Source of the DNA: Gallionellales bacterium GWA2_60_142
Lineage (GTDB): Bacteria; Pseudomonadota; Gammaproteobacteria; Burkholderiales; Gallionellaceae
Reading direction: 5' to 3'
DNA: 37,930 bases
Assembly (NCBI GenBank): GCA_001801085.1
Contig: MGWR01000059.1
Span: 1-37,930 of the forward strand
Shown here piece by piece: positions 1 through 37,930 of the stretch; position 1 is the stretch's first letter, and each line of letters opens with the position of its first letter. The translations under genes were made by a program, and so were the position numbers. The notes beneath the pieces are model-generated. The model did not search any database. It saw nothing but the letters and a program-made list of their open reading frames with translations, and had not been told where the DNA came from.

Positions 1-816
<816 letters not shown>

Positions 817-866
817 GGCTACTCCACGCCCTCTTCGAATCCCGAACGCGGAACAGTTACCCTCCG

Positions 867-1196
867 CTATTGCGGGACAGTACAGGTGTTGCTTTTCCCT
901 GCTCCTATTCCGTCGCCGCTTTCACTGTTGCTGATGATATTCGGCGGTAGAACGACCTGTATTCCCTGACCCGGCGGCACAAATTGCGGTGGTTGGGCGA
1001 TGCCGCCCGGGGTTGGCGGCGGCGTAAAGGTGAACTGCCCGATCCTCGCTTCGACCGTGCGTCCTCCGCTGGTGATCGTGATCGATCCGCTGGCGGTATC
1101 CGTATAGACTCCATGTGGCATGGCTGGTTGCCCCCAGGCAAACATGGGCGCCCCACCAACGATCAACACTAAACACGCGCGTGAAATTTGTTTCAT
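867..1196 (-). CDS. Small secreted protein of unknown function, last gene of the two-partner secretion operon
   Basis: This encodes 109 residues. The N-terminus (a Lys/Arg start, then a hydrophobic run ending near MFAWGQ) looks like a cleavable Sec signal peptide. The mature part is Pro/Gly-rich with a short strand-like segment (GSITITSGGRTVEARIG) and has one Cys near the C-terminus. I do not recognise a family. The ATG at 1196 overlaps the stop of the FecR-domain gene as ATGA, so translation is probably coupled and the product belongs to the same exoprotein system. It is probably periplasmic or surface-exposed, but no function can be assigned. Confidence 0.7.
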   Translation of the reverse strand: MKQISRACLVLIVGGAPMFAWGQPAMPHGVYTDTASGSITITSGGRTVEARIGQFTFTPPPTPGGIAQPPQFVPPGQGIQVVLPPNIISNSESGDGIGAGKSNTCTVPQ

Positions 1197-1900
1197 TTCA
1201 TTTCACTCCCTGATTGCTGGTTTTCGACTTCGGCCAGTGCGCTTTGCGAAGCATTTCCGGCCGCGACATCCATCCGGCTTTCATTGATGGCCTCGCGGTT
1301 GTCGCTCCCGGCAACATCCGCCGCACTTTCTTGGGGATCGTGAGATTCGACGCCGCCATCGGCCCTCTCGTTCAGCCACGCATCGTCTTCCGCTTCGCCC
1401 GCATCAGATTTACAGGTATCTTCCCCTACGCACATCACGCCCCAATGGGTGCCTCGAATACCAATCGTCGCCGTGCCCGCGCGCATTCTGACGTTACTCG
1501 GGTCGCGCTTGCCGATCAGCCCGGTCACCGCACGCAACCCGCCCTTGACCAGGCGCATCATGAATCCGTCCCGCTTCGCCTCAGTTGGAACGGCATTGAA
1601 ACGATATCGTTCGATCTTGAAAACCGTCTCGGGCCGCAACACGACTTCGCTGCCATCGGTGAATCGTATCCGGGCATAGGTATCCTGCTCCGTTCGCAGA
1701 ACGTCTCCTTGCTGCACTTCGGATTTGATCGACAGTAGTTTTTTGGTCCCGTCCGCCCGCGTCACGTTGAGCACTCCACCCAAATGCGTCACGATACCCG
1801 CTGCCGCCCACGATGCCGTGGGTAAGCACAGACAAGCCGACAGAATCAGTCTAGCAAGCAGCGGGAGCAGGCACCGCTGCTGGCGGCGTAGCGTCATCAT
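1193..1900 (-). CDS. FecR-domain periplasmic protein linked to the two-partner secretion genes
   Basis: The protein has 235 residues. I chose the ATG at 1900 because a GAGGAA Shine-Dalgarno lies 7 nt upstream; an open frame extends further to 2029 inside the preceding gene. The N-terminus has basic residues, a hydrophobic stretch and a signal-peptidase-like TASWAAA. The FecR domain shows the usual run GDVLRTEQDTYARIRFTDGS followed by VVLRPETVFKIERY. The second half is acidic and low-complexity. Real FecR proteins are sigma regulators with a membrane anchor. This one has no such anchor or adjacent sigma factor, and it resembles the secreted FecR-domain proteins often found beside filamentous-haemagglutinin genes. 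Its start overlaps the tpsA-like gene by 50 nt, and its end overlaps the next gene by 4 nt. Confidence 0.85.
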   Translation of the reverse strand: MMTLRRQQRCLLPLLARLILSACLCLPTASWAAAGIVTHLGGVLNVTRADGTKKLLSIKSEVQQGDVLRTEQDTYARIRFTDGSEVVLRPETVFKIERYRFNAVPTEAKRDGFMMRLVKGGLRAVTGLIGKRDPSNVRMRAGTATIGIRGTHWGVMCVGEDTCKSDAGEAEDDAWLNERADGGVESHDPQESAADVAGSDNREAINESRMDVAAGNASQSALAEVENQQSGSEMK

Positions 1901-4900
1901 CTTGTTCTTCCTCATTTGTTGGCGTTGACGAATTATTTCCATTGTTTTCCTGACCATTCTGATCACTTCCCGTCGTTTGTCCTCCACTGCCACCCGATGT
2001 GCCGGTGGAGCCGGATGACGGGCCGGCAAATTGGTCGAGTCCTCCGCCTGTGCCGCCGCCCTGCGGGCCGAACGTGACCGGCCCTTGCGTTCCGGACAAA
2101 GTCCCGCCTACGGGGAGATTCGTCGGCACTGGCACATTGACGACAGGGAGGGTGTTGGGCGAACTGCCGGAATCCGGATTGGATGCGGCCGTTGTCGAGT
2201 TAAGCACGTTGGACGTTTGCTGTTGTATCGCAGTCTGAGCAGGGGCTACGGCAACCGGCAATACCAACGCGCAGCCCGGTAAGGTCGGCGTGGCGGTACA
2301 GGCCGCAACGACAACCTGGACCGCGGCGCAACCCGGCAGGGTCGGCGTTGCGAGGCAGGCTGTCACAACCGGCAGCACGGCGGTACAACCCTGAGCGTTC
2401 GGCGTCTGGATACAGGTAGCCACGGTCGGCAGCACTGCGGCGCAACCCGCCAACGCGGGGTTCAGCGTGCAGTCTGCCAACGGCGGCAATACTGCGGTAC
2501 AGCCTGCCAGCGTCGGGTTCAACGCACAGTCCGCCAAGGGTGGCAACACCGCGGTACAGCCTGTCAGCGTCGGGTTCAACGCGCAGTCCGCCAAGGGCGG
2601 CAGCACTGCGGTACAACCCGCCAAGGTCGGATTCAGCGTGCAGTCCGCCAAGGGCGGCAGCACTGCGGTACAGCCCGCCAGCGTCGGGTTCAACGTGCAG
2701 TCCGCCAGCGGCGGCAGCACTGCCGTACAACCGGCCAACGTCGGGTTCAGCGTGCAGTCCGCCAGCGGCGGCAGCACTGCGGTACAGCCCGCCAATGTCG
2801 GATTCAGCGTGCAGTCCGCCAGCGGCGGCAGCACTGCCGTACAGCCCGCGAGAGTCGGATTCAACGTGCAGTCCGCCAGCGGCGGCAGCACCGCGGTACA
2901 GCCCGCGAGAGTCGGATTCAACGTGCAGTCCGCCAGCGGCGGCAACACCGCCGTGCAACCCACGATAGTTGGATCGACAACGCATTGATCAACTGTCGGC
3001 GGGGGGGGCGGGGGGGCCGTATAAGTCAGCACCGTCGCCCCGGCTGGAATGGTGCCGGCTACGCTGTTGGCCGCCAGCGTCACACTGCTGCCGGTAACAG
3101 GCCCGTTAATAGTGATGATGTCAGAAGCCGTTGATGAACCCGCCGACCCCGAGGTCAGCGCCACGGCACCTCCCGCGCTGATGCCATCGATACCAACCGT
3201 AATCGCCCCGAAGTTGGTCACCGCAACCACACCGGAGGGGTTCAGGACACTGACGATATTCAGGGGAGACGAGGTATTGTTCAATATGACATCGCCAGCT
3301 ATTCCATTGCTGGCGTTAAAACCGGCAACCGTATTCAACCCGTTCAGCGTGATACCGTTGTAGGCCGTGACCACCAACTCTCCGCCGGTGCCGGTTGAAA
3401 TGTGCCCGCCACCGACATCGCCGCCATATCCCGGAGCCGGCGCAAGAACGAATCCCGCGGGCGCGCTGATGGTCACGATGCCGCCTGTCCCTGCCGTGCC
3501 GGCGCCGATCCACGATCCACTCCCGTTAACCGACGAACGGATGGACACATTGCCCCCCGTCGCCGTCAACGAAACATCGCCGGCTTCCGAAAGGACAAAG
3601 CTGAAATTATCGACCAGAATATGGCGAGCCGCAGTGATGGATGCGTTTTTAGCCGCGCCATAAGCATATATATCCGCAAACGTCCCGCCACTATTGCCGA
3701 TCAGCACGTCCCGACCTGCGTTCAGGGTAACGTTGCCGTTATTTGCAATGATGGCCGAATAATTTTGCGGGGAATTGGCCACGATGTCGGAAGTCGCGCC
3801 AGTGGCCGTCAACAGCACATCGCCACTTAGCGCCTGGATTCCGGGCATGCTGTAAGCAGAAAAACCGCTGCCGCCAGACAATACCGCGATATTGAAGGTC
3901 TGTGCATTGGTAAACTGGAACGGGCCGGTGGTTGTCTTTCCGGCCAGATTGCTGACCATGTTGGCGCCAGTCAGCGTGACCCCCGTTTCCGCGCTGAGTC
4001 CGAGGTCCTGGACATTGATTATGCCGGTCTGGGTAATGCCGGCGCCGCTGAACAGGCCGATCCGGGTGGTATTCGCGTGCCTGTCTGTTGCGGTAGCCCC
4101 CCCCGTAGTGATGCCGGCCACGGAAATCGCCCCGGCCACAGGATTGGCCAACCCGCCGCCCCCCAAGGAGCCGTCTTCTCCTATGCCGATGGTCGGTGCA
4201 TTTACCTGCCACAAGTTGCTCACACTCAAACACCCCGCACCGCAAGCCGCCCCGACGGTGATCGTGATACCCGCCGAATAGGGGGAGATACCCACTTCGC
4301 TGGTGCTTGTCACGGTGTTGGACAAAATCAAGTCGTCCGCAAACAACCCCACCCTCCCGGCCCCGGCAGCAATCGGGTTTAGAACTGTCAATAGCCCCGG
4401 CGTATCCAGATTGATATCGCCGCCATTCGTGGTAATGCCGGTTGTAGTGATGCCTCCAACTGCCAAGCTGCCGACGACCAAGTCCCCTACGGTACCGGCA
4501 ACAACATTCTCCGAGTTCACGAACATGAAGCCGTTGCCTGCCCCAGTCAAACTGGCGGCAATCGTGCGGACATCGTTTGCCTGATCGAGGAACACCGGAC
4601 CTGCCGTGATGAGCGCCAGCCCACCACCACTGGCGCCATTGGCCTTAATGACGCTGCCGGCATTCTGGTTGATGCCCACATTGGATGAGAGCCGGATATT
4701 GAAAGTATCCGGCACGGAGATGCCATTGACGCCGGCCACATTGCTGACGGTCAACTGATTAATGGTATTGTAGATAAAGTCTCCCCCGGTCGTAGCGCCC
4801 GAGATCACCCCGACCGGATTGGCTTCGGGCAGATTCACCGAGAATCCTTTAGCACTCAGCGCAGAGGTACTAATGGTGGTCGTCGCTTGTTGACTTATAG

Positions 4901-7106
4901 TTCCCCCGGTAATCAGACTTAAAGAAGGGAATGAAGCCGGTGCAACCGACTCCGCGATGGCAATGTTGCCGGTCATCGCAGCATTGCCCACCCTTAACAA
5001 CGGGGTAGAGAAATTCAACTCGCTACTCGATAGTCTCAGGGTTCCTGCTGCATCGGCTGCTGCCGAAAACTCTATGTTGGTAGCTGGTGTAAAAGGCGTT
5101 ATCTCGACAAGACTGCCCGCACTGCCGGATGTGGTGGTAAATGCATTGTGCGCGAGATTGTCGGTCTTGTATGAAACACTGCCAGCAGTAGCTTGTACGT
5201 TTTGTCCAATCGTCAGCAGGCTGTCCTGCGCCCCCGTACTGAGAGCAATGTTGCCACTCGCAAGAGTAAGCCCCGTGATGCCTCCAACCGCACCAACGGA
5301 AAATCCGTTAGCGTCGGAATACTGGAAACCCGATCCGCTTACGCTGCCCGCGATAACGCCGAGGTCATTCGCACCATTGAGAGTCACTCCGCCACCGGAG
5401 GTTACTTTCAGCGAACTGGCGGTAATCGCCCCAGCAGACTGATTAATGCCCCCGGCTCCCGCTGTCAGCGTCACCAGACCCTGAGGAGCAGTGTTGAAAG
5501 TCGATACAAGATTGGCGGCAAGGCTGATCGCGTTCCCGGCAACAAGCGTAATATCTCCGCCGGCCGTGCCAATGGAATCCAGTGCCGCATTGATGGAAAT
5601 GTTGTTGCCCGCATTCAGCGTCAATGCAAACGTACTCGTGCCCCATGTCACGACATCATTGACAGTGATGTCATTCGTCGCCGCCAAGGTAACATTCGCT
5701 GTATCAACCAGATTCCCGAGAGCCGTTCCGGTGATGATACTGGTGACCGCGCCATAATTTGCGCTATTGCTCAGGTCAGCTGCTAGCTGAATATCCAGGC
5801 CTGTTGTATTACCTGCAATATCAGGATTGGCAGCTTGAACGACAATATTGGTCGGATCGAGCAATAGCGTCCCGAATGTACCAAGCGGCGCGCGGGTGTC
5901 CACATTCCCCCTGAAATCGAGCTGCCCTTTTCCGGAAACTTCGACGAATCCGCCATCGCCCCCATTGACGCCGCCTCTGGCCGAGATGCTGCCATAGAAA
6001 CGTGTCGTGTCATCGGCCCAGACGATCACCTTGCCGCCATCGCCGTTGGTAATGGCATCCGCCTTGATGCTGGCCTGCGGTCCCAAATAGCTGACGCTGG
6101 CGTTCTGCACATCCGGGTTCTTGCCCTGATAGTCGCCGCCCACCAGCACGGTGCCGCCGCCACTTTGTCCGGACGCATCCAAGCTGGCGTTGTCCGTCAC
6201 CGCGACGCGATTGCCCAGCACTTCGATATTGCCGCCGGTGCTGCCGGTGCCGACGATGGTTGCGTCCCTGTCTACATAAGTATCCTGGCTGGCCTTGAGG
6301 AACACCCGTCCGCCCTGGCTGACCAGGCTGCTGGCATTCAGCTCGCCACTATTCCTGACCATGGCGCCGACCATGCCGATGCGCCCGCTGTCCGCCAGTA
6401 TCCGGCCGACGTTGACTGCGTTGTTGCCGCTGCCGGCGATCTGCACCGAAACGCCGGGGGTGGCGGTATCGATCAACTGAACGGCATTGCCTGCCGCGAG
6501 GATCGTTTCACCCTTCGGGGTGGTGATGAGTCCCCGATTTTCGACCTGGGGGGCAATGAGATAAACGGTGCCGCCGTCCGGGGTGGTGATGCTGCCGGCA
6601 TTCAGCACGCCAGCCGCATTCAAGGTAGGCGTGAAGTTGTAGTTGTTCGACAGGAAGTCCGCATCGCTGAGGTTGAGCGTGGACGCAACCAGTCCGGCGA
6701 CATCGATGCGCGCACCCTGCCCCACCAATATGCCGGACGGGTTAACCAGAAACACCCGGCCATTGGAACTCAGCGTGCCCAGCAATTGCGACGGATCGGC
6801 TCCAATGACCCGGTTGAGCACGGCGCTGTTGGCATTCTGCTGCACGAAGCGCGTGGTTTCGCCCTGACCGATGGAGAAGCCCTGCCAGTTGATGATGGCA
6901 TTGGGGCTGTTGGCGACGGTGAGCGTATTACTGGTCTGGTTGATGTTGGCCGCGCCGCTGATGACTTGCGCGCCGAAAGGGTTAGCTTGCGCCTGAAGCG
7001 TGACTCCGAACCACATCGCCACAGCCAGCAGCAGACGGGCGCGCCACACGCGAACGTCACGCTCGCCCGTTGAGTAAACATTATTCTTTGCCATGAAATT
7101 AGCCAT
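1851..7106 (-). CDS. TpsA-type filamentous-haemagglutinin-like exoprotein with C-terminal Cys-pair repeats
   Basis: This is a 1751-residue exoprotein of the two-partner secretion family, predicted to be exported across the outer membrane by the TpsB encoded just upstream. I chose the ATG at 7106 (AGGAG six nt upstream); ATG at 7094 is an alternative. An extended signal peptide (ending near TLQAQA) leads into the TPS domain, with NPNGI-like VFLVNPSGILVG and the NWQGFSIGQGE segment. The long middle is degenerate beta-helix repeat, rich in Gly, Asn, Thr and Val. A six-proline hinge precedes thirteen 19-residue repeats, each with a C-x8-C pair. A low-complexity Gly/Ser/Thr tail with an acidic patch ends in a terminal Cys. 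Exoproteins of this class usually have few cysteines, so the repeat is unusual. No toxin domain is visible. Function is probably adhesion or surface structure (inference). Confidence 0.9.
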   Translation of the reverse strand: MANFMAKNNVYSTGERDVRVWRARLLLAVAMWFGVTLQAQANPFGAQVISGAANINQTSNTLTVANSPNAIINWQGFSIGQGETTRFVQQNANSAVLNRVIGADPSQLLGTLSSNGRVFLVNPSGILVGQGARIDVAGLVASTLNLSDADFLSNNYNFTPTLNAAGVLNAGSITTPDGGTVYLIAPQVENRGLITTPKGETILAAGNAVQLIDTATPGVSVQIAGSGNNAVNVGRILADSGRIGMVGAMVRNSGELNASSLVSQGGRVFLKASQDTYVDRDATIVGTGSTGGNIEVLGNRVAVTDNASLDASGQSGGGTVLVGGDYQGKNPDVQNASVSYLGPQASIKADAITNGDGGKVIVWADDTTRFYGSISARGGVNGGDGGFVEVSGKGQLDFRGNVDTRAPLGTFGTLLLDPTNIVVQAANPDIAGNTTGLDIQLAADLSNSANYGAVTSIITGTALGNLVDTANVTLAATNDITVNDVVTWGTSTFALTLNAGNNISINAALDSIGTAGGDITLVAGNAISLAANLVSTFNTAPQGLVTLTAGAGGINQSAGAITASSLKVTSGGGVTLNGANDLGVIAGSVSGSGFQYSDANGFSVGAVGGITGLTLASGNIALSTGAQDSLLTIGQNVQATAGSVSYKTDNLAHNAFTTTSGSAGSLVEITPFTPATNIEFSAAADAAGTLRLSSSELNFSTPLLRVGNAAMTGNIAIAESVAPASFPSLSLITGGTISQQATTTISTSALSAKGFSVNLPEANPVGVISGATTGGDFIYNTINQLTVSNVAGVNGISVPDTFNIRLSSNVGINQNAGSVIKANGASGGGLALITAGPVFLDQANDVRTIAASLTGAGNGFMFVNSENVVAGTVGDLVVGSLAVGGITTTGITTNGGDINLDTPGLLTVLNPIAAGAGRVGLFADDLILSNTVTSTSEVGISPYSAGITITVGAACGAGCLSVSNLWQVNAPTIGIGEDGSLGGGGLANPVAGAISVAGITTGGATATDRHANTTRIGLFSGAGITQTGIINVQDLGLSAETGVTLTGANMVSNLAGKTTTGPFQFTNAQTFNIAVLSGGSGFSAYSMPGIQALSGDVLLTATGATSDIVANSPQNYSAIIANNGNVTLNAGRDVLIGNSGGTFADIYAYGAAKNASITAARHILVDNFSFVLSEAGDVSLTATGGNVSIRSSVNGSGSWIGAGTAGTGGIVTISAPAGFVLAPAPGYGGDVGGGHISTGTGGELVVTAYNGITLNGLNTVAGFNASNGIAGDVILNNTSSPLNIVSVLNPSGVVAVTNFGAITVGIDGISAGGAVALTSGSAGSSTASDIITINGPVTGSSVTLAANSVAGTIPAGATVLTYTAPPPPPPTVDQCVVDPTIVGCTAVLPPLADCTLNPTLAGCTAVLPPLADCTLNPTLAGCTAVLPPLADCTLNPTLAGCTAVLPPLADCTLNPTLAGCTAVLPPLADCTLNPTLAGCTAVLPPLADCTLNPTLAGCTAVLPPLADCALNPTLTGCTAVLPPLADCALNPTLAGCTAVLPPLADCTLNPALAGCAAVLPTVATCIQTPNAQGCTAVLPVVTACLATPTLPGCAAVQVVVAACTATPTLPGCALVLPVAVAPAQTAIQQQTSNVLNSTTAASNPDSGSSPNTLPVVNVPVPTNLPVGGTLSGTQGPVTFGPQGGGTGGGLDQFAGPSSGSTGTSGGSGGQTTGSDQNGQENNGNNSSTPTNEEEQDDDATPPAAVPAPAAC
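2250..2990 (-). repeat. Thirteen 57-bp tandem repeats inside the exoprotein gene
   Basis: Thirteen units of exactly 57 bp fill 741 bp with no indels: the first Cys codon of unit 1 (2982-2984) and that of unit 13 (2298-2300) are 684 bp, or 12 units, apart. Each unit encodes 19 residues with consensus ADCTLNPTLAGCTAVLPPL. Units 2-7 are identical in protein sequence, units 8-10 differ by one or a few residues, and units 1 and 11-13 are more diverged, so the array has a homogenised core with older edges. The array is likely to vary in copy number by recombination or slippage. It is coding and is not a CRISPR. Confidence 0.95.
3001..3016 (-). repeat. Homopolymer tract (G8-C-G7 on plus strand) in the exoprotein gene
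   Basis: Eight G, one C and seven G on the plus strand read on the coding strand as C7-G-C8 and encode six prolines just before the Cys repeats. A one-base slip would shift the frame and remove all thirteen Cys pairs and the C-terminal tail. The tract length is in the range where slippage occurs in phase-variable surface genes. Variation itself cannot be seen from one sequence. Confidence 0.8.
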
Positions 7107-7188
7107 TTTGTTCTCCTGCTCCTGCCTCTTTGCAGGGCTTTCACTCGCTACCGATCGGTACACAGACAGGCTGGCATCTTCCCTTCGT

Positions 7189-9348
7189 TTACCACGTCAG
7201 CACCGCGCTGACCTGCCCGCGCGACTGACCGCGACTGACCGTGCCCGCCGTATCGACGACCTGTGCTACGTCAGCCTTGAGCATGAGGTTATTGCCATAC
7301 GACCAACGCACCCCAAGCCCGATGCTACCCAGCGAAATGCTCTCGGGCAGTTCGCCCGCCAAGGGGACTTTCCAGCCGCGGGCATGATCGACAAACCCCA
7401 ACAGTCTGACACTACCATTTTCGAGGTTCAGTTTAGGCGCAAGTTCCGGGGTGTACAACTCCAGATTGAGGACATAACCCTTGTCGCTGGAAAACTCGCG
7501 TTCAAGAAAACCGCGCACGGCAGTCGAGCCGGCCAGGCCGAAGCTTTCTCCGGAGATCAGTGCGCTCGGCGTGTATTGTGCGGTGCCAGCCAGACGGTAC
7601 TGCCAACTCGCGGGCAGCGCACCGGACAGGTTGCCGGCGAAGCGCAGCAAGCTATAGTCCGCCCGTGCCCCCGCCCCTCCAACCGGACTGGGTCGAGCTG
7701 CGGCAACATCGGCCGAACTGCCTTGTGCGCCGCCGGGAATATTGTGGACTAGCGAGAGACTGTAGTCGCCAACGTATGCGGGCGTGGTCCATGTCCCGTC
7801 GTAAGAAATGCTGACCGGATGAACGGTGACATCCGCCGCCGCCGCGCCGCAGCCCGCCGCGCCAAACGCGCCCAATGTGCAGTTATTAAGATAGGCGCGG
7901 TAATCGATGCCTGCGGTGATCTTGCTGGAGTACTCGCCCTTGCGCGGCAGATAGAAGTTGTAGCGCGCGCTGAGTATCTTGCCCTGTCCGCTGAATGACA
8001 AAGGGCCCGCTACCGTGCTGGTGGTACCGGCATTGGTGTCCGAGTAAGCCGCAATCAGATCGATGCTGTCGCCAAGCGAATATAGCGGCAAGCGGTAACT
8101 GGCAGAAAGCTGGGTGACCTGACTGATATGGTCGGGAGAGGTGATGTAGTTCAATGTGGCGGCGTGGTCACGGTTGAGCAGGTTGTTGTGCTGGTAGCCT
8201 ATTCCTGCCCGGTACTGTCCGGTGCTCTGGTTGCCGGTATTGTCAAAAGTTACGAAAAACTTTTGGGGCGATTCGTCCTTCACATTCACCTTGGCATCGA
8301 CTTTGCCTTCTTCGTCGCTAATCGCCAGGATCACATCGGTCTGGCGGGTAGGATTCTGATTGGCCAGGCGGAGGTTCTCGGAGAGTCTTTGTGCAGAAGG
8401 GGGCGTGCCTTCGACCAGAGAGGGCAAGGCATTGCGAATGTTGTCTTCGTCATAATGCTGGTTGCCGTTAATGATGACTTTACCGATCAACGATTCGCTT
8501 ACGACGAGGGTAATCTCGCCTCTGGAGACTTCCTGCTCCGGCGTGTTGATACTGACCGCGCTATAACCCGCATCCCGGTAGGCGCCCTCCAATGCTTCAA
8601 GGGCGCGCTGAATATCCGTAAAACTCTTGGCCTCGCCCAAATAGGGGGCCAGAAGCTGCTGGATCATGCCATCGTCCAGCAATGTATTCCCTACCACGCG
8701 AAAACGCTCGATACGAACCAATGGGCTGTTGCCGCTATTGGCATCAACTGCCTGACCTTGATCGGCAACGATGGGGGAATTACCGGTCTGGGCTTGCGCC
8801 GCAATTTTATCGAGGTATGCCTGAATGGTGGCGCGCGCTTTCGCCGGCGGATTATGTTGCAGCACTGTCTCGAATTCGGCCTTGGCGCGCGGCAAATCAT
8901 CCAGTTGGTAATAGGCCCGCGCCATATCCAGCCGCGCACCGTCGAAATCGGGCGTCGCCGCCAATACGCGGCCGAAGGGCTGCACCGCTTTGTCCGGCTT
9001 GCCGCTGTCCAACGCGGCGATGCCCAACAGGTAATCGAAACGCACCTCGCCGGAGCGTTCGAGCGCCAAGGGTTCGAGCAACGCATAAGCCTCGGCAGGT
9101 TTACCGGCCTTGAGCAATCTGTCGGCATCGCGCAACGGCTGCTCGCGCGCATCGATTTCGGCAGGCTTCCCGGCTTCAGCGAGCTGGAGTTGCGGCTCAG
9201 CGCCGCCATTCGATTTCAGGGATTTCTTGACCGCAGGCTTGGATGATTTTTTTACCACAGCACCTCCCGCCCCATCTTGGGCAGATGCACCGCCCACAGC
9301 CAGCAATAATCCGACAGATACACATCCGGCGACATGTAACAACCTCAT
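7189..9348 (-). CDS. TpsB-type outer-membrane transporter (ShlB/FhaC/HecB family) with N-terminal TPR region
   Basis: The 719-residue product should secrete the TpsA-like protein encoded 82 bp downstream. Domains in order: signal peptide (1-23); a Lys-rich linker; a TPR-like region (about 75-185) containing FDYLLGIAALDSGKPDKAV and ARLDMARAYYQLDDLPRAK; POTRA 1 (about 210-284, from RIERFRVVGNTLL); POTRA 2 (about 286-360, from GKVIINGNQHYD); and a beta-barrel. The barrel carries VRGF at 611-614, which matches the VRGY/F loop motif of the family, and the chain ends in Trp as expected for a barrel C-terminus. Family members are usually near 560 residues, so the extra ~150 are the TPR part. An AGGGGGAG ribosome site precedes the ATG at 9348. 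It is the first gene of the minus-strand operon. Confidence 0.93.
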   Translation of the reverse strand: MRLLHVAGCVSVGLLLAVGGASAQDGAGGAVVKKSSKPAVKKSLKSNGGAEPQLQLAEAGKPAEIDAREQPLRDADRLLKAGKPAEAYALLEPLALERSGEVRFDYLLGIAALDSGKPDKAVQPFGRVLAATPDFDGARLDMARAYYQLDDLPRAKAEFETVLQHNPPAKARATIQAYLDKIAAQAQTGNSPIVADQGQAVDANSGNSPLVRIERFRVVGNTLLDDGMIQQLLAPYLGEAKSFTDIQRALEALEGAYRDAGYSAVSINTPEQEVSRGEITLVVSESLIGKVIINGNQHYDEDNIRNALPSLVEGTPPSAQRLSENLRLANQNPTRQTDVILAISDEEGKVDAKVNVKDESPQKFFVTFDNTGNQSTGQYRAGIGYQHNNLLNRDHAATLNYITSPDHISQVTQLSASYRLPLYSLGDSIDLIAAYSDTNAGTTSTVAGPLSFSGQGKILSARYNFYLPRKGEYSSKITAGIDYRAYLNNCTLGAFGAAGCGAAAADVTVHPVSISYDGTWTTPAYVGDYSLSLVHNIPGGAQGSSADVAAARPSPVGGAGARADYSLLRFAGNLSGALPASWQYRLAGTAQYTPSALISGESFGLAGSTAVRGFLEREFSSDKGYVLNLELYTPELAPKLNLENGSVRLLGFVDHARGWKVPLAGELPESISLGSIGLGVRWSYGNNLMLKADVAQVVDTAGTVSRGQSRGQVSAVLTW

Positions 9349-9448
9349 AACTCCCCCTAGTTTTATTTATCTGTGAATAGTACCTCGTAGCCTGCCTATC
9401 GAACAATCAGTGAATTCTTATCTCAAGGAAAACAAGGTCGCTATGGCG

Positions 9449-10123
9449 TCATATCAGCCCCTGCTCGGCAAATGACAGAGTTCGCCCGACAGCCACAATG
9501 AAATGATCCAGAACACGAACATCGACCAGAGAAAGCGCCTGTTTGAGCGCATCGGTCAGCAGGCGGTCTGACTGGCTGGGTTCGGCAACGCCGGAGGGGT
9601 GATTGTGCGCGAGGATCACCGCGGCGGCGTTGTGCGACAACGCGCGCTTGACCACCTCGCGCGGATAGACGCTGGTCTGCCCCAGCGTGCCGTGGAACAG
9701 CTCCTCGAAGGCGATCACGCGATGCTGGGTATCGAGGAACAGCACCAGAAACACCTCCTGCTGCCGCGCACCGAGCAGCAGTTGCAGGTAATCGCGCACC
9801 GCACGCGGCGAACCGAGCGCGTCGCCGCGCTGCAACTCTTCCTGCAACGCGCGCCGCGACATCTCCAGCACCGCCTGCAACTGCACGAACTTCGCCTGCC
9901 CCATGCCATGGATCGAGCAGAACTCCGCCTCGGCGGCGGCAAACAGCCTAGTCAGGCTGCCGAATTGCTGCAACAGTTCGCGCGCCAGATCGACCGCGCT
10001 CTTGCCGACCACGCCGGTGCGCAAAAAGATCGCCAGCAGTTCGGCGTCGGAAAGCGCAGGTGCACCGCGCTGAATGAGCTTCTCGCGGGGACGCTCGCCT
10101 GCGGGCCAATCGGTAATCGCCAT
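9449..10123 (-). CDS. radC: RadC-family JAB/MPN-domain protein
   Basis: The product has 224 residues. I chose the ATG at 10123 because AGGAGG lies about 6 nt upstream and [18 protein letters not shown] is the normal RadC N-terminus; the open frame to 10255 is upstream sequence. An N-terminal helix-hairpin-helix-like part ([14 protein letters not shown]) is followed by the MPN/JAB domain with the metal motif HNHPSG and the trailing S-x-x-D. RadC was named for DNA repair, but its cellular role is unproven. The fold is that of a metalloprotease or deubiquitinase-like JAMM enzyme. The gene is divergent from coaBC, with about 70 bp between starts. Confidence 0.95.
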
Positions 10124-10193
10124 GCTTCGCCTCCTATCGGTTGAGGGAACGAACGTGAAACCGGAATCCAGCGGGATGTGATTTTCTTGTAAG

Positions 10194-11396
10194 ATGCGCG
10201 GCATTATGGGACAAGCCAGACGAAAACGCATCCTGCTCGGCATCACCGGCGGCATCGCGGCCTACAAGGCGGCGGAGCTGGTGCGCCTGCTGGTCAAACA
10301 AGGCTTCGAGGTGCAGGTCGCGATGACCGAAGCGGCGACGCAATTCATCACGCCGACCACGATGCAGGCGCTGTCAGGCCAGCCTGTGCTACTGAACCAG
10401 TGGCAAGACGAAGCCGGCATGACGCACATCCATTCCAGCCGCGCCGCGGATGCCATCGTGATCGCGCCCGCCACGGCGGACTTCATCGCCAAGCTGGCGC
10501 ACGGCATGGCCGACGACCTGCTCTCCGCGCTGTGCCTGGCGCGCGACTGCCCGCTACTGGTAGCACCCGCAATGAACAAACAGATGTGGAGCAATCCGGC
10601 CACGCAGCGCAACGTGCAACAACTTGCAGCCGACGGTATCGCAGTGCTCGGCCCGGCCTGCGGATCGCAGGCCTGCGGCGAAGAAGGCATGGGCCGGATG
10701 CTGGAGCCGGCAGAACTGGCCGACGAAATTGTCGCCAGCTTCCAGCCCAAGCTATTGACCGGAATCAAACTGCTGATGACCGCCGGACCGACCTACGAGG
10801 CAATCGACGCGGTGCGCGGCATCACCAACCGCAGCTCCGGCAAGATGGGCTACGCAATCGCGCAGGCCGCGCGCGAAATGGGCGCACAGGTAACACTGGT
10901 GTCGGGCCCGGTCGCGCTGACGACTCCAGTCGGCGTGGAGCGTATCTCCGTCAACAGCGCACAGGAAATGTACGACGCAGTGAACCGACGCGCGGGCGAT
11001 GCGGACATCTTCATCGGCGTCGCGGCAGTCGCGGACTATCGCGTCGCCCATCCTGCCGAACAAAAAATCAAAAAATCCGCCGCGCCGATGACGCTGGAAC
11101 TGGTCGCCAACCCGGACATCCTCGCCGATATCGCCAGCCTGCCGAATCCGCCGTTCTGCGTGGGCTTCGCCGCCGAGAGCGAGCGGCTCGCCGAATACGC
11201 CGAACAGAAACGCCGCGCGAAGAAACTGCCGCTGCTGGTGGGCAACCTCGCGCAACAGGCGATAGGCAGCGACGACAACGAACTGATACTGTTCGACGAC
11301 AACGGCAACCACCCGCTGCCGCGCGCCGACAAGCTGACGCTGGCACGGCTATTGATGCAGCACATTGCACAACGATACAAAGGAGCGAAGCTATGA
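10194..11396 (+). CDS. coaBC: Bifunctional phosphopantothenoylcysteine decarboxylase / phosphopantothenate-cysteine ligase
   Basis: CoaBC makes 4'-phosphopantetheine in coenzyme A synthesis by joining cysteine to phosphopantothenate (CoaB) and decarboxylating the product (CoaC). The CoaC half shows the FMN-binding start [14 protein letters not shown], the PAMNKQMW motif and the active-site flap [10 protein letters not shown]. The CoaB half begins near [15 protein letters not shown] with SSGKMG and contains the KIKKS lysine cluster. Length is 400 residues from the ATG at 10194; ATG at 10206 (MGQARRKR) is an equally possible start, as neither has a strong ribosome site. The stop overlaps the dut start as ATGA, so the two genes form an operon, as in many proteobacteria. 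Confidence 0.96.
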
Positions 11397-11848
11397 AACA
11401 TCTCTCGGTGGACGTAAAAATTCTCGATCCTCGCCTGCATGAAAACATGCCGGGCTACGCGACCGGCGGTTCGGCCGGAATAGACCTGCGCGCCTGCATC
11501 GAAAGCAACACGATCATCCATCCGGGACAATGCGAACTCATCCCCAGCGGCATCGCCGTCCACCTCGCCGATCCCGGCTATGCCGCGATGATCCTGCCGC
11601 GCTCAGGCCTCGGACACAAACACGGCATCGTGCTCGGCAACCTGGTCGGCCTGATCGACTCGGATTATCAGGGACAAATCTTCGTGTCGCTGTGGAACCG
11701 CAGCCAACTCCCGTTCACACTGATGCCGATGGAGCGCATGGCGCAACTGGTGATCGTTCCAGTGATGCAAGCGAAATTCAACATCGTCGAAGACTTCCCG
11801 ATCAGCGAACGCGGCAGCGGCGGATTCGGCAGCACCGGTAAACATTGA
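11393..11848 (+). CDS. dut: Deoxyuridine 5'-triphosphate nucleotidohydrolase (dUTPase)
   Basis: dUTPase hydrolyses dUTP to dUMP and pyrophosphate, keeping uracil out of DNA and supplying dUMP for thymidylate. The 151-residue length is normal for the trimeric enzyme. All five motifs are present in order: [35 protein letters not shown] and the C-terminal [12 protein letters not shown]. The ATG at 11393 lies inside the coaBC stop (ATGA), with AAAGGAG upstream in the end of coaBC, so translation is coupled. A REP-like palindrome and a strong hairpin terminator follow. Confidence 0.97.
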
Positions 11849-11854
11849 CATCGC

Positions 11855-11880
11855 GGGGACACGGCGCGCCGTGCCCCTAC
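11855..11880. repeat. REP-like palindrome downstream of dut
   Basis: The core CACGGCGCGCCGTG (11860-11873) is a perfect palindrome flanked by GGGGA and CCCC, ending in CTAC (GTAG read on the other strand). The same core and end recur at 30505-30528, so this is a dispersed element. It starts 7 bp after the dut stop. Confidence 0.75.
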
Positions 11881-11930
11881 AGTGGAGCAGGATAGATTGA
11901 GCAACCAGAACACCCGAACCGACGCTCATG

Positions 11931-11959
11931 AAAAAGGCGACCTCCCGGTCGCCTTTTTT
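11931..11959. terminator. Bidirectional intrinsic terminator after dut
   Basis: A 7-bp stem (GGCGACC/GGTCGCC) with a 4-nt loop is flanked by A5 on the left and T6 on the right, so it can act on both strands. It ends the coaBC-dut transcript. Stem and tails are almost the same as in the hairpin at 18708-18734. Confidence 0.88.
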
Positions 11960-12012
11960 ATCGCCCCCTGCCCGCACATGACGGAACCGATGCGACAAAC
12001 CTGACATCGTCA

Positions 12013-12042
12013 TTGACACCGCCCGGCCACCTCCCCTACAGT
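12013..12042 (+). promoter_or_regulatory. Candidate sigma-70 promoter upstream of the structured leader
   Basis: A consensus -35 TTGACA (12013-12018) is followed after 18 bp by TACAGT (12037-12042) as -10. Transcription would start near 12050 and run into the hairpins at 12104-12187 and the small ORF at 12203. It lies in the roughly 350 bp between dut and that ORF, where I see no other gene. Confidence 0.4.
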
Positions 12043-12103
12043 TCACCCCGCTTGCAAATCCGCCGCAACGCACATCGCACCGCACGCACGGCGCGAGGCC
12101 ACC

Positions 12104-12187
12104 GGCAGATTCCCCGGAACAGGAGGTCTGGCGCAAGATGGGTTCCCGCATTAAGACGGGAAGCATCTGCCATTGCACGACCTGTTC
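12104..12187 (+). promoter_or_regulatory. Structured 5' leader with competing pairings, family unknown
   Basis: An inner hairpin has stem TTCCCG (12143-12148)/CGGGAA (12157-12162), extended by AGATG (12136-12140)/CATCT (12164-12168). An outer stem GAACAGG (12117-12123)/CCTGTTC (12181-12187) encloses it. An upstream arm GGCAGAT (12104-12110), followed by TCCC, can instead pair with ATCTGCC (12165-12171) and GGGA, which would break the inner hairpin. A purine-rich ribosome site and ATG follow within 15 nt. The layout suits a riboswitch, attenuator or protein-binding leader. It matches no riboswitch consensus that I can recall. Confidence 0.5.
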
Positions 12188-12202
12188 AGCCTAGGGGGAA
12201 TG

Positions 12203-12313
12203 ATGAATCACCACCTCACCGAATACGCACTTCGCGAATGCGATGTCGCCATGAATCTGCACGATGATCTGTTTAGTCAACAATCAATGCGATGCCGTTT
12301 GATTCGCAATTGA
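12203..12313 (+). CDS. Possible 36-residue ORF or start of a truncated gene
   Basis: An AGGGGGA ribosome site precedes ATGATG at 12200/12203. The reading frame begins MNHHLTEYALRECDVAMNLH and stops at 12313. The first half has the GC-rich codon use of the host, and the sequence becomes AT-rich from about 12270. The ORF may therefore be the beheaded start of a native gene cut by the accessory region, with the rest lost. It could instead be a genuine leader peptide for the structured element just upstream. I do not recognise the sequence. Confidence 0.35.
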   Translation: MNHHLTEYALRECDVAMNLHDDLFSQQSMRCRLIRN

Positions 12314-12356
12314 GTTTGAGCATTTAATCTAACTTTACAAATATGAGGTGAGGAAT

Positions 12357-13415
12357 ATGCAAACTGACATGCACTACTATGGAACCTATGCAATGGCCTG
12401 CGCAGCCGGTATCTTGCCTGCCGCTTCTCAAGTTATAGCTACTTCAGCTCAATACGTAGATGACTCGGATGTATTTCAAGAGAAGCTAGACGATGGGATG
12501 TACATCGAAGCTGCCGCCACAGCTCATCACCCAATCGACAAGAATAACGTTGACCATGTTGATCAATGCAAAATATGGGTGCCATTCCATTTCCTGCCCG
12601 GAAACCAAGGCGACACGCTGACTGAAAGACTTATCTGCAGGATGGATAGCCCATTAGCTCGGGAAATGGTAGATCACAATCTTACCTTTGCTGATTCCGG
12701 ATTTGCCCTTGAACTCATGGGTATTACAGCACACGTATATGCGGATACTTTTTCGCACTATGGTTTTTCAGGCATCAGCTCACCCTTAAACAAAGTTGAA
12801 GCAGACAGCATTCAGCTTAATGCAAAAGATCCGAAGACACTTCAGTACATAATTAACAAGTTCAGTGACTTCAAGGATAAATATATCGCAGGCAATATTG
12901 CCGACCTCGTTGCGCTAGGGCATGGCTCCGTTGGCACTTATCCTGACAGGCCATACTTGAACTGGAATTTTAAATATGAAGATGGTCGCACCTCTGGAAC
13001 ACGTGAGAATAAACAAACATTTCTTGAGGCCTGTCGCCAACTCCATCGAGTATTCACGGAATTTGTACAGAAAAAGCCAGAGTTTTTGGTAAAGGACATG
13101 CGCCGTGAGTTTGACGATATTGAGAAGCGCATTTCAAAAATACTGGCAACCGAAGGAGATATGGGCACTCGAATCAATGCATGGCAGCGTGCAGTAACTG
13201 GCGGCCACCTCTTCGACAATCCTGAAAAAAATAAAATTCCAGAATACGACAATGCATCCTTCGATGCAGATCGCAAGTTGCTCCCAACATTCAAACGTGA
13301 TGCAGTCGAAAGCGCCTCAATATTCCAATTCTTAAATGCTGCGAAGACCCATCGAAACTTTGTATTGGATGTGTTGCTTCCTAAGCATGAGCTTTCTGTA
13401 ATTCGTCGTATGTAG
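12357..13415 (+). CDS. DUF6765-like protein, possible metal-dependent phospholipase C/nuclease fold
   Basis: The product has 352 residues. I chose ATG 12357 (AGGTGAGG just upstream) over the in-frame GTG at 12348, because MQTDMHYYGTYAMACAAG is the N-terminus I recall for DUF6765 proteins. Conserved-looking polar sites are DMHYY near the start, the SAQYVDDS segment, AHHPID, and the central helix AHVYADTFSHYGFSG, which gives H-x3-D-x3-H. Such His/Asp sites resemble zinc ligands of the phospholipase C/P1 nuclease fold; that parallel is inference. There is no signal peptide or membrane segment, so it is probably cytoplasmic. The gene is clearly AT-richer than dut or purL, a sign of transfer. The next gene starts 111 bp downstream on the same strand. 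Confidence 0.7.
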   Translation: MQTDMHYYGTYAMACAAGILPAASQVIATSAQYVDDSDVFQEKLDDGMYIEAAATAHHPIDKNNVDHVDQCKIWVPFHFLPGNQGDTLTERLICRMDSPLAREMVDHNLTFADSGFALELMGITAHVYADTFSHYGFSGISSPLNKVEADSIQLNAKDPKTLQYIINKFSDFKDKYIAGNIADLVALGHGSVGTYPDRPYLNWNFKYEDGRTSGTRENKQTFLEACRQLHRVFTEFVQKKPEFLVKDMRREFDDIEKRISKILATEGDMGTRINAWQRAVTGGHLFDNPEKNKIPEYDNASFDADRKLLPTFKRDAVESASIFQFLNAAKTHRNFVLDVLLPKHELSVIRRM

Positions 13416-13526
13416 TCATGCAATGGATACTCACTTATGAAACAAGACATTATTTGAAATATATCTCAATTCTCACGCGAAAAATGTATTCCGAACCCCC
13501 GATAATTTACGTAGGAGATAACCACG

Positions 13527-14441
13527 ATGAAAGAACAAGACGTTCAGTCTTTAGAAATTCGAATTGAATTCGAACGTGGGGCAGGTGATCCAACGCGGAT
13601 TTTTTACTCAATGGCAGGCCTCATTGAATCTATTCAAGCAATTGACAAACATTTAGGTGCTTGCATTGGTGTCGGTGTTCGAACATCACTCGTTCTCGAT
13701 GATATCGAAGCAGCTTCATTGAAGGCCAAACTTAAATCAACAATCGAAGCCATCCCCGATGAACCATTGAAATCTGGCGATATAAAAAAACTGATTGGAC
13801 ACTATCTCCTGAAAGGAAAACATAAGATTCTCGATTGGTGCAGTGAACGAAACGAAATAACCTCACGGGAAGAAGTAAAACAGTTGGAAAACGAATTGCA
13901 ACTCCTTGCTGAGGACACAAACATAAAACAAATCCCAGCATATTCCTCTATAAATACTGCCAGCCTGCTCTCAGATATCGCTGAAATAAAGAACGCCCTA
14001 AACCACCTCAACTCCCAAGACAAGGCAACTCTACGCTCACCTGAAGGGCTGTCTCGATACAACCAAATGCTAGTCGTATCAGATGACATCGTTAGAGATA
14101 TCGTTACTAGAGAAACTCTTGCATCAACAAGTCAGAAAATTATTAAAGTTAAAAAACCAGACTACTTAGGTCAATCTCGTTGGGTGTTTAAATATTCAGG
14201 ACATCTTGTAGAAGCAAAAATTTCTGATGCTGATTGGCTATATAAATTTCAGTCAAAAAACGAACATCTTCAACCAGGAGACTCACTAAAAGTACTACTA
14301 CGGGAAGAAGTTTCTTATGGATATGACAGTGAAATAGTTCATACCGAATATGAAGTTGTTAGCGTATTGGGGGTGATATATGGCCCCATTCACGAACAGA
14401 AAACTATGCTATACAAAACCTCAGGCTCAGACTCGAATTAA
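13527..14441 (+). CDS. Uncharacterised 304-residue protein
   Basis: I do not recognise a named family. The start at 13527 has AGGAG 9 nt upstream. The N-terminal part (about 1-100) mixes strands and helices around RIEFERGAGDPTRIFYSMAG and SLVLDDIEAASLKAKLKS. The middle (100-200) is helical and charged, possibly coiled. The C-terminal ~90 residues are beta-rich, from WVFKYSGHLVEAKI to EVVSVLGVIYGP, as in a small barrel. No signal peptide, transmembrane helix or catalytic motif is visible. Low GC matches the gene before it, and together they form an AT-rich pair placed between dut and a restriction-modification gene, so a defence or stress role is conceivable. That rests on context only. Confidence 0.7.
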   Translation: MKEQDVQSLEIRIEFERGAGDPTRIFYSMAGLIESIQAIDKHLGACIGVGVRTSLVLDDIEAASLKAKLKSTIEAIPDEPLKSGDIKKLIGHYLLKGKHKILDWCSERNEITSREEVKQLENELQLLAEDTNIKQIPAYSSINTASLLSDIAEIKNALNHLNSQDKATLRSPEGLSRYNQMLVVSDDIVRDIVTRETLASTSQKIIKVKKPDYLGQSRWVFKYSGHLVEAKISDADWLYKFQSKNEHLQPGDSLKVLLREEVSYGYDSEIVHTEYEVVSVLGVIYGPIHEQKTMLYKTSGSDSN

Positions 14442-14568
14442 GTTTTGAGACGGGAAAACAATTGAGATAATGAAAAAACCAGTCTGACCCTTTTGGCTGC
14501 TCCTGTTATTCACACGTAACGAAAACCAAAATCACTTCCCCCAATTTTTAGCGTAATCGAGATATTCA

Positions 14569-17388
14569 ATGGCACTTTCCTGGAACGAAATCCGCAATCG
14601 CGCGCACGAGTTTTCCAAGCGCTGGGAGCACGAGACCTCGGAGGATGCCGAGGCCAAGGCGTTCTGGATCGAGTTCCTCAACGTCTTCGGCATTGATCGC
14701 AAGCGTGTCGCCAGCTTCGAGGAACCGGTCAAAAAACTCGGCGACAAACAGGGCTACATCGACCTGTTCTGGAAAGGTATGTTGCTGGTCGAACACAAGT
14801 CGCGCGGCAAAGACCTCGACAAGGCCTACACGCAGGCGCTCGATTACTTCCCCGGCATCAAGGAACGTGACCTGCCGAAATATGTGCTGGTGTCCGACTT
14901 CGCGCGCTTCCGTTTGTACGACTTGGAAGAGGGCACGCAAGAAGAATTCAAACTCGCCGACCTGCACAAGCGCATCAAGCATTTCGCCTTCATCGCCGGA
15001 TACCGCACGCAAACTATCGCGCCACAAAATCCGGTCAACATCAAGGCTGCCGAGCGTATGGGCAAGCTGCACGACGCGCTCAAGGCGGCAGGCTACGAGG
15101 GACACCCGCTCGAAGTGCTCCTGGTACGCCTGCTGTTCTGCCTGTTCGCGGAAGACACCGGCATCTTCCAGCCCGCCGGCGCGTTCCGCGCCTGGACAGA
15201 GGAGCGCACCGCGCCGGACGGTTCCAACCTCGGGCCGCAACTCGCGCAACTGTTTCAGGTGCTCAACACGCCCGAAAACAAACGCTCAAAAAACCTCGAC
15301 GAACTGCTCGCCGCGTTCCCCTATGTCAACGGCAAGCTATTCGAAGAAATGCTGCCCATCGCCGATTTCGACCTCACGATGCGCGAGGCATTGCTCGACT
15401 GCTGCGCACTCGACTGGAGCGCTATCTCGCCCGCGATCTTCGGCGCGCTGTTCCAGAGCATTATGGACGGCAAGGCACGGCGCAACCTCGGCGCGCACTA
15501 CACCTCCGAGGAAAACATCCTCAAGCTGATCGGACCGCTGTTCCTCGATGCGCTATGGGAAGAATTCAAACGCGTCAAAGGCAACAAGAACAAGTTGTTC
15601 GAGTTCCACAAAAAGCTGCGCACGCTGACCTTCTTCGACCCCGCCTGTGGCTGCGGTAATTTCCTGGTGATCGCCTACCGCGAACTGCGCAAGCTGGAAC
15701 TCGATGTGCTGCGCACCGTGCATGAAGGCCCCGGCTCACGCTTCCTCGACATCCATCAGGAAATCAGCGTGGACGTGGACCAGTTCTACGGCATCGAGAT
15801 CGAAGAGTTTCCGGCACAGATCGCGCAAGTCGCAATGTGGCTGATGGATCACCAGATGAACGTGCGCGTGTCGGAAGAATTCGGCATGTACTTCGCGCGC
15901 ATCCCGCTCAAGGCCTCACCGCACATCGTCCACGGCAACGCGCTCACGTTGGACTGGAACGACGTACTACCTGCGGAGCGGGCGAGTTATGTGCTGGGCA
16001 ATCCGCCGTTCGTCGGCGCGAAGTTCATGGACGACGCGCAACGCGAGGACGTTCAGCATGTGTTCGCGGACATCAAGAGCGGAGGGCTGCTCGATTTCGT
16101 CGCGGCATGGTATGTCAAAGCGGCGCGGTACATCACTCACCAACCGTGCGTAGGGGCGCAATTCATTGCGCCCCATATGGATGATGCGATGAATCCGGGC
16201 GTGATAAATCACGCCCTTACGAAGCTTGCCTTCGTCTCCACCAACTCCATCACCCAGGGGGAACAAGCCGGCGTGCTATGGGGCTGGCTACTCGCGCAGG
16301 GCATCCGCATCCATTTTGCCCACCGCACCTTCCAGTGGAGCAACGAGGCGCGCGGCATGGCGGCGGTGCATTGCGTCATCATCGGTTTCGGCGCGCACGA
16401 CATCGAGAAGAAGACCATCTATGAATACGAGGACATTCGCGGCGAAGCACACGCCGTCGCCGCGCGCAACATCAATCCCTATCTGGTGGATGCGCCGGAT
16501 GTGAACATCTCTAATCGACGCCATCCCATATCACGAGTGCCGGAAATCGTTTTTGGCAACATGCCAAACGATGGAGGACATCTATTGATGACTGATTCTG
16601 AAAAGCGCGAACTACTCCTGAAGGAGCCAGCCGCTAAAAAATTTATTCGCCCTTTCATGAGCGCGAAAGAATTTATCAACAACGAACCGCGATGGTGTTT
16701 GTGGCTGGTAAATGTTGCCCCCCATGAACTGCGACAACTACCGGAAATTTCGCGGCGCGTGCAGGCCGTAAAGGATTTGCGCGAAGCCAGTGATCGTCAA
16801 ACAACGCGCGAATTGGCTGCTTATCCAACATTGTTCGGAGAGATTCGCCAGCCTACATCTAACTACATTCTCGTACCGCGACATTCATCGGAGAGCCGTG
16901 CTTACATCCCTTGTGGCTTTTTCGATACAAATCAAATTGTCGCCGATAGCTGTCTCGCCATTCCAAACGCCACGCTCTACCACTTCGGCATTCTGACCTC
17001 GATAATGCACATGGCTTGGGTACGTTACACCTGCGGACGAATCAAAAGCGATTATCGCTACTCGGCTGGTATCGTCTACAACAACTACCCGTGGCCTGAC
17101 GAACCCACCGACAAACAACGCGCATCCATCGAAGCCGCCGCCCAAGCCGTGCTGGATGCCCGAGCGCAATTCCCGCAAAGCTCGCTCGCCGACCTCTACG
17201 ACCCGCTCACCATGCCGCCCGCGCTTGTCAAGGCCCACCAGACCCTCAATCGCGCCGTGGACGCCTGCTACCGCAAGGCCGCATTCACCAGCGACGCGCA
17301 ACGCGTAGAGTTTTTGTTCGAGCGCTACCAGCAATTCACCAGCTTATTGCCGCCGGATAAATCTCCCAAGAAAAGAAAAGGCCCATAA
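14569..17388 (+). CDS. MmeI-like type IIL restriction-modification enzyme (single-chain nuclease-methyltransferase)
   Basis: The 939-residue protein resembles MmeI (about 920 residues), in which one chain cuts DNA and methylates adenine. The N-terminal nuclease has the D-x9-E-x-K site at D65, E75 and K77 within YIDLFWKGMLLVEHKSRG. The methyltransferase has motif I DPACGCGNF (357-365) and motif IV NPPF (478-481). The target-recognition domain follows (about 640-830), then a helical C-terminus after NNYPWP. Two oddities are a 24-residue in-frame insert encoded by an inverted REP doublet (residues 528-551), and a recognition domain that is much AT-richer than the rest. No full-length specificity or methylase partner is needed or seen. 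The start MALSWNEIR matches the family; its ribosome site is weak. Confidence 0.92.
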   Translation: MALSWNEIRNRAHEFSKRWEHETSEDAEAKAFWIEFLNVFGIDRKRVASFEEPVKKLGDKQGYIDLFWKGMLLVEHKSRGKDLDKAYTQALDYFPGIKERDLPKYVLVSDFARFRLYDLEEGTQEEFKLADLHKRIKHFAFIAGYRTQTIAPQNPVNIKAAERMGKLHDALKAAGYEGHPLEVLLVRLLFCLFAEDTGIFQPAGAFRAWTEERTAPDGSNLGPQLAQLFQVLNTPENKRSKNLDELLAAFPYVNGKLFEEMLPIADFDLTMREALLDCCALDWSAISPAIFGALFQSIMDGKARRNLGAHYTSEENILKLIGPLFLDALWEEFKRVKGNKNKLFEFHKKLRTLTFFDPACGCGNFLVIAYRELRKLELDVLRTVHEGPGSRFLDIHQEISVDVDQFYGIEIEEFPAQIAQVAMWLMDHQMNVRVSEEFGMYFARIPLKASPHIVHGNALTLDWNDVLPAERASYVLGNPPFVGAKFMDDAQREDVQHVFADIKSGGLLDFVAAWYVKAARYITHQPCVGAQFIAPHMDDAMNPGVINHALTKLAFVSTNSITQGEQAGVLWGWLLAQGIRIHFAHRTFQWSNEARGMAAVHCVIIGFGAHDIEKKTIYEYEDIRGEAHAVAARNINPYLVDAPDVNISNRRHPISRVPEIVFGNMPNDGGHLLMTDSEKRELLLKEPAAKKFIRPFMSAKEFINNEPRWCLWLVNVAPHELRQLPEISRRVQAVKDLREASDRQTTRELAAYPTLFGEIRQPTSNYILVPRHSSESRAYIPCGFFDTNQIVADSCLAIPNATLYHFGILTSIMHMAWVRYTCGRIKSDYRYSAGIVYNNYPWPDEPTDKQRASIEAAAQAVLDARAQFPQSSLADLYDPLTMPPALVKAHQTLNRAVDACYRKAAFTSDAQRVEFLFERYQQFTSLLPPDKSPKKRKGP
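16150..16221. repeat. Inverted REP doublet inserted in frame in the MmeI-like gene
   Basis: Unit 1 starts GTAG at 16150 and forms GGGGCGCAAT/ATTGCGCCCC around a 2-nt centre (16153-16174). Unit 2 is inverted, GGGCGTGAT/ATCACGCCC (16197-16216), and ends TTACG. The whole element is 72 bp, exactly 24 codons, so the reading frame is kept. The same family occurs at 30457-30529. Confidence 0.85.
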
Positions 17389-17435
17389 AATGACGGTTAA
17401 CCTGTGTTTTTTACAGTAGCGCAGAGGGGTAAGGG

Positions 17436-17891
17436 ATGAAAGGAGTTGTCACTGCCGATGAAGCTCGCGTAATTGCTGCGACACCCAAGAAATTGCACGG
17501 ACTGCATGGCCAGTTTGCTTTTCAAATGCGCAACAACCATGCGGGGCACTTTATCGCCTCCGCACGCGTTGAAGATGCCGATGGCGCACTCTTGCCCGGA
17601 TTGATCGTAGAGGCGGAATACAAGGCCGCTCTTACCCTGAACCGCTGCCTGTTTTTGTTCACCCTATTCACGCAAAGGCACGGCGCGAAGCTGCGGGCCT
17701 ACCAGCTGGAAATCACCCCGCCGAATAAGCTCACACATAACGAACCCGGCAATATCATTCACGGAGCCCATGAACATTGGGGTGACAAGGCTATTGCGCT
17801 GCAAGGATTCGGGTGCGATGATTACTCGCGTGGATTTGCGCATTTCTGCCAACAAATCAACCTGACTGCCGTACAACTGGAACTGCCATGA
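17436..17891 (+). CDS. Uncharacterised 151-residue protein coupled to a DUF1828-like gene
   Basis: This encodes 151 residues starting at ATG 17436, 48 bp after the MmeI-like gene and preceded by a purine-rich GGGGTAAGGG. The central FAFQMRNNHAGHFIASARV and the region YQLEITPPNKLTHNEPGN followed by HEHWGD suggest a compact alpha/beta protein with His-rich conserved sites. It weakly recalls DUF6978 proteins, but I would not rely on that. There are no membrane or signal segments. Its stop overlaps the start of the next gene as ATGA, so the two are translated together. They may belong to the restriction-modification operon or form a separate two-gene module. Confidence 0.65.
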   Translation: MKGVVTADEARVIAATPKKLHGLHGQFAFQMRNNHAGHFIASARVEDADGALLPGLIVEAEYKAALTLNRCLFLFTLFTQRHGAKLRAYQLEITPPNKLTHNEPGNIIHGAHEHWGDKAIALQGFGCDDYSRGFAHFCQQINLTAVQLELP

Positions 17892-18640
17892 ACTGCCAAC
17901 TGATTGCCGACAAATTCGCTTTTGAGTGCACTCCGCTCTTGACCACCAAGGGCGAGGAAGCATTCGAACTCGGCACACCATTTGCCTTTGCCGATGGTGC
18001 GGCTATCAACGTGTATGCCATTCCGCATGGCGATACGCTGGAATTGACTGATAACGGGGATACCATGCTGCATCTCACCAGCATGGGCATGACTGCCTGG
18101 CATAAAAGCAAATTGGCATCTTTGCAGCGTAGTATCGAACCTCATGGCCTTACTTTTACAGAGCAAGGCGAAATCAAGACTTGTGGAAAGGCCGACCATG
18201 CAGCTTTGCTGATTGCACAATTCATTAGCGGAATTCTTGCTGTAGCTCAGATGGAGCGTGCTGCCTTGGGTGTGCCGGACAAGGCCGACAATTTGGCTGA
18301 TGAAGTGGAGATGTTGTTGAGGAATTGGAAGCCCCAACTCGCACTTGTGCGCACCCCTCATGTAAAGGGCATTTCGGGTCACGAATACGGTTTTGATTTT
18401 ATGCTTGGCGATGAATTAGTTGATGTCCTTACACCACACCATAACGCCACTGGGGGCGTTATGCGTAAACTGGGAGACGTGCTAAGCGGCTCAGGTCAGC
18501 ATAAGGCCTTGGTAATTGTAGATGACCGAGTAGACCCTGGACGTGCTGAAACAGAATTGCAGATCATTGCAATGCTGGCTCGCGCCATGCCACTTTCAAA
18601 ATTAATGGCAAAGCACCCGACAACACCGCAACTGCACTAG
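17888..18640 (+). CDS. DUF1828-like domain protein, 250 residues
   Basis: The N-terminal third reads PFAFADGAAINVYAIPHGD followed by LELTDNGDTMLHL, which fits the DUF1828 pattern (a 'dG..i.vy' strand pair followed by 'LTDnG'). The rest continues with a helical segment and a conserved-looking strand ending KALVIVDDRV. DUF1828 proteins have no proven activity and are often found with phage or mobile genes. Translation starts inside the stop of the 151-residue gene (ATGA), so the two products probably act together. A bidirectional hairpin terminator follows 68 bp after the stop. Confidence 0.65.
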   Translation: MNCQLIADKFAFECTPLLTTKGEEAFELGTPFAFADGAAINVYAIPHGDTLELTDNGDTMLHLTSMGMTAWHKSKLASLQRSIEPHGLTFTEQGEIKTCGKADHAALLIAQFISGILAVAQMERAALGVPDKADNLADEVEMLLRNWKPQLALVRTPHVKGISGHEYGFDFMLGDELVDVLTPHHNATGGVMRKLGDVLSGSGQHKALVIVDDRVDPGRAETELQIIAMLARAMPLSKLMAKHPTTPQLH

Positions 18641-18707
18641 GCATAACCTATAAAGAGTTAAAAGCAGCTAAAGGGGGCAGCTTCGCAATCCTTCAAAGCA
18701 ACCGAAC

Positions 18708-18734
18708 AAAAAGGCGACCGTCGGTCGCCTTTTT
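18708..18734. terminator. Bidirectional intrinsic terminator after the DUF1828-like gene
   Basis: The stem GGCGACC/GGTCGCC with a 3-nt loop is flanked by A5 and T5. It can stop the plus-strand genes ending at 18640. On the minus strand it can serve the purL 3' copy ending at 18755. The stem is the same as in the terminator after dut. Confidence 0.88.
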
Positions 18735-18746
18735 ATTCCCTGCCTA

Positions 18747-18879
18747 AGCTACTCTCAACCCACCCACTGCCTTGCGTTCTGAAACATCCTCAGCCAAGCC
18801 CCGCTCTCTTGCCACTCGCCCGGATACCACGAGTTCTGTACCGCACGGAACACGCGTTCCGGGTGGGGCATCATGATGC
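18747..18879 (-). pseudogene. Detached second copy of the purL 3' end
   Basis: This segment repeats 20636-20766, the last 41 codons and stop of purL plus a few flanking bases. I count seven substitutions, all transitions, and one 2-nt indel outside the coding part. Six substitutions are silent and one changes Asn to Ser; the stop (18755-18757) is kept. Homology ends abruptly at 18879. The pattern shows that it was once a working purL end from the ancestral or a related allele, now cut off from its gene by the hipBA insertion. The 288 bp between 18640 and hipA hold only this and the terminator at 18708. Confidence 0.9.
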
Positions 18880-18928
18880 CCAATGAAGCGTCTCCAATCA
18901 GCCTTGCAACAATCCCAGCGCCGACCGT

Positions 18929-20167
18929 TTACTCAAAGGCATAAGGATTCATGAACTGCCGCCCCCACATGCCCTGCCGTTCCAGTTGCGTCAATCCAGC
19001 CTGGTCGCAAACCTCATCCCAGTTCGTTCTGATTTGCTTGATCTGATGGTCGATGATTTCCTGCGCCTGCTTCGGGTTCAGCATGAAGCTGTGTGCGGCG
19101 GATTGGCAGACTTTCAATTGCGAGAGGTTGTTGTCGCCGCAGATCTTCATGGCTTGCGAGGCTTCGTTCCCGGCGCGGCTTTGCGGGCAGAGGTCGTAGG
19201 CGGGCGTGAGCGCGAGATGCTTGCCATCCCAGAAGGCGGCGTGGTTCCTTGCGTGGTCGTCCGTGTTGCCGCAGAGGATGTTGAATACGATGCGACCGAA
19301 CAGTTCGCGCAGCGTTTCATCCGGGCGCAGAAAGCGGTGGCGGATGATCTCTGCGAGGTCTTCATAGCTGGCGTAGCGCGCGAACATTTCGTCTAGCTCC
19401 AGCAGGGTGAGCGCAGATACCATCATCTTGCGTTGCCAGCCTGCTTCGCCAGCGACGCGGTCGAAACGTTCGACCATGAGTACATCCTTGTTCAGCGCGG
19501 TCTTCAGTTCGACCGGGGCGACGTTCAGCCCGACCAGATGCGCCAGCCGCATGGCGACGAATTCTGCTTTGACGATGTTGTACAGGTCGGTGCTCAAAGA
19601 GAATTTCGCGACATACTGTCTGTCTGCCGTTTCGACATTCGCTTTGGGGCGCGCACCGCCGATGGAGGTGCCGTGCTGTATCGCGGCAGCCAGTTCCGGG
19701 CTGATCGGTTGGCCGTTGACGATGCGCTCCGTCGATTCCTGCAATTGCGCCAGGGTGACAGGCTCGCTCATGCGAGGCTGATAGCTTGTTGGCGAAAGCT
19801 GAAAATCCAGCGCACCAATGCGATTCGATCCGGATTCGAGCAAGCAACTCAGTTCGTCCAGGTCTTCATTGCGCTTGCCGCCCGCCCGCTTGAACATGAG
19901 TACGCGCCTGCCCCATGCATCCGGTGCGGCATCGCGCAGGCAACTGGGCATGCTCATGCCTTGCGGCAAAGGCAGTATGCCGCTTTGCAATGGCAATTCC
20001 GGACTATAGAGCGGGACGCTGTTTGCGCGTTCGAGATAGCTCCGACCGTAATTGAACACCAGCGTGTTGCCGTCCTTCGCCAAGCGCCCCGCCACCACAG
20101 GCTGCACTTCGCCGGGCAACCATACCCAGACATAGGCTTCCTGATAGCGCTGCTCAGAAGTCATCAT
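18929..20167 (-). CDS. hipA: HipA-family serine/threonine kinase toxin
   Basis: HipA toxins phosphorylate targets such as glutamyl-tRNA synthetase and cause growth arrest or persistence; the exact target here is unknown. The 412-residue chain has the Gly-rich loop GTSIGGARPKA (166-176) with the likely autophosphorylated Ser168, a candidate ATP Lys at 188, the catalytic loop NTDDHARN (301-308, with D303) and the metal-binding YD at 324-325. All key kinase residues appear intact. The ATG at 20167 overlaps the antitoxin gene by 14 nt. The pair sits between purL and a second copy of its 3' end, so it was probably acquired by insertion. Confidence 0.93.
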   Translation of the reverse strand: MMTSEQRYQEAYVWVWLPGEVQPVVAGRLAKDGNTLVFNYGRSYLERANSVPLYSPELPLQSGILPLPQGMSMPSCLRDAAPDAWGRRVLMFKRAGGKRNEDLDELSCLLESGSNRIGALDFQLSPTSYQPRMSEPVTLAQLQESTERIVNGQPISPELAAAIQHGTSIGGARPKANVETADRQYVAKFSLSTDLYNIVKAEFVAMRLAHLVGLNVAPVELKTALNKDVLMVERFDRVAGEAGWQRKMMVSALTLLELDEMFARYASYEDLAEIIRHRFLRPDETLRELFGRIVFNILCGNTDDHARNHAAFWDGKHLALTPAYDLCPQSRAGNEASQAMKICGDNNLSQLKVCQSAAHSFMLNPKQAQEIIDHQIKQIRTNWDEVCDQAGLTQLERQGMWGRQFMNPYAFE

Positions 20168-20492
20168 TCACCATGCGTGTCGATTTGCGTGCGGCTTTGG
20201 GAAGCAAGGACAGCTTTTCCCGGTAGTGGGCAAGTTTCACGGCCAGCGCTTTAGGATCATCGGCCATGAGCGGTACGCCGACGATGGCGGCCACCTCGAA
20301 TGCGGCACCGATAGAACAACCGGCATCGCCCTCTTCGATCCGCTTCAGCAAAGCTTGAGAAATGTTGGCGCGCATCGCCAGCTCTGCGATGGTCATCTTG
20401 CGCTCGATGCGGGCGACCCGAATCATCATACCCATCAGCGCAAGTGCATCACTCGTGTATCGCGATATCGCTCTGGAGACCGGCTTTGCCAT
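20154..20492 (-). CDS. hipB: HipB-like XRE-family antitoxin and repressor
   Basis: This encodes 112 residues with a helix-turn-helix of the Cro/C1 type, in which MTIAELAMRANISQALLKRIEEG is the recognition unit. It should bind and neutralise HipA and repress the operon. The antitoxin comes first and overlaps hipA by 14 nt, the classical hipBA order. The Lys/Arg-rich C-terminal tail is probably flexible. A strong promoter with an overlapping palindrome lies just upstream. Confidence 0.88.
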   Translation of the reverse strand: MAKPVSRAISRYTSDALALMGMMIRVARIERKMTIAELAMRANISQALLKRIEEGDAGCSIGAAFEVAAIVGVPLMADDPKALAVKLAHYREKLSLLPKAARKSTRMVNDDF

Positions 20493-20510
20493 ATTAAAAC
20501 CTCATAAACG

Positions 20511-20546
20511 AGCCGCGAAGATACATTGCGGCTTATTTATAGTCAA
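20511..20546 (-). promoter_or_regulatory. hipBA promoter with candidate HipB operator
   Basis: On the minus strand, TTGACT (20546-20541), a 17-bp spacer and TATCTT (20523-20518) form a good sigma-70 promoter. A palindrome AGCCGC (20511-20516)/GCGGCT (20528-20533), with 11 bp between, straddles the -10 box, as expected for autorepression by HipB. The hipB ATG follows 19 nt later with an AGG ribosome site. Confidence 0.65.
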
Positions 20547-20588
20547 TAACAAAAAAGCAAGCACACTCCGGTGCCGCCCCTGCTCCCA

Positions 20589-20619
20589 CAAAAAAAGAGG
20601 CACCTCGAAAAGTGCCTCT
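20589..20619 (-). terminator. Intrinsic terminator of purL
   Basis: On the minus strand an 8-bp stem AGAGGCAC/GTGCCTCT with an 8-nt loop is followed by a run of seven T. It lies 23 bp after the purL stop and separates purL from the hipBA promoter. Confidence 0.88.
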
Positions 20620-20641
20620 CCTGGGTTCACGAGCCAGCTAC

Positions 20642-23600
20642 TCAACCCACCCACTGCCTTGCATTCTGGAACATCCTCAACCAAGCCCCGTTCTCCTGCC
20701 ACTCGCCCGGATACCACGAGTTCTGCACCGCGCGGAACACGCGTTCCGGGTGGGGCATCATGATGCTGAAACGGCCGTCCGGGGTGGTCAGGCCGGTCGC
20801 GCCCTGCGGCGAGCCGTTGGGGTTCAGCGGATAGATCTCTGTGGGCCGGCCAGTGTTGTCCACGTAGCGCAGCGTCACCAGTTCCTGCGCGGCCTTGAGC
20901 TTCTTCGGGCTGCCGAAGTCGGCGTAGCCTTCGCCGTGCGCGACGACGATGGGCATGCGGCTGCCTTCCATGCCGTGGAAGAAGATCGACGGCGTTTTCT
21001 GCACCTCGACCATCACGAAACGCGCTTCGAACTGCTCGGACTGGTTGCGTGAGAAGTGCGCCCAGTTGTCTGCACCGGGGATGATTTCGTGCAGGTTGCT
21101 CATCATCTGGCAGCCGTTGCACACGCCCAGCGCGAAGGTGTCGCTGCGCTGAAAGAATGCCGCGAACTCGTCGCGCGCGCGCGGGTTCAGCAGGATGGAC
21201 TTGGCCCAGCCCTCGCCCGCGCCCAGCACGTCGCCGTAGGAGAAGCCGCCGCAGGCCGCGAAGCCCTTGAAGTCTTCCAACTTGACGCGGCCGCTGATGA
21301 CGTCGCTCATGTGCACGTCCACCGCGGCGAAGCCGGCGCGGTCGAATGCGGCGGCCATTTCCACATGACCGTTGACGCCCTGCTCGCGCAGGATGGCGAT
21401 CTTGGGACGGTTGCGCAGCAGCGCGGGCGAGACGTTCTCGTTGAGATCGAAGGTCAGCTTCGCGTGCAGGCCGGGGTCTTTCACGTCGAGCAGGCGGTCG
21501 AATTCGGATTGCGCACAGGCCGGGTTGTCGCGCAGCTTCTGCATGTGGTACGTGGTCTCGGACCACAGGCGTTGCAGGTGCGCGGCGTTCTCGCTGTAGC
21601 GCTTTTCGCTGCCGCGCGAGATTTCAATCATGCCGGTCTGGTTCAGCGTGGCGATCTTCTGCACGCTCTTCAGGCCGAGCTCGCGCGCCAGTTGCTGGAT
21701 GTGGGCCAGGTCGCGGTTGCGCACTTGAATCACCGCGCCGAGCTCTTCGTTGAACAGTGCGCGCAGCGTGTCGCCGTGCAGCTCTTCCAGTTGGATGTCG
21801 AGGCCGACGTGCGCGGCAAACGCCATTTCGCACAACGCGACGAACGCGCCGCCGTCGGAACGGTCGTGGTAGGCCAGCAGCTTGTCTTCCGCGTTCAGGC
21901 TCTGGATCAGTTCGAAGAACGTCTTGAGCAAGGCCGCATCGTCCACGTCGGGTGCTACATCGCCGACCTGCTTGTACACCTGCGCCAGCGCGGAGCCGCC
22001 CATGCGGTTCTTGCCCTGACCGAGGTCGATCAGCAGCAGCGTGGTGTCGAGGTCGGCGACCAGCTGCGGCGTGAGCGTATGGCGCGCGTCCGGGCTGGGC
22101 GCGAACGCGGAGACGATCAGCGACAGGGGTGCAGTGACGGCCTTGTTCCTCTTGCCATCCTTCCAGGTGGTCTTCATCGACATCGAGTCCTTGCCGACCG
22201 GGATGCCGATGCCGAGTTGCGGGCACAGCTCCATGCCGACCGCGCGCACGGTGTCGAACAGCGCGGCGTCCTCGCCGTGGTGTCCGGCTGCGGCCATCCA
22301 GTTCGCCGAGAGTTTGATGTCGCCGATTTTTTCGATGCGCGCGGCGGCGATGTTGGTAAGCGCTTCGCCCACCGCCATGCGGCCCGATGCCGGGGCGTTA
22401 ATCAGCGCGAGCGGCGTGCGCTCGCCGATGGCAAAAGCCTCGCCGCGGTTGGTGTTGTAGCCCATCAACGTGACGGCCACGTCGGCCACCGGCACTTGCC
22501 ACGGGCCGACCATCTGGTCGCGCGCGGTCATGCCGCCCACGGTGCGGTCGCCGATGGTAATCAGGAAGTTCTTGTTCGCCACCGCAGGCAGACGCAGCAC
22601 GCGCTCGACCGCTTCCGCAATCGGCACGCCGCTGCAATCGAACGACGACAGGCGCGGCGTTTCGCGCTTGACGTTGCGCGTCATCTTGGGCGGCTTGCCG
22701 AGCAGCACAGACAGCGGCATATCCACCGGGTCGTTTTTGAATTCCTTGTCGTGCACGACGATCTGGTCTTCGTCTATCGCGGTGCCCACCACGGAGAACG
22801 GGCAGCGCTCGCGCTCGCACATCGCGCGGAACTCGTCCAAGCGCTCCGGCGCGATGGCCAGCACGTAACGCTCTTGCGACTCGTTGCACCAGATTTGCTT
22901 CGGCGACATGCCGGTCTCGTCCAGCGGGATCTTGCGCAGCTCGAAATGCGCGCCCTTGCCGCCGCCGTGCACCAGCTCCGGCAGCGCGTTGGACATACCG
23001 CCCGCGCCGACGTCGTGGATGGACAGGATGGGGTTGTTGTCGCCCAGCTGCCAGCAGCGGTCGATGACTTCCTGCGCGCGGCGCTGCATCTCGGGGTTTC
23101 CGCGCTGCACCGAATCGAAGTCCAGATTCTCGGCGTTGGCACCCGTGTCCATCGAGGACGCCGCGCCGCCCCCCAGACCGATCAGCATGCCAGGGCCGCC
23201 GAGGTGGATCACCAGCGCGCCGGTCGGCAGGTCGTGCTTGAAGGTGTGCTCCGCCTTGATGTTGCCGACACCGCCCGCCAGCATGATGGGCTTGTGGTAG
23301 CCGCGCATCTCGCCACTGACGTTCTCCTCGAACGTGCGGAAATAGCCGGTCAGGTTAGGACGGCCGAATTCGTTGTTGAACGCCGCGCTGCCGATCGGGC
23401 CGTCCAGCATGATCTGCAGGGCGGTGACGATGCGGGAAGGCTTGCCGTACTCGGCTTCCCACGGCTGCGGAAAACCGGGGATATTCAGGTTCGACACCGA
23501 GAAACCGCTCAGGCCGGCCTTGGGCTTGGAACCGCTGCCGGTCGCACCCTCGTCGCGGATCTCGCCGCCGCTGCCGGTGGCCGCGCCCGCGAACGGCGCG

Positions 23601-24523
23601 ATGGCGGTCGGGTGGTTGTGCGTCTCGACCTTCATCAAGATGTGCGTCATCTCGTCGCTGAACGCATAGCTGCCGTCGGCGCGCGGGTAGAAGCGCTCGA
23701 TGCGCGCGCCCTCGATCACCGAGGAGTTGTCGGAATACGCGACCACCGTGCCCTGCGGGCTGACCTTGTGGGTGTTGCGTATCATGCCGAACAGCGACAT
23801 GTCCTGCGCCTCGCCGTCGATCACCCAGTCGGCGTTGAATATCTTGTGGCGGCAGTGCTCGGAGTTCGCCTGCGCGAACATCATCAGCTCGACATCGGTC
23901 GGGTTGCGCTTCAGCTTCTTGAAGTTCTCGACCAGATATTCGATCTCGTCGGCAGACAGCGCCAGCCCCATATCGCGGTTGGCCTGCGCCAGCGCCTTCG
24001 CGCCGCCCTTGAGCACGTCCACGGTCTCCAGCGGCTGCGGCTTGCCGTGCTGGAATATCTTCTTGGCCGCAGTATCGATATTGTCGAGCACGGTCTCGGT
24101 CATGCGGTCGTGCAGCAGCGGCAGCACCGAAGCCAGCTCATCCTTGCTCAAGCGCTTGCCGTTCTTGCTCGTCAGGTAAAACACCACGCCGCGCTCGATG
24201 CGCTGCACGCCGTGCAGGCCGCAATGCTGCGCGATGTCGGTCGCCTTGGTGGACCAGGGCGAGATCGTGCCGAGACGCGGCACCACCAGCAGGCGCTGGC
24301 AGTTCGCCGCATTCGCGGGCTCACCCGCAGACTTGTCGAGGCCGAGCACGCGGCCCAGCAATTTGGCTTGCGGCTTGTTCAGCGTCTCGCTCTTGAGCGC
24401 GCTGAAATAGCAGTGACGGGTGTCCGCGACGACCACGCCGGGAGCGGTTTCGCTCAGCGCGGCGCGCAGTTTTTCGAGACGGAAGGCAGACAGGGCGGAG
24501 GAGCCGAAGGAGACTAGAAACAT
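20642..24523 (-). CDS. purL: Phosphoribosylformylglycinamidine synthase (large, single-chain type)
   Basis: PurL converts FGAR, glutamine and ATP to FGAM, the fourth step of purine synthesis. The 1293 residues match the fused proteobacterial form: N-terminal PurS-like part, two AIR-synthase-like ATP domains (visible sites include [20 protein letters not shown] and [11 protein letters not shown]), and a C-terminal glutamine amidotransferase. The nucleophile is C1135 in GVCNGCQMM, with the His-Glu pair at 1258/1260 in HPER. The frame is intact to the stop. The last ~130 bp are duplicated at 18747-18879, so this 3' end may have arrived with the hipBA segment and replaced the native one. Confidence 0.97.
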
Positions 24524-24548
24524 GGCGTAGACCGTGAAATTAAATTCG

Positions 24549-24573
24549 GGGCGCGATTATACTATGCGCGCCC
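24549..24573 (-). promoter_or_regulatory. purL promoter -10 inside an inverted repeat
   Basis: A perfect TATAAT (24561-24556, minus strand) lies in the 11-nt loop of a 7-bp inverted repeat GGGCGCG/CGCGCCC. A second small palindrome (GGCAG-c-CTGCC, 24580-24590) lies where the -35 would be, and no good -35 box is seen. The arrangement suggests a repressor site on the promoter. The purL ATG is 33 bp beyond the -10. Confidence 0.5.
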
Positions 24574-24645
24574 TGTTCGGCAGCCTGCCAGTAATGACGT
24601 AGAATTTCCTGAACAGACGCCAAAGACATCGAAGCATTCAAGACT

Positions 24646-24723
24646 GTAGGGCGGAAAAGTGTAGCGCCTTCCGCCTTTTAACTTGATTCTTGGCGGATAA
24701 CGCCTGCGGCTCATCCGCCCTAC
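24646..24723. repeat. Inverted REP doublet (GTAGGGCGG family) between purL and nnrD
   Basis: Unit 1 (24646-24675) begins GTAGGGCGG and folds back through CCGCC. Unit 2 (24692-24723) is inverted and ends CCGCCCTAC. The same two units, in the opposite overall orientation, form the element at 29421-29510. It fills the gap upstream of nnrD; the open frame from a TTG at 24690 crosses unit 2 and is not likely to be translated. Confidence 0.85.
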
Positions 24724-24770
24724 GAAGATGCGGTAGCGTGATGCAGCGCCCAACAACAACATTCACCACC

Positions 24771-25634
24771 ATGACAAAAATGAAGACACGACGCATTCCC
24801 ACCCTGACCGCAAGACAAGTCATCCCCCCTTTCCCCAAACGCCAGCGCGACAGCCATAAGGGAAACTTCGGCACCGTCGCCGTGATAGGCGGCGCTTCCG
24901 GCATGGTCGGCGCACCGCTGATGGCGGGCCGTGCAGCACTCAAGCTGGGCGCGGGCTGCGTGCATGTCGGGCTGCTGGCGGAAAACGCGCCGGTCGTCGA
25001 TTTGATGCAGCCGGAGCTGATGCTGCATAGCGCCGCCGAAGCGCTGAAGCTGCCCGGCGTGACTGTGCTGGCCATCGGCTGCGGACTGGGCCGCAGCCTG
25101 GCCGCGCAGAAGCTGCTGCACGACGCCGTGAACAGCCCGGCCGCGCTGGTATTGGATGCCGACGCGCTGAACCTGCTCGCGCAACGCCCCGACCTGGGTA
25201 CGGTCGTGCGCGCCCGCAAGACCGCGACCGTGCTGACGCCGCATCCCGGCGAGGCCGCGCGCCTGCTGGGCATCAAGACAGAAGAGGTGCAGGCGAACCG
25301 CGTCGCGGCGGTGCAGCAACTGGCGCAGAAATTCGGCGGCAGCGTGGTGCTGAAAGGCGCGGACAGCCTGTGCGCAACCAGCGACGGCAAGCTCTACGTC
25401 AACCAGACCGGCAACCCCGGCATGAGCGCCGCCGGCATGGGCGACGTGCTGACCGGCATGATCGCGGCCTTCCTCGCGCAAGGCATGAGTGCGGACAACG
25501 CGCTGCTGCTGGCCGTGCACCTGCACGGCACGGCGGGCGACGAACTGGCGAAGCAGCAGGCGACGATAGGCATGAGTGCGACGGAGGTGACCGAGTGGGC
25601 GAGGTGGCTGTTAAATCAATGGGTAGAAAAATAG
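24771..25634 (+). CDS. nnrD: ADP-dependent NAD(P)H-hydrate dehydratase (stand-alone NnrD)
   Basis: NnrD repairs hydrated NADH and NADPH by ADP-driven dehydration. The protein is the YjeF C-terminal (ribokinase-like) domain alone; the epimerase NnrE is not fused. Typical sites are KGNFGTVAVIGGASGMVGA, VLDADALNLLA, TPHPGEAARLLG and the phosphate-binding GMSAAGMGDVLTGM near the C-terminus. I chose ATG 24771 (287 residues); ATG 24780 is also possible and neither has a clear ribosome site. The frame is open upstream through a REP element, which I exclude. A REPIN and a transposase gene follow directly. Confidence 0.92.
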   Translation: MTKMKTRRIPTLTARQVIPPFPKRQRDSHKGNFGTVAVIGGASGMVGAPLMAGRAALKLGAGCVHVGLLAENAPVVDLMQPELMLHSAAEALKLPGVTVLAIGCGLGRSLAAQKLLHDAVNSPAALVLDADALNLLAQRPDLGTVVRARKTATVLTPHPGEAARLLGIKTEEVQANRVAAVQQLAQKFGGSVVLKGADSLCATSDGKLYVNQTGNPGMSAAGMGDVLTGMIAAFLAQGMSADNALLLAVHLHGTAGDELAKQQATIGMSATEVTEWARWLLNQWVEK

Positions 25635-25641
25635 AAAACCA

Positions 25642-25736
25642 TCGCGTGCAGGGCACGTTCCTACGAGGGGTCGCGGCATGAAAGCGATACATGCACAAGC
25701 ATCGAGCCCCGCCGTAGGAGCGTGCCCTGCACGCGA
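25642..25736. repeat. REPIN: inverted REP pair overlapping the transposase start
   Basis: The unit at 25713-25736 begins CGTAGGAGCG and ends GCACGCGA. The unit at 25642-25665 is its reverse complement with one mismatch in 24 bases. About 47 bp lie between them, and the start codon of the REP-associated transposase (25678) is inside. The GTAGGAGC start resembles Pseudomonas-type REPs. Confidence 0.9.
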
Positions 25737-26193
25737 CAGCCACCCTGGACATCGATCCTTGCGCAAGGGCCGCGCCTCCGTCCCAAACGGCGTTTACCTT
25801 GTTACCACCATCACACTCGAACGCAATAGATTGTTCACCGATTTCGCCGTGGGCTGTGCGGCCGCCAGATGCTTCGAGGATGCCGACCTTCTGGGAGATG
25901 CCAGAATGCTGGCCTGGGTGCTGATGCCCGATCACGCGCACTGGCTATTGCAATTGGGCGAACGCGATCCGCTGAAACGCGTCGTCAATCGTTTGAAGTC
26001 AGCCAGTGCAAGGCATGTGAACCGCGTCCGTGGCACATACGGTGCAATCTGGGCGAAGGCGTTTCACGATCACGGTTTGCGCGGAGAAGAAGACCTGCGG
26101 GACACGGCTCGCTATGTGGTCGCCAATCCCTTACGTGCCGGGATGGTTAACCGCGTTGGAGATTATCCGTTCTGGAATGCGGTCTGGTTGTAA
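25678..26193 (+). CDS. REP-associated tyrosine transposase (RAYT, TnpA-REP)
   Basis: RAYTs are single-copy Y1 HUH transposase relatives that act on REP hairpins, nicking single-stranded DNA through a tyrosine. The 171-residue product has the HUH pair H86-A-H88 in VLMPDHAHWLL and the likely nucleophile Tyr146 in DTARYVVANPLRAG. The usual N-terminal block is RKGRASVPNGVYLVTT. The first ~20 residues are encoded by the REPIN, so either translation begins at 25678 (GAGGGG upstream) or at a non-ATG codon nearer residue 28. No IS ends flank the gene, which fits a domesticated RAYT and not an IS200/IS605 transposon. Confidence 0.9.
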   Translation: MKAIHAQASSPAVGACPARDSHPGHRSLRKGRASVPNGVYLVTTITLERNRLFTDFAVGCAAARCFEDADLLGDARMLAWVLMPDHAHWLLQLGERDPLKRVVNRLKSASARHVNRVRGTYGAIWAKAFHDHGLRGEEDLRDTARYVVANPLRAGMVNRVGDYPFWNAVWL

Positions 26194-26237
26194 TGACAAT
26201 TCCTGCACGCGATTCGGCAAATCCGTACCTTTCGGCT

Positions 26238-27353
26238 TCACTTCATCGGAACACGCTCAGCGCACAACAAATGCTTATCGCGCGCCCCCTGTCTCTCCAG
26301 CGCCCACTCCACATGCTCGCACACCAGCTGGGAAGGATGATCTGCCCGCGTCCGTAGCGCGGCGATGGTCTCTTCGCTCTTGGCCGCATTGCCCAGCGCG
26401 ACGGCGATGTTGCGCAGCCATTGCTCGTGGCCGATGCGGTAGATGGGGCTGCCGGCCAGCCTGTCCTTGAACCTCCCCTCGTCCCACGCGAACAGTTCGG
26501 TCAGCGACACGTCGTCCAGCTTGTGCCGCACGGCGAAGTCCAGCTCGACGGTGGCTTGCGCGAAACGATTCCACGGACAAACGAGTTGGCAGTCGTCGCA
26601 GCCGTAGATGCGGTTGCCGATCAGCGGGCGCAGCTCGACCGGGATGCTGCCTTTGAGTTCGATGGTGAGGTAGGAGATGCAGCGCCGCGCATCGACCTTG
26701 TACGGGGCAACGATGGCCTGCGTCGGGCAGATATCCAGGCAGCGCGTGCAACGTCCGCAATGGTCGGCTTGCGGCGCGTCCACCGGCAGCGGCAGGTTGA
26801 CGTAGATTTCGCCGAGGAAGAAGCGCGAACCCTGTTCGCGCGTCAGCAGCAGCGTGTGCTTGCCGCGCCAGCCTATGCCGGCCTTGCTCGCCAGTTCGAC
26901 CTCCATCACCGGCGCGCTGTCGGTGAACACGCGGCCTTCGAACTCCGGTGCGGCGGCGCGTATCTTCTCCGCCAGCTTCGCCAGCCGGTTGCGCAAAACC
27001 TTGTGATAGTCGCGTCCCAGCGCATAGCGCGAGATGAAGGCGCGGCTGCCGTCTTCCAGCACCTGCCACGAGTCGCGTGCATCCGGCGGCACATTGTCCA
27101 TACGCAGCGAGATCACGCGCAGCGTGCCGGGCAGCAGTTCCGCCGGGCGGCTGCGTTTGGTGCCGTGACTTGCCATATAATCCATCCCGCCGTGCATGCC
27201 CTGCGCCAGCCATTCCTGCAAGCCCTGCTCAGCCGACGACAGATCGGTGTCGGTGATGCCGACGGACTGGAAGCCCAGCTCCAGCGCCCAGATGCGGATG
27301 TTGGCCGCCAGCGCGGCGTAATCGACAGATAAAGGATTTTCGTTTTGTTGCAT
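26238..27353 (-). CDS. queG: Epoxyqueuosine reductase
   Basis: QueG reduces epoxyqueuosine to queuosine in the wobble position of tRNAs with GUN anticodons, using cobalamin and two [4Fe-4S] clusters. The 371-residue protein shows the first cluster motif CGRCTRCLDICP, the second in CDDCQLVCPWN, and the catalytic-domain segment FTDSAPVMEVELASKAGIGW. A C-terminal HEAT-like tail follows (GHEQWLRNIAVALGN). The ATG at 27353 overlaps the divergent tsaE start by 9 bp, so the ribosome-binding region of each gene lies in the other's coding sequence. Confidence 0.96.
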   Translation of the reverse strand: MQQNENPLSVDYAALAANIRIWALELGFQSVGITDTDLSSAEQGLQEWLAQGMHGGMDYMASHGTKRSRPAELLPGTLRVISLRMDNVPPDARDSWQVLEDGSRAFISRYALGRDYHKVLRNRLAKLAEKIRAAAPEFEGRVFTDSAPVMEVELASKAGIGWRGKHTLLLTREQGSRFFLGEIYVNLPLPVDAPQADHCGRCTRCLDICPTQAIVAPYKVDARRCISYLTIELKGSIPVELRPLIGNRIYGCDDCQLVCPWNRFAQATVELDFAVRHKLDDVSLTELFAWDEGRFKDRLAGSPIYRIGHEQWLRNIAVALGNAAKSEETIAALRTRADHPSQLVCEHVEWALERQGARDKHLLCAERVPMK

Positions 27354-27818
27354 GCCCCCGATGATAGCCGAATCCAGTTAGAACTCGCCGACGAAGCCGC
27401 GACACTCGCGCTCGCGCAGCGTCTGGCCGCGCGGCTGACGCCCGGTCTGGTGATCTATCTGCACGGCGATCTGGGCGCGGGCAAGACCACGCTGGTGCGC
27501 GGCGTGCTGAACGCGCTGGGACATACCGGGCGCGTGAAGAGCCCGACCTACACGCTGCTCGAACCCTATAGCGCCGGAGGACTGGAGCTGCGCCACTTCG
27601 ACCTGTATCGGCTGAACGACGAAGAGGAATGGGAGTCCGCCGGATTCCGCGACGAGTTCGACGGGCACAATGTTTTCTTCATCGAATGGCCGGAAAAAGC
27701 TCAAGGTTTGATCCCCGCTGCCGATATGGAGATCGATCTCGACATCGCCGGCGAGGGGCGCATCGCCACCCTCCTGGCGAGCACAAAAACAGGACGCGAA
27801 TGTCTAGAGCGCTTGTAA
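27345..27818 (+). CDS. tsaE: tRNA threonylcarbamoyladenosine synthesis ATPase TsaE
   Basis: TsaE is the ATPase that works with TsaB and TsaD in t6A37 modification of ANN-decoding tRNAs. The 157 residues include Walker A GDLGAGKTT, the switch-like SPTYTLLEPY, HFDLYRLNDEEEWESAG and IEWPEKA. No ATG is available in frame; TTG at 27345 is preceded by AAAGGA about 8 nt upstream, so a TTG start is likely (27348 is the other option). The gene overlaps queG divergently by 9 bp and amiC by 19 bp, the usual tsaE-amiC arrangement. Confidence 0.94.
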   Translation: MLHAPDDSRIQLELADEAATLALAQRLAARLTPGLVIYLHGDLGAGKTTLVRGVLNALGHTGRVKSPTYTLLEPYSAGGLELRHFDLYRLNDEEEWESAGFRDEFDGHNVFFIEWPEKAQGLIPAADMEIDLDIAGEGRIATLLASTKTGRECLERL

Positions 27819-29107
27819 TCCTCATTGCACTCCTGACCTGCCTGCCGCAGGCCTGGGCCGCCACGCCCATCGCATCCGCACGCATCTGGCCTGCGGAGGA
27901 TTACACGCGGCTGACGCTGGAATCGAAGCAGCCTGTCCGCCACAAGATGTTCTCGGTGAAGAACCCGGACCGTCTGGTGATCGATCTCGAAGGCGTCGAA
28001 CTCGGTGCAGAACTCAACGGCCTGACCAAACTCGTCGGCAGCGACGACCCTTATGTGAAGAGCGTGCGCGTCGGTCGCTTCAAGCCCGGCATGGTGCGGC
28101 TGGTGCTCGACCTCAAGACCGAAGTCAAACCGCAGCTGTTCGACCTGAAGCCAGTCAAGGATTACGGTCACCGCCTAGTGCTGGATGTGTATCCCGCCCA
28201 TCCCGCCGACCCGCTGATGGCATTGCTGGATCAGCCCGCCGCAGCGGCGAGCGCGCCGGTCGCCGCCGAGCCGGAAAAGACGGTCGCCCCCGAAAAGATC
28301 GTTGCTGAAGAAAAGCTGAAACTCGAACCTGCCTCCACGATCGCGAAGAACGACAAGCCAGCCCCGGCCATTCCCGAGATGCGCGCGCGCACACTGGTGA
28401 TCGCGCTCGACGCGGGGCACGGCGGCGAAGACCCCGGCGCGATCGGCCGCAACGGTTCGAAGGAAAAGCACGTCACGCTGGCCGTCGCGCGCAGGCTCAA
28501 GGCGATGATGGCCGAGATGCCCAACATGCGCGGCGTGCTGATCCGCGACGGCGACTACTTCATCCCCTTGGGCGGCCGCATTGCGAAGGCGCGCAAGGCC
28601 AATGCCGACCTGTTCATTTCCATCCATGCCGACGCCTTCATCAAGCCGAGCGCGCGCGGCTCCTCGGTGTTTGCGCTGTCCGAACACGGTGCGACCAGCA
28701 CCGCGGCGCGCTGGCTGGCGAAAAAGGAAAACGAGGCCGACCTGATCGGCGGCGTGAACATCGCGGTGAAAGATCCGTATCTGGCACGCACGCTGCTCGA
28801 CCTGTCTCAGACCGCGACGATCAACGACAGCATGAAGCTGGCCAAACATGTGCTGGGCGAACTGGGCGACATCAACGACCTGCATCGCGGCCACGTCGAA
28901 CAGGCCGGTTTCGCCGTGCTGAAGTCGCCGGACATCCCGTCCATCCTGATCGAGACCGCCTTCATCAGCAACCCGGACGAGGAACGCCGCCTCAACGACG
29001 AGGACTACCAGAACAAACTTGCCGGCGCGATCCTGAACGGCATCAACCGCTATTTCGCGCAGAACCCGGCGCTGTCGCGGCAGAAATACGCGCAACAGGA
29101 GTTTTAG
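27800..29107 (+). CDS. amiC: N-acetylmuramoyl-L-alanine amidase (AmiC-like)
   Basis: The product is a periplasmic zinc amidase that splits septal peptidoglycan during daughter-cell separation. From ATG 27800 (AGGA five nt upstream) it has 435 residues: signal peptide ending LPQAWAAT; an AMIN domain for septal targeting (KMFSVKNPDRLVIDLEGVEL); an Ala/Pro/Glu-rich linker; and an Amidase_3 domain with LDAGHGGEDPGA, SIHADAF and the catalytic glutamate in ILIETAFISNP. An open frame exists upstream to 27629 inside tsaE, which I exclude because of the clear signal peptide. The division partners (EnvC/NlpD type) are not in the window. Confidence 0.94.
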   Translation: MSRALVILIALLTCLPQAWAATPIASARIWPAEDYTRLTLESKQPVRHKMFSVKNPDRLVIDLEGVELGAELNGLTKLVGSDDPYVKSVRVGRFKPGMVRLVLDLKTEVKPQLFDLKPVKDYGHRLVLDVYPAHPADPLMALLDQPAAAASAPVAAEPEKTVAPEKIVAEEKLKLEPASTIAKNDKPAPAIPEMRARTLVIALDAGHGGEDPGAIGRNGSKEKHVTLAVARRLKAMMAEMPNMRGVLIRDGDYFIPLGGRIAKARKANADLFISIHADAFIKPSARGSSVFALSEHGATSTAARWLAKKENEADLIGGVNIAVKDPYLARTLLDLSQTATINDSMKLAKHVLGELGDINDLHRGHVEQAGFAVLKSPDIPSILIETAFISNPDEERRLNDEDYQNKLAGAILNGINRYFAQNPALSRQKYAQQEF

Positions 29108-29184
29108 TCATCCTGCCGGATGAGCTTGTACAACAAATCACGTTCCATATAATCAGCTGCGTTCATTCCCTGCCAGAGGTCGCC

Positions 29185-29385
29185 ATGAACACCGCCGAAT
29201 ATCTACTGATCGAAAAAATCCTGCAACTGCCGCTGGCACGCCAAGCGGAATTCACCGACTTCGTGGACTTCCTGCACAGCCGCAAGAACAACCGCGCGCA
29301 GGTACAGGACGCCGCCCAAACTTCCGTAGCCAGCTTCGCCGCCGTCAGGGACAACGACGCCGACGCGGCTTACGACAAGCTGTAA
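29185..29385 (+). CDS. Small DUF2281-like, VapB-type protein without a visible toxin
   Basis: The 66 residues start at ATG 29185 with AGAGGT 5 nt upstream. The first half, IEKILQLPLARQAEFTDFVDFL, has the Leu-Pro and 'DFVeFL' pattern of DUF2281/VapB-like antitoxins; the second half is acidic and probably disordered. No toxin ORF follows; the gene is bounded by amiC and a REP doublet. It could be an orphan antitoxin or an unrelated small protein. Confidence 0.65.
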   Translation: MNTAEYLLIEKILQLPLARQAEFTDFVDFLHSRKNNRAQVQDAAQTSVASFAAVRDNDADAAYDKL

Positions 29386-29420
29386 TTGCCCGCCATTCCC
29401 GCAATGGCCTCCGAATCCAC

Positions 29421-29510
29421 GTAGGGCGGATGAGCCGCAGGCGTTATCCGCCGAATGAGGTTTCCGATTGGTCTCCATGTGGCGGAAGGCGCTACGCTTT
29501 TCCGCCCTAC
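29421..29510. repeat. Inverted REP doublet (GTAGGGCGG family) at the 3' end of cysM
   Basis: Unit 1 (29421-29452) starts GTAGGGCGGATGAG and unit 2 (29481-29510) is inverted, ending CCGCCCTAC. They are the same two units as at 24646-24723, arranged as a mirror image. The element ends 4 bp before the cysM stop codon, so it may shape or protect the 3' end of that mRNA. Confidence 0.85.
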
Positions 29511-29514
29511 AAAA

Positions 29515-30402
29515 TCAAGCCGGAAACACCCCGGTGGAAAGATAGCGGTCCCCACGGTCGCAGACGATGGAAACGATGACCGCATGCTCTACCCGCTGCG
29601 ACAGCCGCAGCGCGACCGACATCGCGCCGCCGGACGAAATGCCGCAGAAGATGCCTTCCTCGCGAGCCAGCCGCCGCGTCATTTCCTCGGCATCCGGCTG
29701 GCCGACATACTCCAGCGCATCGACGTTCTTCGGGCTATAAATTTTCGGCAGGTAAGCTTCGGGCCATTTGCGGATGCCGGGGATTTGCGCGCCCTCTTCC
29801 GGCTGCACGCCGACGATGCGGATGTCCGGATTCTGTTCCTTGAAGTAGCGCGCGCAGCCCATCAGCGTGCCGGTGGTGCCCATGCTGCTGACAAAATGGG
29901 TGATTTTGCCCTGCGTGTCGCGCCAGATCTCGGGGGCCGTGCCTTCGTAGTGCGCGAGCGGGTTGTCCGGATTGCCGAACTGGTCGAGGATGATGCCGCG
30001 TCCCGCAGCGCGCAACTGCTCCGCGGTGTCGCGCGCCAGTTCCATGCTGCCTTCCTTGCTCGTCAGCACCAGTTCCGCGCCGAACGCGCGCATGGTCTGG
30101 CGGCGCTCGATGCTCTGGTTCTCCGGCATCACCAATATCATCTTGTAGCCGCGCATCGCCGCCGCCATCGCCAGCGCGATACCGGTGTTGCCAGAGGTCG
30201 CCTCGATCAGCGTGTCGCCAGGTTTGATGTCGCCGCGCGCCTCGGCACGGGCGATCATCGACAGCGCAGGCCTGTCCTTCACCGAACCAGCAGGATTGTT
30301 GCCTTCGAGCTTGGCGAGGATGACGTTTGAGGTGTCGCCGGGTATGCGCTTCAGCCGTACCAGCGGCGTGTTGCCGACAAAGTCTTCGATAGTTGAGTAC
30401 AT
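29515..30402 (-). CDS. cysM: Cysteine synthase B family (O-acetylserine sulfhydrylase)
   Basis: CysM joins sulfide or thiosulfate to O-acetylserine using PLP. From ATG 30402 (MYSTIEDFVGNTPLVRL) it has 295 residues. The PLP lysine is in NPAGSVKDRPAL, followed by the substrate loop [10 protein letters not shown] and the phosphate-binding GTTGTLMG. The NPAGSVKDR form and the shorter length favour CysM over CysK. An AGG about 7 nt upstream supports the start; the frame to 30474 lies in a REP element. cysK is just upstream on the same strand, separated by a REP doublet. Confidence 0.92.
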   Translation of the reverse strand: MYSTIEDFVGNTPLVRLKRIPGDTSNVILAKLEGNNPAGSVKDRPALSMIARAEARGDIKPGDTLIEATSGNTGIALAMAAAMRGYKMILVMPENQSIERRQTMRAFGAELVLTSKEGSMELARDTAEQLRAAGRGIILDQFGNPDNPLAHYEGTAPEIWRDTQGKITHFVSSMGTTGTLMGCARYFKEQNPDIRIVGVQPEEGAQIPGIRKWPEAYLPKIYSPKNVDALEYVGQPDAEEMTRRLAREEGIFCGISSGGAMSVALRLSQRVEHAVIVSIVCDRGDRYLSTGVFPA

Positions 30403-30456
30403 CGTATGGCCTAGAAAATCGGGAATGGCGGCATGATAACCGCTGCGGCGCATCGT

Positions 30457-30529
30457 CATAGGGGCGCGATTCATCGCGCCCGGTTTCGATCATGGAAAAA
30501 TCAAGGGCACGGCGCGCCGTGCCCCTACA
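30457..30529. repeat. Inverted REP doublet (TAGGGGC family) between cysK and cysM
   Basis: Unit 1 (GGGGCGCGAT-tc-ATCGCGCCC, 30461-30481) and unit 2 (a perfect 20-bp palindrome with core CACGGCGCGCCGTG, 30505-30524, ending CTAC) face each other. The core of unit 2 matches the element after dut. The doublet layout matches the one inside the MmeI-like gene. It lies just after the cysK stop, in the 151 bp before the cysM start. Confidence 0.85.
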
Positions 30530-30553
30530 CCATGCGTTTTTGAACCCCCGTAA

Positions 30554-31531
30554 TTAGAGCGGCAATCCTGCCGCGTCGAACATGCCTTCGAACAGCACCG
30601 AGCTCAGGTAGCGTTCGCTAGAATCCGGCAGGATAACGACGATGGTCTTGCCCGCATTCTCCGGACGCTGTGCGACGCGCAGCGCGGCAGCGACCGCGGC
30701 GCCCGACGAGATACCGGCGAGGATGCCTTCTTCCTGCGCCAGACGGCGCGCATACAGCACCGCGTCTTCGTTGCTGACGGTCTCGATATCGTCGATCAGC
30801 GACAGGTCGAGAATGTCCGGCACGAAGCCCGCGCCTATGCCCTGTATCTTGTGCGGTGCGGGCTTCAGTTCCTGCCCGGCGCGCTTCTGCGTCAGGACCG
30901 GGCTGGACAGCGGCTCGACCGCAACGGAGCGGATCGCCCGACCCTTGGTCTGTTTCAGGTAACGCGTGACGCCGGTGATCGTGCCGCCGGTGCCGACGCC
31001 CGCGACGAATACATCGACGTTGCCGTCGGTGTCGTTCCAAATCTCGGGGCCGGTGGTGGCCTCGTGGATCGCCGGATTGGCCGGATTCTTGAACTGCTGT
31101 AGCAACACGTAGCGCGACGGATCGGACTCGGCGATTTCGGTCGCCTTGGCGATCGCGCCGCTCATACCCTTCGCGCCTTCGGTCAGCACCAACGTCGCAC
31201 CCAGCGCGACCAGCAGCTTGCGTCGCTCTATGCTCATCGTCTCCGGCATCGTCAGCGTGATCGGAATGCCGCGCGCGGCGGCGACGAAGGCCAGCGCGAT
31301 GCCGGTGTTGCCGGAAGTCGGCTCGACCAGTTCCTTGCCGGGCCCCAGCAGGCCGCGCTTCTCGGCGTCCCAGATCATCGCCGCGCCGATGCGGCACTTC
31401 ACCGAGTAGGCCGGATTACGGCCTTCGATCTTCGCCAACACGGTGGCGTTGACGCCGTCGGTCACACGGTTCAGGCGCACCAGCGGCGTGTGTCCTATCG
31501 TCAATGAGTTATCTGCATACCAGTTAGCCAT
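30554..31531 (-). CDS. cysK: Cysteine synthase A (O-acetylserine sulfhydrylase)
   Basis: CysK makes cysteine from O-acetylserine and sulfide with PLP. From ATG 31531 (AGGAGAGG upstream) it has 325 residues. The PLP lysine is in [20 protein letters not shown], followed by [22 protein letters not shown] and [11 protein letters not shown]. The SVKCRIG form is typical of CysK. With cysM downstream, the cell has both isozymes side by side; each has its own ribosome site, and a REP doublet sits between them. Confidence 0.94.
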
Positions 31532-31569
31532 GTTTCGTTCCTCTCCTGATTGAAGGTTAGTACGGCGCA

Positions 31570-31597
31570 ACTATAGGGGATGCGGCTTATTCCGCAA
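31570..31597 (-). promoter_or_regulatory. Candidate cysK promoter
   Basis: On the minus strand, TTGCGG (31597-31592), a 16-bp spacer and TATAGT (31575-31570) form a plausible promoter 39 bp before the cysK ATG. A small hairpin TGCGG/CCGCA (31581-31596) lies inside the spacer and may be an operator. Confidence 0.4.
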
Positions 31598-31636
31598 AAT
31601 GACGATTTGTTATTTCTTTATGCCTTTTACTTTGAC

Positions 31637-32635
31637 CTAACCGGCGATTTTGATCATGTGCTGCACGTAGCGCGAAACGCCCTGCTCGACCGTCAGAAAC
31701 GCTTCGGCATAACCAGTCTCGCGTAGCGCGGCGATGTCGGCCTGGGTGTAGCTCTGGTACTTGCCGCGTAGTGCATCCGGGAACGGGATGTATTCGATCA
31801 GCCCTTGTTGCAGCAACTCGGCATGGCTCAACGCGGGCTTGCCTTCGGCCTCTCGTAGCGTGTTGACGGTCGCGACCGCGACATCGTTGAAGCTCTGCGC
31901 CTGCCCGGTACCGAGGTTGAAGATGCCGGATTTGTGCGGATGGTCGAGGAAGAACATGTTGACCTTGACCACGTCCTCGATGGACACGAAATCGCGCAAC
32001 TGGCCACCGTTGGCGTAACCGTCGCAGCCCTCGAACAGCTTGACCTTGCCCTCGGCGCGATACTGGTTAAAGAAGTGGAACGCGACCGAAGCCATGCGGC
32101 CCTTGTGCTGCTCGCGCTGGCCGTACACGTTGAAGTAGCGCAGGCCGACGATCTGCGCATTGCGCTTGTGCCAGCGGCGACGCACGATCTGGTCGAACAG
32201 GAATTTGGAATAGGCGTACACGTTCAGCGGCGATTCGTTCTCGCGACGCTCCTTGAACTCGGAACCGCCGCCGTACACCGAGGCCGATGACGCATACAGG
32301 AACGGGATCTCCTCGTTCTGGCAATAGTTCAGCAACTCCAGCGAATACCGGTAGTTGTTCTCCATCATGTAGCGACCGTCGGTCTCCATCGTGTCGGAGC
32401 ACGCGCCCTGATGAAATACGCCGGAGACCAGCCCGTCGAAGAAGCCGTCCTGCAACTTCTTCAGGAAATCTTCCTTGTCGAGAAAGTCCGCGATCTCGCA
32501 ATCCACCAGGTTTCTGAACTTATCGGCCTTCTTAAGATTGTCCACCGCAATGATGTTGTGCTCGCCGCGCTCGTTGAGCGCCTTGACCAGGTTGGAGCCG
32601 ATAAAACCGGCGGCTCCTGTAACGATGTAATACAT
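31637..32635 (-). CDS. hldD: ADP-L-glycero-D-manno-heptose-6-epimerase
   Basis: HldD (RfaD) epimerises ADP-D-glycero-D-manno-heptose to the L,D form used in the lipopolysaccharide inner core. The 332-residue protein is an extended short-chain dehydrogenase with NADP site [12 protein letters not shown], the SxxxY-K triad in SSASVYGGG and YAYSKF, and the family-specific [20 protein letters not shown]. From ATG 32635 an AAGGA lies about 7 nt upstream; the frame further to 32728 is intergenic. It follows hldA across a 128-bp spacer with an inverted repeat. Confidence 0.96.
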
Positions 32636-32673
32636 CTTTATTCCTTTCGATTTGCCCGTTAGGAAGGCGTAAC

Positions 32674-32754
32674 GGGGAGTAGTAAGTGGAACGGTGCTGC
32701 GCACCACAGTGGGGAGTTGGAAAACCATCCCCTACTCCCCACTTACCACTCCCC
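32674..32754. repeat. Inverted repeat and G-rich spacer between hldA and hldD
   Basis: GGGGAGTAGTAAGTGG (32674-32689) pairs with CCACTTACCACTCCCC (32739-32754) at 15 of 16 positions. A small hairpin GGTGC-tgc-GCACC lies at 32693-32705. On the hldA-hldD mRNA one arm carries three GGGG runs. It may be a dispersed repeat, a stability hairpin or a G-quadruplex former; the sequence alone does not decide. Confidence 0.7.
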
Positions 32755-32763
32755 ACTATCCGC

Positions 32764-33705
32764 CTATCCCATATCCTGAACGATTTCCTCACGGCTGACC
32801 ACCGCCGTCCCCAGCTTGCCGACAACGATGCCGGCCGCGCGGTTGGCGATGCGCATTGCCTCCGGCAGTTCCGCGCCGCTCGCCAGCATCACCGCCAGCG
32901 TCGCGATCACGGTGTCGCCTGCGCCGCTGACATCGAACACTTCGCGCGTCTGCGTCGGCTCGTGCAACGCGCTGCCCTCACGGTACAGGCTCATGCCGTC
33001 TTCGCTGCGCGTGACCAGCAGCGCCTCCAGATCCAATTCGCGGCGCAGTTTGTCGGCGCGTGCGCCGAAGTCTTCCTCGCTCTTCCAGCTGCCCGCGACC
33101 TCGCGGAACTCGCTGCGGTTTGGCGTCAGCAGCGACGCGCCGCGGTAGCGCGCGTAGTCGTCGCCCTTGGGATCGACCAGCACCGGCTTGCCGGCGGCAC
33201 GCGCTAGCTTGATCATCTCTGCGATATGCGCCAGCCCGCCCTTGCCGTAATCGGACAGCACGACGACATCGGCTTCCGGCAGTTTGGTGCGGAAGTCCGC
33301 GAGCTTGGCGTTCAGCACTTCGTGGCTGGGCGTCGTCTCGAAGTCAATGCGCAGCAACTGCTGCTGGCGCGCGACGGCACGCAGCTTGATCGTGGTCGAG
33401 ATCGTGTTGTCGCGTTGCAGCAGGGCTTCCACCCGACCCTGCTCGGTCAGCAGGCGCTGCAGGCAATCGCCGGCCTCGTCCGCGCCGACCACCGACAACA
33501 GGGTGCAGCGCGCGCCTAGCGCGGCGATGTTACGCGCGACGTTGGCTGCACCGCCCGGGCGCTCCTCGACGCGAGTCACCTTCAGCACCGGCACCGGCGC
33601 TTCCGGCGAGATGCGGCTGACATCGCCGAACCAGTAGCGGTCCAGCATCACATCGCCGACCACCAGTATTTTTGCGTTTTCGAATTTGGGTAATGCCGTC
33701 ATCAT
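32764..33705 (-). CDS. hldA: D-glycero-beta-D-manno-heptose-7-phosphate kinase (stand-alone)
   Basis: The enzyme phosphorylates heptose 7-phosphate at C1 on the way to ADP-heptose. The 313 residues form a PfkB/ribokinase-like kinase: N-terminal [17 protein letters not shown], the [15 protein letters not shown] signature and the C-terminal [12 protein letters not shown] with the catalytic Asp. The nucleotidyltransferase half of E. coli HldE is absent, as in other betaproteobacteria with separate hldA and hldC. Two ATGs in tandem (33705 and 33702) are possible starts, with GGAG upstream; the start overlaps the pyrF stop. Confidence 0.93.
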
Positions 33706-34418
33706 GCCGCTCCGATCTCGCGGTTGATCGCCGCCAACGCCGCCAAGGGGTCGTCGGCCTTGGTAATCGGCCGGCCGATCACCAGATAGCTGGAACCCGC
33801 CTTGAGTGCTTCCTGCGGCGTCATCACGCGCGACTGATCATCGAGAGCAGCCTGCGCGGGACGGATGCCCGGCGTGACCAGACAGAACTCCTTGCCGCAG
33901 CGTTCGCGCAGCAGCGCGGCTTCCTGCGCCGAGCACACGACGCCGTCCAGTCCGCTGTCGCGCGCCAGCGTCGCCAAACGCAGCACCATCTCCGCCGGTG
34001 TCGCCGCGATGCCGATGTCGGCGAGGTCTTCCTGCGCCATGCTGGTGAGCATGGTCACGGCGATCAGCTTCGGCTGGTGCGTGCAGTTCGCGACCGCTTC
34101 GCGCGCCGCTTCCATCATCCTGCGTCCGCCCAGCGCATGCACGTTGACCATCCACACGCCCAGTCCGGCGGCGGCCTTGCAGGCCTGCGCGGTGGTGTTG
34201 GGGATGTCGTGGAATTTCAGGTCGAGAAATATCTCGAAGCCGCGTTTCATCAGTTGCTCGACCAGCGCCGGGCCGCTGGCGGTGAACATTTCCTTGCCGA
34301 CCTTCAGGCGGCATTGCGTCGGGTCGAGGCGGTCGGCCAGTTCCAGCGCCTGTGCGGCTTGCGGATAGTCCAGCGCGATGATGATTTTTGGGTCGTTCAT
34401 GATCCTGGGATTGCTCAT
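33702..34418 (-). CDS. pyrF: Orotidine 5'-phosphate decarboxylase
   Basis: PyrF makes UMP from OMP, the last step of de novo pyrimidine synthesis. The product has 238 residues from ATG 34418 (AGGA about 8 nt upstream); ATG 34400 ([12 protein letters not shown]) is possible. The catalytic Asp-Lys-Asp network is in [12 protein letters not shown], with MVNVHALGG and the phosphate-binding VIGRPI at the C-terminus. The start overlaps the lapB stop as ATGA and the end overlaps hldA, so lapB-pyrF-hldA is one tightly coupled block. Confidence 0.95.
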
Positions 34419-35590
34419 ATGGGTATTCCTGTTTCTTCGGTGCGGCGCGGCTGGTAGCTGTCCCACGACTGGCAGGCCGGGCAATGCCAGTAGAACTGGC
34501 GCGCCTTGAAGCCGCAATGGCCGCAGTGGTAGGTCGCCAGGTTGCGCGTGCGTTTGTGGACGAGGTCTTTCACCAGTTCGACATCAGCGCGTCTGTCCAT
34601 GGGCACTTCCAGCAGCCGCGCTTCGAGCAGCTTGTCCAGCCCAAGCAGCGAGGGGTTGCGCATCAGTTCCTCGCGCACCAGCTTGTAGGCGGAGGACGAA
34701 CCTTCGCTCTTCAGCACCGCGTCGAACAGCACGTTCATCAGGTCGATCGAGTGGTAGCGATCCAGATAGCCCCGCAACAGCGCGATGCCTTCCGCGTCGC
34801 GACCGAGATCGCGATGCACGTTCAGCAGCCGCTCGGCGACCAGCGGCAGATATTGCGCATCCTGTGCCTCGATGTCCTTCCAGAAGGCGATGGCCTCGTC
34901 GGGCCGGCCTTCGGCCAGCGCCATGTCGCCCAGCATCATGCTGGCTCGCACCGCATCGGGATAGGTCGTCAGCGCCTGCCGCAGATGTCCGCGCGCCGCA
35001 TCGGCATCGCCCGCCGCGATCTCTTCGCTGGCGAGTTCGCAATAGAACAGCGCGGCGAGCTTGCCGCGCGACTCGCCGGACAGCGCTTCCAATTGCTGCG
35101 CGACGCCTATTGCCTTGATCCAGTCGTGTTCCTTCTGGAACAGCTCCAGCAGAAATTCCAGCGCGGGCTTCGCGTAGGGCGTCTTCTCCAGTTCGCGAAA
35201 CAGGCTCTCGGCGCGGTCGAAGATGCCGGCCTTCAGGTAATCCTGCGCCAGTTCGAACACTGCCTGCTGGCGCTTGTCGTTATCCAGATCGGCGCGATCC
35301 AGCAGGCTGTGGTGCATGCGCAACGCGCGATCCACCTCGCCGCGTCGGCGGAACAGGCTTCCCAGCGCGAAGTGCAGTTCTATGGTCTGCGGATCGACCT
35401 TGACCACTTCGATGAAAGCCTCGATGGCCTTGTCCTGCTGCTCGTTGAGCAGGAAGTTAAGTCCCTGGAAATACGAATGCGGCAGCGCCTTCGATTCCGA
35501 GAGCAAATCCTTAATATCGATGCGCGCCGCCAGCCATCCCATCCCGAAAAAGAGAGGGAAGATGAGCAGCATCCAGGGTTCAAATTCCAT
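34415..35590 (-). CDS. lapB: Lipopolysaccharide assembly protein B (YciM)
   Basis: LapB is an inner-membrane-anchored TPR protein that, with FtsH, controls breakdown of LpxC and so the rate of lipopolysaccharide synthesis. The 391 residues match the family: an N-terminal membrane helix ([17 protein letters not shown]), a long series of TPR helices, and a C-terminal rubredoxin-like metal site with CGHCGF and CPAC. The ATG at 35590 has AAGG upstream, but that site lies in one arm of an 11-bp long-range inverted repeat. The gene is coupled to pyrF by ATGA. Confidence 0.95.
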
Positions 35591-35591
35591 T

Positions 35592-35734
35592 TGGTGCCTT
35601 CATAAATCCATTTAACGGGCAAATCGCTGCGTCACGTGCTCGCTCATTCCTCGTCTATCAATCGTGATATGCCTCGTCGTTCGCTGTGCGGCTCCTTGCG
35701 CTTCATCCCGTGAAATGAATTCCTGAAGGCACCA
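35592..35734 (-). promoter_or_regulatory. Long-range inverted repeat covering the lapB ribosome site
   Basis: TGGTGCCTTCA (mRNA sense, 35734-35724) and TGAAGGCACCA (35602-35592) are perfect 11-bp complements, 121 nt apart, in the 160-bp lapA-lapB gap. The second arm contains the AAGG ribosome site and ends just before the ATG. Pairing would hide the start site. No ORF of its own is evident in this gap. Confidence 0.6.
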
Positions 35735-35750
35735 GCAGAATCGAAATAAG

Positions 35751-36047
35751 TCAGGAGGGTTGAATCGGCATCTGCTGCGTTTCGCCGACGCCGGCCAGCG
35801 CATTCTTGACGCGAACTTCGCGCTTAAGCCGTGCGATTTCGCGGCGCTGCTGCAGCACGTTACCGAACATCGCCAACACGCCGATTACCGCACCGGCGGC
35901 GAAGAACATCAGCAGCACGATCACCAGCGAAGACTGCCACTCGAAACCGAAGAAATAGCGCAATGTCACCGGCTGGTCGTTCTTGACCGCAAACCCGAGC
36001 AGCAACACGAACAACACCGCGCGCAACAACCAATTGAGATAATGCAT
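35751..36047 (-). CDS. lapA: LapA-domain membrane protein (YciS)
   Basis: LapA is a small inner-membrane protein encoded with LapB and linked to lipopolysaccharide control. The 98 residues have two membrane segments (LLRAVLFVLLLGFAV and LVIVLLMFFAAGAVIGVLAM) separated by the typical loop KNDQPVTLRYFFGFEW, then a basic coiled tail (QQRREIARLKREV). It comes before lapB, with an unusually long gap for this pair. The terminator at 36097-36134 separates it from ihfB. Confidence 0.9.
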   Translation of the reverse strand: MHYLNWLLRAVLFVLLLGFAVKNDQPVTLRYFFGFEWQSSLVIVLLMFFAAGAVIGVLAMFGNVLQQRREIARLKREVRVKNALAGVGETQQMPIQPS

Positions 36048-36096
36048 AGCTTACGCCCCAAACTCTGGCCCCAAACATGGGCCGCAACGATAGCAT

Positions 36097-36134
36097 AAAA
36101 AATGGCGGCCATACCTTGCGATATGGCCGCCATT
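36097..36134 (-). terminator. Intrinsic terminator after ihfB
   Basis: On the minus strand a 13-bp perfect stem AATGGCGGCCATA/TATGGCCGCCATT with an 8-nt loop is followed by a T run. It lies 26 bp after the ihfB stop and divides rpsA-ihfB from the lapA-lapB group. Confidence 0.92.
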
Positions 36135-36160
36135 CTTATTTACTGCTTACTGCAAGCCGA

Positions 36161-36448
36161 TCAGGACTTAGGTTCGCAAACCCGCTCCCTCAGCTCCTTG
36201 CCTGCCTTGAAATGAGGCACATACTTTGCAGGAACTTTCACCTTATCTCCGGTCTTGGGATTGCGCCCTTGACGCGGCGGACGGTAATTGAGGCCGAAGC
36301 TGCCGAAACCGCGAATCTCAACCCGCCCGCCACGCGACAGCGTGGACGACAGCGTGTCCAGAATCACCTTGACGGCGAGTTCGGCATCCTTGGCCAGCAA
36401 CTGCGGATGCAGTTCAGCCAGCCTTGCGATCAGATCGGAACGGGTCAT
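36161..36448 (-). CDS. ihfB: Integration host factor subunit beta
   Basis: IHF-beta pairs with IHF-alpha to bend DNA at specific sites in recombination, replication and transcription. The 95 residues carry the HU/IHF fold with the signature [21 protein letters not shown], including the Pro that intercalates DNA. The start [12 protein letters not shown] is typical of IhfB. It follows rpsA by 12 bp, the conserved rpsA-ihfB order. Confidence 0.97.
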
Positions 36449-36461
36449 TCAAGTCCTCGAC

Positions 36462-37930
36462 TCAGGCTTCGGTCTTGCCGCCGCTCATCTTGGCCTTCAA
36501 CAACGCGCCCAGATTCGTGGTGCCGGCATTGGAGCTATTCTCGGCGGAGAACTTCTGCATCGCTGCATTTTCTTCAGCCTTGTTCAGCGCCTTGATCGAC
36601 AGGTTGATACCGCGGTTCTTGCGGTCCACGTTGATGATGACGGCGGTGACGCTGTCGCCTTCCTTCAGGTGGTTGCGGATGTCCTCGACACGGTCGGCGG
36701 AAACTTCGGAGGCCTTCAGGTAAGCTTCCACGTCGCCGTCCAGCCCGATCACTGCGCCCTTCGCATCCAGCGACTTCACGGTGCCGGTAACCACTGCACC
36801 CTTCTCGTTGCCGGTGACGAAACCGCCGAACGGATCGCCTTCCATCTGCTTGATGCCGAGGGAGATGCGCTCGCGCTCGACATCGATCGCCAGAACCACG
36901 GCTTCGATCTCGTCACCCTTCTTGTAGTTGCGCACGGCTTCTTCGCCAGGCTGGTTCCACGACAGGTCGGACAGGTGCACCAGACCGTCGATGCCGCCAT
37001 CCAGGCCGATGAACACGCCGAAGTCGGTGATCGACTTAATTGCGCCGCGGACCTTGTCGCCCTTCTTGTGGTTAGCCGCGAAGTCGTCCCATGGATTGGA
37101 CTGGCACTGCTTCATGCCCAGCGAGATACGGCGGCGCTGTTCGTCGATTTCCAGGATCATGACTTCGACTTCGTCGCCCAGGGAAACAACCTTGGACGGA
37201 TGTACGTTCTTGTTGGTCCAATCCATTTCGGACACGTGCACCAGACCTTCGATGCCCTGTTCGATCTCAACGAACGCACCGTAGTCGGTCAGGTTGGTCA
37301 CCTTGCCGAACATGCGGGTGCCTTGCGGGTAACGACGTGCCAGACCGTTCCACGGATCGTCGCCCATCTGCTTGATGCCCAGCGAGACGCGGTTCTTTTC
37401 CTGGTCGAACTTCAGGATCTTGGCTTCGACTTCGTCGCCAACGTTCAGCACTTCGGAAGGATGCTTCACACGACGCCATGCCAGGTCGGTGATGTGCAGC
37501 AGGCCGTCAATGCCGCCCAAGTCAACGAACGCACCGTAGTCGGTGATGTTCTTGACGACGCCCTTGACGATCGCGCCTTCCTTAAGGTTTTCCATGATCG
37601 CTTCACGGTCCGCGCCCATGGTCTCTTCCAGCACTGCACGGCGGGAAACGACAACGTTGTTACGCTTGCGATCCAGCTTGATGACCTTCAGCTCCATCAG
37701 CTTGTTTTCGTACGGTGTAGTGTCCTTGACCGGACGGATATCGACCAGCGAACCCGGCAGGAACGCGCGGATGCCGTTGACCATTGCGGTCAGGCCGCCC
37801 TTGACCTTGCCGCTGACGAAGCCTTCGACCACGCGGCCTTCTTCCATCGCCAGTTCCAGATCGTGCCATGCAGCCAGACGCTTGGCCTTCTCGCGCGACA
37901 GCTTGGTCTCGCCATAACCGTTTTCCAGCG
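36462..37930 (-). CDS. rpsA: 30S ribosomal protein S1, C-terminal part (start outside window)
   Basis: S1 binds mRNA and helps initiation on structured leaders. The frame is open to the window edge and 488 residues are visible; the full protein is about 560-570. At least four S1 RNA-binding domains can be seen, each with a [19 protein letters not shown] start (for example [16 protein letters not shown] and [18 protein letters not shown]) and ending in SLGIKQ. Upstream of the internal ATG at 37847 the frame reads [16 protein letters not shown], which is normal S1 sequence, so that ATG is not the start. Confidence 0.97.

Follow-up and report, generated by a model that had tools for sequence, protein, structure and literature searches.

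The window analyzed here, a stretch of 37,930 nucleotides from contig MGWR01000059.1 of Gallionellales bacterium GWA2_60_142 (genome G000), contains a hipBA gene pair bracketed by two copies of the purL 3' end. The intact purine-synthesis gene purL (20642..24523, minus strand) is an open frame of 1293 amino acids; of 250 genomes sampled from the order, 248 contain purL relatives that its 3' part matches. The last stretch of this gene (20641..20766, minus strand) is the near copy of the repeat. A terminator-like hairpin with a T run follows (20590..20618, minus strand); by eye, it is not of the genus type and resembles the hairpin that precedes hipBA in Sideroxydans STC_76 (L116). Next come hipB (20154..20492, minus strand), a predicted antitoxin gene with matches to HTH_3 and other helix-turn-helix models and a weak match to couple_hipB, under its cut-off, and hipA (18929..20167, minus strand), a predicted toxin gene with matches to HipA_C (4.4e-51) and Couple_hipA (5.7e-09). 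The adjacency of a HipA kinase-family toxin gene and a helix-turn-helix antitoxin gene is that of HipBA type II systems, and the two genes are predicted to form a toxin-antitoxin (TA) pair. A 49-bp joint (18880..18928, minus strand) leads from the hipA stop to the far, detached copy of the purL 3' end (18754..18879, minus strand), which keeps its stop codon. Behind it, an inverted-repeat search identified the purL terminator typical of the genus (GGCGACC..GGTCGCC, 18704..18738), whose counterpart follows the one purL end of G040 and of G009.

The two copies, detected by a repeat search of the window, share 126 nt at 94% identity in the same orientation, at a spacing of 1,887 bp. Widened with flanking bases, the match covers 133 bp at 93.2% and reaches +6 beyond the purL stop. 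As the first-pass annotation of this DNA had described, there are seven mismatches (in 125 aligned bases), all transitions and six of them silent, with the stop intact in both copies. When the same number of transitions is placed at random, the mean is 2.04 silent changes, and six or more are silent in 0.24% of 5,000 trials. A 19-mer of the repeat occurs twice in the window, once in each copy, where chance predicts a mean of 0.02, and a search of all 71 contigs of the genome returned only the two window copies. Five families of direct repeats of at least 40 nt occur in the window, the other four being short-period repeats of 57 or 261 bp. No attC core motif was found in the purL repeat, no Rfam match at gathering scores between positions 9000 and 26000, and no integrase, by frames or domain scan, in the 1.8 kb interval.

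Relatives that lack hipBA have a single purL end adjoining the flank that, in the window, follows the detached copy, which places the old junction at the far copy. Together, detached copy and 18708 terminator form one unbroken alignment with a single purL end and its flank in G040 (18708-18890 to L040 12441-12619, 85%), and in G027 the segment 18652-18890 aligns without a break to one purL end plus flank at 77%. This is the empty site that the first-pass annotation predicted, and it bears out the view of the far copy as the former native purL end. In the sister genome G009, both parts, purL end and terminator flank, are found about 150 bp apart. A long direct repeat around a cargo, present as a single copy in empty relatives, is the pattern expected of a long target duplication.

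The same annotation had also taken the near purL end to be foreign, which the comparison did not support. Per 125 bases, G009 matches the near copy at 120 positions and the far copy at 117, while far and near match each other at 118. The far copy is thus nearest to the resident purL among the alleles compared, the outcome that the annotation itself had named as refuting, although by a single base, which settles nothing. Sampled hipBA carriers as donors of the near end found no support, as they match it at 80-87% (100 of 125 for G037, 103 for G035, 106 for G106) vs 96% for G009. In G000 no step in identity betrays an imported purL end; G103 gives a weak hint, its final 150 bp agreeing with G111 and G007 at 91% vs 88% for its sister G055. 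The silent bias had been read as the sign of two alleles. The bias itself holds (six of seven, p 0.0024 in G000), but as proof it is weaker than claimed, because a working copy gains mostly silent changes after any duplication; low p values also occur in G001, G028, G037, G038 and G103, and not in G021 or G035. Since the hairpin behind the near copy is unlike the genus type and like the one before hipBA in STC_76, hairpin and hipBA probably arrived together.

The arrangement recurs within the genus. A detached purL end lies behind an intact purL in eight of 66 purL loci, the remaining 58 having no fragment, and Sideroxydans STC_76 provides a ninth case. In six of these eight, a predicted TA pair adjoins purL, either hipBA, higBA or a nucleotidyltransferase/HEPN-like (MNT/HEPN-like) pair; G001 and G103 have a detached end and no recognized TA pair. 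The gene after the fragment in G001 is found immediately behind purL in G017, G059, G043 and G115. Various TA pairs occupy the purL site in 10 of 61 loci, and in G105, G052a and G010 the pair stands behind purL with no purL fragment detected. Pieces of the purL end at contig edges (G102, G108) and a 55-bp internal purL piece in G059 were left out of the count, and the sequences of G106 and L115 end before any far joint. Among the 250 genomes of the order, a second purL-end match was found only in G000, G001, G037 and G061, the last being weak and on another contig. Three pattern matches to the purL end on viral contigs were not confirmed.

Across the eight genus loci the aligned repeat ranges from 36 to 534 bp, which is both variable and of the order of 100 bp. 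The detected fragments have nine distinct start points, ranging from -35 to -554, and their right edges fall between -41 and +45 around the stop or terminator. Four of them (G000, G103, perhaps G028 and G035) start near a common palindromic motif, GCATCATGATGC, at about -125, where they may share a break point. G028 contains an array of three purL ends.

Some TA pairs elsewhere also lie between copies of 3' ends, namely those of yaeQ, thiC, a rep-like helicase gene and tRNA genes. Direct repeats bracket hipBA in 9 of 70 resolvable loci, vs 114 of 10,013 random intervals; one of these loci involves the thiC end, with copies 98.6% identical. Most of the hipBA loci tested are unbracketed, 61 of 70 in this set and 32 of 35 in a second HipA set that overlaps the first in at least three genomes (G029, G021, G001), and four other hipBA sites in the genus (L102-L105) showed no bracketing repeats. 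For higBA, 5 of 29 loci are bracketed vs 0 of 27 TPMT control loci (p = 0.052 for HigBA vs TPMT alone, with a control that is too small). The yaeQ locus is an array, in the order yaeQ-higBA-yaeQ'-RHH/PIN pair-yaeQ''. Several bracketed hipBA and higBA loci involve tRNA genes, REP-like repeats or recombinase-linked repeats, which would fit other element types; the repeat at L188 belongs to a dispersed family and makes that entry doubtful.

The repeat, the empty site, the recurrence at purL with varied cargo and the same architecture behind some other genes are observed. We think it somewhat probable that the purL-hipBA-purL' layout arose through an insertion that duplicated the 3' end of the target gene over a long and variable stretch. 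Incoming DNA, consisting of a gene end and a TA pair, would recombine with the resident gene end, while its other side would join elsewhere within that gene, at a point that varies. The gene would remain whole, with the old end displaced downstream, and the TA pair would make deletion between the repeats costly, allowing such layouts to persist. The occurrence of the same layout in relatives with other TA pairs, and behind other genes, makes it likely that TA pairs enter at the ends of genes and duplicate the target in doing so. A broader proposal is offered more tentatively, as one we would not yet bet on: that TA pairs are integrase-free mobile cassettes, traveling with and inserting through core-gene 3' ends (purL, yaeQ, thiC, rep, tRNA genes), where each arrival supplies a working end and leaves the old one as a scar, addiction blocks deletion between the repeats, and arrays of worn ends record successive arrivals.

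Integrative elements are typically flanked by direct repeats of a gene's 3' end, and in decayed or cis-mobilizable ones these surround a cargo while the target gene stays whole, as purL does here. An element that attached at the purL 3' end, replaced it and afterwards shed its integrase, so that hipBA was left flanked by attachment copies, is an unlikely source of the layout, yet one to be taken seriously: a recombinase core would explain the four starts near -125, and tRNA 3' sequence stands on both sides of hipBA in L130, L222 and L223. The 3'-end replacement of this kind that the first-pass annotation favored predicts one crossover, whereas no single point fits the purL cases as a whole, the fragments of G038, G037, G001 and L116 extending well upstream of -125; one attachment site for all is unsupported, and the subset of four may have a shared site. 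Nor was an integrase found. Pfam scans of interval proteins, covering a subset of frames, returned no phage-type integrase and just one transposase, which has an rve domain and lies in the G021 interval of 12.7 kb; 61 further proteins near purL include no integrase among the families listed (25 of 50 and 25 of 101).

A single ancient duplication could also have served as a landing pad, with homologous recombination swapping TA pairs between the two purL ends and gene conversion keeping the copies alike. Blocks from purL through the TA pair do align whole, as if old (G037 vs G035 at 77.7% and G035 vs G106 at 90.6% for hipBA, G028 vs G105 at 77% for the MNT/HEPN-like pair), and the detached copies of G000, G001, G037 and L116 are nearest to their own purL, as conversion would give. 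We nevertheless consider this improbable, given the 58 fragment-free loci, the unequal fragment starts and spacings from TA stop to fragment even among hipBA carriers, and the yaeQ and thiC cases, in which the same layout arose elsewhere. An assembly error in the metagenome bin is very hard to credit as the source of the layout: the genome, 80.5% complete, consists of 71 contigs and most relatives are also drafts, but the purL-hipBA-purL' order recurs, with joints different from those of the window, in Sideroxydans STC_76 and in G037, where it lies on a 174 kb contig.

The layout bears on how small TA pairs move from one chromosome to another without a mobility gene. If each arrival duplicates a core-gene end, it would leave a scar that can be read, show the order of events and suggest a route that can be tested, namely recombination with its anchor in a gene end. 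The reading preferred here, insertion with target duplication, would, if true, link TA pairs to insertions of restriction-modification genes, and it suggests addictive cargo as the reason unstable repeats persist. For restriction-modification systems, insertions have been described that duplicate the target over a long and variable stretch (Nobusato et al. 2000 and Furuta et al. 2010, both through passages in PMC1643837, PMC3031569 and PMC3874152). Going by those passages, the purL locus has in common with them a cargo between variable target direct repeats of the order of 100 bp, the absence of a mobility gene, addictive cargo and an empty site in relatives. It works like such an insertion but stands outside the restriction-modification class, its cargo being a TA pair (HipA/HipB); it differs too in that the same gene end is used repeatedly in one genus and in its serial gene-end arrays. 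Among the matches listed by a literature search, no account of the purL/TA layout was recognized in titles and abstract openings. A second parallel is homology-facilitated illegitimate recombination, proposed, in passages of PMC5361080, to account for the displacement of immunity genes in type VI clusters of V. cholerae. Shared with that case are an old gene part displaced downstream and serial arrays and, on the route proposed here, a presumptive conserved anchor on one side and an illegitimate join on the other; in V. cholerae the displaced sequences are immunity genes, whereas here they are fragments of an ordinary core gene.

On the minus strand of the window, the intact purL (20642-24523) is followed by a terminator-like hairpin (20590-20618), by hipB (20154-20492) and hipA (18929-20167), a predicted toxin-antitoxin (TA) pair, and, after a joint of 49 bp, by another copy of the purL 3' end (18754-18879), with a GGCGACC-type terminator (18704-18738) behind it. 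The two copies are 94% identical over 126 bp, and the repeat has no further match across the contigs of this genome (G000). Over 125 aligned bases the copies differ by seven transitions and nothing else, six of them silent; random placement of transitions gives a mean of 2.04 silent changes, and six or more in 0.24% of 5,000 trials.

The first-pass annotation proposed that hipBA arrived with a new purL end and pushed the native one away, and its account of the far copy holds up. G009, the nearest relative compared (93% over purL), has a single purL end, and the flank behind the detached copy (18666-18737) lies there about 150 bp behind that end, at 89%. Two further relatives with single ends carry the detached copy and its terminator as one unbroken alignment (18708-18890 in G040, 85%; 18652-18890 in G027, 77%). 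On this evidence the far copy marks the original junction, from which hipBA separates the working purL. Gene order in the relative G001 can be read the same way: the gene behind its purL fragment belongs to the family found directly behind purL in G017, G059, G043 and G115.

Import of the near end fares less well. Compared over the final 125 bases, G009 agrees with the near copy at 120 positions and with the far copy at 117, and the two copies agree with each other at 118; other hipBA carriers match the near copy at only 100 (G037), 103 (G035) and 106 (G106). No identity step was found along purL of G000. These matches and the stepless identity leave an imported near end unsupported; if it was imported, the donor would be a close relative. 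The silent bias, taken earlier as a sign of two alleles, does point to selection, but it does not prove two alleles, because the changes that a working copy gathers are mostly silent after a duplication of any kind. Judged by eye, the hairpin behind the near copy is like that before hipBA in Sideroxydans STC_76 and unlike the usual hairpin of the genus, so the foreign piece is probably the hairpin-hipBA block.

The layout recurs. The 76 genomes of the genus yielded 66 purL loci whose 3' end is intact (two from G052), 61 of them with at least 300 bp downstream. A detached purL end lies behind purL in eight of the 66 (G000, G001, G021, G028, G035, G037, G038 and G103), and Sideroxydans sp. STC_76 (HipA 88%) adds a ninth, its fragment containing an internal gap. 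Among 250 genomes from the order, four of them of the genus, purL matched in 248 and matched twice only in G000, G001, G037 and G061, the second G061 match being weak and on a different contig; at the sensitivity used, which is blind to fragments as short as that of G035, a second end outside the genus is rare.

A predicted TA pair stands directly behind purL at 10 of the 61 loci, the carriers being related and some members being assigned by protein cluster alone. The pair is hipBA in G000, G035, G037 and G106, higBA in G021 and G038, Phd/YefM with a ParE-like toxin at one G052 locus (G052a), Phd/YefM with MqsRA in G010, and, in G028 and G105, a nucleotidyltransferase gene with a partner without known family, for which gene order and a motif suggest MNT/HEPN. 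No purL fragment was detected behind the pair in G105, G052a or G010, and the G106 contig ends too early to reveal one. Elsewhere the cargo is a gene with a spermidine-synthase domain (G001), or a Sel1-repeat gene with two genes also found behind purL in G111 (G103). A quick PurL tree of 62 rows implies three changes for hipBA at purL and places G105, with its different TA pair, among hipBA carriers, so that cargo at the purL site is gained, lost or swapped. Genus-wide, HigB scores above cut-off in 43 of 76 genomes and HipA_C in 42 of 76. The G052 assembly has two complete purL ends that differ from each other and lie on separate contigs (L042, L043), a TA pair behind one only; given the two ends, the bin may be a mix of two species.

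Counted from the purL stop, the fragments as detected start at -35 (G035), -77 (G021), -98 (G028), -124 (G000), -134 (G103), -169 (G038), -275 (G037), -535 (G001) and -554 (STC_76), and in each of the eight genus cases the right edge falls between -41 and +45. The last gene precedes the fragment by 2 bp in G037, 14 in G038, 37 in STC_76, 43 in G028, 49 in G000, 242 in G001 and 303 in G035, with an overlap of 19 in G103; in G021 other genes intervene, and 11,951 bp separate the higBA stop from the fragment. Arrays also occur. G028 has a TA-like Gp49/HTH pair behind its second purL end and, 9.1 kb downstream, a third purL end that is worn but keeps a terminator. In G035 it is the hipA end that is duplicated (60 bp, 80%), around a second TA pair. 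A gene other than purL has a duplicated end in G029 (L055), where two copies of the 3' portion of a 936-aa gene (565 bp, 95.9%; 3726-4290 and 6094-6658 bases behind purL) enclose a 329-aa frame.

Away from purL, too, direct repeats bracket some TA pairs. Of 80 HipA loci in named genomes (the best 80 of at least 581 confirmed), 70 could be resolved, and hipBA is bracketed at 9 of these, compared with 114 of 10,013 random intervals at the same loci (binomial 1e-7). Leaving out both purL loci and a dispersed repeat gives 6 of 67 (binomial 1e-4), the loci being not fully independent. In a Nitrospinota assembly the repeat consists of the end of thiC and its terminator (L154; 208 bp, 98.6%, order as at purL), in L186 of a Rep/UvrD-type helicase gene end (225 bp, 93%, hipBA convergent) and in L130 of tRNA-Phe (85 bp); in L124, L126 and L171 it includes no recognised gene 3' end. 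Three cases came from a second set of 39 loci (35 resolvable) that partly overlaps the first: L213 with an intergenic repeat of 70 bp, and L222 and L223, from one genus, with tRNA-Arg. HigBA loci of the order are bracketed in 5 of 29 resolvable cases versus 0 of 27 for the non-TA TPMT control (Fisher p = 0.052). The clearest (L261/L295) reads yaeQ - higBA - yaeQ' (120 bp, 88%) - ribbon-helix-helix/PIN pair - yaeQ'' (253 aligned, 87%), gene ends separating two TA pairs. In L260 the repeat takes in the 5' part of an AraC-like frame, so named from its sequence, together with an upstream region. L258 and L245 resemble other kinds of element, and L264 is one more bracketed locus.

We favour insertion with long, variable target duplication as the most likely origin of the layout. 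Its likely route would combine an anchor for recombination in the gene end with illegitimate joining at the other side, since right edges end where homology would end and left edges scatter. Addiction would then retain the layout, because repeats of about 100 bp should delete the cargo unless its loss were punished. Decayed integrative elements are a serious rival, strongest for the tRNA cases and for purL fragments near -125: the G000 and G103 fragments start at or near the GCATCATGATGC motif, and those of G028 and G035, with later gaps, may by eye start near -125 close to that motif. Of the arguments left for a preferred break point or recombinase core, this is the best. Long, variable target duplications are described for insertion of restriction-modification systems (PMC3874152, PMC3031569, citing Nobusato 2000 and Furuta 2010), the pattern is mentioned for Helicobacter pylori (PMC1643837, PMC4978471), and homology-facilitated illegitimate recombination is proposed for displaced immunity genes (PMC5361080). 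Among the papers listed, none was recognised as treating TA pairs that recur as cargo at the end of one core gene and form arrays.

Beyond the detached end and its terminator, the window carries a DUF1828 gene and a type IIG (MmeI-like) restriction-modification gene (14569-18640) where G009 encodes an 874-aa protein matching PADLOC candidate family PDC-S06 (L039 10761-13385, 1047 bits), so that this interval looks like a defence-gene exchange site. A stretch of 233 bp (12011-12243), to which Rfam assigned no family at gathering score, is 93% identical in G009 despite different neighbour genes. At least 10 tandem copies of a 57-bp unit lie within a 1770-aa frame (2248-3029, minus strand), and a perfect tandem repeat of 85-bp period in G021 (L103 13612-14001) continues past the fetched stretch.
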